Virus record (IMG/VR): IMGVR_UViG_3300048927_000035
Location: 1 to 34,125 of that record
Origin: a virus
Strand: one strand, 5' to 3'
Length of the DNA stretch: 34,125 nucleotides
Below the pieces are notes generated by a model that saw only the letters and a program-made list of their open reading frames with translations, had not been told where the DNA came from and did no database searches. A program made the translations under genes and the position numbers. Shown in pieces: positions 1-34,125 of the stretch; position 1 is the first letter of the stretch; every line of letters starts with the position of its first letter.

Positions 1-1
1 A

Positions 2-721
2 GGTAAAGTGTTCGATGCTGAACGTGTGTATCGTTCAGGTGATCTGGCAGGGTACAGCGTCTTTATTCACTTCCCTCATGGTGACGGTGGTGATGAGTTT
101 GTACCTCGCACATGGATGTTTGTTCCTCGTATGGTGAAAGAGGTGGATGCAAACACACCTTTATCTGATAACAAGCCATTGCCTGTGTTCAATTATGGCA
201 ATGTGGTGGTACTGAATCCTAAATCCAAATTTGTTGGCCTTGGCGATCACGGCTGGAATCCTGTCAACATGAAAGGGATTGTCGAAAAAGCTGGACTAAC
301 GCCAGATAACATGTATGTGTACTCTGTGCGTTGGAAGAATGGCATGATTAACCACTACGATGCGGAAGATCTGATCGCAGTTAAACCAAGTAAAAATGCA
401 CCACGCCGTCAGCGTAAAGCGCCTGAGAAGCGTAAGCAAACCATCGTGTACATTCTGTACAAAGATGGTAAAGACTATCAGATTCGTCGAGCTAAGCACG
501 TTGTTGTGAGTGCAGAGCACCAAGCACTGCATGTTGACACAAGCAGCAAGATTGGTGGAATTGAGATTCGTAACAACACCTCTATTCCGTTCAACCTGAT
601 TGATGCTGTACGTGTATCCACACCAGATGGTGAATTCTGCTATTACTTCACCGATGGTAAGTTGACAGGTAGTGCTCGTGAATTCAATGAGCGTCTTCCG
701 TTCAAAACGCAGACTCACTAA
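2..721 (+). CDS. Unidentified protein, 5' end off the window
   Basis: The reading frame is open to the left edge, and the first possible start inside the window is a GTG at base 8 with no room to see an SD, so the gene is treated as partial. At least 237 residues. The middle has a segment around residues 60-125 with the pattern V-x-W-x-N-G-x-I-N-x-Y-x-x-x-D-L, which recalls small SH3-like barrels of the MIB/HERC2 type. It is followed by a basic stretch (PRRQRKAPEKRK) that could bind nucleic acid or link domains. The gene ends in TAA just before a strong terminator. Function unknown; the barrel resemblance is from pattern only. Confidence 0.75.
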   Translation, partial: GKVFDAERVYRSGDLAGYSVFIHFPHGDGGDEFVPRTWMFVPRMVKEVDANTPLSDNKPLPVFNYGNVVVLNPKSKFVGLGDHGWNPVNMKGIVEKAGLTPDNMYVYSVRWKNGMINHYDAEDLIAVKPSKNAPRRQRKAPEKRKQTIVYILYKDGKDYQIRRAKHVVVSAEHQALHVDTSSKIGGIEIRNNTSIPFNLIDAVRVSTPDGEFCYYFTDGKLTGSAREFNERLPFKTQTH

Positions 722-738
722 GGGTCAATATCAAATGT

Positions 739-760
739 AACCCGCTTCGGCGGGTTTTTT
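739..760 (+). terminator. Rho-independent terminator
   Basis: The stem AACCCGC / GCGGGTT with a TTCG tetraloop is followed by TTTT, directly after the stop of the first gene. The same stem and loop recur in minus orientation at 5829-5846 and 27845-27864. Confidence 0.9.
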
Positions 761-774
761 CGTAGGAGGAAAAT

Positions 775-999
775 ATGGATGGACTGTACTTATACTGCCA
801 AGTGTGTGATAACTATGTTGGTGGATGTGATTGTGGCTGCGGTTGGAGAAACCGTTACCTCAAGGAGGAGAAGAGTGATATGGAAGATGTTTCTACGGAG
901 GAACTAATCCAAGAGCTATCATCTCGTCTATATAACTACGAGCCGGATGAGTTCGAAGATGTGTTGGATAAACTGAGGAGTGATTATGTCAGAGATTAA
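775..999 (+). CDS. Small Cys-rich acidic protein
   Basis: 74 residues, behind a strong SD (GTAGGAGG, about 762-769). The first 22 residues hold five cysteines (C8, C11, C18, C20, C22), a spacing that could bind a metal. The remainder is acidic and predicted helical (E/D/L-rich). The stop overlaps the start of the next gene. Family not recognised. Confidence 0.75.
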   Translation: MDGLYLYCQVCDNYVGGCDCGCGWRNRYLKEEKSDMEDVSTEELIQELSSRLYNYEPDEFEDVLDKLRSDYVRD

Positions 1000-1210
1000 A
1001 GAGGGGTGCATGGCGTTTCTGGTGGACAACCCTCACCCGTTTCCGGTAAAGGTGCATGTAAACCAGCAGATGCAAGATGGGTTATGGGAATGTGTCCTGT
1101 GTAGCGAAATTCATCACTACCAGACAGTGTTCCTTCGTGATCGGCAGATAGCCAGGATCACGCATGAAGATGAACTGGTTGTAGAACTCTATGCGAAAGG
1201 TTTAGATTGA
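986..1210 (+). CDS. Small hypothetical protein
   Basis: 74 residues from the ATG at 986, chosen over an upstream GTG at 980 because GAGGAG at 975-980 is correctly spaced only for the ATG. It overlaps the previous gene by 14 bases, and its TGA stop overlaps the next start (TGATG), so the three genes look translationally coupled. The middle has a C-x-x-C pair in the context WECVLCSEIHH that could bind zinc. Function unknown. Confidence 0.75.
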   Translation: MSEIKEGCMAFLVDNPHPFPVKVHVNQQMQDGLWECVLCSEIHHYQTVFLRDRQIARITHEDELVVELYAKGLD

Positions 1211-1284
1211 TGGGATACTGGGATGGAGTGATTACAATAGTCATCTTGCTAATGTTAATCATAGGTGTGTTCATAGATGAATAA
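1210..1284 (+). CDS. 24-residue single-span membrane peptide
   Basis: A very short open frame whose ATG overlaps the TGA of the gene before it. After MGYWDG the sequence is almost wholly hydrophobic (VITIVILLMLIIGVFI) and ends DE, a clear single membrane span. It ends seven bases before a terminator hairpin, so it is the last coding unit of this plus-strand group. Coupling and the clean span favour a real micro-protein, but a 24-codon frame can arise by chance. Confidence 0.5.
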   Translation: MGYWDGVITIVILLMLIIGVFIDE

Positions 1285-1290
1285 AAATAA

Positions 1291-1320
1291 AGCCCTCAGA
1301 GCGTTTCTGAGGGCTTTTCT
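1291..1320. terminator. Bidirectional terminator, convergent junction
   Basis: The stem AGCCCTCAGA / TCTGAGGGCT is flanked by an A-rich run upstream and TTTTCT downstream, so it can end transcription in either direction. It lies where plus-strand genes meet the minus-strand block. Confidence 0.85.
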
Positions 1321-1353
1321 GTATGTAAGATGAACCGATGTACCAGTTACGAT

Positions 1354-1375
1354 TAAAAACGCTTACAGAGCGTTT
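1354..1375 (-). terminator. Terminator of the minus-strand block
   Basis: Read on the minus strand, AAACGCT-CTGTA-AGCGTTT is followed by TT, just after the stop at 1385. It is the second of two hairpins in the 100-base convergent gap; nothing else is seen in that gap. Confidence 0.7.
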
Positions 1376-1384
1376 GAGAGCGTT

Positions 1385-1642
1385 TTAGGGGCGGTTAAAT
1401 TCTTCTGGTGTGCAAGAGGTGAGGTAGAATATTCCAGTTGGAACGACAACAACGCTGTTAGCACCTAAATTGTTAACCAATCCAACGGTGACGTGATCAA
1501 TTGCTCCGTCAATATGTTCCTTTCTAACACCTGTGCCCGTTTGTGTTTCCAGGTAGAGGTTTCCTTCCCCACGATTACTACCATCATTCCAATAGTACAC
1601 ATAGTGCATCATATAAAAGTCTTTCACTAATTTGTCAGTCAT
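1385..1642 (-). CDS. Small hypothetical protein
   Basis: 85 residues, ATG with SD GGAGAAATAAT. The N-terminus is aromatic (FYMMHYVYYWNDG), followed by polar strands and a hydrophobic stretch SVVVVPTGIFYL. No signal peptide or metal motif. It is preceded by a hairpin at 1661-1678 that sits just upstream of its SD. Last gene of the minus-strand block. Function unknown. Confidence 0.7.
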   Translation of the reverse strand: MTDKLVKDFYMMHYVYYWNDGSNRGEGNLYLETQTGTGVRKEHIDGAIDHVTVGLVNNLGANSVVVVPTGIFYLTSCTPEEFNRP

Positions 1643-1660
1643 ATTATTTCTCCAATAAGA

Positions 1661-1678
1661 AAGGGGCTTTCGCCCCTT
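1661..1678 (-). terminator. Hairpin between SIR2-like gene and next SD
   Basis: On the minus strand AAGGGGC-GAAA-GCCCCTT is followed by TCTTATT, and the SD GGAGAAA comes within about ten bases. The stem is perfect with a GNRA loop. It could be a leaky terminator of the SIR2-like gene or a 5' stabilising structure. Confidence 0.7.
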
Positions 1679-1684
1679 GAAGTG

Positions 1685-2512
1685 TTAACCGTTTAAGTGG
1701 TCTTCGACCATCTTAATGAAGTGTTCATTGCTGAACGCTTCTGCGGCTCCGGCGCGATAAACAATCACGCCCCGTTCTTCGTACATCTCTGTTTCCAGAT
1801 AGTTAACCCCAGGGTTCACGACAACCATTTTAGTTCCGATGTTAAGCATGGGGAAGAGTTCCCAGTTGAAGTTGATCACTTGGTTAGAGCATCCAACAAC
1901 AATAACCATATCCTGAGCAGTTAGCGTGTCGAACAGTGCGTACATGTCATTATAGAGTGGTGCAGCCTCACCAAAGAACACAACGTTAGGTTTAACCCAG
2001 TAGTAATGATCTGTGTCAACAGCCGCATAACCAATATCTACCAGCCTTGGTTGCTCTCCAGGATGCATACGATATTTTATCTCTGGCAGGTAGCCGTGAA
2101 CATGCAGGATGCTTTCGCGTTCCACACCAGCACGTTCCAAGAGATCATCAACGTTAGTCGTCAGGTTTAACACTCGTTCTGGGTAATCTTTAAACCACTT
2201 ACCAATCTGCAAGTGAGCAGCATTGGGGTTAACAGTTTCGAGTTCAACACGGCGTTTGTTGTAGAATTCATGCGTTAGTTTGTATAAATTCTCAGATTCC
2301 CTGTCGTCTGTCTCTTTCGAGAGCGCATGAAGTGGTGGCATAGGATCATCTCGATAATGATACCCTGCATCGAAGCCGCCAATCTCACAAACTTCTTCCA
2401 GGTCATATTCGTCCCAGAGAGGACGCCCACTTGCTGTATCAGTACGGAATGTACGTACACCACTATCGGCGCTAAGTCCTGCACCAGAAATTACAATCAG
2501 TCGTCTTGGCAT
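1685..2512 (-). CDS. SIR2-family NAD-dependent protein lacking the zinc module
   Basis: 275 residues with the sirtuin Rossmann core: GAGLSADSGVRTFR (residues 10-23) for NAD binding, PNAAH (97-101), TTNVD (118-122) in place of TQNID, the catalytic-type histidine in HVHG (H139), NVVFFGE (176-182), and the late NAD motifs VVGCSN and VVNPG. Canonical sirtuin deacylases carry two C-x-x-C zinc pairs between the catalytic His and the FGE motif. Here residues 141-175 hold no cysteine, so the zinc ribbon is gone. Start ATG with SD GAGGAGGAAGA; overlaps the upstream gene by 16 bases. It may be a NAD-consuming, ADP-ribosyl or NADase-type SIR2 rather than a classical deacetylase; activity is inferred. 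Confidence 0.88.
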   Translation of the reverse strand: MPRRLIVISGAGLSADSGVRTFRTDTASGRPLWDEYDLEEVCEIGGFDAGYHYRDDPMPPLHALSKETDDRESENLYKLTHEFYNKRRVELETVNPNAAHLQIGKWFKDYPERVLNLTTNVDDLLERAGVERESILHVHGYLPEIKYRMHPGEQPRLVDIGYAAVDTDHYYWVKPNVVFFGEAAPLYNDMYALFDTLTAQDMVIVVGCSNQVINFNWELFPMLNIGTKMVVVNPGVNYLETEMYEERGVIVYRAGAAEAFSNEHFIKMVEDHLNG

Positions 2513-3057
2513 TCTTCCTCCTCGTTATCTTCATAATCGCCCCAATCGCTGGCATCGTAAACCTCATCCGCTTTGTGATCATCATAAATGGTCACACCGA
2601 ATGCAGAATACAATCGTTTCAGATTGTCTAACGTATAGTATGCATCGAAAGCATCTGACAGACAACCTGCTTTATGCCCTAATGCCTCAAGCGAAGGATG
2701 ATTATAATCATGGTTCACCAAAGCCGCTTGAGCGTAATACTCGTTATCAGCTTGCAGCATTGCATCCGGTGTCAATAGTACAGGAACAGGACGACCATGC
2801 TCTTCAAGTCGCGCGTTAATCCATTGAGCAACTTCGTGATAAGTACCGTCATCATTACTACCCAAACAACTTGCACGATCACCACTCTGGAATTCCCCTA
2901 AGTCTCCATCTACTTCAAGAACTCTGCTCCAGTATGCACCGCAAGTTTCACAATCGGAATAAGTGTCATACACTGTGATGGTGATCTCCAGTTCTGGTAA
3001 GGCCAGAGCTTCTTTAACGCAGTTTCCCTCATAGTCCAACATGTCATCAAATCCCAT
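2497..3057 (-). CDS. Hypothetical acidic protein
   Basis: 186 residues from the ATG at 3057, preferred over an upstream in-frame start at 3084 because GGAGG lies five bases ahead of it. Acidic throughout, with a C-terminal tail of mostly D and E (DNEEEECQDD), plus a C-x-x-C pair in SDCETCGAYW that might bind metal. It overlaps the SIR2-like gene. A promoter-like sequence and a hairpin lie upstream. Family not recognised. Confidence 0.75.
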   Translation of the reverse strand: MGFDDMLDYEGNCVKEALALPELEITITVYDTYSDCETCGAYWSRVLEVDGDLGEFQSGDRASCLGSNDDGTYHEVAQWINARLEEHGRPVPVLLTPDAMLQADNEYYAQAALVNHDYNHPSLEALGHKAGCLSDAFDAYYTLDNLKRLYSAFGVTIYDDHKADEVYDASDWGDYEDNEEEECQDD

Positions 3058-3075
3058 AAATCCTCCATACGAATA

Positions 3076-3095
3076 AAGCCCCAATCAAGGGGCTT
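3076..3095 (-). terminator. Hairpin upstream of SD
   Basis: On the minus strand AAGCCCC-TTGATT-GGGGCTT is followed by TATTCG and then the SD of the gene starting at 3057. It lies between the end of the 3112-3753 gene and that start. Confidence 0.65.
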
Positions 3096-3110
3096 AGATT
3101 AATTTCAAGC

Positions 3111-3140
3111 ACTATACCACACTTTCGAGGTACTTGTCAA
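3111..3140 (-). promoter_or_regulatory. Candidate sigma70 promoter at a gene end
   Basis: On the minus strand TTGACA (3140-3135) is followed after 18 bases by TATAGT (3116-3111). The -10 overlaps the TAG stop of the 3112-3753 gene. Transcription would begin just before the 3076-3095 hairpin and read into the gene at 3057. Confidence 0.5.
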
Positions 3141-3753
3141 ATGCTTCTTTATCTCCTGTGGCAACCCAACTGGAGAAATGTTCTTTAGGATCTGGTGTTA
3201 CACCTTCCTCCCAATCCCAACGGATGTGACCACCGCCATACTGAGCACCAGGGAAGGTGAAGTTGGCTGTGTGAGTAATACGTCCAGGTCCACCTTCAAA
3301 CTTAGTGAAGGTAAGATGTGGGTAGCAACGCATAACCGTTTCAATCCACCAATCAAAGCGATCTTTTGCTTCGTTAATAGAATAGGCATGGCGTTCCATT
3401 TCGTCCCAATCAAACCACACACCCTGCTCGTTCTGGAAGAAGACAAGTTCAGGTGTTTCTACCTCTTCACCCTCATATTCATCGTAGCAATAGTCCTCTG
3501 TGATTTTTCGACCATCATGAGCCGAGTGTAACCACCAACCATGTTCCAGCAAAGCCTTATAAGGAACGTAGCCCTTTTCCGCATATTGATCGAAATCTTT
3601 TACACGTCTTACCTGGCAGTATTCATCTTCTCCGCCAAGGTCTAACATCGAAGCCCCACGGCGGCGAGCAGCCAAGCCGTGAGAGTCAAAAACAATTACA
3701 CTACCTTCGTAATCGTCCCGATCAACTTGATACGCCACCAGTTTCTTTGTCAT
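3112..3753 (-). CDS. Hypothetical phage protein with HGLAARRRGA signature
   Basis: 213 residues, ATG with SD AGAGGAGTG. Near the N-terminus it has SHGLAARRRGA, a string I associate with uncharacterised phage and prophage proteins, followed by a segment (ALLEHGWWLHSAHDGRKI) where such proteins often carry zinc-binding cysteines; here those positions are not Cys. The C-terminal half is rich in Trp and Asp. The start overlaps the end of the methyltransferase gene by 32 bases. No function can be given. Confidence 0.75.
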   Translation of the reverse strand: MTKKLVAYQVDRDDYEGSVIVFDSHGLAARRRGASMLDLGGEDEYCQVRRVKDFDQYAEKGYVPYKALLEHGWWLHSAHDGRKITEDYCYDEYEGEEVETPELVFFQNEQGVWFDWDEMERHAYSINEAKDRFDWWIETVMRCYPHLTFTKFEGGPGRITHTANFTFPGAQYGGGHIRWDWEEGVTPDPKEHFSSWVATGDKEAFDKYLESVV

Positions 3754-4435
3754 TTTTCACTCCTCTGTTAGCCTGAAACACCGCGCGAGCAAACCCACGG
3801 GGTGTCAGAGATCGCAACTGTTTTGTTCGGTTGCTCTTACCACCAAGATAACGCCAGCCCCAGAAGAAACCAATGTGTTCTACAGGTTTTTTCTTAGGGA
3901 AAACGAAACCATTACCTACCCAAAGGCAGGTTTTCTTTGTGTAAGCATCCTGTACTGGCATCTTAGGGTGGTAGCTGCCCTCTTCTTTACGGAGATAACC
4001 ACCAAACTCATACGGATTGAAGTAATAGTCCGGCTTACGCCAGAGTGTGGATAATTTACCCACTGGGTTCTCGATCATCCACGGCACACCATACTTATTC
4101 CCAAGAGTTTCTACGATACGGACGTTCTCCAGGGCTTCCTGAATCTCTTCGGCAGTACGTTCGTGTTGTTCACCGCTACCTGCAAGCATCGTGCAAGGCG
4201 GGAAGCCTACAATAAATGTAGGAGCGTCACCTCCGTTGTCACCCATACCTGTTGGATCAAAGGTAGAGTCAATCCAAGTATCGACGTAAGTGATCAAAGG
4301 GTGATCCACTTTAATTTCATACTCTCCGTGATCTCCACTGCTGGCATTAAAGCAATAAACTTGGTATCCAGCCTCAGCCCAGGGTAATCCCATGATACCA
4401 CTACCATCAAATAAACACCATACTACTTTCGACAT
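3722..4435 (-). CDS. DNA cytosine-C5 methyltransferase-like protein
   Basis: 237 residues. The N-terminus LFDGSGIMGLPWAEAGYQV (8-26) fits methyltransferase motif I (F-x-G-x-G), FIVGFPPC (74-81) holds the Pro-Cys pair of motif IV with C81 as candidate nucleophile, and MIENPVG (120-126) fits motif VI (ENV/ENP). A late LTPRGFARAVFQANR resembles the motif X region. The protein is short for the family (usually above 300 residues), implying a small target-recognition region. It would transfer methyl from SAM to cytosine in DNA, for protection or modulation. No partner endonuclease is adjacent. The ATG overlaps the previous stop (TAATG). Confidence 0.85.
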   Translation of the reverse strand: MSKVVWCLFDGSGIMGLPWAEAGYQVYCFNASSGDHGEYEIKVDHPLITYVDTWIDSTFDPTGMGDNGGDAPTFIVGFPPCTMLAGSGEQHERTAEEIQEALENVRIVETLGNKYGVPWMIENPVGKLSTLWRKPDYYFNPYEFGGYLRKEEGSYHPKMPVQDAYTKKTCLWVGNGFVFPKKKPVEHIGFFWGWRYLGGKSNRTKQLRSLTPRGFARAVFQANRGVKNDKETGGVSS

Positions 4436-4824
4436 TAAATCTCCTCAGTTAAAGCAAACATCAACTGTCTGTGGTCATCTTCACAAAGATATACTCTCTC
4501 CGCTGTTTCCCATTTTTGGAGTGTCTTCACTCCTGGAGCCTCCATCAGGAAACGGCAGATTTGGTATTCTTCTGCTGTTATGTATCCGAGCAGAAATGCA
4601 CGACCATAAAACGGCATGAAAGAATTTTCGTTAGCTTTACGGATGTGCTGATCTTTAGTCATCACCTTACGGCGTAAACCCCACCAACTTTTAACCTCTA
4701 CAGTTTCCTTTTCCAAACGCTCATTAATGGGTTTGTAGAGTTCACGGACACGTTTCACCTTAATAAGTGCCATACTTAATTGATCCTTAGTAGGCGTGAC
4801 GTATGTATCATTTAAATAACCCAT
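4435..4824 (-). CDS. Hypothetical protein
   Basis: 129 residues, ATG behind GAGGGGGAATAA. Predicted mostly helical, basic in the middle (RLEKETVEVKSWWGLRRKV) and acidic at the end. It sits between the nucleotidyltransferase-like and methyltransferase genes with no spacing, so it is probably co-expressed with them. No family recognised. Confidence 0.7.
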   Translation of the reverse strand: MGYLNDTYVTPTKDQLSMALIKVKRVRELYKPINERLEKETVEVKSWWGLRRKVMTKDQHIRKANENSFMPFYGRAFLLGYITAEEYQICRFLMEAPGVKTLQKWETAERVYLCEDDHRQLMFALTEEI

Positions 4825-5754
4825 TTATTCCCCCTCAAACGGCTTAACCAAGTGTTGATTAGCCTTGAATCGCTCAATGTAATCAGTTTCTCCCATGCTG
4901 TCGTAGAACTTCATGACAACCCCGAAGTTTTCCCAGGCGTACTCACGGAACCAACCGGAGGTGATCGACGTACAAACTTTACTGAGTGCCATGACAAAAC
5001 TCTGACGAGCCGGAACCTCGAAATTAAACGGAATTTGCGAACGTTCCAGTGCCAGTACGCAGCTTTCTTCGTACACACCGAGAAGACGGATATGATTCTC
5101 CTGCTCAAAGAACTTCTCTTTGGAGGTCATCACTTCACTGTCATCTTTCATGTAAGATTTGTATGCAGGTACACCCAACACCGCCACTGCTTCATGAATA
5201 GTGTCGTGGTCGTAAACATACGGCACTTCATCACCTTTGAAGAAGTCTTTGCTCTTCACATCCAGATTTGGGTGTGAGTAATCGTAAGTCTCTTTCTCAC
5301 GCAGCTTAAACACTTCTTCTAATTCCACTGGGATCTTAGCCCCAAGAGAACGCATGAAATGGATATCATTCATGGTCTTGAAGAAGTGAGGACTATTCTT
5401 CTTGTAGCGATGACTCATTTTCAGCAAATACAGAACATTCACCGGAGCTACGAAATCGCCGTTGTTCAAGAACATGCTCTGTGGGCTTGCTTTGCAGTAT
5501 TCGATCAGAATATCTGTGCTATCGCCAGGTTGAGCAATATCAAACTCGATATGTGTACCATCTGTCAGTTTGACATGACCTTTATTACCAGTACGTTCCA
5601 CAAGTTCAACCCCTTCTTCAATGGTGTAACGTAGAAATGCTACACTCCACTCCTTCTCTGTGCAAAGGAAATCAAGATCAAGGCAGGGACGATAAAACTT
5701 CTTAGCCTCCCGTTCCAATTGAATCTCTAAACCACGGCTACCAACCATAATCAT
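4825..5754 (-). CDS. Nucleotidyltransferase-fold protein
   Basis: 309 residues. The N-terminus has IMVGSRG (2-8), then CLDLDFLC with D26 and D28, and later HIEFDIA with D72. A Gly-Ser motif followed by D-x-D and a third Asp is the metal-binding layout of the polymerase-beta-like nucleotidyltransferase fold. The remaining 230 residues are mainly helical and hold no recognised domain. It could modify RNA, protein or a small molecule; the substrate cannot be inferred. It is the first gene after a promoter at 5785-5813, with SD AGGAG. Confidence 0.6.
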   Translation of the reverse strand: MIMVGSRGLEIQLEREAKKFYRPCLDLDFLCTEKEWSVAFLRYTIEEGVELVERTGNKGHVKLTDGTHIEFDIAQPGDSTDILIEYCKASPQSMFLNNGDFVAPVNVLYLLKMSHRYKKNSPHFFKTMNDIHFMRSLGAKIPVELEEVFKLREKETYDYSHPNLDVKSKDFFKGDEVPYVYDHDTIHEAVAVLGVPAYKSYMKDDSEVMTSKEKFFEQENHIRLLGVYEESCVLALERSQIPFNFEVPARQSFVMALSKVCTSITSGWFREYAWENFGVVMKFYDSMGETDYIERFKANQHLVKPFEGE

Positions 5755-5784
5755 AATGTTTCTCCTCTCTTAAATGATTCCCAG

Positions 5785-5813
5785 AGTTTACCAGGTTTTG
5801 ATTAACGTGTCAA
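5785..5813 (-). promoter_or_regulatory. Sigma70-like promoter
   Basis: TTGACA (5813-5808), a 17-base spacer, then TAAACT (5790-5785). The -10 context TGGTAAACTCT is also found in the promoter at 7756-7784. It lies between a terminator and the gene starting at 5754. Confidence 0.8.
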
Positions 5814-5828
5814 TACTCAGGCAATAAA

Positions 5829-5846
5829 AACCCGCCGAAGCGGGTT
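5829..5846 (-). terminator. Rho-independent terminator
   Basis: On the minus strand AACCCGC-TTCG-GCGGGTT is followed by TTTATT. It ends transcription of the C-terminal-tag gene cluster, directly upstream of the next promoter. Confidence 0.9.
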
Positions 5847-5859
5847 AATCGTTACACTC

Positions 5860-6216
5860 TTAGCACATAGAGCTTGAAGAGATCCACACACCTTGAGTCA
5901 GGATACCGTTCTCATCTGCATACTCACTCGCTTCCCAACCGATGTATTCGGCATTTACATCTGTACCAACAGGGTAGTAGGTTTCACCGCTACCATATTC
6001 GCCCCAATAAGCCTGAACGCCAGCTTTATCTGCCAGTTCAGCCACTTCGTCTTTGACAGATTCCATGTAGGCTTCGGCAGCAGCGGTTTTTTCACGGATC
6101 AGATTTTCAATTTCTTTCTTGTCCACAGGTTTTCTCCTTATCTCAATACTCACGTTTTCATCAAAGGGCATAACTTCATGCCCTGCAATAAACACTTTAC
6201 ACTCAAATGGCTGCAT
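5860..6216 (-). CDS. C-terminal W-x-S-S-S-x-C tag protein 1
   Basis: 118 residues from the ATG at 6216, which overlaps the upstream stop (TAATG). The protein ends VWISSSSMC. An internal GTG at 6126 has an AAGGAG seven bases ahead and would give an 88-residue form starting at the helical part (DKKEIENLIREKTAAAEA), so two products are possible. The pre-tag region (ADKAGV...GETYYPVG) resembles the matching parts of the two tagged proteins encoded upstream. No signal peptide or known domain. It is the last gene before the 5829-5846 terminator. Function unknown. Confidence 0.8.
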   Translation of the reverse strand: MQPFECKVFIAGHEVMPFDENVSIEIRRKPVDKKEIENLIREKTAAAEAYMESVKDEVAELADKAGVQAYWGEYGSGETYYPVGTDVNAEYIGWEASEYADENGILTQGVWISSSSMC

Positions 6217-6410
6217 TAGCAACCCAATGAAGATGGGAACCAGTGATCCCCAGTGTACTCGTTTTCGTCTTCTGGATCAAAGTAACCACCCATACCATAA
6301 CACGGATGGAAACCAAAACCTTCACCTGTTTCCAGGGATAGGCGCTCTGCTTCTGCAAGAGCGGCAGTTGCCGCAGCTACAGCTTCACTTACTGTTTTAA
6401 ATTCACTCAT
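6216..6410 (-). CDS. C-terminal tag protein 2, W-F-P-S-S-x-x-C form
   Basis: 64 residues. The second of two adjacent ATGs (6413 and 6410) is chosen because AAGGAG is better spaced for it. The first half is an Ala/Glu-rich helix (SEAVAAATAALAEAE), the second a Gly/aromatic stretch (FGFHPCYGMGGYF), ending HWFPSSLGC, a variant of the tag with Pro in the first Ser position. Its stop overlaps the start of the 5860-6216 gene. Function unknown. Confidence 0.78.
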   Translation of the reverse strand: MSEFKTVSEAVAAATAALAEAERLSLETGEGFGFHPCYGMGGYFDPEDENEYTGDHWFPSSLGC

Positions 6411-6422
6411 CATTTCTCCTTA

Positions 6423-6857
6423 TTACCAGCAAATACTGCTTGAAATCCAGCCGTGTTCGTAGCCGGAATTAATGTGGGCTGAGAGAACTTGCTCTTTACC
6501 AACATAGAAATTCCCATCTTCGTACACGAAAGGTTCTTGAATACCAGATTGTTCCCAGATATTAATGAGAACTTGTTTCGTGGTATTGATGGCGTCCAGA
6601 TATTCCTTTGTGACAATCAAATTGTTGTAACAAATATCGTTCACATCATCTTCGTCTAAAGGGTGCATAGTGTCCTTATTGTATGCCACGATATCATACA
6701 TGTAATCACTATACTGACTCTGCACCTTTGTTGGGATACCTTCTACCAGGATGCGGGTGTCGTCGTCACCATCATAAATAACGGTAAAGACATACTCACC
6801 AGTATTCAGATCGTAGAAGTCTTTTCCGACTTCCAGATTATCAGTGTTATTATACAT
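6423..6857 (-). CDS. C-terminal W-x-S-S-S-x-C tag protein 3
   Basis: 144 residues, ATG with SD AAGGAG. Acidic and Tyr-rich N-terminal part, then a C-terminal module of about 50 residues: a helix with QVLINIW, a GIQ turn, EDGNFYVGKE, and the ending GWISSSICW. The same order (QV, GV, EGRVYMGSD, tag) is found in the neighbouring gene at 6867-7286, so the two C-terminal modules look homologous. Here the Cys is followed by one Trp. No known domain. Confidence 0.8.
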   Translation of the reverse strand: MYNNTDNLEVGKDFYDLNTGEYVFTVIYDGDDDTRILVEGIPTKVQSQYSDYMYDIVAYNKDTMHPLDEDDVNDICYNNLIVTKEYLDAINTTKQVLINIWEQSGIQEPFVYEDGNFYVGKEQVLSAHINSGYEHGWISSSICW

Positions 6858-6866
6858 CCACTCTCC

Positions 6867-7286
6867 TTAGCAAATCATGCTACTTGAACACCAAGCATGA
6901 CTGCCTTGAATATAGGCTTCACACTCGTCGCTCCCCATGTAAACACGACCTTCTGAAACAATCAGATCGGCGGTATCTACGCCCATTGCATTCAGGGTAT
7001 CAACAATCACTTGGCGTTCTCGATCTTTACGCTCACGCTCTGCAACGTCGATAAGGCCATGCTCACGAACAAAATCTTTGATCGCTGCCTCGCCCTCGAC
7101 AAATTCATCATGGTACATGAATTCGTACAGGATCACCTCTGGCATATCGTCCGGCATTCCGCCATACGAATCTTCAAAGGCGGCACGGTCTTCATCGTTA
7201 GACCAGATGCCGTTAGCGTATACAATACGCCCCACTTCGTCATCCCAGTTGTCTTCAAAAATTTGACCAGTTACATATTTACTCAT
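6867..7286 (-). CDS. C-terminal W-x-S-S-S-x-x-C tag protein 4
   Basis: 139 residues; ATG with GAGGAG inside the end of the upstream gene, overlapping it by 8 bases. Very acidic N-terminal domain with many Asp, Glu and Met, then a charged helix (ERERKDRERQ) and the shared module QVIVDTLNAMGV...EGRVYMGSDE ending AWCSSSMIC. Closest visible relative is the product of 6423-6857. Function unknown. Confidence 0.8.
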   Translation of the reverse strand: MSKYVTGQIFEDNWDDEVGRIVYANGIWSNDEDRAAFEDSYGGMPDDMPEVILYEFMYHDEFVEGEAAIKDFVREHGLIDVAERERKDRERQVIVDTLNAMGVDTADLIVSEGRVYMGSDECEAYIQGSHAWCSSSMIC

Positions 7287-7572
7287 CGCAAGGAATCTCC
7301 TCTTCTAATACTGCTTTAATTTTAAATGCTTTGCTTCCCAAGTAAGCATCACGAGGGTCAGAAAACGCGCTCTCACCGTAGAAGTCAAATTGCACAGTTG
7401 ACTCACTCATCAGGAAGATTGTAATAATCTCCTTGGTTCCCTCTGGCTCCATCCCTTTCAGGTCGTTCGCTAAAGTGCAACCATAGAAGCAAAGATCACC
7501 TGCACTTCCCACTTCATCCCATCCTTGCCAGGAGGCAAGGAAGGAGTGTTCTAATCCCACATTAGCAGTCAT
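7279..7572 (-). CDS. Hypothetical protein in the tag cluster
   Basis: 97 residues. The ATG at 7572 lies inside the end of the 52-codon gene and has no good SD, so translation is probably coupled. It lacks the C-terminal tag of its neighbours and ends EEIPCDE. Two cysteines near residue 30 (DLCFYGCT). Function unknown. Confidence 0.65.
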   Translation of the reverse strand: MTANVGLEHSFLASWQGWDEVGSAGDLCFYGCTLANDLKGMEPEGTKEIITIFLMSESTVQFDFYGESAFSDPRDAYLGSKAFKIKAVLEEEIPCDE

Positions 7573-7720
7573 AGGAAGAAGATCGCCATTGAACGTTCAC
7601 TTCAACATTTTCACCATCTTCGAGGGTGATGTTGAAATAGTTTTGACCTAAGCCCTCAGCGCGAGCCATCACAATAGCTTCTTCCAGTTTCTGCGCGATC
7701 AGTTGTTCTGTCGTTTTCAT
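7562..7720 (-). CDS. C-terminal tag mini-protein 5 (52 residues)
   Basis: A short open frame with ATG at 7720 and GGAGG seven bases ahead. The product starts with an amphipathic helix (TTEQLIAQKLEEAIVMA), then a strand pair (NYFNITLEDGENVEVNV), and ends QWRSSSYDC, which matches the tag on four nearby proteins. It is the first gene after the promoter at 7756-7784, so it probably leads the tag operon. Its length would let most gene finders miss it. Confidence 0.85.
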   Translation of the reverse strand: MKTTEQLIAQKLEEAIVMARAEGLGQNYFNITLEDGENVEVNVQWRSSSYDC

Positions 7721-7755
7721 CTCTTACCTCCAGTTGTTATTGACAATTTTCCAAG

Positions 7756-7784
7756 AGTTTACCAACCACCTTGATCTATGTCAA
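7756..7784 (-). promoter_or_regulatory. Sigma70-like promoter of the tag-protein operon
   Basis: TTGACA (7784-7779), a 17-base spacer, TAAACT (7761-7756). It overlaps the last codons of the 7759-8295 gene. It shares TGGTAAACTCT with the promoter at 5785-5813. Confidence 0.8.
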
Positions 7785-8295
7785 CAGAAAAGTCATTTTT
7801 TATTTCTTCAATCAGGAAAGAAGTTTCCATTTGAAGAACACCATTAGCAATAAAACCATACAGCGGATAAGCCACAGTGTTAGCATACTCCGGTGTATCA
7901 GCGGGACAGAAATGTACGATGATTTTTCTTACACCCTCATCCAAGACACGGGTAATTGCGCGTAGGATCTCATTTACCATTAGAGTGGTGTAGGTCTGGA
8001 TGACCGTATTTTCAAATGGGACATAACCCAGGACGTGGAGGTTAATTTCCTCAATCTCTTCTTGAGTGAGAGTCTTATCCAAAGGGTAGAATGGAACATT
8101 CATTGCCGCGCCATTGTCACTAATAGCAACAATCGTCTTGTGATAACGAAACTCAATCTTATCACTCACCACCCATGTACCTTTGTCGATGGTATCCATA
8201 ACACGTTTAGTGATCATTGGTGTTAAATCGACAACCGGACTATACATCTCACTGATATTAGGGCGAGCACCGCCCCTTTGATATGCATCAAGCAT
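7759..8295 (-). CDS. Hypothetical protein
   Basis: 178 residues; ATG with SD GAAGGAG, overlapping the SLOG gene by 8 bases. The middle contains a helical segment (MVNEILRAITRVLDEGVRKIIVHFCP) that resembles a helix-strand unit of an alpha/beta fold. No motif allows a family name. The promoter of the tag operon is embedded in its 3' end. Confidence 0.7.
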   Translation of the reverse strand: MLDAYQRGGARPNISEMYSPVVDLTPMITKRVMDTIDKGTWVVSDKIEFRYHKTIVAISDNGAAMNVPFYPLDKTLTQEEIEEINLHVLGYVPFENTVIQTYTTLMVNEILRAITRVLDEGVRKIIVHFCPADTPEYANTVAYPLYGFIANGVLQMETSFLIEEIKNDFSVDIDQGGW

Positions 8296-8860
8296 TAAGT
8301 TTCTCCTTCAAGATAGGTTGAATAAATTCGAAGATCTCTCTTTTCGTTTTTCCTCGAATATTAAAGCATGGCACTCCAAATCGTTTAGCCAGGAGCCAAG
8401 CAGTGCGAGTACCGCCTTTTACATCGCCGTTTTTATCCTCGTCTGAACACGCCAGTAAGAATAGAGATGGTGCAGGGTTTTCCAGATCTCGTCCCAACAC
8501 TTGGTGTACGTTTCTCTGATGTAATTTCTTAGCACCCTGAGAAAGTTTATCCCAAGCCGGATGAATCTCTTTTGCATACTGCAAAGTGAGAGCATAGTTT
8601 ACGCTGTCTGGACGATCAAGGGAAATCTTTTCACCTGGAATTTCATTCCCTTCAAATTTAGGCCAAGGAATATAGATCTCCTTATTGTCAGGGAAGTCCG
8701 ATAAGGACACCCCATATTCAAATGCAGAGTCCGAACCTCCGGCTTTACCTGATCGAAGTTTACACCACTGTGCCAACCATTTGGCAACAGCTACCATTAC
8801 ATCCCATTCTTCATCTGTGATATCACGACTTCCAACGCCCGTATAAAATAAGTCGCTCAT
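8288..8860 (-). CDS. SLOG-superfamily (DprA/LOG-like) Rossmann protein
   Basis: 190 residues. It opens with FYTGVGSRDITDEEW, then LRSGKAGGSDSAFEYG, PWPKF, a HP-x-W segment, RNVHQVLGRDL, and a late GGTRTAWLLAKRFGVPCFNI. This order is typical of the short single-domain SLOG proteins common in phages, which bind nucleotides or single-stranded DNA in a Rossmann pocket made by the two Gly-rich loops. The biochemical role of the phage members is not settled. Start ATG with an AAGGTGAAG SD. Followed by an overlapping gene, so probably part of an operon. Confidence 0.78.
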   Translation of the reverse strand: MSDLFYTGVGSRDITDEEWDVMVAVAKWLAQWCKLRSGKAGGSDSAFEYGVSLSDFPDNKEIYIPWPKFEGNEIPGEKISLDRPDSVNYALTLQYAKEIHPAWDKLSQGAKKLHQRNVHQVLGRDLENPAPSLFLLACSDEDKNGDVKGGTRTAWLLAKRFGVPCFNIRGKTKREIFEFIQPILKEKLNA

Positions 8861-8869
8861 ATCTTCACC

Positions 8870-9139
8870 TTAACAAGTTACTGTGAAAGGTGTTCCAAAA
8901 GGCCAATCGCCTGTTTGGTATGGCGGTTGTGGATTCTTCCAGATATCCTGTACTTGTTTTTGCCACAGATCTCGTAGGGTTGTCATACCAGGATCTATAT
9001 TCTCATTCGGAACATCAGTTTCAACTTTGATAATCTCTTCTGACACCAAAATTTCTTTGGCTAATTCAAGGTCATCTGTTTCAATAATCGTTTCTGTAAC
9101 GATATCTCCAACAGTTCGCTTGACTGTAATTTTATACAT
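8870..9139 (-). CDS. Hypothetical protein
   Basis: 89 residues from the ATG at 9139, which shares its A with the stop of the phosphatase gene (TGATG). The N-terminal half alternates Thr, Ile and Val (beta-rich), the C-terminal half is Pro/Trp-rich (NPQPPYQTGDWPFG) and ends in Cys, without the WxSSS tag. Function unknown. Confidence 0.7.
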   Translation of the reverse strand: MYKITVKRTVGDIVTETIIETDDLELAKEILVSEEIIKVETDVPNENIDPGMTTLRDLWQKQVQDIWKNPQPPYQTGDWPFGTPFTVTC

Positions 9140-9876
9140 CAATCCTCCTCAAGAGTTGAATAAAATTTAAGTTCACCATCTACATCAAAGTATGCAAAGG
9201 TGAGGTTGTTGTTGAATACACCGCCAGTATCCATATAAACACGGTTGGCGTTGATCAACGGCTCCGGTACATAAGAATGTCCATGAAAGACATAATCCAC
9301 ACCAAGAACTTTCGGGAGACTTAGACCTTCTTGAGCACAAGTTACCATATCGCGATCCCACATTAAACTTTCAGCAAAAGCCTGTAGGCGCTCACCTTCA
9401 AGATTAAGTTTTGGAATATCGGTAAGTGGTAAGTGTTCAAAAACAGAAGGATATCCACCATGAATGAAGCCGTATGTTTTCCCACGATGTGAGGCTGTCA
9501 ACACCACAGGTAGTTCTTCTACCATTGTAGCAAGAAGAGTTACACCTTCTTCACCCATTTCGTTCCAGACAGTCCAGCCACCATTCTGATACCAGCACTG
9601 GTAGTAGTCTCTGCTACCTTCCAGCATCCCACGGATCATCATATCCTCGTGATTACCACGAATAGCATAGTGGTTTTTCTTTCTGGTGAACTCCAGCACA
9701 CAACGGAAGTTCTGTTCCCCGCGATCTGTTAAATCACCAAGGGAAATCACCACATCTTCTTCACGAATACCAAGCATGTGCGCACCCTTGGTGTACAGGT
9801 CATATGAACCATGCAAATCACCAACAATGAACAACTCTTGGTCATCGCTCAGATCAATGTGTTTATATAAGATCAT
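9139..9876 (-). CDS. PP1/lambda-type serine/threonine protein phosphatase
   Basis: 245 residues with all metallophosphatase signatures: GDLHG (19-23), GDLTDRG (47-53), RGNHED (73-78), a metal-binding-type His in FIHGG (H139) and VFHGHS (197-201). Layout and length match the lambda phosphatase and PrpA/PrpB group, two-metal enzymes that remove phosphate from Ser, Thr and often His or Tyr. In infection it could reset host phosphoproteins. ATG behind GAGGAG, with ATGA overlap to the upstream gene. Confident as a phosphatase; the substrate is unknown. Confidence 0.92.
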   Translation of the reverse strand: MILYKHIDLSDDQELFIVGDLHGSYDLYTKGAHMLGIREEDVVISLGDLTDRGEQNFRCVLEFTRKKNHYAIRGNHEDMMIRGMLEGSRDYYQCWYQNGGWTVWNEMGEEGVTLLATMVEELPVVLTASHRGKTYGFIHGGYPSVFEHLPLTDIPKLNLEGERLQAFAESLMWDRDMVTCAQEGLSLPKVLGVDYVFHGHSYVPEPLINANRVYMDTGGVFNNNLTFAYFDVDGELKFYSTLEED

Positions 9877-10184
9877 GTCTCCTCCTCAAAATCCATTAGA
9901 ATAAATATATTCACCTTCCCTTCCAATTCCGGTGCGATATCCAGGTAGGCAAATTCGGCGTAAGCCACGTCTTCTACTCTTTCGATGTGCTCCGCTACAT
10001 CTTTGTATGGCGTGTCACCCTCTACTTTGACGAGAAGAAATATTGAAGTTTGATGAGGGAGAAAATCCACAGTTTCTTGCATACGCCAGCCAAGATAACC
10101 AGGAGTTTTCTCAATGTCTGGGAAATGGCTTTCCAAGATCTCCCTACCTTTGTTGACTAAAGCACCTTCTGTTGTGATTCTCAT
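9873..10184 (-). CDS. Hypothetical protein
   Basis: 103 residues; ATG with GAGGAGGGA. The sequence reads as an alternating alpha/beta domain with no Cys and an acidic C-terminus (MDFEEET). It overlaps the phosphatase start by four bases, suggesting co-translation with it. A partner or regulator role is possible but not shown. Confidence 0.7.
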   Translation of the reverse strand: MRITTEGALVNKGREILESHFPDIEKTPGYLGWRMQETVDFLPHQTSIFLLVKVEGDTPYKDVAEHIERVEDVAYAEFAYLDIAPELEGKVNIFILMDFEEET

Positions 10185-10194
10185 TCCCTCCTCC

Positions 10195-10767
10195 TCAATA
10201 AGTTAGTGAACATGCAATACTGAACACAGGTTCAGATATTACACTGGCTACTGAAACATAATAATCATGTACTAAGAATGTCTCCACTCTACACACTGTT
10301 ACACCGTTGACCACAAACTCTACACAGTGAGGTTTATCCTCACAAACGAAAGTTGTGTAAGCAACACCCATTGCATCGTAAACACTTTTGACTACGTTCG
10401 CTAAGTCTGCGGTAGATTCTTGTTCTGACACAATGTAGGCAGCAACAACTAAGTTGTTGGCATAGTTTACGCTATCTTCGATAGCGATTGATTTACACGG
10501 AAGTAGTGAGAAGTATTTACCTGGGAGAATAATACCCGCTTCCACCTGGTTCAGGATAGCCTGGGATGGCTTAACGATATAAAATAGATTCTCACTGGGA
10601 TTCTCGATGTTACTACGGGCAAAGCAGCGTGAAGGACTTGCAATATCAAAGACATGATCGAAGTCTACGCAAACTGGTAAATTTGCGGGTACAAAATGTT
10701 TGCTTAATAGACCAACAGCCGTCAGGACATTGGTCGTGTTGATTTTACCTGTTGAAGCTAAACGCAT
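10195..10767 (-). CDS. Hypothetical protein
   Basis: 190 residues, ATG with AAGGAG. Several Cys (VCVDFDH, RCFARS, PCKS, VCEDKPHC, VCRVE, IACS) and many Val/Ile/Ala, consistent with a compact alpha/beta fold. No recognised motif and no signal peptide. Function unknown. Confidence 0.68.
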   Translation of the reverse strand: MRLASTGKINTTNVLTAVGLLSKHFVPANLPVCVDFDHVFDIASPSRCFARSNIENPSENLFYIVKPSQAILNQVEAGIILPGKYFSLLPCKSIAIEDSVNYANNLVVAAYIVSEQESTADLANVVKSVYDAMGVAYTTFVCEDKPHCVEFVVNGVTVCRVETFLVHDYYVSVASVISEPVFSIACSLTY

Positions 10768-10785
10768 AGTTGTACTCCTTAAAAC

Positions 10786-10980
10786 TCAACTCATAACGTC
10801 TACCTCGGAGAAATCATCTTCGGACAGAGTTACAGTGGTTTTGTTGGCATTGTATAAAACGTTCCAGGTTTCCCCTTGACGTTGGATAAGTATTTCGTCA
10901 GCCTCCAGAAAATGGACAAACTCCACCATCTGACGTTTTGACGGAAAATTCTTGACGATTGTCTCCTCATGGGTAATCAC
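10786..10980 (-). CDS. Small hypothetical protein, GTG start
   Basis: 64 residues from a GTG at 10980 with AGGAGG eight bases ahead. Predicted helix then a beta-hairpin (EILIQRQGETWNVLYN). It sits 11 bases downstream of the recombinase stop and is probably co-transcribed with it. Function unknown. Confidence 0.65.
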   Translation of the reverse strand: MITHEETIVKNFPSKRQMVEFVHFLEADEILIQRQGETWNVLYNANKTTVTLSEDDFSEVDVMS

Positions 10981-10991
10981 ACCAAACCTCC

Positions 10992-11654
10992 TCAGTTGAT
11001 TTCTAACTTAGAACATAAGCGTTGGACAGCTTTCGCATCAAATTTGCTGCCTCGGATAGTAGTTTTACCGCTTTCGTTAAGATGCTTTGCGATTGTCATG
11101 AACGGTGTGTTCATTGAACGGAAAGCAACAAGGGAATCTTTCATGCTCATGGCAAACTCCATTGAGCGCTTTGACTCCTCTCTCTTAGAATAATCTGTAC
11201 GATTGTACTTTTCATTTGCAGCACCAAGAAGTATACCTTTCTCTTTGGCAACTTTCAAACTTTTTCTCACACGGTCAGAGATAGCTCGTGCTTCTTCTTC
11301 TGCGAGAACGGCGAGGATATTAATCACCATATTCTCAGCGGAGGGCATCGTAGCAATACGAACATTCACCATTTCGAGAAGCGTTGCAACTGAGGCGGTG
11401 TTACGACCTAAACGGTCAACCTTTGCAACCACAAGTGTTGCACCAGTTGCTTTGCAGAGTTCCACGGCTTTCACCAGTTCTCTACGTTGCTTCCAGTCAC
11501 CTTTACCAGAATAGTATTCAGCGAAAGTCCCGATCACGGTATAGTTCTCTTGCGAGTCCAGGAAACGTTGAATATCAACTTCCTGTGATTCAATACCGTA
11601 TTGGTTGCCTTGCTGTTTCTTCTTGGAAAGACGATGGTAAAGTACGAATTTCAT
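10992..11654 (-). CDS. Serine recombinase (resolvase/invertase family)
   Basis: 220 residues. The N-terminal catalytic domain has YHRLSKKKQ with the nucleophile at S10, GIESQ (20-24), KVDRLGRN (78-85) with the paired arginines, and EEARAISDRVRKSLKVAKEKG (from about 120), the long dimerisation helix. The C-terminal 70 residues include an HTH-like segment (FMTIAKHLNESGKTTIRG). Size fits small resolvases or invertases, not large phage integrases. No inverted-repeat crossover site or transposase was seen nearby, so the target is unknown. It has its own promoter. Confidence 0.9.
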   Translation of the reverse strand: MKFVLYHRLSKKKQQGNQYGIESQEVDIQRFLDSQENYTVIGTFAEYYSGKGDWKQRRELVKAVELCKATGATLVVAKVDRLGRNTASVATLLEMVNVRIATMPSAENMVINILAVLAEEEARAISDRVRKSLKVAKEKGILLGAANEKYNRTDYSKREESKRSMEFAMSMKDSLVAFRSMNTPFMTIAKHLNESGKTTIRGSKFDAKAVQRLCSKLEIN

Positions 11655-11679
11655 GACACCCTCCTATGCTGTTTCAATG

Positions 11680-11708
11680 AGTATGCACTAACACAAAACT
11701 AATGTCAA
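11680..11708 (-). promoter_or_regulatory. Sigma70-like promoter of the recombinase
   Basis: TTGACA (11708-11703), 17-base spacer, CATACT (11685-11680), located 26 bases upstream of the recombinase start in the only non-coding gap of this area. Confidence 0.75.
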
Positions 11709-11908
11709 GTGGTTGTGATATCATCTTCTTGCATATCAGGATCTACTTCTGCGTAAACATCAGCCGATGTAAATTCTTCCCCTGTCATGCGTGTAAGAAG
11801 AACTGCCCCGATAGCCTTTGCATGGTCTTCCGACTCAGCGTAGACGTTCGTTCCAGTGTCTTCTTTCGTGTTCTCGTGAACATACACAAGATAATAGTTG
11901 TAGGCCAT
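11705..11908 (-). CDS. Small acidic hypothetical protein
   Basis: 67 residues, ATG behind AAGGATGATTA. A strand-helix start (YNYYLVYVHENT, AESEDHAKAIGAVLL) followed by an acidic tail ending DDITTT. The recombinase promoter's -35 overlaps its stop. Function unknown. Confidence 0.65.
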   Translation of the reverse strand: MAYNYYLVYVHENTKEDTGTNVYAESEDHAKAIGAVLLTRMTGEEFTSADVYAEVDPDMQEDDITTT

Positions 11909-11917
11909 TAATCATCC

Positions 11918-12427
11918 TTATACAAAATAGAAAGGTTGGGTAAGCCCAAGCCTTTGTTTTGGATCATAGACGTACCAGGCATACGCTGTCTTGTCTGTGC
12001 CACCCGCAACAAACGATGGTCGCTCAGAGAGAATAATCAAGTTGGTTGGAGGGTTGGCTTTATGGAAATCTCGACGTTTCTTAGATTCCAGAAATCCCAA
12101 ACGTAACAGGTAGATAGATACGTCTGCTTCTTGTAAGCTCTTTTGCAAGAACTCTAATGCCAGTTTGAATGGAGGGTTTGTGATTATGATATCCGGCTTG
12201 GTTTCCCAAACACTGGAAAAATAATCTTTACCTTCTTCTAACTCGCAATATTCTGAACCTTCGGGGAAGTGCTGATAAATCGCAGATGCTTCCCCTCGGC
12301 ATGGCTCGGCAAAGTGCCAACCCTCTTCTCTCAAATTTTTAAAATCAATAACACTGAATAGTGCTTCGATACACTTTTGTGGTGTTGGGTAATAATCCGA
12401 CTCAGGTCGGTCGTACTTGTTCGCCAA
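11918..12427 (-). CDS. N6-adenine-type DNA methyltransferase-like protein
   Basis: 169 residues. FAEPCRGEASAI (about 39-50) fits SAM-binding motif I of amino-methyltransferases and DIIITNPPF fits the catalytic NPP[F/Y] motif IV. A YYPTP string near the N-terminus is common in phage members of this group. The protein is short, so the target-recognition part is minimal. Start is a TTG at 12427 (TTG GCG AAC AAG) with AGAGG ahead, overlapping the upstream gene by 26 bases. No paired endonuclease. Some members are inactive relatives, so activity is uncertain. Confidence 0.75.
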   Translation of the reverse strand: MANKYDRPESDYYPTPQKCIEALFSVIDFKNLREEGWHFAEPCRGEASAIYQHFPEGSEYCELEEGKDYFSSVWETKPDIIITNPPFKLALEFLQKSLQEADVSIYLLRLGFLESKKRRDFHKANPPTNLIILSERPSFVAGGTDKTAYAWYVYDPKQRLGLTQPFYFV

Positions 12428-12842
12428 AAAGAAGTTCCTCTTTCGTTAGAGTGGGGTCTTCTGTGAACGTTCCGATGTAATACAGCAATTGCATTTCATC
12501 CATATTCACAGACACCTTATCGCTCTCGTTACGGCGTTCCTGGAGATTGTCGATAACAATATCTACCATGTTGGACATGTCGTAGAACTTGAGCAGTTGA
12601 TAGTCTTGAGAGGAAATATGGTCGTTTTCAAGCATCCATTCCAGAACTCTCTCGGTAGATCCTGTTCTGTGTTTGCATTCACCGAAAACGTTCACTTCGT
12701 AGTGAATAGTACGGAACCATTTCTTTTCAGAAATGACATAACGTTTGCTGACAATAGCATCCAGTGTATTCTTTGCTCGCTTACAGATTTGCTGGTATGC
12801 ATGGACGTTCTTATCCATAAATGAAGCTGGAATTTCTAACAT
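12402..12842 (-). CDS. Hypothetical protein
   Basis: 146 residues; ATG with AAGGAGGAGAT directly after the 12858-12871 hairpin. Predicted helical, basic N-terminal half (CKRAKNTLDAIVSKR), acidic C-terminal half. Coupled to the following methyltransferase-like gene by overlap. No family recognised. Confidence 0.7.
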   Translation of the reverse strand: MLEIPASFMDKNVHAYQQICKRAKNTLDAIVSKRYVISEKKWFRTIHYEVNVFGECKHRTGSTERVLEWMLENDHISSQDYQLLKFYDMSNMVDIVIDNLQERRNESDKVSVNMDEMQLLYYIGTFTEDPTLTKEELLFGEQVRPT

Positions 12843-12857
12843 ATCTCCTCCTTAAAA

Positions 12858-12871
12858 GCCCCCGAAGGGGC
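12858..12871 (-). terminator. Hairpin upstream of SD
   Basis: On the minus strand GCCCC-TTCG-GGGGC is followed by TTTTAAGGAGG; the U-run merges directly into the SD of the gene starting at 12842. Confidence 0.75.
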
Positions 12872-12877
12872 ATAGTA

Positions 12878-13555
12878 TTAAGCGCTTAAGCCAACTTGGA
12901 GAGTGTAGTCTGTACCACAGCCCGATACACCAAGCTCGCCAGTATCGCCTTTAGGATGTTCTTCTTCCGGCGCAGCCAACAATTGTTGTGCTGCATCACC
13001 TTCTGGAGAACCAGTAAGAAGCAGATTCAGAAGCTGCTCTCTTGAGAAGTTTCGCAGATCTTCATCAGTAATGTCAACAATTTCTTCGCGTTCTTCTACG
13101 AAAGTTTCACCACCGGAGAAAGCATCACGGAGTTTTGCAACTTCCATTGCTTGTTCTGGAGTGGCTCCGGCATCAAGTGCCGCTAATGCGAAGTCTGCAC
13201 CACTACCAACAGCATAGTATTCACGCTCAATTGGGAATGCTCGACGAGGATCAGCACCTTCGTGGATGAAAATTTTACCGTCTGGATGGACAACTAACGC
13301 AATGAAGTCTTCATCGTCCTTGTCAGGATCTGATTGAATCATCAACCCTGGGATAGATTCTTGTGCCGCTTGACATTGCAGATTCTGCTCAAACCAGGCG
13401 AAGAATGTGAGGATGGAGGTTAGACGACCTGCGCCACCGACCAGATAATCCCCAATCTTACGTACTTTCTTAAAGTCGTAATCGTCTACACGATTGCCTA
13501 CGGTAGTTTTACCGTCGCTTAGAATCTTAGTCTTTGTTGCAATAATCGTTGTCAT
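12878..13555 (-). CDS. HslV/proteasome-beta-like Ntn hydrolase
   Basis: 225 residues. After Met removal the chain would begin TTIIATKTKILSDGKT, matching the N-terminal threonine nucleophile and SDG turn of HslV/20S beta subunits. Then KVRKIGDYLVGGAGRLTSI, a segment around FEQNL, DPDKDDEDFIALVV, GKIFIHEG, YYAVGSGADFALAALDAGA and a late AFSGGET. This is the layout of phage proteasome-like proteins. An extra acidic C-terminal region of about 70 residues is not part of the HslV core. No HslU-type ATPase is nearby. It may cleave proteins or itself, or be a non-peptidase relative. Start overlaps the preceding stop by one base. Confidence 0.8.
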   Translation of the reverse strand: MTTIIATKTKILSDGKTTVGNRVDDYDFKKVRKIGDYLVGGAGRLTSILTFFAWFEQNLQCQAAQESIPGLMIQSDPDKDDEDFIALVVHPDGKIFIHEGADPRRAFPIEREYYAVGSGADFALAALDAGATPEQAMEVAKLRDAFSGGETFVEEREEIVDITDEDLRNFSREQLLNLLLTGSPEGDAAQQLLAAPEEEHPKGDTGELGVSGCGTDYTLQVGLSA

Positions 13556-14046
13556 TATTCTTCCTCCTGCAATGTTTTAAGAACTGCTTTTCCACCGTTC
13601 ACGTATTTTCTTAGGTAGTCAATTGCGCGTAACGTTTCTTTGTCCACCAGAATCTTCTCGGTACGGGTGAGCGGGTGATTGAATAAATCACTGCACTCTC
13701 GAACGAGTAGAGATTTCTTGTGGAAGATACTGCTTAGGAAAAGGAGTTTGGAATCTTCTTCATCAATATGAAGAAGTTGTGGATTTGAGGCGGCTATCTC
13801 TATTATACACTCAAACAGTCCGTCTTTACTATCAGAAAGTTCCTGGTAATAGGATAAAATCCAATCCTCATTTTTTAACCAAGATTTGAACATTCCCCAC
13901 TTTTGTTTAAGTGTTAGGTTTTCAAGTAAGAGAGCGATCTCCTGTTCAATCTTGTTTACATAAATCTGCCGGAACTCATTCGGCTTTACTAAACCCGCTT
14001 GGTAACACTCGTCAATACCGCTTCTACCTATTTCAACAAATGCCAT
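13555..14046 (-). CDS. Hypothetical helical protein
   Basis: 163 residues; ATG with GGAGGATAA. Long helical segments rich in Leu, Glu and Lys and an EEE C-terminus. One-base overlap with the proteasome-like gene, so the two are co-translated; it could be a partner of that protein, which is inference from position only. Confidence 0.7.
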   Translation of the reverse strand: MAFVEIGRSGIDECYQAGLVKPNEFRQIYVNKIEQEIALLLENLTLKQKWGMFKSWLKNEDWILSYYQELSDSKDGLFECIIEIAASNPQLLHIDEEDSKLLFLSSIFHKKSLLVRECSDLFNHPLTRTEKILVDKETLRAIDYLRKYVNGGKAVLKTLQEEE

Positions 14047-14083
14047 TTATCCTCCATAAAAGTGGCTTCCCTGCCTTGTTAAA

Positions 14084-14836
14084 TTAATAAATTTCCGTGA
14101 TGAACTGAGACAGACGTGAACGCTGGTTCTCATCGCTTGACAGTTCAACGTATCCGATAAAGTCGGTTACAGGTGTGTGATAGCCATCTTCATCAGCCGG
14201 AGCTACACGATCTACAAGATCTGCGAGTCCGTTTTTACGATGTTTGATAGCATAAGTTTGTTTCACGTCACCAATAACGACAACACGAGAGTTGATACCA
14301 GTACGTTCCAGAAGGAGCTTGATGGTATCGGGAGACATTAACTGAGATTCGTCAATCAGGATGATTGTGTTATCCCAGGTAGCGCCCAGTGCGTAGTTAG
14401 GAATGTTTAGTTCGATTTTACCGTTAGCAATATCTGTTTCCAGTTTGTTTGCGGTCATGAATTGCTGGAAAATTCGTTTGGTAGACTCGTAGTGCGCAGT
14501 CAGTTTTTCTGACTTGTCACCAGATAAGAAACCAATCTGATCGTCACCCACCTCAGTTGGGTTTTTCAGGAAGAGCAGTTTTCGTACATCACCTGCTTTC
14601 AGCATTTGTAACGCTTTCCACAGAGCGGTTGTTGTCTTACCAGTACCTGCACGTCCATTCACAATCGTAAGGTCATTCCAGACCATGCTATGCACAATCT
14701 CTTCCTGAGCCTCGGTTGGATAGAATTCGTCGAGACGGTAATCATCGTTCCCCACAGCTTTCGCCGCATAACGGCTTTGTCTCTGGTCATTAGCAGCCAG
14801 CTTCTGACGTGGAGACTTTGCTGGTTTATTTCCCAT
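14084..14836 (-). CDS. phoH: PhoH-like P-loop ATPase
   Basis: 250 residues. Walker A GRAGTGKTT at 61-69, Walker B TIILIDES at about 157-164 (DES where many have DEA), then VVVIGDVKQTYAIKHRKNGLADLVDR, the PhoH sensor region. The basic N-terminal 40 residues precede the core. PhoH proteins are common in phages and are often linked to phosphate stress or RNA metabolism, but the phage role is not established. ATG with AAGGAG after the 14855-14870 hairpin. A promoter-like sequence inside the lysozyme gene upstream could drive it separately. Confidence 0.9.
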   Translation of the reverse strand: MGNKPAKSPRQKLAANDQRQSRYAAKAVGNDDYRLDEFYPTEAQEEIVHSMVWNDLTIVNGRAGTGKTTTALWKALQMLKAGDVRKLLFLKNPTEVGDDQIGFLSGDKSEKLTAHYESTKRIFQQFMTANKLETDIANGKIELNIPNYALGATWDNTIILIDESQLMSPDTIKLLLERTGINSRVVVIGDVKQTYAIKHRKNGLADLVDRVAPADEDGYHTPVTDFIGYVELSSDENQRSRLSQFITEIY

Positions 14837-14854
14837 AGTAGCACTCCTTGAATA

Positions 14855-14870
14855 AGGGGCTTACGCCCCT
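14855..14870 (-). terminator. Hairpin upstream of SD
   Basis: On the minus strand AGGGGC-GTAA-GCCCCT (GNRA loop) is followed by TATTC and the SD of the PhoH gene. It lies right after the lysozyme stop. Confidence 0.6.
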
Positions 14871-14873
14871 CTG

Positions 14874-15374
14874 TTAGTTATAAGCATCAAGTGTTCCAGA
14901 TGTAAGAACCTTGATAACTCGCTCTGCACGATTAGGCGTTTGTTTGTACCACTTACTTTTGCGTAAGTTGATACCAGCCTGAGTATAGTACGAATTGCTC
15001 ACTAATGTCAAGCTATTTTGGAAAGATTCTGCTCCGGCAATCCCCATTTGGAATACCATATTGACAATTGCCATTTTACGAGTAGGACTCACCTTATCGT
15101 AAATAGGAGATAGAATCTTACTCTGTTTAACCTGCTTAATAGCCTTTTCAACGTCTTTCTTGAAGATTCTACGTGCTTCGTCTTCTGTGATAACACCATT
15201 GGTCTTACGACCTACCAGCTTATCCAGTTCAGCGATAGCAACCGCTTTATCTTTGACTTTCGTTAAGAGATGACCAATACCCACTGTCCAATACCCTTCG
15301 GTATCTGTGTAGACGGTGAGCTTTAGTCCCTCGTCAAGGCGTAGCATATCAAACTCATCTACTACTTTAGCCAT
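14874..15374 (-). CDS. e: T4-type lysozyme (endolysin, glycoside hydrolase 24)
   Basis: 166 residues from the ATG at 15374 (SD AAGGAAAA); a longer upstream frame lacks an SD. It follows T4 lysozyme closely in order: MLRLDEGLKLTVYTDTEGYW with catalytic-type E15, D24 and T30, VGIGHLLT, TNGVITEDEA, INMVFQMG (here VNMVFQMG), KSKWYKQTPNRAERVI and the end GTLDAYN. It cleaves the N-acetylmuramic acid/N-acetylglucosamine bond of peptidoglycan for lysis. No signal peptide, so it would need a holin. Two extra features: a basic mini-gene just upstream, and a promoter-like sequence within codons near residue 125. Confidence 0.97.
   Translation of the reverse strand: MAKVVDEFDMLRLDEGLKLTVYTDTEGYWTVGIGHLLTKVKDKAVAIAELDKLVGRKTNGVITEDEARRIFKKDVEKAIKQVKQSKILSPIYDKVSPTRKMAIVNMVFQMGIAGAESFQNSLTLVSNSYYTQAGINLRKSKWYKQTPNRAERVIKVLTSGTLDAYN
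14982..15011 (-). promoter_or_regulatory. Candidate promoter inside the lysozyme gene
   Basis: TTGACA (15011-15006), 18-base spacer, TATACT (14987-14982) on the minus strand, about 145 bases ahead of the PhoH start. Confidence 0.5.
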
Positions 15375-15381
15375 GTTTTCC

Positions 15382-15528
15382 TTATGCGTCAACCTCGCCG
15401 TGATCCAGTTCGTCGAACATCGCGTGTTCTGGAGATGGTTCACGTTTTGGTTTCGTTTTCTTGATGTTGGACTTTAGCTCCGCTGCCAAAGCACGAGAAA
15501 AGATCTTACGTTTCTGTTTACCTTTCAT
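15382..15528 (-). CDS. 48-residue basic mini-protein
   Basis: ATG at 15528, TAA at 15382-15384. The N-terminal two-thirds is very basic (KGKQKRKIF, NIKKTKPKRE) and the end is acidic (FDELDHGEVDA). It fills the gap between glutaredoxin and lysozyme with four- to seven-base spacing. The basic part could bind nucleic acid. The ATG lies four bases after the glutaredoxin stop; SD is weak (GGAGTAACAAT). Function unknown. Confidence 0.6.
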   Translation of the reverse strand: MKGKQKRKIFSRALAAELKSNIKKTKPKREPSPEHAMFDELDHGEVDA

Positions 15529-15532
15529 ATTG

Positions 15533-15799
15533 TTACTCCGCAATCTGAGCCATGAAATCACGTAGTTCGGTGAAACCTCCTACGTGTTTGTACTCCGCAA
15601 CGTCCGACTCCTGAACCAGAATCTGGGGGAAGGTACGTGGTGGAATTCCGGTTTTCTCTACGACCACCGCTTGCATGTGATCGAGAGTGTAATCTACATC
15701 CAAGGTAAGGTAATTAAAGTCCTGACCTCGCATCTCTAAAAGCTGCTTAGCCATAGTGCAGAATTGACAGTCGGGCTTACCATAGATTACAAAATTCAT
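15533..15799 (-). CDS. Glutaredoxin
   Basis: 88 residues, single thioredoxin-fold domain. C11-Q-F-C14 is the redox pair, TFPQILV (56-62) carries the cis-proline loop, and HVGGFTEL the glutathione-contact GG. It would supply electrons to the class Ia ribonucleotide reductase encoded upstream, as T4 NrdC and bacterial glutaredoxin 1 do. It overlaps rmlD by four bases (ATGA) and is therefore the last gene of the sugar operon, although its partner NrdAB lies some 4-8 kb upstream. Confidence 0.93.
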   Translation of the reverse strand: MNFVIYGKPDCQFCTMAKQLLEMRGQDFNYLTLDVDYTLDHMQAVVVEKTGIPPRTFPQILVQESDVAEYKHVGGFTELRDFMAQIAE

Positions 15800-16632
15800 T
15801 CTCTCTCCTTATTTAATAGAACTTTCAGTGATTCACTAATACCGTGGGCTACTGGTTTTGGAGTCAGAAAGCCTTTGGTTTCAAGATAGGATTTGGCAGG
15901 TCGTACTGCCTTGGAATTATACTGAGCAGCAGATACCGGATTTACTTTCACCGTCATATCTATTTCCCAGAAAATACGTGTAGCAAAGTCGTACCAGCTT
16001 AAATATTCTTTACCTGCGTAGTGAAGAATACGACCACCAACACCATACTCCAACATCGTGAAAATCATTTCAGCAAGATCTGGAGCATATGTTGGACAAG
16101 AATAATGATCGCAAACAACATCAAACTCACGTTGACCACCGTTGTAACGGCTCAACATAGTTTTAAGAAAATTGTTACCGAATTCGCTATACACGGAAGC
16201 TGTACGGATAATTAATGCCCCAGGATGAACAGCGTGAACTAATTCTTCACCGAAACGCTTGGAGTAACCGTAGACATTTAATGGATTTGTTTCAGCACCC
16301 TCAATACCAGGGAATGAACCATCAAAGACATAATCCGTCGAAATGTGAATTAAGTCAATGTAAAGTTCACCACAGATTTTCGCAATATTTGCAGCACCGT
16401 ATGCATTAACACTAATTGCAGTCTGCATATCATCTTCGGCTTTATCGACGGCTGTATATGCTGCGCAGTTGATAACTGCTTCCGGCATAGTTTGTACGAT
16501 TAGATCCTTCACCTGTTTGAAATCGGTAATATCACAACGTTCAGGATAAATTAAATCTACATCTTCCGGCTTCACTTTATTGAGTGCTTGGCCTAATTGA
16601 CCATTACCACCCAATACTAAATATCGTTTCAT
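15796..16632 (-). CDS. rmlD: dTDP-4-dehydrorhamnose reductase
   Basis: 278 residues, short-chain reductase fold: GGNGQLG (8-14) for NADPH, CDITDF, INCAAYTAVDKAE, HISTDYVFDG with T99, and the catalytic YGYSK (Y121, K125). It reduces dTDP-4-keto-L-rhamnose to dTDP-L-rhamnose, the last pathway step. Four-base ATGA overlaps at both ends join it to rmlC and glutaredoxin. Confidence 0.95.
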   Translation of the reverse strand: MKRYLVLGGNGQLGQALNKVKPEDVDLIYPERCDITDFKQVKDLIVQTMPEAVINCAAYTAVDKAEDDMQTAISVNAYGAANIAKICGELYIDLIHISTDYVFDGSFPGIEGAETNPLNVYGYSKRFGEELVHAVHPGALIIRTASVYSEFGNNFLKTMLSRYNGGQREFDVVCDHYSCPTYAPDLAEMIFTMLEYGVGGRILHYAGKEYLSWYDFATRIFWEIDMTVKVNPVSAAQYNSKAVRPAKSYLETKGFLTPKPVAHGISESLKVLLNKERE

Positions 16633-17198
16633 CCAAAGATCTCCCGTAGGGTTTTGGCCTCTCGATCTTTCTGAGATAGAATAGGCTGATAATTTTCATC
16701 ACCAAAGATTAAGTCAAATCCCCAATCGACAGCTACATCAGGATCATTCCAGAGTAAACTGCGTTCCGAGGTTGGATCGTAATATTCAGTGCATTTGTAT
16801 TCGAAATCGGCTACGTCTGAGATAACGACAAAGCCATGAGCGAATCCTGGTGGAATCCAGAATTGCGTTTTGTTTTGTTCACTAAGTACAACACCTTCCC
16901 ATTCTCCGAAGGTCGGACTACCTTCACGTAAGTCCACAGCCACATCAAATACCATGCCGCTTGTGCATCTCACTAATTTTCCCTGGGGATTTGTTTCTTG
17001 GTAGTGGAGTCCACGGAGGACTCCTTTCGTAGAACGGGAGTGGTTATCTTGAACAAACGTGTGTTCACCAATAAGGTTATCATATCGGGCTTGGTTGAAA
17101 GACTCAAGGAAAAATCCTCGGTCATCACCGAACACCCTCGGTGTTATTACGACAAGACCTTCAATGCTGGTTTCTCTGACGTTAATTGTGCTTTCCAT
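16629..17198 (-). CDS. rmlC: dTDP-4-dehydrorhamnose 3,5-epimerase
   Basis: 189 residues, cupin fold. [16 protein letters not shown] (20-35), [17 protein letters not shown] with R62 and the catalytic-type H65, [34 protein letters not shown] and YKCTEYYDP match the family in order. It epimerises C3 and C5 of dTDP-4-keto-6-deoxyglucose. ATG behind AGGAGGGG, and the gene begins 52 bases inside the end of rmlA in another frame. Confidence 0.96.
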
Positions 17199-18073
17199 CT
17201 AACCCCTCCTAATGAAAGCAGATATTGTCCATATTCTGTTTTAGCCAGGGCAGTTCCTGTCAGAATAAGTTGCTCTGCTGTAATCCACCCATTCATAAAT
17301 GCAATTTCTTCAAGGCAAGCGAGTTTCATTCCTTGCTGTTTCTCAATTGTATGCACAAACTGAGATGCCTCCATTAAACTTGCATGTGTACCTGTGTCAA
17401 GCCAAGTGAAACCTCTTCCCAGTTTCCACACTTGGAGCGCACGTTCTTTAAGGTACATTTCGTTAATGTCTGTAATCTCCAATTCACCACGAGCAGAAGG
17501 TTGCACTTCTTTGGCTTTCTGAATTACAGAATTGTCGTAGAAATAAAGTCCAGTAACTGCATAATTGCTGCGAGGATTAACAGGTTTCTCTTCAATACTC
17601 ACAACCTTACCTGAGTCATCGAACTCTACAACACCGAATCGTTCAGGATCGTTCACTCGATAACCAAATACTCCGGCTCCGCCATAGAATTCCACATGTT
17701 CTTTTGCACAATGCAAGAGAGTACCGAAACTTTGTCCAAAGAATAAATTATCTCCGAGGACGAGGGCTACAGAATCATCACCAATGAAATCTTCACCGAT
17801 AATAAAGGCTTCTGCCAACCCTCTTGGTTGATCCTGAGTTGCATAAGTGATGCTGATTCCTAAGTCTTCTCCGTCATCAAGAAGCTGTTGGAAATTACGC
17901 TGATCTTCTGGTGTCGTGATAATTAGGATATCGTTTATCCCTGCCAGCATTAATACAGATAGTGGATAGTAGATCATCGGTTTATCGTAAATGGGGAGCA
18001 ATTGCTTGCTTACCCCTTTAGTCACCGGATACAAACGAGTGCCACTGCCACCCGCAAGGATAATACCTTTCAT
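17147..18073 (-). CDS. rmlA: Glucose-1-phosphate thymidylyltransferase
   Basis: 308 residues. [20 protein letters not shown] (6-25) is the nucleotide-binding signature of RmlA, followed by [50 protein letters not shown] and TWLDTGTH. It makes dTDP-glucose from dTTP and glucose-1-phosphate. The usual end near YGQYLL is followed by about 20 extra residues ([19 protein letters not shown]) read from the start of rmlC, since the frame stays open across the 52-base overlap. ATG with AAGGAGGAG. Confidence 0.96.
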
Positions 18074-18081
18074 GCTCCTCC

Positions 18082-19077
18082 TTAAACTTTATTCTGCCAC
18101 CATAAGTCGTGAGCAATATACCACTCAATGGTTTGATAAAGTTTCTCTTCGAATGTACCCTCAGTAGCCCATCCTAACTCTGTCTCCAACTTCGTAGGAT
18201 CAATCTCATAACGAGTGTCATGACCAGGGCGATCACTAACGAATTTAATAAGATTTGATGCAGGATAGAAACCCTTGTCTGCATGGACAGCATCCATATA
18301 ATCACAGATCATATAAATTACTTCCATATTGGTACGAGGGTTGCGACTACCGATATTATATGTTTCTCCCACCTTACCTTCGGTGAGTGCCAGAAGCAAG
18401 GCATCTACATGGTCATCGACAAACAACCAATCCCTTACTTGTAAACCGTTCCCATAGACAGGAATCTGTTTACCGATCATGATACTCGTAATTACACGGG
18501 GAATCAACTTTTCTGGATGCTGATATGCACCAAAGTTGTTCGAGCAATTGGTAATTACGGTTGGAATTCCGTAGGTACGATGCCAAGCTTGTACCAGATG
18601 GTCACTCGCTGCCTTAGACGCGCTGTACGGGCTACTTGGGGCATAAGGTGTGTCTTCGGTAAACGGAACATCTTCTACGCTCAAATCGCCGTACACTTCG
18701 TCTGTGGAGACATGTAGGAACTTCTTGAGCTTTGATCTGTTACCCATGTATCGCACTGCTTCAAGCAGATTGAACGTACCGATTACATTTGACTCAATGA
18801 ATGCTTTTGGAGCAGAGATTGAATTGTCAACATGGCTTTCAGCCGCCAAGTGGATAATGTAATCTGGATTAATGTCAGCCAGCATCTTAACAGTTAACAC
18901 GAGGTCTGTCAAGTCTAACTTACAGAATCTTACATCTGGGGTGAGTGTAAGATTACGTGGATCGGAGGCATAGCCCCATTTGTCAACAACATAGATTTCG
19001 TTAAGTGGGTTTTTATGCAGAGAGCGCACTACCGCGCTCCCAATAAATCCAAGCCCACCTGTCACCAGGTATCGCAT
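18082..19077 (-). CDS. rmlB: dTDP-glucose 4,6-dehydratase
   Basis: 331 residues, extended [12 protein letters not shown] (6-14), [19 protein letters not shown] (124-130) with the D-E dehydratase pair, and YSASK (151-155) with the catalytic Tyr and Lys, then RDWLFVDDH and [10 protein letters not shown]. It converts dTDP-glucose to dTDP-4-keto-6-deoxyglucose with bound NAD. It leads the gene order B-A-C-D. ATG with AAGGAGAAAGA. Confidence 0.96.
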
Positions 19078-19086
19078 TCTTTCTCC

Positions 19087-19416
19087 TTAGTAGACGTTCT
19101 GACTACAAATGGTAGTGGTATCAATACCATACTTACTCTTGAGATCGTGTGCTATTTCTTTTGCCTTAACAGCAAGTTCAGCAAGATCTATATCCTTGGA
19201 GTAATCACCACCTGCAAGTTTAACACCGAAGATACAATCTGAGCTATCTGCATCAAACCACGGCGATACCCTTACAACATTCAAGTGATCTTCCAAGAAA
19301 CCTGCCATGTCTCCGTCATAATCTTCCAGAAATGTTTCATCTTCTCCGAAAGCCTCTTCCCACACATCCAGCGTAGCGCCCTGTACCATTCTCCAGCCAA
19401 TATCAATCCCCATCAT
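19087..19416 (-). CDS. Hypothetical acidic protein
   Basis: 109 residues; two adjacent ATGs (19416, 19413) behind AAGGAGG, the second giving better spacing. Acidic N-terminal half (EEAFGEDETFLEDYDGD), strand and helix pattern in the second half, and the end TTTICSQNVY. Ten bases upstream of rmlB, so perhaps co-transcribed. It overlaps the previous small gene by 14 bases. Function unknown. Confidence 0.68.
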   Translation of the reverse strand: MMGIDIGWRMVQGATLDVWEEAFGEDETFLEDYDGDMAGFLEDHLNVVRVSPWFDADSSDCIFGVKLAGGDYSKDIDLAELAVKAKEIAHDLKSKYGIDTTTICSQNVY

Positions 19417-19579
19417 TTACCTCCTTGAAATGAACACCTTGCCAATACACACAACGACCTTCTCCTTGCTCACCTGGGAAATTTACATAAGTCCAAGTGT
19501 TGTCATTAATTTCTTCTAACAGGTTAGCAAATCCTTTTGGACTTAATTTAACCATCACACCATTGAAATTAGGATTCAT
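19403..19579 (-). CDS. 58-residue hypothetical protein
   Basis: ATG at 19579 lies inside the end of the zinc-finger mini-gene, with GAGGAGG ahead; the TGA stop is inside the next gene. Sequence includes GVMVKLSPKGFANLLEEI and YVNFPGEQGEGRCVYWQG. Too short to classify, but the SD and overlaps on both sides support a real gene. Confidence 0.65.
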   Translation of the reverse strand: MNPNFNGVMVKLSPKGFANLLEEINDNTWTYVNFPGEQGEGRCVYWQGVHFKEVNDGD

Positions 19580-19703
19580 CTTCTTCCTCCTCTTGTTTCG
19601 GAATCAGTCCGAAGCCGTTACAAGTCCAGCAAGGGCTAAAGCCCCCGCCGACATAAACTTGACCAGTGCCACCACAAACTTGGCACACATCACCATCTAA
19701 CAT
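19569..19703 (-). CDS. DnaJ-type zinc-finger mini-protein (44 residues)
   Basis: ATG at 19703 with AAGGAG. The peptide holds two C-x-x-C-x-G-x-G repeats (C7-C10 and C25-C28), the pattern of one DnaJ-type zinc knuckle, then an acidic tail (EEEEDES). Members of this type bind zinc and may act in protein or nucleic-acid contacts. It lies ten bases downstream of nrdB, and its stop overlaps the next ATG. It may be a zinc chaperone-like helper, but that is unproven. Confidence 0.75.
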   Translation of the reverse strand: MLDGDVCQVCGGTGQVYVGGGFSPCWTCNGFGLIPKQEEEEDES

Positions 19704-19712
19704 TATTGCTCC

Positions 19713-20798
19713 TTACCACTCAAATTCTTCATCGTCTGCCACATCTTTATTGGCAGAGTTGAGTTTGTAGTCAGTACGTTGGATTTCCTGAGCAGCCGCT
19801 TGAATCTGGTCTGGGTTGAGCCACACATCCATCCACGCCAGAGGCGTTTGTTTCGGAGAACGGAATTTGTGTTTCATTTTCAGACGACGATAGATAGGGG
19901 CAGCGTTGAAGTAAACCCACTGTTTGGACAGTTCAGCATTCAGACCGACAATCACACGACCTTCACTGAACAGGTAGTCGCACCAATCTTCTTCTTGGGC
20001 GATAATGGTATCCAGAATAGCCGTCAGTTCATCAATGTTCTCATCGTAAACTTTCTTCCACTCTGGTTCTTTCATCAGCGCGTCAATAATAGCATAATCC
20101 ATCTTAACATGCAAGATCTCATCCAACATAATTTTTTGAATCAGCTTACATGCACCGACGAACAGTTGCTGTTCTGCCAGGGCAAATGTTGCAGAGAAGG
20201 AAGAGATAAACTGAATACCTTCCAGACCAATCAGAGCAATCATACCTTTCAGGATCAGCAGACGCAGATCGTCATTTGCTTCCAGTTCACCCAATGCATA
20301 CTTGTGACCAGCTTCGTACAGTTCGGACATGACTTCTTCCACAACACCCATGCGCTGGAAGATACGATCATTTTCCATAATCTGTTCGATCACTTCGTTC
20401 GGATTTGGAATACACTGACGAATAATTTCAGAGTAAGTGAGAGCGTGAAGCACTTCAATTTCAGACTGCTTCATCATCATCGCACAGGCTTCATTGTTAC
20501 TCAGGAAAGGAGCGAACAACGTGATAATAGATTTTGCCAAGGAATCATTTTCCCACTGGAACGACAGGTTCTTTATCATCACATCGTAGTTATTTGCAGA
20601 ACATGCTACGAAGTCTTTACGTGTCTGATCCAGATTCACCTCATTTTCATCCCAATCTTGGGCTTTCTGGAGCTTGTAAAGACGATGCATTTCAGGATAG
20701 GTGACGTTAATAGAATCGAAGATCCCCAGTTGTTCACCTAAGAAGACAGGGTATTTACCCTCTTTGTAAGTTTCGTTATGTAAATTAATTGCTGCCAT
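19713..20798 (-). CDS. nrdB: Ribonucleotide reductase class Ia, small subunit
   Basis: 361 residues, ferritin-like fold. Metal ligands are in place: D85, E115, H118, E193, E227 and H230, in the contexts ENDS, EVLHALTY, LEGIQF and DEILH. The tyrosyl-radical residue Y122 is present with E. coli-like numbering. The C-terminus ends DEEFEW, acidic and aromatic as needed for docking to NrdA. It oxidises its Tyr by an oxygen-dependent di-iron centre and passes the radical to NrdA. ATG with AGGA, overlapping the small gene between nrdA and nrdB by 14 bases. Confidence 0.95.
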   Translation of the reverse strand: MAAINLHNETYKEGKYPVFLGEQLGIFDSINVTYPEMHRLYKLQKAQDWDENEVNLDQTRKDFVACSANNYDVMIKNLSFQWENDSLAKSIITLFAPFLSNNEACAMMMKQSEIEVLHALTYSEIIRQCIPNPNEVIEQIMENDRIFQRMGVVEEVMSELYEAGHKYALGELEANDDLRLLILKGMIALIGLEGIQFISSFSATFALAEQQLFVGACKLIQKIMLDEILHVKMDYAIIDALMKEPEWKKVYDENIDELTAILDTIIAQEEDWCDYLFSEGRVIVGLNAELSKQWVYFNAAPIYRRLKMKHKFRSPKQTPLAWMDVWLNPDQIQAAAQEIQRTDYKLNSANKDVADDEEFEW

Positions 20799-21126
20799 TT
20801 AAATCCTCCACTATATTACACATTTTCTTGAGTTCTTGAATATGGATTTCCTCCATTCCGTTTGATAGGCAATGATTTTCAAAACCCTCCCATACACTCT
20901 TAGTCATCAGGACACCACGAGTTTCATTCCTTGCTCCCCACGCCCTGCTGAATGCGAAAGCCGTGGCATCTGGATCATCAGAAACCCAAATCTCTACACT
21001 ATCAAAACGACAACCTGGAATAGTGCCTAAACACCATTTAAGAGTAAAGTCTTTACTGTCAACTAAGAGATAATTCCCATTTCTTCTTTGTGGTGTTACG
21101 CCAGGAAGCACGATTAAAGAATACAT
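20785..21126 (-). CDS. Hypothetical protein between nrdA and nrdB
   Basis: 113 residues; ATG with AAGGAGGAAT directly after the 21146-21163 hairpin. Mixed alpha/beta with TIPGCRFDSVEIWVSDDP in the middle. It overlaps nrdB by 14 bases, so it is co-translated with it. Insertion of a small gene between the RNR subunits is common in phages. No function seen. Confidence 0.7.
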   Translation of the reverse strand: MYSLIVLPGVTPQRRNGNYLLVDSKDFTLKWCLGTIPGCRFDSVEIWVSDDPDATAFAFSRAWGARNETRGVLMTKSVWEGFENHCLSNGMEEIHIQELKKMCNIVEDLNGSN

Positions 21127-21145
21127 ATTCCTCCTTAGAAAAATA

Positions 21146-21163
21146 AAGGGGCTTTCGCCCCTT
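21146..21163 (-). terminator. Hairpin after nrdA, upstream of SD
   Basis: On the minus strand AAGGGGC-GAAA-GCCCCTT is followed by TATTTTTC, then AAGGAGG. It is identical in stem and loop to the 1661-1678 hairpin. Confidence 0.8.
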
Positions 21164-21167
21164 GATA

Positions 21168-23417
21168 TTACATCTTACATGCTTCGCAACCATCTTCACC
21201 AAAACCGGAATCCTCTTGGGCGAGAGATTCGGCTGATTTAGTTCTACTGTTCAAGTAGTACAGAGACTTACCGCCTAATTTGGCAAACGTGAAGATGAAT
21301 TGCATCTGAGCTTTAATAGACAGACGACCACCTTCCATTTTAGAATAGTCAACCCATTCGTCACAGGAAATACCCTGATCCATGAATTTGGTTAACAATC
21401 CGTACATTTCAGCAATATCTTTCGCAGGGGTATCCCATGCGCTCTGATAAACGGTTTTCAGCTTTTCGTAATCTGGCACAATAAACAACACGTTACCTTT
21501 CTGGCTCTGCTTGTACATGATTGTGTCACGTACTGGATATACAGAGTTGGTAGTGTTACTCACCAGGCTACTTGATTCATTTGGTGCAATAGCGGTTAAT
21601 ACGCTGTTGCGGATACCACCCTGAGCGATAATCTCCTGGCGTAATCCTTCCCAATCGTGTTTCAACTCGAAGTTGCCAATATCATCTACCGCTTTTGAGT
21701 AGGTATCAATTGGTAGCCAACCTTGAGGCCATTTGGTTTTGTCAATCCACTCAGCATTACCTTTCTCTTTCGCCAGGCGAAGAGATGCACTTGCCAACCA
21801 GAAATAGTGGCGTTCAGCTAACTCGTGAATCAGTTTCTTACCGTAAGGATCAGAATATGTCGCGAAGTTACTTGCGAGGTAGTGAGCGAGGTTTGTAATC
21901 CCAACACCGATAGAACGGCGAGCTTTCGCTGTGATCTCATTGTGTTTGAATGGGTAAACCATTGTCTCAATAACGTTGTCGATTGTCAATACGGTGTAGT
22001 AGGCTACATCTTCGTATTCTTCTGGTTTAACTCGACCAGCCACGATAGAAGATAGGAAGCACAGAGCTAATTCCTGATCCTCGGTATTTTCTCCAGTGAA
22101 AAGATCCGTCATCTTGTGGAATGCTTTCGTCGGCAGGAAGATTTCCTGACACAGGTTTGATTGATACACAGTATCAGTAAACGGTGTGTGATTGTTTACG
22201 TTGTCAGCGAAGAACATATAAATACGTCCTGTCTCTGCACGTTGAACAATAATCTCCGTCAGCAGGTCACGAGCCTTAACGAATTTTTTCTTGATACGCT
22301 TACGACTAACACGATCATAAACCTCATCAAACTCTTCTTCACTCTTGTAAAGTGCTTCGTAGAGTTCTGGAGCGTCATCACAGCTTACCAGCATCCATTC
22401 TTCACCTTTTGCTGCTCGGCGCAGGAATGAGCGGTTAACCACGACTGAATAATCTAATTTATCTACACGCTTGTCAACCGGAGTTGTCGGGTTCTTGATT
22501 CGGATCAAGTCTTCGAAGTCTGGTTCCAAGATTGTGTATGTGACGGTAGCACTACCACCACGACTTGCCTGTTTCGATGCACCTACGCTATCTTCCATCC
22601 ATTTCAGGTAAGGAAGTAGTCCACCGTGGATAATACGGTTGTTCTTAACGCCCTGCCCCGTTGCACGAGTCTGGAGGTTAACACCAATACCAGCGTTATT
22701 CAGAGTATACTCGTGTGCCAAGTAGTTTGCAATTGCCAGTGATTCTGCTGTGTCGTCTGCGCGGAACAGACAGCAGGAAGCACTACCAGGGATCGGAGTA
22801 CGCAGTGTCGTCAGATAAGGTGACGGCAGGTTGATTTTAAGATCACTGACATAGGTGTACAGTCGCTTAATATCTTCAATGCGTCGTTCCTTCGGCTGAA
22901 TCTCCATTACCTTCATCGCAACACCAATAAACAGGAACTGAGGAGATTCATGAACAATATCGTTCACAGCATCTTTCACCAGATATTTATCTGACATTTG
23001 ACGAAGTACAGAATAACCGTACCCAAGGTTCTTATCGTGTTTAACGATCTTGCCGATCTCTTTGATTTCTTCCTCGGTATAGTCCATCTTGATCCAGTGG
23101 CCTCGGCTCACCATATCTTTATAGAACTCATTCAGGGAAGGGATACTGTGGTATCCCCCATGCGCCTGTTTGTAAATCATACCGAGAAGTAATCGACCAG
23201 CCATATCGCTATACGCTTGGGTTTTCTTGTCAATACACGCAGAGATCATTGCTTTATGCAGATCACGAGTGGACACACCATCGTAACAACGTTTAACAGC
23301 TTCTAACTCAATTTCCGACCAGTTAAGTTTACCCGCAGCAAACTCCGACCATTTACGAAGTTTCTCTGGATTAAACTCTTCTTTCTTGCCGTTGGATTTA
23401 GTTACATATCGAATCAC
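21168..23417 (-). CDS. nrdA: Ribonucleotide reductase class Ia, large subunit
   Basis: 749 residues from a GTG (SD AGGGAG). An ATP-cone occupies about 1-90 (YVTKSNGKKEEFNPEKL), the usual site of dATP control. Active-site set: a cysteine at C215/C216, N421-x-C423-x-E425, C453, the radical-transfer pair Y720-Y721 and the C-terminal redox pair C744-x-x-C747. This layout fits the class Ia enzyme that makes dNDPs from NDPs with NrdB and glutaredoxin. It follows two small genes and ThyX, and its product partner NrdB lies just downstream. Confidence 0.96.
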   Translation of the reverse strand: MIRYVTKSNGKKEEFNPEKLRKWSEFAAGKLNWSEIELEAVKRCYDGVSTRDLHKAMISACIDKKTQAYSDMAGRLLLGMIYKQAHGGYHSIPSLNEFYKDMVSRGHWIKMDYTEEEIKEIGKIVKHDKNLGYGYSVLRQMSDKYLVKDAVNDIVHESPQFLFIGVAMKVMEIQPKERRIEDIKRLYTYVSDLKINLPSPYLTTLRTPIPGSASCCLFRADDTAESLAIANYLAHEYTLNNAGIGVNLQTRATGQGVKNNRIIHGGLLPYLKWMEDSVGASKQASRGGSATVTYTILEPDFEDLIRIKNPTTPVDKRVDKLDYSVVVNRSFLRRAAKGEEWMLVSCDDAPELYEALYKSEEEFDEVYDRVSRKRIKKKFVKARDLLTEIIVQRAETGRIYMFFADNVNNHTPFTDTVYQSNLCQEIFLPTKAFHKMTDLFTGENTEDQELALCFLSSIVAGRVKPEEYEDVAYYTVLTIDNVIETMVYPFKHNEITAKARRSIGVGITNLAHYLASNFATYSDPYGKKLIHELAERHYFWLASASLRLAKEKGNAEWIDKTKWPQGWLPIDTYSKAVDDIGNFELKHDWEGLRQEIIAQGGIRNSVLTAIAPNESSSLVSNTTNSVYPVRDTIMYKQSQKGNVLFIVPDYEKLKTVYQSAWDTPAKDIAEMYGLLTKFMDQGISCDEWVDYSKMEGGRLSIKAQMQFIFTFAKLGGKSLYYLNSRTKSAESLAQEDSGFGEDGCEACKM

Positions 23418-23432
23418 TTCTACTCCCTAACC

Positions 23433-23681
23433 TTAATTGTGCATGTTTAATACATCAACATCATATCCACCGCGCATTTCATTAAATAAGCCGTTGGCAT
23501 ATAAGAATCCTTCGAAATGGTTTATATCTTCAAACCCTTTCTCTTTTGCTTTCCTGTCTGCTTCTTGTCTTTTCGGGGATAATCGTTTTGATGTGTCTTT
23601 AATAACTGTAACATTGCAACCTACCGTTTCATCGTAATAGACTTCAATTTCACAGCCTTGATATTTATTGCTATCGGTCAT
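23433..23681 (-). CDS. Small hypothetical protein
   Basis: 82 residues from the ATG at 23681, preferred over an upstream TTG at 23693 because AGAGG is suitably placed. Charged helix in the middle (SPKRQEADRKAKEKGF). It sits 15 bases ahead of nrdA. Function unknown. Confidence 0.65.
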   Translation of the reverse strand: MTDSNKYQGCEIEVYYDETVGCNVTVIKDTSKRLSPKRQEADRKAKEKGFEDINHFEGFLYANGLFNEMRGGYDVDVLNMHN

Positions 23682-23693
23682 TTGGCCTCTCAA

Positions 23694-24104
23694 TTAGAAA
23701 TCTGAACCATCTTCTCTTGATGGATCATGTTCATTTCCGAAGTCTTCCATTTTGATGTGAGATACGCCCCAACCAGTAAAACCTTCTTCTCCGAAATGTA
23801 GAATATCACGATTCTGATATACACGTTTGTATGGATAATTAGATCGTACAGGGAAAGTGTACAAGGTGGTATTTGCATATACAGTACGAAGGTCATTATT
23901 ACTTCGAATATTGACGTTTCGTTCGACGGTGTATGAACCATCGTTAGCCATGCCTAATGTTACGAGTGCTTGTTTAAGAACAGTACCGTACTCTTGTTTA
24001 GGGATATAGCCGTTGTGTTGTGCTAATTTTTCTTGCCAGATAGGGGTTGCTTCAATGGTAGACATGCTTACGGTCGCCCAAACGGTTGTATTGATTAATG
24101 ACAT
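23694..24104 (-). CDS. Hypothetical protein
   Basis: 136 residues from the ATG at 24104 (SD AGGAGAATTT), preferred over the in-frame start at 24125. Many Thr, Asn and Tyr, no Cys, C-terminus DPSREDGSDF. It has its own upstream promoter and a leader hairpin, so it is likely separately expressed from ThyX. Function unknown. Confidence 0.68.
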   Translation of the reverse strand: MSLINTTVWATVSMSTIEATPIWQEKLAQHNGYIPKQEYGTVLKQALVTLGMANDGSYTVERNVNIRSNNDLRTVYANTTLYTFPVRSNYPYKRVYQNRDILHFGEEGFTGWGVSHIKMEDFGNEHDPSREDGSDF

Positions 24105-24125
24105 AAATTCTCCTTCTCTTCTCAA

Positions 24126-24145
24126 GGGAGAGACATAGCTCTCCC
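24126..24145 (-). other. Leader or terminator hairpin
   Basis: On the minus strand GGGAGAG-CTATGT-CTCTCCC, just downstream of the promoter at 24157-24185 and upstream of the SD at about 24110. It would sit at the 5' end of the transcript, as in stabilised leaders; it may also terminate. Confidence 0.6.
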
Positions 24146-24156
24146 AACGTTATGCT

Positions 24157-24185
24157 ATCTTACATGAATCTCAACTAAAAGTCAA
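24157..24185 (-). promoter_or_regulatory. Sigma70-like promoter
   Basis: TTGACT (24185-24180), 17-base spacer, TAAGAT (24162-24157). It lies just after the ThyX stop. Confidence 0.75.
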
Positions 24186-24202
24186 TAGGATTTTGAACTA
24201 AA

Positions 24203-25168
24203 TCACCACTTGGTGTGATTGTCCAAAAGCTGACGATGTTGAATGAAGCCTTTGAAGTTGCCTGACCACAGATCACCATCTCGATCCATGTGTGTGACAC
24301 CTTCTTCCCAATTACACTTATACGGCTCCATATTCTTATATCCATCCGTTTCTTGCATTGGTGTTGCCTGATGTTCGAATGGAGAAGCATGTACCTTACG
24401 GCCTGTCAGCAAGCGTCCATAGATTTCCAGAGCTTTATCCTTCGTTGAGTTAAGACGGCGATAACTCACTTGAGCACAACATGAGGAGGAAATTGCTTTC
24501 GCTTCTTCCACGTCTAAGATAACTTTCTCACCGTGCTCATCTTCTACGTAGTATCCGCAGAACACCCAAACGTCATCTCCTTCCAACCCAATATTTTCAT
24601 AGAAGTGTTGAACGTAAGGGGTATGCCATTGACCAGGTTGCAGAAGTTCTGACTCAGCCGCTTCATACTCTTTGTGCATAGCAATAGCGAGAGCTTCGAT
24701 AGTTGGATCAGCATCAGCGTCTACACGCAACCACCAGAAGTTCTCATATTCGGTTGCAGTGACAACAGTCTTCATGCGCTGGAACGGTTCTAACAGGCGA
24801 TTCACCACCTGTTTATGATAGCCAGCCTCTGCCAGTTCTTCTGCGAAACGGGCAGCACTAAGCGCAGCAAGATTCCACCATTCACGACCAGTGTAACCTG
24901 CACCAACGATCCCATCATGCTCTACGCCCTTGTCCTGCATACCAGATTGGTTTGCACCAAAGCGATAAGGCTTAGCTGGTTCATCTCTTACCATTTGAAT
25001 AAGAGTCTTCACCTGAATAGCTCGGCTGGACGCAGCGTTGCGGCTAAATAAACGGTGAGTCATCAGTTCACTGTGAATAATTCGAGGATATTCCAACTCG
25101 AAAGTTACGATCTCATTCCCACGTCCATCATGAGACTTTGCAATTACTTTTGCGCTAATATCTGCCAT
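24203..25168 (-). CDS. thyX: Flavin-dependent thymidylate synthase
   Basis: 321 residues, longer than typical ThyX (about 220-250). The signature R-H-R-x-x-S-x-N-E-x-S-x-R appears in variant form as THRLFSRNAASSR (37-49). Flanking strands and helices and FEHQATPM further on are consistent with the fold. It makes dTMP from dUMP using methylene-tetrahydrofolate and FAD/NADPH. An extra C-terminal region is present. A non-terminal SSSCC string (about 229-233) is unrelated to the C-terminal tag of other genes. ATG with AAGGAG. Adjacent to RNR and nucleotidase genes. Confidence 0.88.
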   Translation of the reverse strand: MADISAKVIAKSHDGRGNEIVTFELEYPRIIHSELMTHRLFSRNAASSRAIQVKTLIQMVRDEPAKPYRFGANQSGMQDKGVEHDGIVGAGYTGREWWNLAALSAARFAEELAEAGYHKQVVNRLLEPFQRMKTVVTATEYENFWWLRVDADADPTIEALAIAMHKEYEAAESELLQPGQWHTPYVQHFYENIGLEGDDVWVFCGYYVEDEHGEKVILDVEEAKAISSSCCAQVSYRRLNSTKDKALEIYGRLLTGRKVHASPFEHQATPMQETDGYKNMEPYKCNWEEGVTHMDRDGDLWSGNFKGFIQHRQLLDNHTKW

Positions 25169-25177
25169 TATTTCTCC

Positions 25178-25483
25178 TTACTCAATTACAATCCACTTCT
25201 GGTCTTCTGGTGTAATTACACTTTCTAAACCATCATACTCATCAATACGGTAAACATTGCCATCGAATTCAACAATCGTTAATTCCGCACACATGCCATT
25301 GGCATCTTCGCCTAATATTTCAACAACCTCTAACAGGTCTTCGTTGTGACGAGCAATGTCGCTATTTAAATAACTACCAAAGTCATAGTGATTAACTTTG
25401 TATCCACGTTCTTCCATCATCTTGACGGCGAAATCAGATAAGCCAAAACCTCCGTAGCAAGTGTTTATAACTACTTTACCCAT
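25178..25483 (-). CDS. Hypothetical phage protein with NTCYGGFGLS start
   Basis: 101 residues; ATG with GGAGGAGAC. It opens KVVINTCYGGFGLS and has a later R-x-x-x-D-L-L-x-V-V-E-x-L-G segment, a pattern I associate with an uncharacterised family shared by phages and prophages. Ends in a beta-rich half (VYRIDEYDGLESV). No function known. Confidence 0.75.
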   Translation of the reverse strand: MGKVVINTCYGGFGLSDFAVKMMEERGYKVNHYDFGSYLNSDIARHNEDLLEVVEILGEDANGMCAELTIVEFDGNVYRIDEYDGLESVITPEDQKWIVIE

Positions 25484-25491
25484 GTCTCCTC

Positions 25492-26091
25492 CTATTTATG
25501 ATAAATGTCAACCGCATTGAATACATCCTTCCACGGATCTTCGATGGAAGTTATCAATACATTTGGCATGGTTTTTAATTCTTCCAAGAATGGATCTTGA
25601 TATATGGTGTTGAAGTACACCTTCACTACATGATCTGGGAATAAGACGAGATTCTCTGCCCGATCATCAATTGCTATATCGCAGGGGAGTAGGTATTTCT
25701 CCTTCGTCGCGAAGAAGCCATTACCTGTTCCTCGTCCGAAATCAAATTCAGGGAGGTTGCGTTTTATATAGCGGTACTTGGAGCTAAAATGTCCACCTTT
25801 GGTGTGGCTTGCGATGAGAAGAGTATCTCCAGCCTTGCCAAGATAGTTAAGAGTGTTTACGCTGCCTGGCACTGTACCCATTGTGTCGTACAGATGTTGA
25901 TTATCCCAGAAGGAATGCGGGTCGATACCAAACCTCTTCTCGAAGTCTGGGAAGTATGCAGATAGGTCGTAATGTGCATCTTTGCCAGTTGCTGGCAATA
26001 CAACATTGTCACCACTCACAGCATTCAACCAGGCAAGCCAGGGAACATCAGCCGGAGCTATTACTAAATCACAGTCACAGACGATTCTCAT
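25492..26091 (-). CDS. HAD-family 5'-nucleotidase-like protein
   Basis: 199 residues from the ATG at 26091 (SD GAGGAGAACC). VCDCDLVIA (D6, D8) is the D-x-D nucleophile motif, IASHTKGGHFSSKYRYIKR supplies the Ser/Thr and Lys motifs, and DIAIDDRAEN the late metal-binding Asp pair. Overall it fits small deoxynucleotidases of the NT5C group, which remove phosphate from dNMPs. In a phage with RNR and ThyX it could tune dNTP pools or degrade host nucleotides. Substrate unknown. Confidence 0.78.
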   Translation of the reverse strand: MRIVCDCDLVIAPADVPWLAWLNAVSGDNVVLPATGKDAHYDLSAYFPDFEKRFGIDPHSFWDNQHLYDTMGTVPGSVNTLNYLGKAGDTLLIASHTKGGHFSSKYRYIKRNLPEFDFGRGTGNGFFATKEKYLLPCDIAIDDRAENLVLFPDHVVKVYFNTIYQDPFLEELKTMPNVLITSIEDPWKDVFNAVDIYHK

Positions 26092-26102
26092 GGTTCTCCT
26101 CA

Positions 26103-26123
26103 AAGCCCCGTCTGATGGGGCTT
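26103..26123 (-). terminator. Hairpin upstream of SD
   Basis: On the minus strand AAGCCCC-ATCAGAC-GGGGCTT is followed almost at once by TGAGGAG, the SD of the nucleotidase gene. Confidence 0.7.
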
Positions 26124-26131
26124 ATATTACG

Positions 26132-26710
26132 TTATTGTTGCGCAAGATCAAGAAGTATTTTCACTATCTGTTTTCTTCGCTTAATTATTGTACTTTCAGG
26201 CTTCACTCCACGTTTCTCAAGCCACTGTTTGTCCTTCTTAGTACGACAGATCTCAATGGCTTCCTTCTCCGCCGACGCTTCTACGAACGATAAGTTGTGC
26301 TTATCAGCATATGCGAGGATTGAGTTGCACTTCTTGCAAACTACTCGTAGGTCTTCTTCGTTTACGTAGAGGAGTCTTAGAGCAAAACCTGGAAGGTCTT
26401 CGTAGCAGGTTAGCGCACCTGCGGCGTGGATGTGGTCTACTTGGAAATCTTTCATGCCGCCTGTGTGTCCACAGAGTTCACACTTGCAGTTCCAGATTTT
26501 CTTTGGTTTACCTGTTTTCTTATCTCGCATTACGTTACCGTCTTTGTCAAGTCGATCAACTTGGTAGCGTAGTGCGTTAATACGTTTAATCTTGTTGGGG
26601 TGTCGAATCCATGCTCTCCTTAGACAACCTCGCAGATACGTGTAGAATTCTGCTTGAGTTCTCCAGGGGGTTCCCTCTCCCCATACAATCTTAGGTTCCT
26701 TGTTCGCCAA
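26132..26710 (-). CDS. HNH-endonuclease-like zinc protein
   Basis: 192 residues from a TTG at 26710 (TTG GCG AAC AAG), with AAGGTGAG ahead. C77 and C80, then QVDHIHAAG (90-98) with the His of an HNH core, and VVCKKCN (C125, C128), give a zinc-bound HNH module. It could be a homing-type or packaging-associated nuclease; phages also carry inactive relatives. The rest is basic (KKIW, RRKQIVK). Confidence 0.75.
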   Translation of the reverse strand: MANKEPKIVWGEGTPWRTQAEFYTYLRGCLRRAWIRHPNKIKRINALRYQVDRLDKDGNVMRDKKTGKPKKIWNCKCELCGHTGGMKDFQVDHIHAAGALTCYEDLPGFALRLLYVNEEDLRVVCKKCNSILAYADKHNLSFVEASAEKEAIEICRTKKDKQWLEKRGVKPESTIIKRRKQIVKILLDLAQQ

Positions 26711-26894
26711 TGTTACTCACCTTCTTAGCTACATAATCGCCTGGGGCAATGTTGTACTTGAAGAACAACATTCTATCCAGACCTGCTTTGCACATACTCT
26801 CCGACATGGTGATAGTTTGTAAGAGCTTGTCGCCTTTGCGATTGTAGATCTTATAAACCTCACCTTCTCCATATTGCTTACTCGTGCTTGACAT
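26691..26894 (-). CDS. Small hypothetical protein
   Basis: 67 residues; ATG at 26894 with AAAAGGTTATTAA, overlapping the DUF3310 gene by 17 bases and the HNH gene by 20. Basic, with YKIYNRKGDKLLQTIT. Function unknown. Confidence 0.65.
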   Translation of the reverse strand: MSSTSKQYGEGEVYKIYNRKGDKLLQTITMSESMCKAGLDRMLFFKYNIAPGDYVAKKVSNIGEQGT

Positions 26895-27279
26895 TTAATA
26901 ACCTTTTCAGGGCTTCAACTTCGGCAATTGCCTCGTCGTAGTCCTGTCTGATCATTGCTTTCAGCGCGGCTTGCACAAACGGATCTTCTGAGAAGATGTT
27001 GATGAGCATTTCAGCCTGACCTAACCTTGCAGGGTTAGCCAGTAAAGGGTAGCTATCAAGAATGTGGTACATAGCGGTTTCATGAATTTCTTTCTCGATA
27101 TTAACACAGTGAATAGCCTTGTCAAGGTTAATATTACGATCACCCTTGTCTCGTGTCATGTACTTCGCCAGCTTAGTGAAGCATGGTGTTGCACCGATAA
27201 GGTAAGCTAATTCAATAGGTTGGATTTTTTGTTTCTTGTAATGGTCGCCATCGACCTGAGTTTTTAGAGCGTCAGACAT
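26878..27279 (-). CDS. DUF3310 family protein (T7 gp1.7-like)
   Basis: 133 residues. GDHYKKQKIQPIELAYLIGA then AKYMTRDKGDRNINLDKAIH is the DUF3310 signature: a HYK-x-x-x-I-P-I-E start and a K-Y-x-x-R...K core. T7 gp1.7 of this family is a nucleotide kinase for dTMP and dGMP. A long C-terminal helical part follows. ATG with TTGGAG. Fits the nucleotide-metabolism set, but the activity is an inference. Confidence 0.78.
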   Translation of the reverse strand: MSDALKTQVDGDHYKKQKIQPIELAYLIGATPCFTKLAKYMTRDKGDRNINLDKAIHCVNIEKEIHETAMYHILDSYPLLANPARLGQAEMLINIFSEDPFVQAALKAMIRQDYDEAIAEVEALKRLLNVKHE

Positions 27280-27296
27280 ATTTTCTCCAATGCAGA

Positions 27297-27314
27297 AAGG
27301 GGCAGAAGCCCCTT
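27297..27314 (-). terminator. Hairpin upstream of SD
   Basis: On the minus strand AAGGGGC-TTCT-GCCCCTT is followed by TCTGCATTGGAG, which includes the SD of the DUF3310 gene. Confidence 0.7.
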
Positions 27315-27336
27315 GAATGATAAGTTGTGTTTCAGC

Positions 27337-27765
27337 TTAACGCCAGATTTTAAGACCAAACACCTTGCGGTGGTTTTTCATCTTCGCATTGCAAGCTGGA
27401 GTCTTGGTTTTGCTCCTGATTAGGTTAGGAGACTTGGTGTTGATTTGGAGATCATCCTTGTAACTAATGCTAACCAAACCATTGCGAGGATCGATGTGAA
27501 GAATACCGTTGTAGTCTTCTACATCATATTGACGACATTCTTTATTGTCGCCCACAGATACGGCGTACATGCTACCGTTTATCATCACCTGCTGGCGGTT
27601 ATCTCGTCCGATAATCACACCATCGTCATCAATGATATGTGTGTTTCGTTCAAGTCCGTTAAGGTCAATAAACTGACGGTACAGTGCTCGCGCAGCGTTG
27701 TTCTTGCCGGAGTCGGCAGAGTATTCACGAAATGACTCGTAATCTGTAAATTCAACTGGGTTCAT
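27337..27765 (-). CDS. Hypothetical protein
   Basis: 142 residues; ATG with AAAGGAGG, first gene after the promoter at 27800-27829. A middle segment reads as beta strands (DDGVIIGRDNRQQVMINGSMYAV) and the C-terminal 35 residues are basic (RSKTKTPACNAKMKNHRK), a possible nucleic-acid-binding tail. No family recognised. Confidence 0.7.
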   Translation of the reverse strand: MNPVEFTDYESFREYSADSGKNNAARALYRQFIDLNGLERNTHIIDDDGVIIGRDNRQQVMINGSMYAVSVGDNKECRQYDVEDYNGILHIDPRNGLVSISYKDDLQINTKSPNLIRSKTKTPACNAKMKNHRKVFGLKIWR

Positions 27766-27799
27766 GTTTCCTCCTTTGGATAGTCCACTCAGTGATTGA

Positions 27800-27829
27800 A
27801 TTCTACTACAATCGGTGGTTCTGTGTCAA
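27800..27829 (-). promoter_or_regulatory. Sigma70-like promoter
   Basis: TTGACA (27829-27824), 18-base spacer, TAGAAT (27805-27800), between a terminator and the gene at 27765. Confidence 0.8.
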
Positions 27830-27844
27830 GCCTTTAACAATAAA

Positions 27845-27864
27845 AAACCCGCCGAAGCGGGTTT
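27845..27864 (-). terminator. Rho-independent terminator
   Basis: On the minus strand AAACCCGC-TTCG-GCGGGTTT is followed by TTTATT, right after the exonuclease stop. Confidence 0.9.
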
Positions 27865-27867
27865 ATA

Positions 27868-28833
27868 TTAAATACCGATAACGGTTGAGGCACGTTTCTC
27901 TTTGCTGCGCAGGTTAACACGTCCACGAGACAGGCTCTGACATGAAGTACAACGTAACACTTGGAACGTACTGACAGCCGTATTGTAGAACTTGCCAGCC
28001 ACTGGCACAAGGTGGTCTTTACCACAACGAGGACAACGGCGAAGCTCATCTTCGTAGTATGCTGCCAGGTTAGGGTGCTGAGGAATCCAGGCCAGGATTT
28101 TGATATACAGATCACGCAGTGACACAACATCGCCATCGTTGTAAGTCTGCATACGTCCGAACGCATCGCGATCACCTTCGCAACATGCTTTCCAGAGTGG
28201 GAATCCTTCGTTATCCAGTTTTTCACTTTCGGTTTCGAAGTATGCGCCCATCTCTTTCAGAGAGTTGGATGGTAATGCAAACTGTTTCTTGGCAGCTTTC
28301 AGTGTGTCCACAACTACGTAGGTAGATGGTGGTTGCATACCGTGGAATGCGAAACGTTGGTTGATGTAAGCTCGGTCAAACTTATAACCGTTATGTGCTA
28401 CAACAACATCTGCTTCGTCCAGAATACGCCACAGGTCTTGACATAATTCCCAATCATCTGTATGATCAATATCGAACAGCGGATAATCGCTAAGGTTCTT
28501 ACCTTCTACTTCTCCGGTGTACAGATCAGAGATGGAGTAGGAAAGCAGGTAGCCACGTTTGATCACCTGATCTGGCGAAATGAAAGCCTTGAATCTGCGG
28601 AAGCTGTAAACGATTTCTGGCGCTGTCTCAACGTCAATAATCTTTATTACAGGCTTTTTAACTGCATCTTCAACTTCGAACACTTCGTCAAAGTTTTCTC
28701 GTGCAAGGAAGTCGTTGACTGTACTTTTACGAGTTGCGCTACCAAGTACGGTAGCGGCGATGTGACGTGAAGAATAACCAGCAGCTTTCATTGATGTGAT
28801 TGCAACTTTCTGCTCGTTTGTTAATTTACTCAA
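27868..28833 (-). CDS. HTH + DnaQ-like 3'-5' exonuclease + zinc ribbon
   Basis: 321 residues from a TTG that overlaps the upstream stop (TTGA), SD AGGAGG. Residues 1-50 form a resolvase-type HTH (EQKVAITSMKAAGYSSRHIAATVLG is the helix pair). From about 60 there is an RNase H-fold exonuclease: IIDVET (D67, E69), VVAHNGYKFD (N147, D152) and MQTYNDGDV (D232, D234). The C-terminus has zinc pairs C266-C269 and C294-C297. A DNA-binding, proofreading-like nuclease for phage replication or host DNA turnover is a fair inference. Coupled to the 5'-3' exonuclease. Confidence 0.85.
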   Translation of the reverse strand: MSKLTNEQKVAITSMKAAGYSSRHIAATVLGSATRKSTVNDFLARENFDEVFEVEDAVKKPVIKIIDVETAPEIVYSFRRFKAFISPDQVIKRGYLLSYSISDLYTGEVEGKNLSDYPLFDIDHTDDWELCQDLWRILDEADVVVAHNGYKFDRAYINQRFAFHGMQPPSTYVVVDTLKAAKKQFALPSNSLKEMGAYFETESEKLDNEGFPLWKACCEGDRDAFGRMQTYNDGDVVSLRDLYIKILAWIPQHPNLAAYYEDELRRCPRCGKDHLVPVAGKFYNTAVSTFQVLRCTSCQSLSRGRVNLRSKEKRASTVIGI

Positions 28834-29966
28834 TTTTCCTCCTGAATGGACAGTGCTTCGTCCTGTTCTGCTTCGTATGCTTTTAACATACTCTCAAATG
28901 TTGTTTCATCATTTTCCCAACGCTTCATGTAAACCAGTTGGAAGATTGTTTCTATCCATGCATCAGTTTCCATCCAAGTATCTTTTCCATCCCACGAGGT
29001 AAAACTTACACCATCAGGGAACCATTTGTGATATTGGGCTTTAACTGTGTTGAATAGTTCAGCTTGTGTCTTACACTCTGAGATCAGATTGAAGCAAGCC
29101 ATATCTCCGAACTTGATACCGAAGTCTTGGTAAGGACGAATACTATCTGTCTTGTCGCCCATTAGCATCTGATAAGCCAACCACATGCTACCCCAACCCT
29201 TAATTTCTTTCTTCTTACCCTTCTCTACAACCCAAATCTCACCAATCGAATCGTCGATGAGAATGATGTAAGGTTGTTTGAAAACGCCGTCTTCTTTGTA
29301 GAAGTTGAAGAGCAAACTTGGAGTCGAGAGACTATCTTTATCAATGGACACTACGATGTGTGAGAACTTTCCAGTTTCTTTATAGGCTTTCCAGCCTGAG
29401 TAACCGAAGATTTCCAGAGCGTCATCTGCTTCAAGTCCCGTAACAACGTCACCATTGTGTTGTTCCACAAGGTAATCTTTCGTGTCAGATAGTTGAAGAG
29501 GTTTTATTTCAGATCGTTCAGATTTGTATTCTGTTGGCATCGCGAAGGAATGCCGGAAGGTCTTGCCTACGCCGATAACACCACAGTATTTTCTCAGTTT
29601 GAGATGTTCCATGATACCAGCGATTTTTGTCTTTGCAGCTTGGAATGTGAAAGCTATTTTCTCAGGTACTTCTTGCACGTCTAAGATATCAAAATCTTCT
29701 TTGGTGAATGGGCGTTTACCTTCTTGTTCTCGTGAGGCATTTAGTGCTCCGAGCCAGCCCTCAATTTCGTGCTTCTTATTTCCCCAAAACTCTGTTCTAT
29801 TCGCAAACTCTTTTACGTTACCGGAAGCCTTGTGTACGGCGTGGATACTGCGCTTTTCCAATGCAGATGCTGCTTGGAATGCTATCTGATCGTAGTCAAT
29901 TGCTGCAATCGTATCTTCATCAACGTATTTGTGTAGGTCTTCCGGCTCAATTAATATGTAACCGAT
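28830..29966 (-). CDS. 5'-3' exonuclease (T7 gp6 / T5 D15-like), ATC start
   Basis: 378 residues if begun at an ATC at 29966. AIDYDQIAFQAASALEKR (about 22-39) matches the first conserved block of phage 5'-3' exonucleases, with the metal-binding Asp; GLEADD is the second acidic block, VSIDKDSLST the third and MGDKTDSIRPYQDFG the fourth, as in T7 gp6. A TTG at 29861 would remove the first block. No in-frame ATG, GTG or TTG precedes it: TAA is at 29969-29967, then ATC with AGGAGG five bases ahead. It trims or removes RNA primers and recesses 5' ends. The next gene overlaps it by four bases. Confidence 0.85.
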   Translation of the reverse strand: MGYILIEPEDLHKYVDEDTIAAIDYDQIAFQAASALEKRSIHAVHKASGNVKEFANRTEFWGNKKHEIEGWLGALNASREQEGKRPFTKEDFDILDVQEVPEKIAFTFQAAKTKIAGIMEHLKLRKYCGVIGVGKTFRHSFAMPTEYKSERSEIKPLQLSDTKDYLVEQHNGDVVTGLEADDALEIFGYSGWKAYKETGKFSHIVVSIDKDSLSTPSLLFNFYKEDGVFKQPYIILIDDSIGEIWVVEKGKKKEIKGWGSMWLAYQMLMGDKTDSIRPYQDFGIKFGDMACFNLISECKTQAELFNTVKAQYHKWFPDGVSFTSWDGKDTWMETDAWIETIFQLVYMKRWENDETTFESMLKAYEAEQDEALSIQEEN

Positions 29967-29977
29967 TTACTCCTCCT
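29964..29977 (-). promoter_or_regulatory. AGGAGG SD and ATC start of the 5'-3' exonuclease
   Basis: AGGAGG, five bases, then ATC, immediately after the TAG stop of the secreted-protein gene. It is the only good SD near the start of the conserved exonuclease frame. Confidence 0.6.
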
Positions 29978-30185
29978 ATTCATCATCCTCGTCTGTACTA
30001 AACGTGCGTGTCCCAGGACACTGACGATTTGCGGATACTTCGTAGGTGAAGTCATAATTGGAGTTGGAATAGAAGCAAACTTTTGTATCACCATTCACAG
30101 CCTCACCAGAGTTTGGAATCGTAATTTGCCCTGCTGTTGCAGAAGCACTTGCCACTAACAGTAAAGCCATCAGAATCTTGTTCAT
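29976..30185 (-). CDS. Small secreted periplasmic protein
   Basis: 69 residues; ATG with AAGGAG. The N-terminus NKILMALLLVASASATA is a classic Sec signal with a signal-peptidase site after ATA. The mature part is about 50 residues with two cysteines (VCFYSNSN and RQCPGT), likely disulfide-linked, and an acidic end. Exported phage proteins can alter the envelope or block superinfection; none of this is shown here. It lies downstream of a candidate promoter and hairpin. Confidence 0.78.
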   Translation of the reverse strand: MNKILMALLLVASASATAGQITIPNSGEAVNGDTKVCFYSNSNYDFTYEVSANRQCPGTRTFSTDEDDE

Positions 30186-30202
30186 AATGTTCTCCTTTAA
30201 AA

Positions 30203-30226
30203 GCCCACCTAACTAAGTAGGGGGGC
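30203..30226 (-). terminator. Hairpin after the RdgC-like gene
   Basis: A nine-base stem with one mismatch (GCCCCCCTA / TAGGTGGGC on the minus strand) and a six-base loop is followed by TTTTAAAGGAG, which merges into the SD of the secreted-protein gene. Confidence 0.6.
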
Positions 30227-30256
30227 ATACTAACACAAACGAAGTATCTAAGTCAA
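30227..30256 (-). promoter_or_regulatory. Candidate sigma70 promoter
   Basis: TTGACT (30256-30251), 18-base spacer, TAGTAT (30232-30227) just downstream of the RdgC-like stop. Its -10 touches the hairpin at 30203-30226, so promoter and hairpin cannot both work fully in one transcript. Confidence 0.4.
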
Positions 30257-30259
30257 GAC

Positions 30260-31144
30260 TTATTTATCGAAAGTTGCGCTTTTCAGATCAGCAAGCACAC
30301 CACGAATCTCGTTGAAGCACAGCAGTGCTGCCGCTTCGATACTTCCTTCCTCATCGTTGAAGTATTTCGGGAACTTCACTCCGCTAAGGCGGAACTCTTT
30401 ATCGACAACAAAGTTCACTACACCGTCAAACTCCAGACCGATAGCAACAACGGATTTACCATCTTCTTTCAGTTCAAGAGCCTTAGACTCGTACAGGGAT
30501 TCTTTGCTCCACACTACAACACCTTCATCATCTTCCAGTTTGATGTAGTTACCCAGAGTCAGGCGTTCATGTTCGTGAGTTTCCAGAATGTCACCGAAGC
30601 CTTTCACGATTACTTCTTCATGCACACCAAAACCCATCACAGGGAAGCTACCCAGAACATCACGTAGGAAGATAGAGATCTCTTCGCTGATTTTCTTACT
30701 ACCATTGATAACATACACAATATCAGTGGTGGTATCAACTACTACGTAGTTATAGAAATCATCTGCCTCTGTCTCAGGGAGCAGGGAGAAAATGATATCC
30801 GCTTCTACGGCTTTCTTACTTTCTTTATCCAGGAAGAACTCTTTACCTGGACTTTCCAGCAGGAAAGCTTCCTCCATAGTTTTGATTTTTGCTGCCAGAA
30901 GACGTTTAACTTTCTTCTTGTTCACTTTCTTCACAGACTGACCAACGTTGATCATCTGGAGGCCAGAGAACTCTTTCACGTAGGAGTTGTCGTCCTCAAA
31001 CTTTACCAGCCCAATGGTGTGGGCTTGCTGTCCTTCTGCGATAACGAAATCCAGTGGACGATCTGTAATGCTGTTCAGCGCAGAGATAGATAAACCTTCA
31101 CCAGCAGCCAGAGGCAGAACAGATTTGAAATTTTTCGCAAACAT
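30260..31144 (-). CDS. rdgC: RdgC-like recombination-associated protein
   Basis: 294 residues, close to the 303 of E. coli RdgC. Order and motifs match: KVKRLLAAKIKTMEEAF with the adjacent charged helix, then DIIFSLLPE (RdgC: VLHSLLPR), VVDTTTDIVYVINGSKKISEEI, FLRDVLGSFPVM (RdgC: LRKSLGSLPVV), then GVVVWSKESL, KSVVAIGLEFDGVVNFVVDKEFRLSGVKFP, all in the same order. RdgC forms a ring on DNA and restrains RecA. In a phage it could protect replicating DNA from host recombination or aid phage recombination. ATG with AAGGAG. Confidence 0.85.
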   Translation of the reverse strand: MFAKNFKSVLPLAAGEGLSISALNSITDRPLDFVIAEGQQAHTIGLVKFEDDNSYVKEFSGLQMINVGQSVKKVNKKKVKRLLAAKIKTMEEAFLLESPGKEFFLDKESKKAVEADIIFSLLPETEADDFYNYVVVDTTTDIVYVINGSKKISEEISIFLRDVLGSFPVMGFGVHEEVIVKGFGDILETHEHERLTLGNYIKLEDDEGVVVWSKESLYESKALELKEDGKSVVAIGLEFDGVVNFVVDKEFRLSGVKFPKYFNDEEGSIEAAALLCFNEIRGVLADLKSATFDK

Positions 31145-31153
31145 AGTTTCTCC

Positions 31154-31438
31154 TTATTTTACTTCAACAACAAAATACTTCACCTTATCATATGCAACGA
31201 TATGATCTGGCATCTTAAACTCACCCTTGTAAGTTTTACCGAACAGCTTCACGGCCTCATTTGCCCGATTAGCTGGATTGGATACCCATTGGTCTTCGGT
31301 ATAGAAGCGGAACTTCATACGTTTGTTACCATTATGTAATCCTACAATCTCGGTTGTGATATCTTCAATACCCGCATTCTTGAGATTACGAATAATCTGA
31401 ACGAGTCCTTGTTGGAAGATTTGATTTTGTTCGAACAT
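31154..31438 (-). CDS. Small hypothetical protein
   Basis: 94 residues from the ATG at 31438 (SD AAGGAGG); a longer upstream frame would start in the structured spacer and has no SD. Predicted alpha/beta with IIRNLKNAGIEDITTEIVGLHNG and a beta-rich end. Between the MazG-like and RdgC-like genes. Function unknown. Confidence 0.7.
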   Translation of the reverse strand: MFEQNQIFQQGLVQIIRNLKNAGIEDITTEIVGLHNGNKRMKFRFYTEDQWVSNPANRANEAVKLFGKTYKGEFKMPDHIVAYDKVKYFVVEVK

Positions 31439-31496
31439 GATTTCCTCCTTAGTCAAAATCAACCTCCCAGTATCACCCTTTCCTCCAGGGGTTCCA

Positions 31497-31523
31497 GGCT
31501 CGCCCACAGCGTTGGGGCAAGCC
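31497..31523 (-). other. GC-rich hairpin in the gene spacer
   Basis: On the minus strand GGCTTGCCC-CAACGCTGT-GGGCGAGCC: a nine-base stem with one G-U pair, with no U-run behind it. It follows the MazG-like stop (31536) in the 97-base spacer before the next gene. A second weaker stem (ACCC/GGGT) follows. May be a leader structure or an RNA processing site. Confidence 0.45.
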
Positions 31524-31535
31524 AGCCCTAATGGA

Positions 31536-32264
31536 TTAGGATTTCCCAACGATAGCCCCAATGTCAGGTTTAACGAAGGTGGAAGGTTTCATAATTTTAC
31601 CTTTGTCATCAAAGAATACATACACCTTCTGCTTCTCATTGTAGACAGCATGAACTCCGGTATATGCACCTTCTGGACGGTCTTTGTTACGATCTTCAAT
31701 TGCTGCACATTCTTGCTCCAGTGCGAAATCAATGTCCTTTGTTTCCCACACTGCAAGAATTTGTCTACGTGTTGGATATTTAGAGTCATTGCTTTTCAGC
31801 ACTTCTTTCACCACTTTCTTCTCGTTATACACAGATCTCACCAGAGTGTCGCGAGCCATACGGGTAATACCGAGAGTCATGATAGCCATCTGAGCAGCCT
31901 CAGTGAACGTTGCATCGATCTGATTGAACTCATCATAGATGTTTGGCGGGAAAACATCGCCTACATTCTGAGACAGCATGAGATTAACTCGCTCTTCTCC
32001 CCAGAACATAAATGCCAGATAGGATGCCACAACAAACACATCAGCCGCTGCGTCAAGCATTTCGACATGATCGTTAAGTTGTGCTGCATCTTGGAACTCT
32101 TTCAGTTCTTCACGGACAAATCCGATCTGAGAAATGAACATCTCCTGAGTAAACTCTGGAGTTTCTCCACCACGGGCTTTCGCATTCCACTCAACGATAT
32201 GCTTTGCTGCATCGATGAAAAACTGCTTGTCTACTTTAATGTCCTTGAAAAATCCTTCGATCAT
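31536..32264 (-). CDS. MazG-like NTP pyrophosphohydrolase
   Basis: 242 residues. FVREELKEFQDAA (E52, E53, E56) and a later LDAAADVF (D71, D75) form the E-x-x-E ... D-x-x-x-D metal site of the all-alpha NTP-PPase (MazG) superfamily, with the usual leading helix IVEWNAKAR. The region beyond residue 100 is longer than the minimal domain and has no recognised module. It would hydrolyse non-canonical or surplus (d)NTPs or lower (p)ppGpp-linked effects. ATG with AAGGAGAAATA. Confidence 0.78.
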   Translation of the reverse strand: MIEGFFKDIKVDKQFFIDAAKHIVEWNAKARGGETPEFTQEMFISQIGFVREELKEFQDAAQLNDHVEMLDAAADVFVVASYLAFMFWGEERVNLMLSQNVGDVFPPNIYDEFNQIDATFTEAAQMAIMTLGITRMARDTLVRSVYNEKKVVKEVLKSNDSKYPTRRQILAVWETKDIDFALEQECAAIEDRNKDRPEGAYTGVHAVYNEKQKVYVFFDDKGKIMKPSTFVKPDIGAIVGKS

Positions 32265-32273
32265 TATTTCTCC

Positions 32274-32456
32274 TTAGTTGAATAAACTGGTTAAGTATTG
32301 TGCCAGCGCCCAAGTGCTGACAGCCGCGCCGATCCCTGCGAACAGGGAGTCGAGGGTTCGTGCCACTGCGGTAACGAGACTTCTATTCTCACTTTCAGCA
32401 AGAGTGAAGATTGCGCACACAATCAGGAACAACACAAATAAAATTGCGTAAAACAT
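32274..32456 (-). CDS. Small membrane protein, two possible spans
   Basis: 60 residues; ATG with AAGGAG. A strong span at residues 2-19 (YAILFVLFLIVCAIFTLA), a polar link and a second moderately hydrophobic segment (about 36-56: DSLFAGIGAAVSTWALAQYL). It could be holin-like in size, but it is not next to the lysozyme. Position between ligase and MazG-like genes suggests early expression. Function unknown. Confidence 0.7.
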   Translation of the reverse strand: MFYAILFVLFLIVCAIFTLAESENRSLVTAVARTLDSLFAGIGAAVSTWALAQYLTSLFN

Positions 32457-32465
32457 GTTTTCTCC

Positions 32466-33584
32466 TTATTCGGCAGGTTCCCATGTACCTTCGATCATTT
32501 GTCTCAGACGAATGCCAACTGGTTTGGTAGGTACGCCAGCGTCAGATAACTCTTCGTATTCAATTTCAACAAAGTGATCGATAAGTTTGACGGCGTTTTC
32601 TGCTTTGCGGTAGTTGATGGTAGGATGTGAATCTTTCCTCATCAGGAATTCGACAATCTTACCATCTTTTGTGATCCCTGTCAATACCCCATCACCATTT
32701 TTATCAACGACCATACCTGTTACTTTTACTTCCATAGTTGCACGAGGCTTACGTTTGATAACGTCATACGAACGTTTACCAAACTCGTAAGTACCGTCTT
32801 CGTTACGCCATACAAGACCTTCTGCCTGATCTGCAAGGGCTTTCGCATAGAACTCGTCTAACTGCTCCTGGTTCTCAATGTATTCAGAGTGAACAACGTG
32901 GATCAGGTTTTCCAGACCGGCATCCACAACCATCTCTGCCAAGTCTTTCAGGAATTCCACACGTTTCTTGAAAGGCAAGTCCGGCACTGGAATGTCATAG
33001 ACGTAATAACTTAATTGCTCAGTGATACCTGGTTTGTACTTCTTCCATGCACCGTTGATGACCTGTAGGCTCATAACACCAAGGCCAGCAAACACTTCAC
33101 CATCTAAGGGATAACCGAAATCCTCTTGAATAAACTGAGGAATAGGCGACCAATGGTTAGGGAGCTTATAAACTTCACCAGCTTTGGACAGGCATTCACC
33201 ATCGTCGTTGATCATGGAACGTAAGCCATTCAGCTTATACTGAGCGTACCCAGGGAACTTCACTTTGTGTGAGAAGTCTTTATAGTCCTGGCATTTCATC
33301 GGCGTGAAAGGCTCATGCTCTTTCGCTTCTTCAATGGTTTGGTAGTAGCCACGTTTGAGTTGCTTAGTCCATTTGGCTAAGGCTTCTGATTCGGCTTGTT
33401 CAGCCGGAGTTGTTTCGTTGGAACGTCCAACGTTCTTAGCTTCCGCTTCATAGGACTTAGTGGTGATCTTACCACCAAGACGACCGTGAGCTACCGTCAC
33501 AGTTGCGCCGTCAGTGTAGACAGACCACTCTTTGATATTACCTTTCGAGTCTTTCCCGTATAGGGTAGGATTTGTTTGCTGCAT
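32466..33584 (-). CDS. ATP-dependent DNA ligase with N-terminal WGR-like domain
   Basis: 372 residues. The first 80 (EWSVYTDGATVTVAHGRLGG and a charged helix) resemble a WGR-like DNA-binding domain. The catalytic part starts at YKLNGLRSM: K117 is the adenylated lysine, with an Asn in place of the usual Asp of K-x-D-G. YPLDGEV (158-164) is motif III, EGLVWR (255-260) motif IV and DVIKRKP (274-280) motif V. It seals nicks using ATP. The C-terminal OB fold is short. ATG with AAGGAG. Confidence 0.92.
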   Translation of the reverse strand: MQQTNPTLYGKDSKGNIKEWSVYTDGATVTVAHGRLGGKITTKSYEAEAKNVGRSNETTPAEQAESEALAKWTKQLKRGYYQTIEEAKEHEPFTPMKCQDYKDFSHKVKFPGYAQYKLNGLRSMINDDGECLSKAGEVYKLPNHWSPIPQFIQEDFGYPLDGEVFAGLGVMSLQVINGAWKKYKPGITEQLSYYVYDIPVPDLPFKKRVEFLKDLAEMVVDAGLENLIHVVHSEYIENQEQLDEFYAKALADQAEGLVWRNEDGTYEFGKRSYDVIKRKPRATMEVKVTGMVVDKNGDGVLTGITKDGKIVEFLMRKDSHPTINYRKAENAVKLIDHFVEIEYEELSDAGVPTKPVGIRLRQMIEGTWEPAE

Positions 33585-33593
33585 TCTTTCTCC

Positions 33594-33818
33594 TTACCAG
33601 TTGTACACTTCGCGTTGGACGAATTCCATCATTTCCAGAAGATCAACATCCAAATATTCTGACGATGTAACCATAAAGGATGAGACAAGTTCAACGCCTT
33701 GACTTTCAAGAGCGGCTAACACGTCATCACACATGATATCCAGTTCAACACCTTCACCAAAGGAGAATAGGAGTTCTTCTCCTGCTCCGCTACCTCTTAC
33801 ATAAATCGCTGTACTCAT
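33594..33818 (-). CDS. Small acidic hypothetical protein
   Basis: 74 residues; ATG overlaps the stop of the upstream gene (ATGA), SD GGGAGGATGA. Acidic, with alternating hydrophobic residues (ELLFSFGEGVELDIM) and a helical end (LEMMEFVQREVYNW). Function unknown. Confidence 0.7.
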   Translation of the reverse strand: MSTAIYVRGSGAGEELLFSFGEGVELDIMCDDVLAALESQGVELVSSFMVTSSEYLDVDLLEMMEFVQREVYNW

Positions 33819-34000
33819 TCATCCTCCCACACTGCGTATGCGCAGCAATCGTCTGTTTCAATGACACCCTCTCGACCACAATCGAGACACTTCACTTCAT
33901 CACCAAAGTAAAGATAGAGTTCATCTCCTTTCTCCGAGCTTACCTCAATATTATGAGATGTGCAAGGACAATCTAACCAAGGAACTAAGAAACTTCTCAT
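33815..34000 (-). CDS. Zinc-ribbon-like mini-protein
   Basis: 61 residues; ATG overlaps the upstream TAA (TAATG), SD GGAGAAGAT. Cys at 11, 13, 38, 41, 52 and 53 (CPC, CLDCGREG, DCCAY), a likely zinc ribbon. Acidic. It could contact DNA, RNA or a protein partner. No named family. Confidence 0.7.
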   Translation of the reverse strand: MRSFLVPWLDCPCTSHNIEVSSEKGDELYLYFGDEVKCLDCGREGVIETDDCCAYAVWEDE

Positions 34001-34125
34001 TAATCTTCTCCTACTTTCTCTACAAGATCAATGTGGAGGCGATCACGACAAATACGTTCTTGCGTATCAAAGTAGATTACATCGACCTTATTATCCAGGT
34101 ACGGTGTTTGTTCTACCAGAAGAAG
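34000..34125 (-). CDS. Unidentified protein, 5' end off the window
   Basis: The minus-strand frame runs from the right edge to a TAA at 34000-34002 that overlaps the next ATG. Only the last 41 residues are visible, including VDVIYFDTQERICRDRLHID. Too little to classify. Confidence 0.65.
   Translation of the reverse strand, partial: LLLVEQTPYLDNKVDVIYFDTQERICRDRLHIDLVEKVGED

Follow-up and report, generated by a model that had tools for sequence, protein, structure and literature searches.

The locus and its genes

The window, by which we mean the whole stretch of 34,125 nucleotides that was analysed, is a virus record of 34 kb and is related to Klebsiella phages in the subfamily Stephanstirmvirinae. 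It carries a cluster of small genes, five of which encode proteins that share a C-terminal tag (Table 1). These five reading frames and their tags are present as described in the initial annotation of this DNA, and so are the untagged gene interspersed among them and the codons listed for the second tag serine (TCT, AGT, AGC, TCT and TCA). In the product of 6423-6857 the Cys is next to last and is followed by a single Trp. This spacing variant is stable, as 7/7 members of the corresponding protein cluster end in WI[SQ]SSICW. A pre-tag module is common to this product and that of 6867-7286. The family matched by the product of 6216-6410, phrog_899, is large and is made up of a helix, YGMGGYY and the tag.

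The gene at the downstream end of the cluster had been given as 5860-6216. Its tag stands. However, the sequence AAGGAG is located a few bases before GTG 6126, homologues of the product are about 90 aa long, and translation probably starts at this GTG rather than at 6216.

Much the same cluster is found in relatives. The product of 7562-7720 is 88-92% identical to copies in five Klebsiella phage records, and its tag is retained in 3/3 relative loci that we read. Phages KP13-26, phi1_175008 and KP2025 have the same gene order, and all five of their proteins bear the same kind of tag; they also have a sixth tagged gene (…WVTSSC) between 6216 and 5860, which is absent from the window. The position of the untagged gene 7279-7572 is occupied in relatives by a gene of similar size. 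Rfam gave no match in the region of the tagged cluster.

Table 1. Features of the tagged cluster and of the adjoining enzyme gene
Position	Strand	Feature	Product	C-terminus or remark
7756..7784	(-)	Promoter-like TTGACA-N17-TAAACT		TGG before second hexamer; upstream of tagged operon
7562..7720	(-)	Tagged small protein	52 aa	WRSSSYDC
7279..7572	(-)	Untagged interspersed gene	97 aa	phrog_4991
6867..7286	(-)	Tagged protein	139 aa	WCSSSMIC
6423..6857	(-)	Tagged protein	144 aa	WISSSICW
6216..6410	(-)	Tagged protein	64 aa	WFPSSLGC; matches phrog_899
5860..6126	(-)	Tagged protein, probable GTG start at 6126	~88 aa	WISSSSMC
5829..5846	(-)	Intrinsic-terminator-like stem-loop AACCCGCTTCGGCGGGTT with T-rich tail		After tagged operon
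5785..5813	(-)	Second copy of promoter-like sequence		Precedes enzyme gene 4825-5754
4825..5754	(-)	Candidate partner enzyme (predicted), DUF7277 + DUF7275	309 aa	Directly downstream of tagged cluster

One promoter and one terminator had been proposed for the cluster. Both sequences exist, and we regard them as predicted elements that are consensus matches only. The promoter-like sequence overlaps the end of gene 7759-8295, and it is not alone. TTGACA-N14-TGGTAAACT has two zero-mismatch matches in the whole window (7784-7756 and 5813-5785), one before the tagged operon and the other before the enzyme gene. In two relatives a promoter-like sequence with 1-2 mismatches also stands before the DUF7275 gene. 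The terminator-like hairpin separates the tagged operon from the enzyme unit. The enzyme gene, the most important neighbour of the cluster, is situated just outside the interval 5860-7720 to which the initial annotation was confined and was missed there.

Form and conservation of the tag

The tag pattern proposed earlier holds in general, and it splits into two spacings, W-x-x-S-S-x-x-C and W-x-x-S-x-C. Among 114 non-redundant tagged proteins we found W-x-[SAPTN]-S-S-x-x-C in 82 and W-x-x-S-x-C in 23. There is one Cys per tag, located 2 or 4 residues past an invariant Ser. The bodies that precede the tag are far more diverse: they form about 35 clusters and range from 52 to 190 aa. A helix and a YGxGxTYY element recur in many of them; several are extended at the N-terminus, and in those of 139-172 aa the N-terminal parts differ. 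In a 45-row alignment with a mean identity of 23%, no column is invariant other than the tag's W, S and C. Homologues from phages that have diverged very far still carry the tag.

Could such an ending be spread by a repeated piece of DNA? A repeat over the five tags was looked for in the window and none was found. Across loci both TCN and AGY codons are common at each of the two tag serines; in W-x-x-S-S-x-x-C tags the four combinations of the two codon types occur 81, 42, 42 and 7 times. We therefore reject a DNA repeat as the source of the tag, in agreement with what had been argued from the five genes.

The AlphaFold model of the 64-aa product of 6216-6410 (pLDDT 91.3) consists of a helix (residues 7-28) and three strands (32-34, 42-44 and 57-59). 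The last strand begins with the tag residue Trp57, and confidence in the model is lowest for the C-terminal turn SSLGC. Since the tag Trp lies within a predicted strand of a small fold, the tag may in part have a structural role. A comparison of this fold with the PDB gave no match with E below 3.7.

Linkage of the tag to a DUF7277-DUF7275 protein

We used an alignment of ten copies of the enzyme, blind to tags, to fetch 80 IMG/VR loci and one contig of a bacterial MAG. In these 81 loci, 215 tagged ORFs lie on the enzyme strand and 3 on the opposite one, and a reversed control motif was found 10 times. The strict tag ends 231 of the 1,503 six-frame ORFs that terminate no more than 3 kb upstream of the enzyme versus 20 of 15,036 elsewhere, an enrichment of about 100-fold over background. 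Shuffling the last 15 residues (200 shuffles) gave a mean of 0.55 strict tags and a maximum of 3 versus the 231 observed. Near DUF7275 the motif W..SS..C was never found at non-terminal positions of ORFs. A distance profile of six-frame ORFs of at least 30 aa on the same strand, binned by the position of their ends upstream of the enzyme, shows that the tagged share is 29% within 1 kb, falls to 13% between 1 and 2 kb and is about 0.2% beyond the 3-kb zone. These totals rest on ORF-based counts, counts of the DNA pattern over whole genomes being noisy. Position, strand and shuffle controls lead us to reject chance or artefact as the origin of the tag, and the enrichment and clustering for which the initial annotation had proposed a test among phage proteins are confirmed.

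A tagged ORF is present within 4 kb upstream of the enzyme in 83/92 loci, and the number of strictly tagged proteins per locus is mostly 1-5. In L029, L067, L077 and L099 tagged ORFs are displaced or overlapping, the tagged ORF of L071 overlaps with the called start of the enzyme, and the contig of L095 is truncated. L079, L086 and L092, which belong to the enzyme clade with tagged partners (clade A, see below), have no clear tag near the enzyme; in L086 a body homologue ends in DSYDSSYDEDE instead of the tag. All five tagged genes of the window belong to the tagged superfamily, which we define by either tag spacing together with linkage to a clade-A DUF7275 protein.

When the enzymes are grouped into 38 clusters at 70% identity, BLAST alone finds a tagged-protein family conserved next to the enzyme in 26 of these, and every other neighbour is conserved in 8 at most. 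How often the tag occurs without the enzyme was judged from host-genus counts, from four genomes and from T4. Records with the enzyme and with the tagged family number 254 and 248 for Escherichia, 52 and 52 for Aeromonas, 36 and 34 for Enterobacter, and 35 and 34 for Klebsiella. In the four whole genomes tags occur almost only in the enzyme-linked cluster; outside it there are two tags in G022, and a few ORFs that are evidently antisense or due to chance. We consider a functional partnership of tag and enzyme very probable. The suggestions made from the five genes, namely a tag at the protein level, a partner common to the proteins and a family that is modular, are all supported, with the DUF7277-DUF7275 protein, next to which tags stand in nearly all clade-A loci, as the candidate partner.

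The same data bear on the idea that the tag is a site of cysteine chemistry, be it redox reactions, metal binding or cyclisation (to a Ser-Cys thioether, for instance), with the enzyme activating the serine or being merely co-inherited. The invariance of the C-terminal Cys and its place 2 or 4 residues past an invariant Ser would suit such a role. Yet there is a single Cys per tag, and DUF7275 is the only enzyme family that accompanies the array constantly, no second one being conserved there. We give this explanation very little credence.

Occurrence in phages and two clades of the enzyme

A tblastn search with the C-terminal 103 aa of the product of the 5860 gene gave matches in 453 phage records, of which many are from T4-like phages. 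The homologue of the 5860 gene is part of a cluster of two to five tagged genes in Dhakavirus C6, Kosakonia phage 305, Klebsiella phage MM4, Serratia phage 4S, Aeromonas phage avDM4 and others. Loci with both enzyme and tag range over T4-like phages, Stephanstirmvirinae and jumbo phages (to 450-kb). In the loci found with the 5860 gene the enzyme copies are 300-320 aa long and are encoded nearby downstream. According to BFVD, DUF7275 is present in giant viruses too.

More distant DUF7275 proteins are found in Streptomyces, Gordonia and Vibrio phages. On the enzyme tree this clade B stands apart from clade A, whose partners are tagged (support 100/99). Clade B loci have no convincing tags adjoining the enzyme. 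Instead, 24/33 of them have small, often duplicated proteins with GYYxSYxGxxWDGxxxEVxPxxKTIT, and the small partners match phrog_18295, 8206 and 13591. Three partner labels require 4 changes on the enzyme tree versus 25 when shuffled. Together with the split of the tree, this means that the partner family tracks the enzyme clade.

These comparisons also concern another reading of the tag, namely that it is the structural end of one small fold, retained by descent, and that its linkage reflects gene duplication in an operon and no partnership at all. The helix and YGxGxTYY element of many bodies and the Trp inside a predicted strand are what one would expect in that case. However, the bodies have diverged past detection with three tag residues fixed, and in tagged proteins of 139-172 aa the N-terminal part is a different one. 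Moreover, the linkage to DUF7275 persists in unrelated phages while other neighbours change, and it is gone in clade B. Common descent as the whole explanation therefore seems to us very unlikely.

What the enzyme resembles

The product of 4825-5754 is assigned by Pfam to DUF7275 with 255.1 bits and to DUF7277 with 34.1 bits (cut-off 27). Its DUF7277 part is nucleotidyltransferase-like, with G5-S6, D26-x-D28 and E70. Among 57 sequences G5, S6, D26 and D28 are invariant, and position 70 is E in 54 and D in 3. A GS, a DxD and a third acid on a mixed alpha/beta core are the features of the Pol-beta nucleotidyltransferase superfamily, and by these features the protein is predicted to be a nucleotidyltransferase of that superfamily; some Acinetobacter phage records already label it a putative nucleotidyltransferase. 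The AlphaFold model has a mean pLDDT of 91. Its best PDB match is MenT1, and this match is weak (E 1.8e-3, TM 0.36/0.54); CCA-adding enzymes and other nucleotidyltransferases follow. The match spans mainly the nucleotidyltransferase core, the DUF7275 half has no clear PDB relative, and a sequence search for solved homologues gave none that is credible. DUF7275 has a second set of invariant residues, H183-D184-x-x-H187, E229-E230 and E237-R238. This His/Asp/Glu set could be another metal or nucleotide site.

Given the fold match, one may ask if the system works like MenAT. The enzyme would then modify RNA, such as tRNA ends, and the tagged proteins would be inhibitors or regulators whose C-terminal tail enters the active site. 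In favour of this, MenT1 is a tRNA-modifying toxin and CCA-adding enzymes come next to it in the comparison, phage tRNA genes are near some T4-like loci, and MenA antitoxins are small and diverse and work by causing MenT to phosphorylate itself (PMC11375011). On the other hand, the resemblance concerns mainly the core, with the DUF7275 half lacking a clear relative in the PDB; there are several partners per enzyme, and tRNA genes are not a constant neighbour. Both systems have small variable partners, but the phage enzyme is DUF7277 plus DUF7275 only in Pfam, it occurs in phage-borne arrays, and its partners are not MenA or AbiEi. Profiles of AbiEii/MenT (DUF1814) or AbiEi/MenA gave no match in Pfam, NCBIfam or PADLOC, so that the likeness is one of fold only. 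We judge a MenAT-like role unlikely.

An analogy is offered by the HEPN/MNT (type VII) systems. MntA adenylylates HepT at Tyr104, which lies in a conserved motif of this product of the neighbouring gene (PMC7641770). As in the phage loci, a small nucleotidyltransferase with GS...DxD adjoins the gene of its protein substrate. The phage system differs in having several diverse partners per enzyme, whose Ser-Ser/Cys tag stands at the extreme C-terminus, and an extra DUF7275 domain in the enzyme. The enzyme has no match to NTP_transf_2 in Pfam, and no HEPN domain or RX4HXY was found in the tagged proteins with Pfam, PHROGs or PADLOC.

RlaP (PF10127), an RNA-ligase-associated Pol-beta nucleotidyltransferase, is common in T4-like and jumbo phages (PMC7824862) and has the same superfamily active-site motif as our enzyme. 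However, it is encoded by a separate gene in many genomes with DUF7275, and it is present in T4, which is without DUF7275. We rejected identity of the two: the PF10127 profile matches the other gene, and hhalign aligned about 20 columns with a probability of 0.3%.

GlnD is a nucleotidyltransferase that reversibly nucleotidylates small signalling proteins (PII). By analogy, the conserved His/Asp/Glu site of DUF7275 could be a removal site. The phage system differs in using a tag rather than a T-loop Tyr and in its many partners, and Pfam detects no PII or HD domain in the enzyme or the tagged proteins.

Neither the enzyme nor any of four tagged proteins matched a PADLOC 2.0 defence model at E<=1, and we found no defence or toxin-antitoxin family to which parts of the system belong. 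In catalogues the tagged proteins are PHROG 899, 4882 and 23943 and the enzyme is PHROG 2141 and DUF7277/DUF7275 in Pfam, all under 'unknown function'. A search of open-access journal papers found DUF7275 and DUF7277 named nowhere, and no tagged phage-protein system or link between tag and enzyme. Among the known families tested, membership was found in the nucleotidyltransferase superfamily and in the DUFs only.

What the tag might do

Any account has to accommodate what was observed directly: the linkage, the conservation of the tag beyond that of the body, the active-site residues of the nucleotidyltransferase and the identical promoter sequences in the window. We suggest a two-part phage system that would consist of an array of diverse tagged small proteins and a single DUF7277-DUF7275 nucleotidyltransferase. 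Through the tag, presumably in direct contact with it, the enzyme would recognise the small proteins. The enzyme would then transfer a nucleotide to a tag serine, as MntA does to the HepT tyrosine. Nucleotidyltransferases of the Pol-beta superfamily use hydroxyl groups as acceptors. Because of this, because the tag has two adjacent serines, and because MntA and HepT provide a precedent, serine is the natural candidate for an acceptor. By this analogy nucleotidylation of the tag serine by the enzyme may well take place, although we stop just short of calling it probable. A pure serine-acceptor model, judged against the alignment, does not account for the invariance of Cys and Trp, which equals that of Ser. 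With Trp and Cys fixed, binding or Cys chemistry may be as important as the serine.

This brings us to the main rival, docking without modification. Here the tag would be a short linear motif that recruits the enzyme, and the bodies would be adaptors, each for a different target of the host or the phage, which the enzyme would nucleotidylate. That a locus mostly has 1-5 strictly tagged proteins for its one enzyme, and that their bodies are very diverse and their C-terminal end invariant, would fit this well, as would an accessory region that is missing as a unit in T4. An invariant Trp and Cys are also more in keeping with a binding peptide than with an acceptor site. Against it, several tagged proteins are of 52-65 aa and consist mostly of a helix, short strands and the tag, which leaves little room for a target-binding body. 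Overall, docking alone seems to us possible and somewhat doubtful.

If the tag serine is indeed nucleotidylated, modified and unmodified small proteins would differ in activity or binding, and a single enzyme could thereby switch a repertoire of host-takeover or anti-defence small proteins. This repertoire would vary between phages, with enzyme and tag remaining constant. In its widest form our proposal is a tentative one: an undescribed system of post-translational modification, in which a nucleotidyltransferase might recognise an eight-residue tag and nucleotidylate its serines, or cyclise it via nucleotidylation, on swappable takeover or anti-defence proteins, and in which a sister clade of the enzyme in actinophages and Vibrio phages might act on a second partner family with a conserved C-terminal motif of its own. 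If serine nucleotidylation were proved, the system would be a distant functional cousin of HEPN/MNT. The tag would then be a portable C-terminal modification tag, and the modification one that is undescribed for phage proteins in the papers searched.

The host-takeover regions of large phages are crowded with small hypothetical proteins, few of which have an assigned function. By tying about 35 body clusters to one enzyme, the tag offers a handle on many such proteins together, with the prediction that tagged proteins act through, or are switched by, the common enzyme. The whole T4 genome has no DUF7275, and between its genes e.2 and e.3 there is neither the enzyme nor tagged genes. In its relative RB69 the enzyme, ORF134c, and the tagged genes, ORF136c among them, are both between e.2 and e.3, so that the system can be tested directly in E. 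coli.

Additional features of the DUF7275 loci

HDxxH, EE and ER make up a second strictly conserved set of residues in DUF7275, which is largely kept in clade B too, whose enzymes have no convincing tagged genes beside them. These residues may form another active site, perhaps one that takes the proposed modification off. Clade-B enzymes of actinophages and Vibrio phages (L101-L103, L141-L173) are flanked by a small, often duplicated family (phrog_18295/8206/13591) with the motif GYYxSYxGxxWDGxxxEVxPxxKTIT, possibly a second partner family.

Coordinates and C-termini of the features discussed
Location	Feature	C-terminus
Window 4825-5754 (-)	DUF7275 enzyme; HDxxH/EE/ER at residues 183-187 and 229-238
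Window 8870-9142 (-)	small protein, tagged-gene region	WPFGTPFTVTC
G022:15323-15571	tagged gene	WNPSSKYC
G022:131625-131831	tagged gene	WQSSSYNC
L105:3087-3393	phage RB69, ORF139c + ORF138c	WVSSPALC (second piece)
L104:4254-4427	Pseudoalteromonas phage, 57-aa acidic protein	WEDSWDDSECY
L086:8901-10059	447-kb phage; tagless body homologue (8901-9305), then 220-aa ORF

Both G022 tagged genes are a long way from that genome's DUF7275 cluster. In RB69, the homologue of the tagged window gene 5860-6126 is split by an apparent frameshift, and its second piece still has the end WVSSPALC; sequencing error, a pseudogene and programmed frameshifting are all possible.

The Trp...Thr...Cys end of the 8870-9142 protein (WPFSTPFTVTC in its KP2025 homologue) does not fit the tag pattern. 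The Pseudoalteromonas phage protein, encoded upstream of a divergent DUF7275, perhaps carries a degenerate tag. At L086, the ORF directly preceding DUF7275 resembles a C-x-C/HNH-like endonuclease, and the tag gene may have been altered by a homing-type insertion.

What the first reader, a model, noticed from the sequence alone, without database searches (positions are those of the whole stretch)
29861..29966. 5'-3' exonuclease lacks ATG, GTG or TTG before its catalytic Asp; ATC likely
Seen: the 35 codons upstream of the TTG at 29861 encode AIDYDQIAFQAASALEKR, the conserved Asp-containing N-terminal block of T7 gp6/T5 D15-type exonucleases. The frame is closed by TAA at 29969-29967, and the first codon after it is ATC, with AGGAGG at five-base spacing. 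No ATG, GTG or TTG lies in between. An ATC (or ATT/ATA) start would be rare and could hold expression low. A base error or a frameshift from the upstream gene is the alternative.
Basis: partly seen in the sequence, partly recalled or inferred. Interest (0 to 1): 0.75.

Follow-up and report, generated by a model that had tools for sequence, protein, structure and literature searches.

The report
Phage exonuclease gene starting at AUC
A DNA-cutting enzyme gene in a group of bacterial viruses seems to begin at the very rare start codon AUC or AUU instead of AUG; every relative examined shares this oddity, and many database entries therefore list the enzyme with its active-site end missing.

Summary
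On the minus strand the exonuclease frame is closed by TAA; ATC (29966-29964) follows, five bases after AGGAGG, with no ATG/GTG/TTG before the catalytic Asp. It is not a sequencing error: all 32 sequences read (window, 21 GenBank records, 10 IMG/VR contigs) have ATT or ATC there behind a Shine-Dalgarno (SD) sequence. Vequintavirinae homologues have ATG/GTG/TTG in that column. The ATT/ATC rows form one clade, one change. The 35 codons before TTG 29861 are under purifying selection, fold confidently and carry two invariant Asps. The TTG is TTA/CTA/GTA/CTG in relatives. Best explanation: initiation at AUC/AUU, as in infC and pcnB, on a strong SD just after a small upstream gene, probably with low yield (inferred). 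Of 18 deposits whose exonuclease start was seen, 17 begin it downstream; ESCO13 begins at the ATT. A glycosyltransferase in a sister lineage also seems to start at ATC.

The parts
29964..29966 (-). ATC initiation codon (proposed); ATT or ATC at this place in all relatives read
29972..29977 (-). Shine-Dalgarno AGGAGG, 5-nt spacer to the ATC
29967..29969 (-). in-frame TAA directly before the ATC; no in-frame start can lie upstream
28830..29966 (-). 5'-3' exonuclease (FEN fold, PHROG 107), 378 codons plus TGA stop
29862..29966 (-). 35 N-terminal codons lost if the TTG is taken as the start; conserved coding sequence under purifying selection
29895..29897 (-). codon of Asp24 (GAC), invariant; probably the first metal ligand
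   Evidence: the equivalence to the ligands of T5 D15 / T4 RNase H is inferred from aligned ranges and recall
29889..29891 (-). codon of Asp26 (GAT), invariant
29859..29861 (-). TTG, first canonical codon in frame; unlikely start (TTA/CTA/GTA/CTG in relatives, no SD)
29976..30185 (-). upstream 69-aa gene with signal-peptide-like start (PHROG 4641); its TAG stop overlaps the SD and ends 9 nt before the ATC
27868..28833 (-). downstream gene, DNA polymerase exonuclease subunit (PHROG 403), TTG start overlapping the exonuclease stop, with its own AGGAGG
30260..31144 (-). RdgC-like recombination-associated gene (PHROG 724), conserved neighbour

Best explanation
The gene is an intact 378-residue FEN-type 5'-3' exonuclease of a Stephanstirmvirinae-like phage. 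Its translation starts at AUC (window 29966). A strong Shine-Dalgarno sequence at good spacing places the codon in the P site, and the host's fMet-tRNA pairs with AUC through its first two bases (inferred), so the protein starts with Met. The clade's common ancestor lost the ATG/GTG/TTG that homologues use at the same position, and the descendants kept AUU or AUC. The likely effect, inferred from infC, pcnB and S. aureus cvfC1/ccpN, is a low yield that depends on IF3, perhaps helped by ribosomes finishing the upstream gene 8-18 nt away. Shown: codon, SD, conservation, homologous canonical starts, selection on the N-terminus, predicted fold. Inferred: actual initiation there, low yield, coupling.
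For: Closed frame, SD and ATC in the window. ATT/ATC in 32 of 32 sequences read: ATC in 7, ATT in 25. A sum of 115 phage records have an 81-base start region at least 99% identical, over the aligned part, to a type read here (48, 54, 4, 3 and 6), against 133 records matched; overlap and membership were not checked record by record. The start codons of Vequintavirinae homologues L026-L029 sit in the same column (I-GYI versus M-GYP). In one search, 19 of 25 IMG/VR outgroup loci were parsed: 17 have ATG/GTG/TTG 20-25 codons before the Asp, 2 have ATG 8 codons before. One change on the tree, ATT/ATC group 17 of 17 rows, support 99/100. N-terminal codons: dN 0.01-0.23; dS above 1 or not computable in 34 of 36 pairs. 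AF2 mean pLDDT 93.1, strand 15-24 ending at Asp24; Z 16.0 to ExoIX and 14.6 to T5 D15 from residue 17-18 on. In the window and two relatives, five AGGAGG sites without a canonical start open a frame of 80 or more codons; four have ATT/ATC, three of these being the exonuclease itself. The ESCO13 deposit annotates the CDS from ATT with an RBS.
Against: No expression, N-terminal or ribosome-profiling data were found. Some lineages have a canonical codon between the ATY and the first Asp: TTG at codon 12 in L008/L013, GTG two codons before the Asp in the L018-L024 type. A start there would keep the Asp in those lineages, though no SD precedes it and it is not shared; the PsgM04F and phiWec188 deposits use that TTG. 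An abstract (PMC10158994) says IF3 excludes weak third-base pairs, which would disfavour AUC/AUU and could give some product lacking fMet. 9 of 133 records are not covered by the counts.
Confidence: 0.9

Rival explanations
1. Programmed frameshift or stop-codon readthrough from the upstream gene makes a fusion protein.
For: The upstream gene ends 8-18 nt before the ATY in the eight sequences compared, and is in the same frame as the exonuclease in six of them (9, 9, 12, 15, 18, 18 nt). The window reads ATG ATG AAT AGG AGG in another frame across the junction.
Against: The upstream product starts like a signal peptide, which does not suit a DNA enzyme. In L006 (8 nt) and L008 (11 nt) it is out of frame, so one mechanism cannot serve all. 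The window would need two stops (TAG, TAA) read through. Odds were raised from 0.03 to 0.04 after noting that six of eight are in frame.
Confidence: 0.04
2. Translation starts at a downstream canonical codon (TTG 29861 here), giving a shortened protein, as most deposits seen annotate.
For: It is the first ATG/GTG/TTG in frame. Of 18 deposits whose exonuclease start was seen, 17 use a downstream start: 229 residues in 7, 344 in 8, 363 in 2, computed from coordinates.
Against: It removes Asp24 and Asp26, invariant in 28 of 28 rows, and the first core strand. The TTG is TTA, CTA, GTA or CTG in the eight other types compared. No SD precedes it. Deposited starts differ between relatives.
Confidence: 0.03
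3. Initiation is at another near-cognate codon (ATA or ATT a few codons on).
For: ATA is codon 4 and ATT codon 6 in the window.
Against: They lie 14 and 20 nt from the SD and are not the column of the Vequintavirinae start codons. The first codon is always ATT/ATC, 4-5 nt from GGAGG or GGGGG.
Confidence: 0.02
4. Sequencing error or dead gene in the window.
For: The window is a single 34,125-base virus record.
Against: Same state in many separately deposited phages; purifying selection.
Confidence: 0.01

Closest known systems
E. coli infC (IF3) and pcnB, the AUU-start genes
   Same: ATT-class start codon; expected low, IF3-sensitive initiation (passages of PMC9410913 and PMC2268962)
   Different: Phage nuclease rather than host gene; AUC as well as AUU; no autoregulation expected; nothing measured
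S. aureus cvfC1 (AUU) and ccpN (AUA) conserved non-canonical starts
   Same: Strong SD and conserved non-canonical codon (passages of PMC13009471)
   Different: Those were shown by ribosome profiling and reporters; this one rests on comparative sequence only
Phage T5 D15 / T4 RNase H / E. coli ExoIX FEN family
   Same: Predicted fold and a set of invariant acidic residues
   Different: About 14-17% identity; no hit in Pfam at E 0.001 or PDB sequences at E 1; unusual start codon
Vequintavirinae homologues (W70, GEC_vB_MG, CR3, slur12)
   Same: Homologous exonuclease, 41-43% identity, same N-terminal block
   Different: ATG, GTG or TTG at the homologous start; different upstream gene

Membership tests
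Genes with a conserved AUU/AUC/AUA start codon (infC/pcnB kind) | No canonical start between upstream in-frame stop and essential N-terminus | tested here: met
   Window: none before Asp24. Not met to the letter in some relatives: L008/L013 (TTG) and the L018-L024 type (GTG) have one before the Asp, without SD.
Genes with a conserved AUU/AUC/AUA start codon (infC/pcnB kind) | SD at normal spacing to the codon | tested here: met
   GGAGG or GGGGG 4-5 nt upstream in the 23 loci listed and in the window
Genes with a conserved AUU/AUC/AUA start codon (infC/pcnB kind) | Codon conserved among orthologues and aligned with canonical starts of outgroups | tested here: met
Genes with a conserved AUU/AUC/AUA start codon (infC/pcnB kind) | Initiation at the codon shown by N-terminal peptide, toeprint or profiling | not testable with these tools
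   no such data held
Genes with a conserved AUU/AUC/AUA start codon (infC/pcnB kind) | Sensitivity to IF3 level | not testable with these tools
   bench test proposed
FEN-type 5'-3' exonuclease | FEN fold | tested here: met
   AF2 mean pLDDT 93.1. Best rows: plastid exonuclease 9l56 Z 16.8 (rmsd 3.7, 226 aligned), ExoIX 3zda 16.0 (2.9, 215), T5 D15 5hp4 14.6 (3.4, 224), T4 RNase H 2ihn 13.9 (4.0, 229)
FEN-type 5'-3' exonuclease | Conserved acidic metal ligands | tested here: met
   D24, D26, E179, D181, D182, D209, D211, D271, D274 invariant in 28 of 28 rows; residue-by-residue match to the T5/T4 ligands was not printed and is inferred
FEN-type 5'-3' exonuclease | Profile match | tested here: met
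   PHROG 107 exonuclease, E 1e-60; but no Pfam family at E 0.001
FEN-type 5'-3' exonuclease | Nuclease activity | not testable with these tools
   none

The most novel reading that the evidence does not exclude
AUU/AUC starts are a recurrent regulatory device of this phage group rather than one frozen accident. The exonuclease has one throughout the clade, and a glycosyltransferase gained AUC separately in one sister lineage. Such starts would let the phage sense initiation stringency (IF3) or rely on its own variant initiator-like tRNA.
Probability: 0.2. Interest if true: 0.8.

Novelty: new member of a known kind. Interest (0 to 1): 0.58.

Why it matters
AUU/AUC-started genes are very rare: a passage of PMC9410913 says that only two E. 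coli genes start at AUU. A phage group that fixed such a start on a replication/recombination nuclease, and kept it while the protein diverged to about 61% identity, gives a natural series for asking what a near-cognate start is for. It also corrects database entries that lack the catalytic N-terminus, and shows that gene finders restricted to ATG/GTG/TTG cut real enzymes.

Tried and rejected
Sequencing error, pseudogene, fusion with the upstream gene and downstream TTG start were each considered and rejected (see rivals). mRNA folding around the start gave z-scores between -1.57 and 0.70 in eight sequences, so no sign of a special structure. No tRNA and no Rfam family at gathering score in the window. 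A phage tRNA-Ile(GAU) reading AUU/AUC as a special initiator was considered: the two seen have a U-G or U-A first pair but ordinary anticodon stems, so there is no real support. A variant initiator-like tRNA-Met is present in G001, but no tRNA-Met was found in 140,000 of 141,261 bases of G002, so it is not required. PDB and Pfam sequence searches gave nothing; the fold comparison did.

Literature: the listings of searches (titles and starts of abstracts) showed no paper on an AUU/AUC-started phage exonuclease. One listed paper on Yersinia rcsD (PMC10191623) holds the phrase 'AUU start codon' and was not opened. The held text of the ESCO13 genome paper (PMC5374246) has no hit for start, codon, ATT, exonuclease or manual. 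Of PMC10158994 I saw the abstract and outline; of PMC13009471, PMC9410913 and PMC2268962, passages. The 64-codon paper (10.1093/nar/gkx070) is not held.

Counts left open: 9 of 133 GenBank records were neither read nor matched at 99% or better. In one search, 6 of 25 IMG/VR loci were not parsed by the script (L051, L053, L054, L056, L057, L060). The 20 canonical rows are 7 annotated starts (which annotators choose among canonical codons) and 13 picked by a script that looks for a canonical codon near the expected place; both favour 'canonical', although searches show the codons themselves. That tree has 32 different rows of 37, is rooted at the midpoint, and carries a warning that long branches (L030, L031) meet the ATT/ATC group. 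For three of the 21 GenBank records (L123-L125) the fetched stretch was too short to see where the exonuclease is annotated. A row (OX090893.1) lists an exonuclease feature under the start region, so a second deposit may begin before the Asp; it was not opened.

Full report
What is there. The window's minus strand carries ...AATAGGAGGAGTAAATCGGTTAC... The exonuclease frame is shut by TAA (29969-29967) directly before ATC (29966-29964), which stands five bases after AGGAGG. The first ATG/GTG/TTG in frame is TTG 29861, 35 codons later. Its absence over 35 codons alone would occur by chance about one time in six. What makes it notable is that these codons hold IDYDQIAFQAASA, the start of the nuclease domain.

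Relatives. blastn found 133 phage records; by the taxonomy lines of those fetched they are mostly Stephanstirmvirinae. I read the start region in 21 GenBank records (13, ESCO13, seven more), in 10 IMG/VR contigs and in the window. All 32 have ATT (25) or ATC (7) behind an SD; none has ATG, GTG or TTG there. Examples are TAGGAGGTAAT-ATT, TAGGAGGGTAAT-ATC, TAGGGGGAAAT-ATT, TAGGAGGAAAG-ATT and TAGGAGGATGTT-ATT. Matches at 99% or better to an 81-base start region of a type read here number 48, 54, 4, 3 and 6 records, 115 in sum. With nine more read directly (L004, L011, L119-L125) this makes about 124 against the 133; overlap and membership were not checked row by row, and 9 were not seen. Some lineages do hold a canonical codon between the ATY and the catalytic Asp (TTG in L008/L013, GTG in the L018-L024 type). 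These have no SD and are not shared.

Origin. Homologues outside the group (35-43% identity) start with ATG, GTG or TTG. In the Vequintavirinae rows L026-L029 the start stands in the same alignment column: M-GYPVI against I-GYILI. Of 25 IMG/VR outgroup loci, 19 were parsed; 17 have a canonical codon 20-25 codons before the Asp and 2 have ATG 8 codons before. On a tree of 37 rows the 17 ATT/ATC rows form one group with support 99/100 and one change. One loss of a canonical start, followed by retention, is the simplest account. The root is the midpoint, some outgroup branches are long, and the tool warns of long branches meeting this group.

Is the N-terminus real protein? Among nine types, codons 2-35 differ mainly at third positions (pooled differences 201, 179 and 608 at positions 1, 2 and 3). 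dN is 0.01-0.23, and dS is above 1 or not computable in 34 of 36 pairs. AlphaFold2 on 28 sequences gives mean pLDDT 93.1, with residues 1-20 at 91-97 in block means and a core strand at 15-24. The fold is FEN: plastid exonuclease Z 16.8, ExoIX 16.0, T5 D15 14.6, T4 RNase H 13.9; Foldseek E 8e-6 for ExoIX. Asp24, Asp26, Glu179, Asp181, Asp182, Asp209 and Asp211 are invariant in 28 of 28 rows. A TTG start would remove Asp24, Asp26 and the strand. In the eight other types the TTG codon is TTA, CTA, GTA or CTG.

Mechanism. Initiation at AUC/AUU on a strong SD is the reading that fits all lineages seen. The upstream gene, a small protein with a signal-peptide-like start, ends 8-18 nt before the codon in the eight sequences compared, so terminating ribosomes could help. 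It is in frame with the exonuclease in six of these and out of frame in L006 and L008, which speaks against one readthrough or frameshift mechanism for all. Elevated IF3 inhibits initiation from non-canonical codons (PMC2268962, passages). IF3's own AUU start serves self-regulation, and pcnB is the other AUU gene of E. coli (PMC9410913, passages). Conserved AUU/AUA starts in S. aureus lower yield and come with extended SDs (PMC13009471, passages). [quoted passage not shown] By analogy I expect a low, IF3-sensitive yield; this is inferred.

Annotation. Of the 21 GenBank records, the exonuclease's annotated start was seen in 18. Seventeen start it downstream: 229 residues in 7 (phAPEC8, anhysbys, FKP3 and others), 344 in 8 (alia, phi92 and others, just after the DYDQ block), 363 in 2 (PsgM04F and phiWec188, keeping the Asp). 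Lengths are computed from coordinates. The phi92 note reads 'No RBS identified; weak Prodigal statistics'. ESCO13 (KX552041.2) annotates the CDS from the ATT with an RBS, 372 residues; the held text of its paper has no hit for start, codon or ATT. In L123-L125 the fetched stretch was too short to tell. The ATT start is thus in at least one database entry, but the listings of my searches showed no paper on it.

A second case. Scanning the window and two relatives (G001 whole, G002 but for its last 1,261 bases, both chosen because they hold the exonuclease) for AGGAGG sites without a canonical start that open a frame of 80 or more codons 4-6 nt on gave five sites: the three exonuclease starts, one GTC, and an ATC of a glycosyltransferase in G002. 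A search for relatives of that protein gave eight IMG/VR loci. Seven (L126-L130, L132, L133; 90-100% identity; L127 is G002 itself) have AGGAGG-N5-ATC-AGY. The eighth, L131 (61%), and FKP3 and alia have ATG within one codon of that place. This suggests a second, separate switch to AUC in this phage group. Its meaning is open.

Verdict. It is a new member of the known class of AUU/AUC-start genes, notable for its retention across a phage clade and for a likely second instance.

Noticed in passing
L116:18550-17966 (minus), also L126-L130, L132, L133: Glycosyltransferase gene with AGGAGG-N5-ATC and, in G002, no canonical start for 38 codons after it; homologues in FKP3 (L134), alia (L135) and L131 start with ATG within one codon of that place. 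A likely second AUC-start gene in a sister lineage.
   Followed up: partly
L108:15105-15183 (minus): Phage tRNA-Met(CAT) with initiator-like features (C1 x C72 mismatch, A11-U24 by my reading) but without the GGG/CCC anticodon-stem pairs; similar tRNAs at 90% identity or more in 126 of 301 matching phage records; no tRNA-Met seen in G002.
   Followed up: partly
L116:11682 (plus): AGGAGG followed 6 nt on by GTC opening a 119-codon frame; probably chance.
   Followed up: no
window 29976-30185: Conserved small protein gene with signal-peptide-like start (PHROG 4641, unknown function) just upstream of the exonuclease in all eight sequences compared; one record calls it a pili assembly chaperone.
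   Followed up: no
window 28830-28833: The downstream polymerase-exonuclease subunit gene starts with TTG overlapping the exonuclease stop, behind its own AGGAGG.
   Followed up: no
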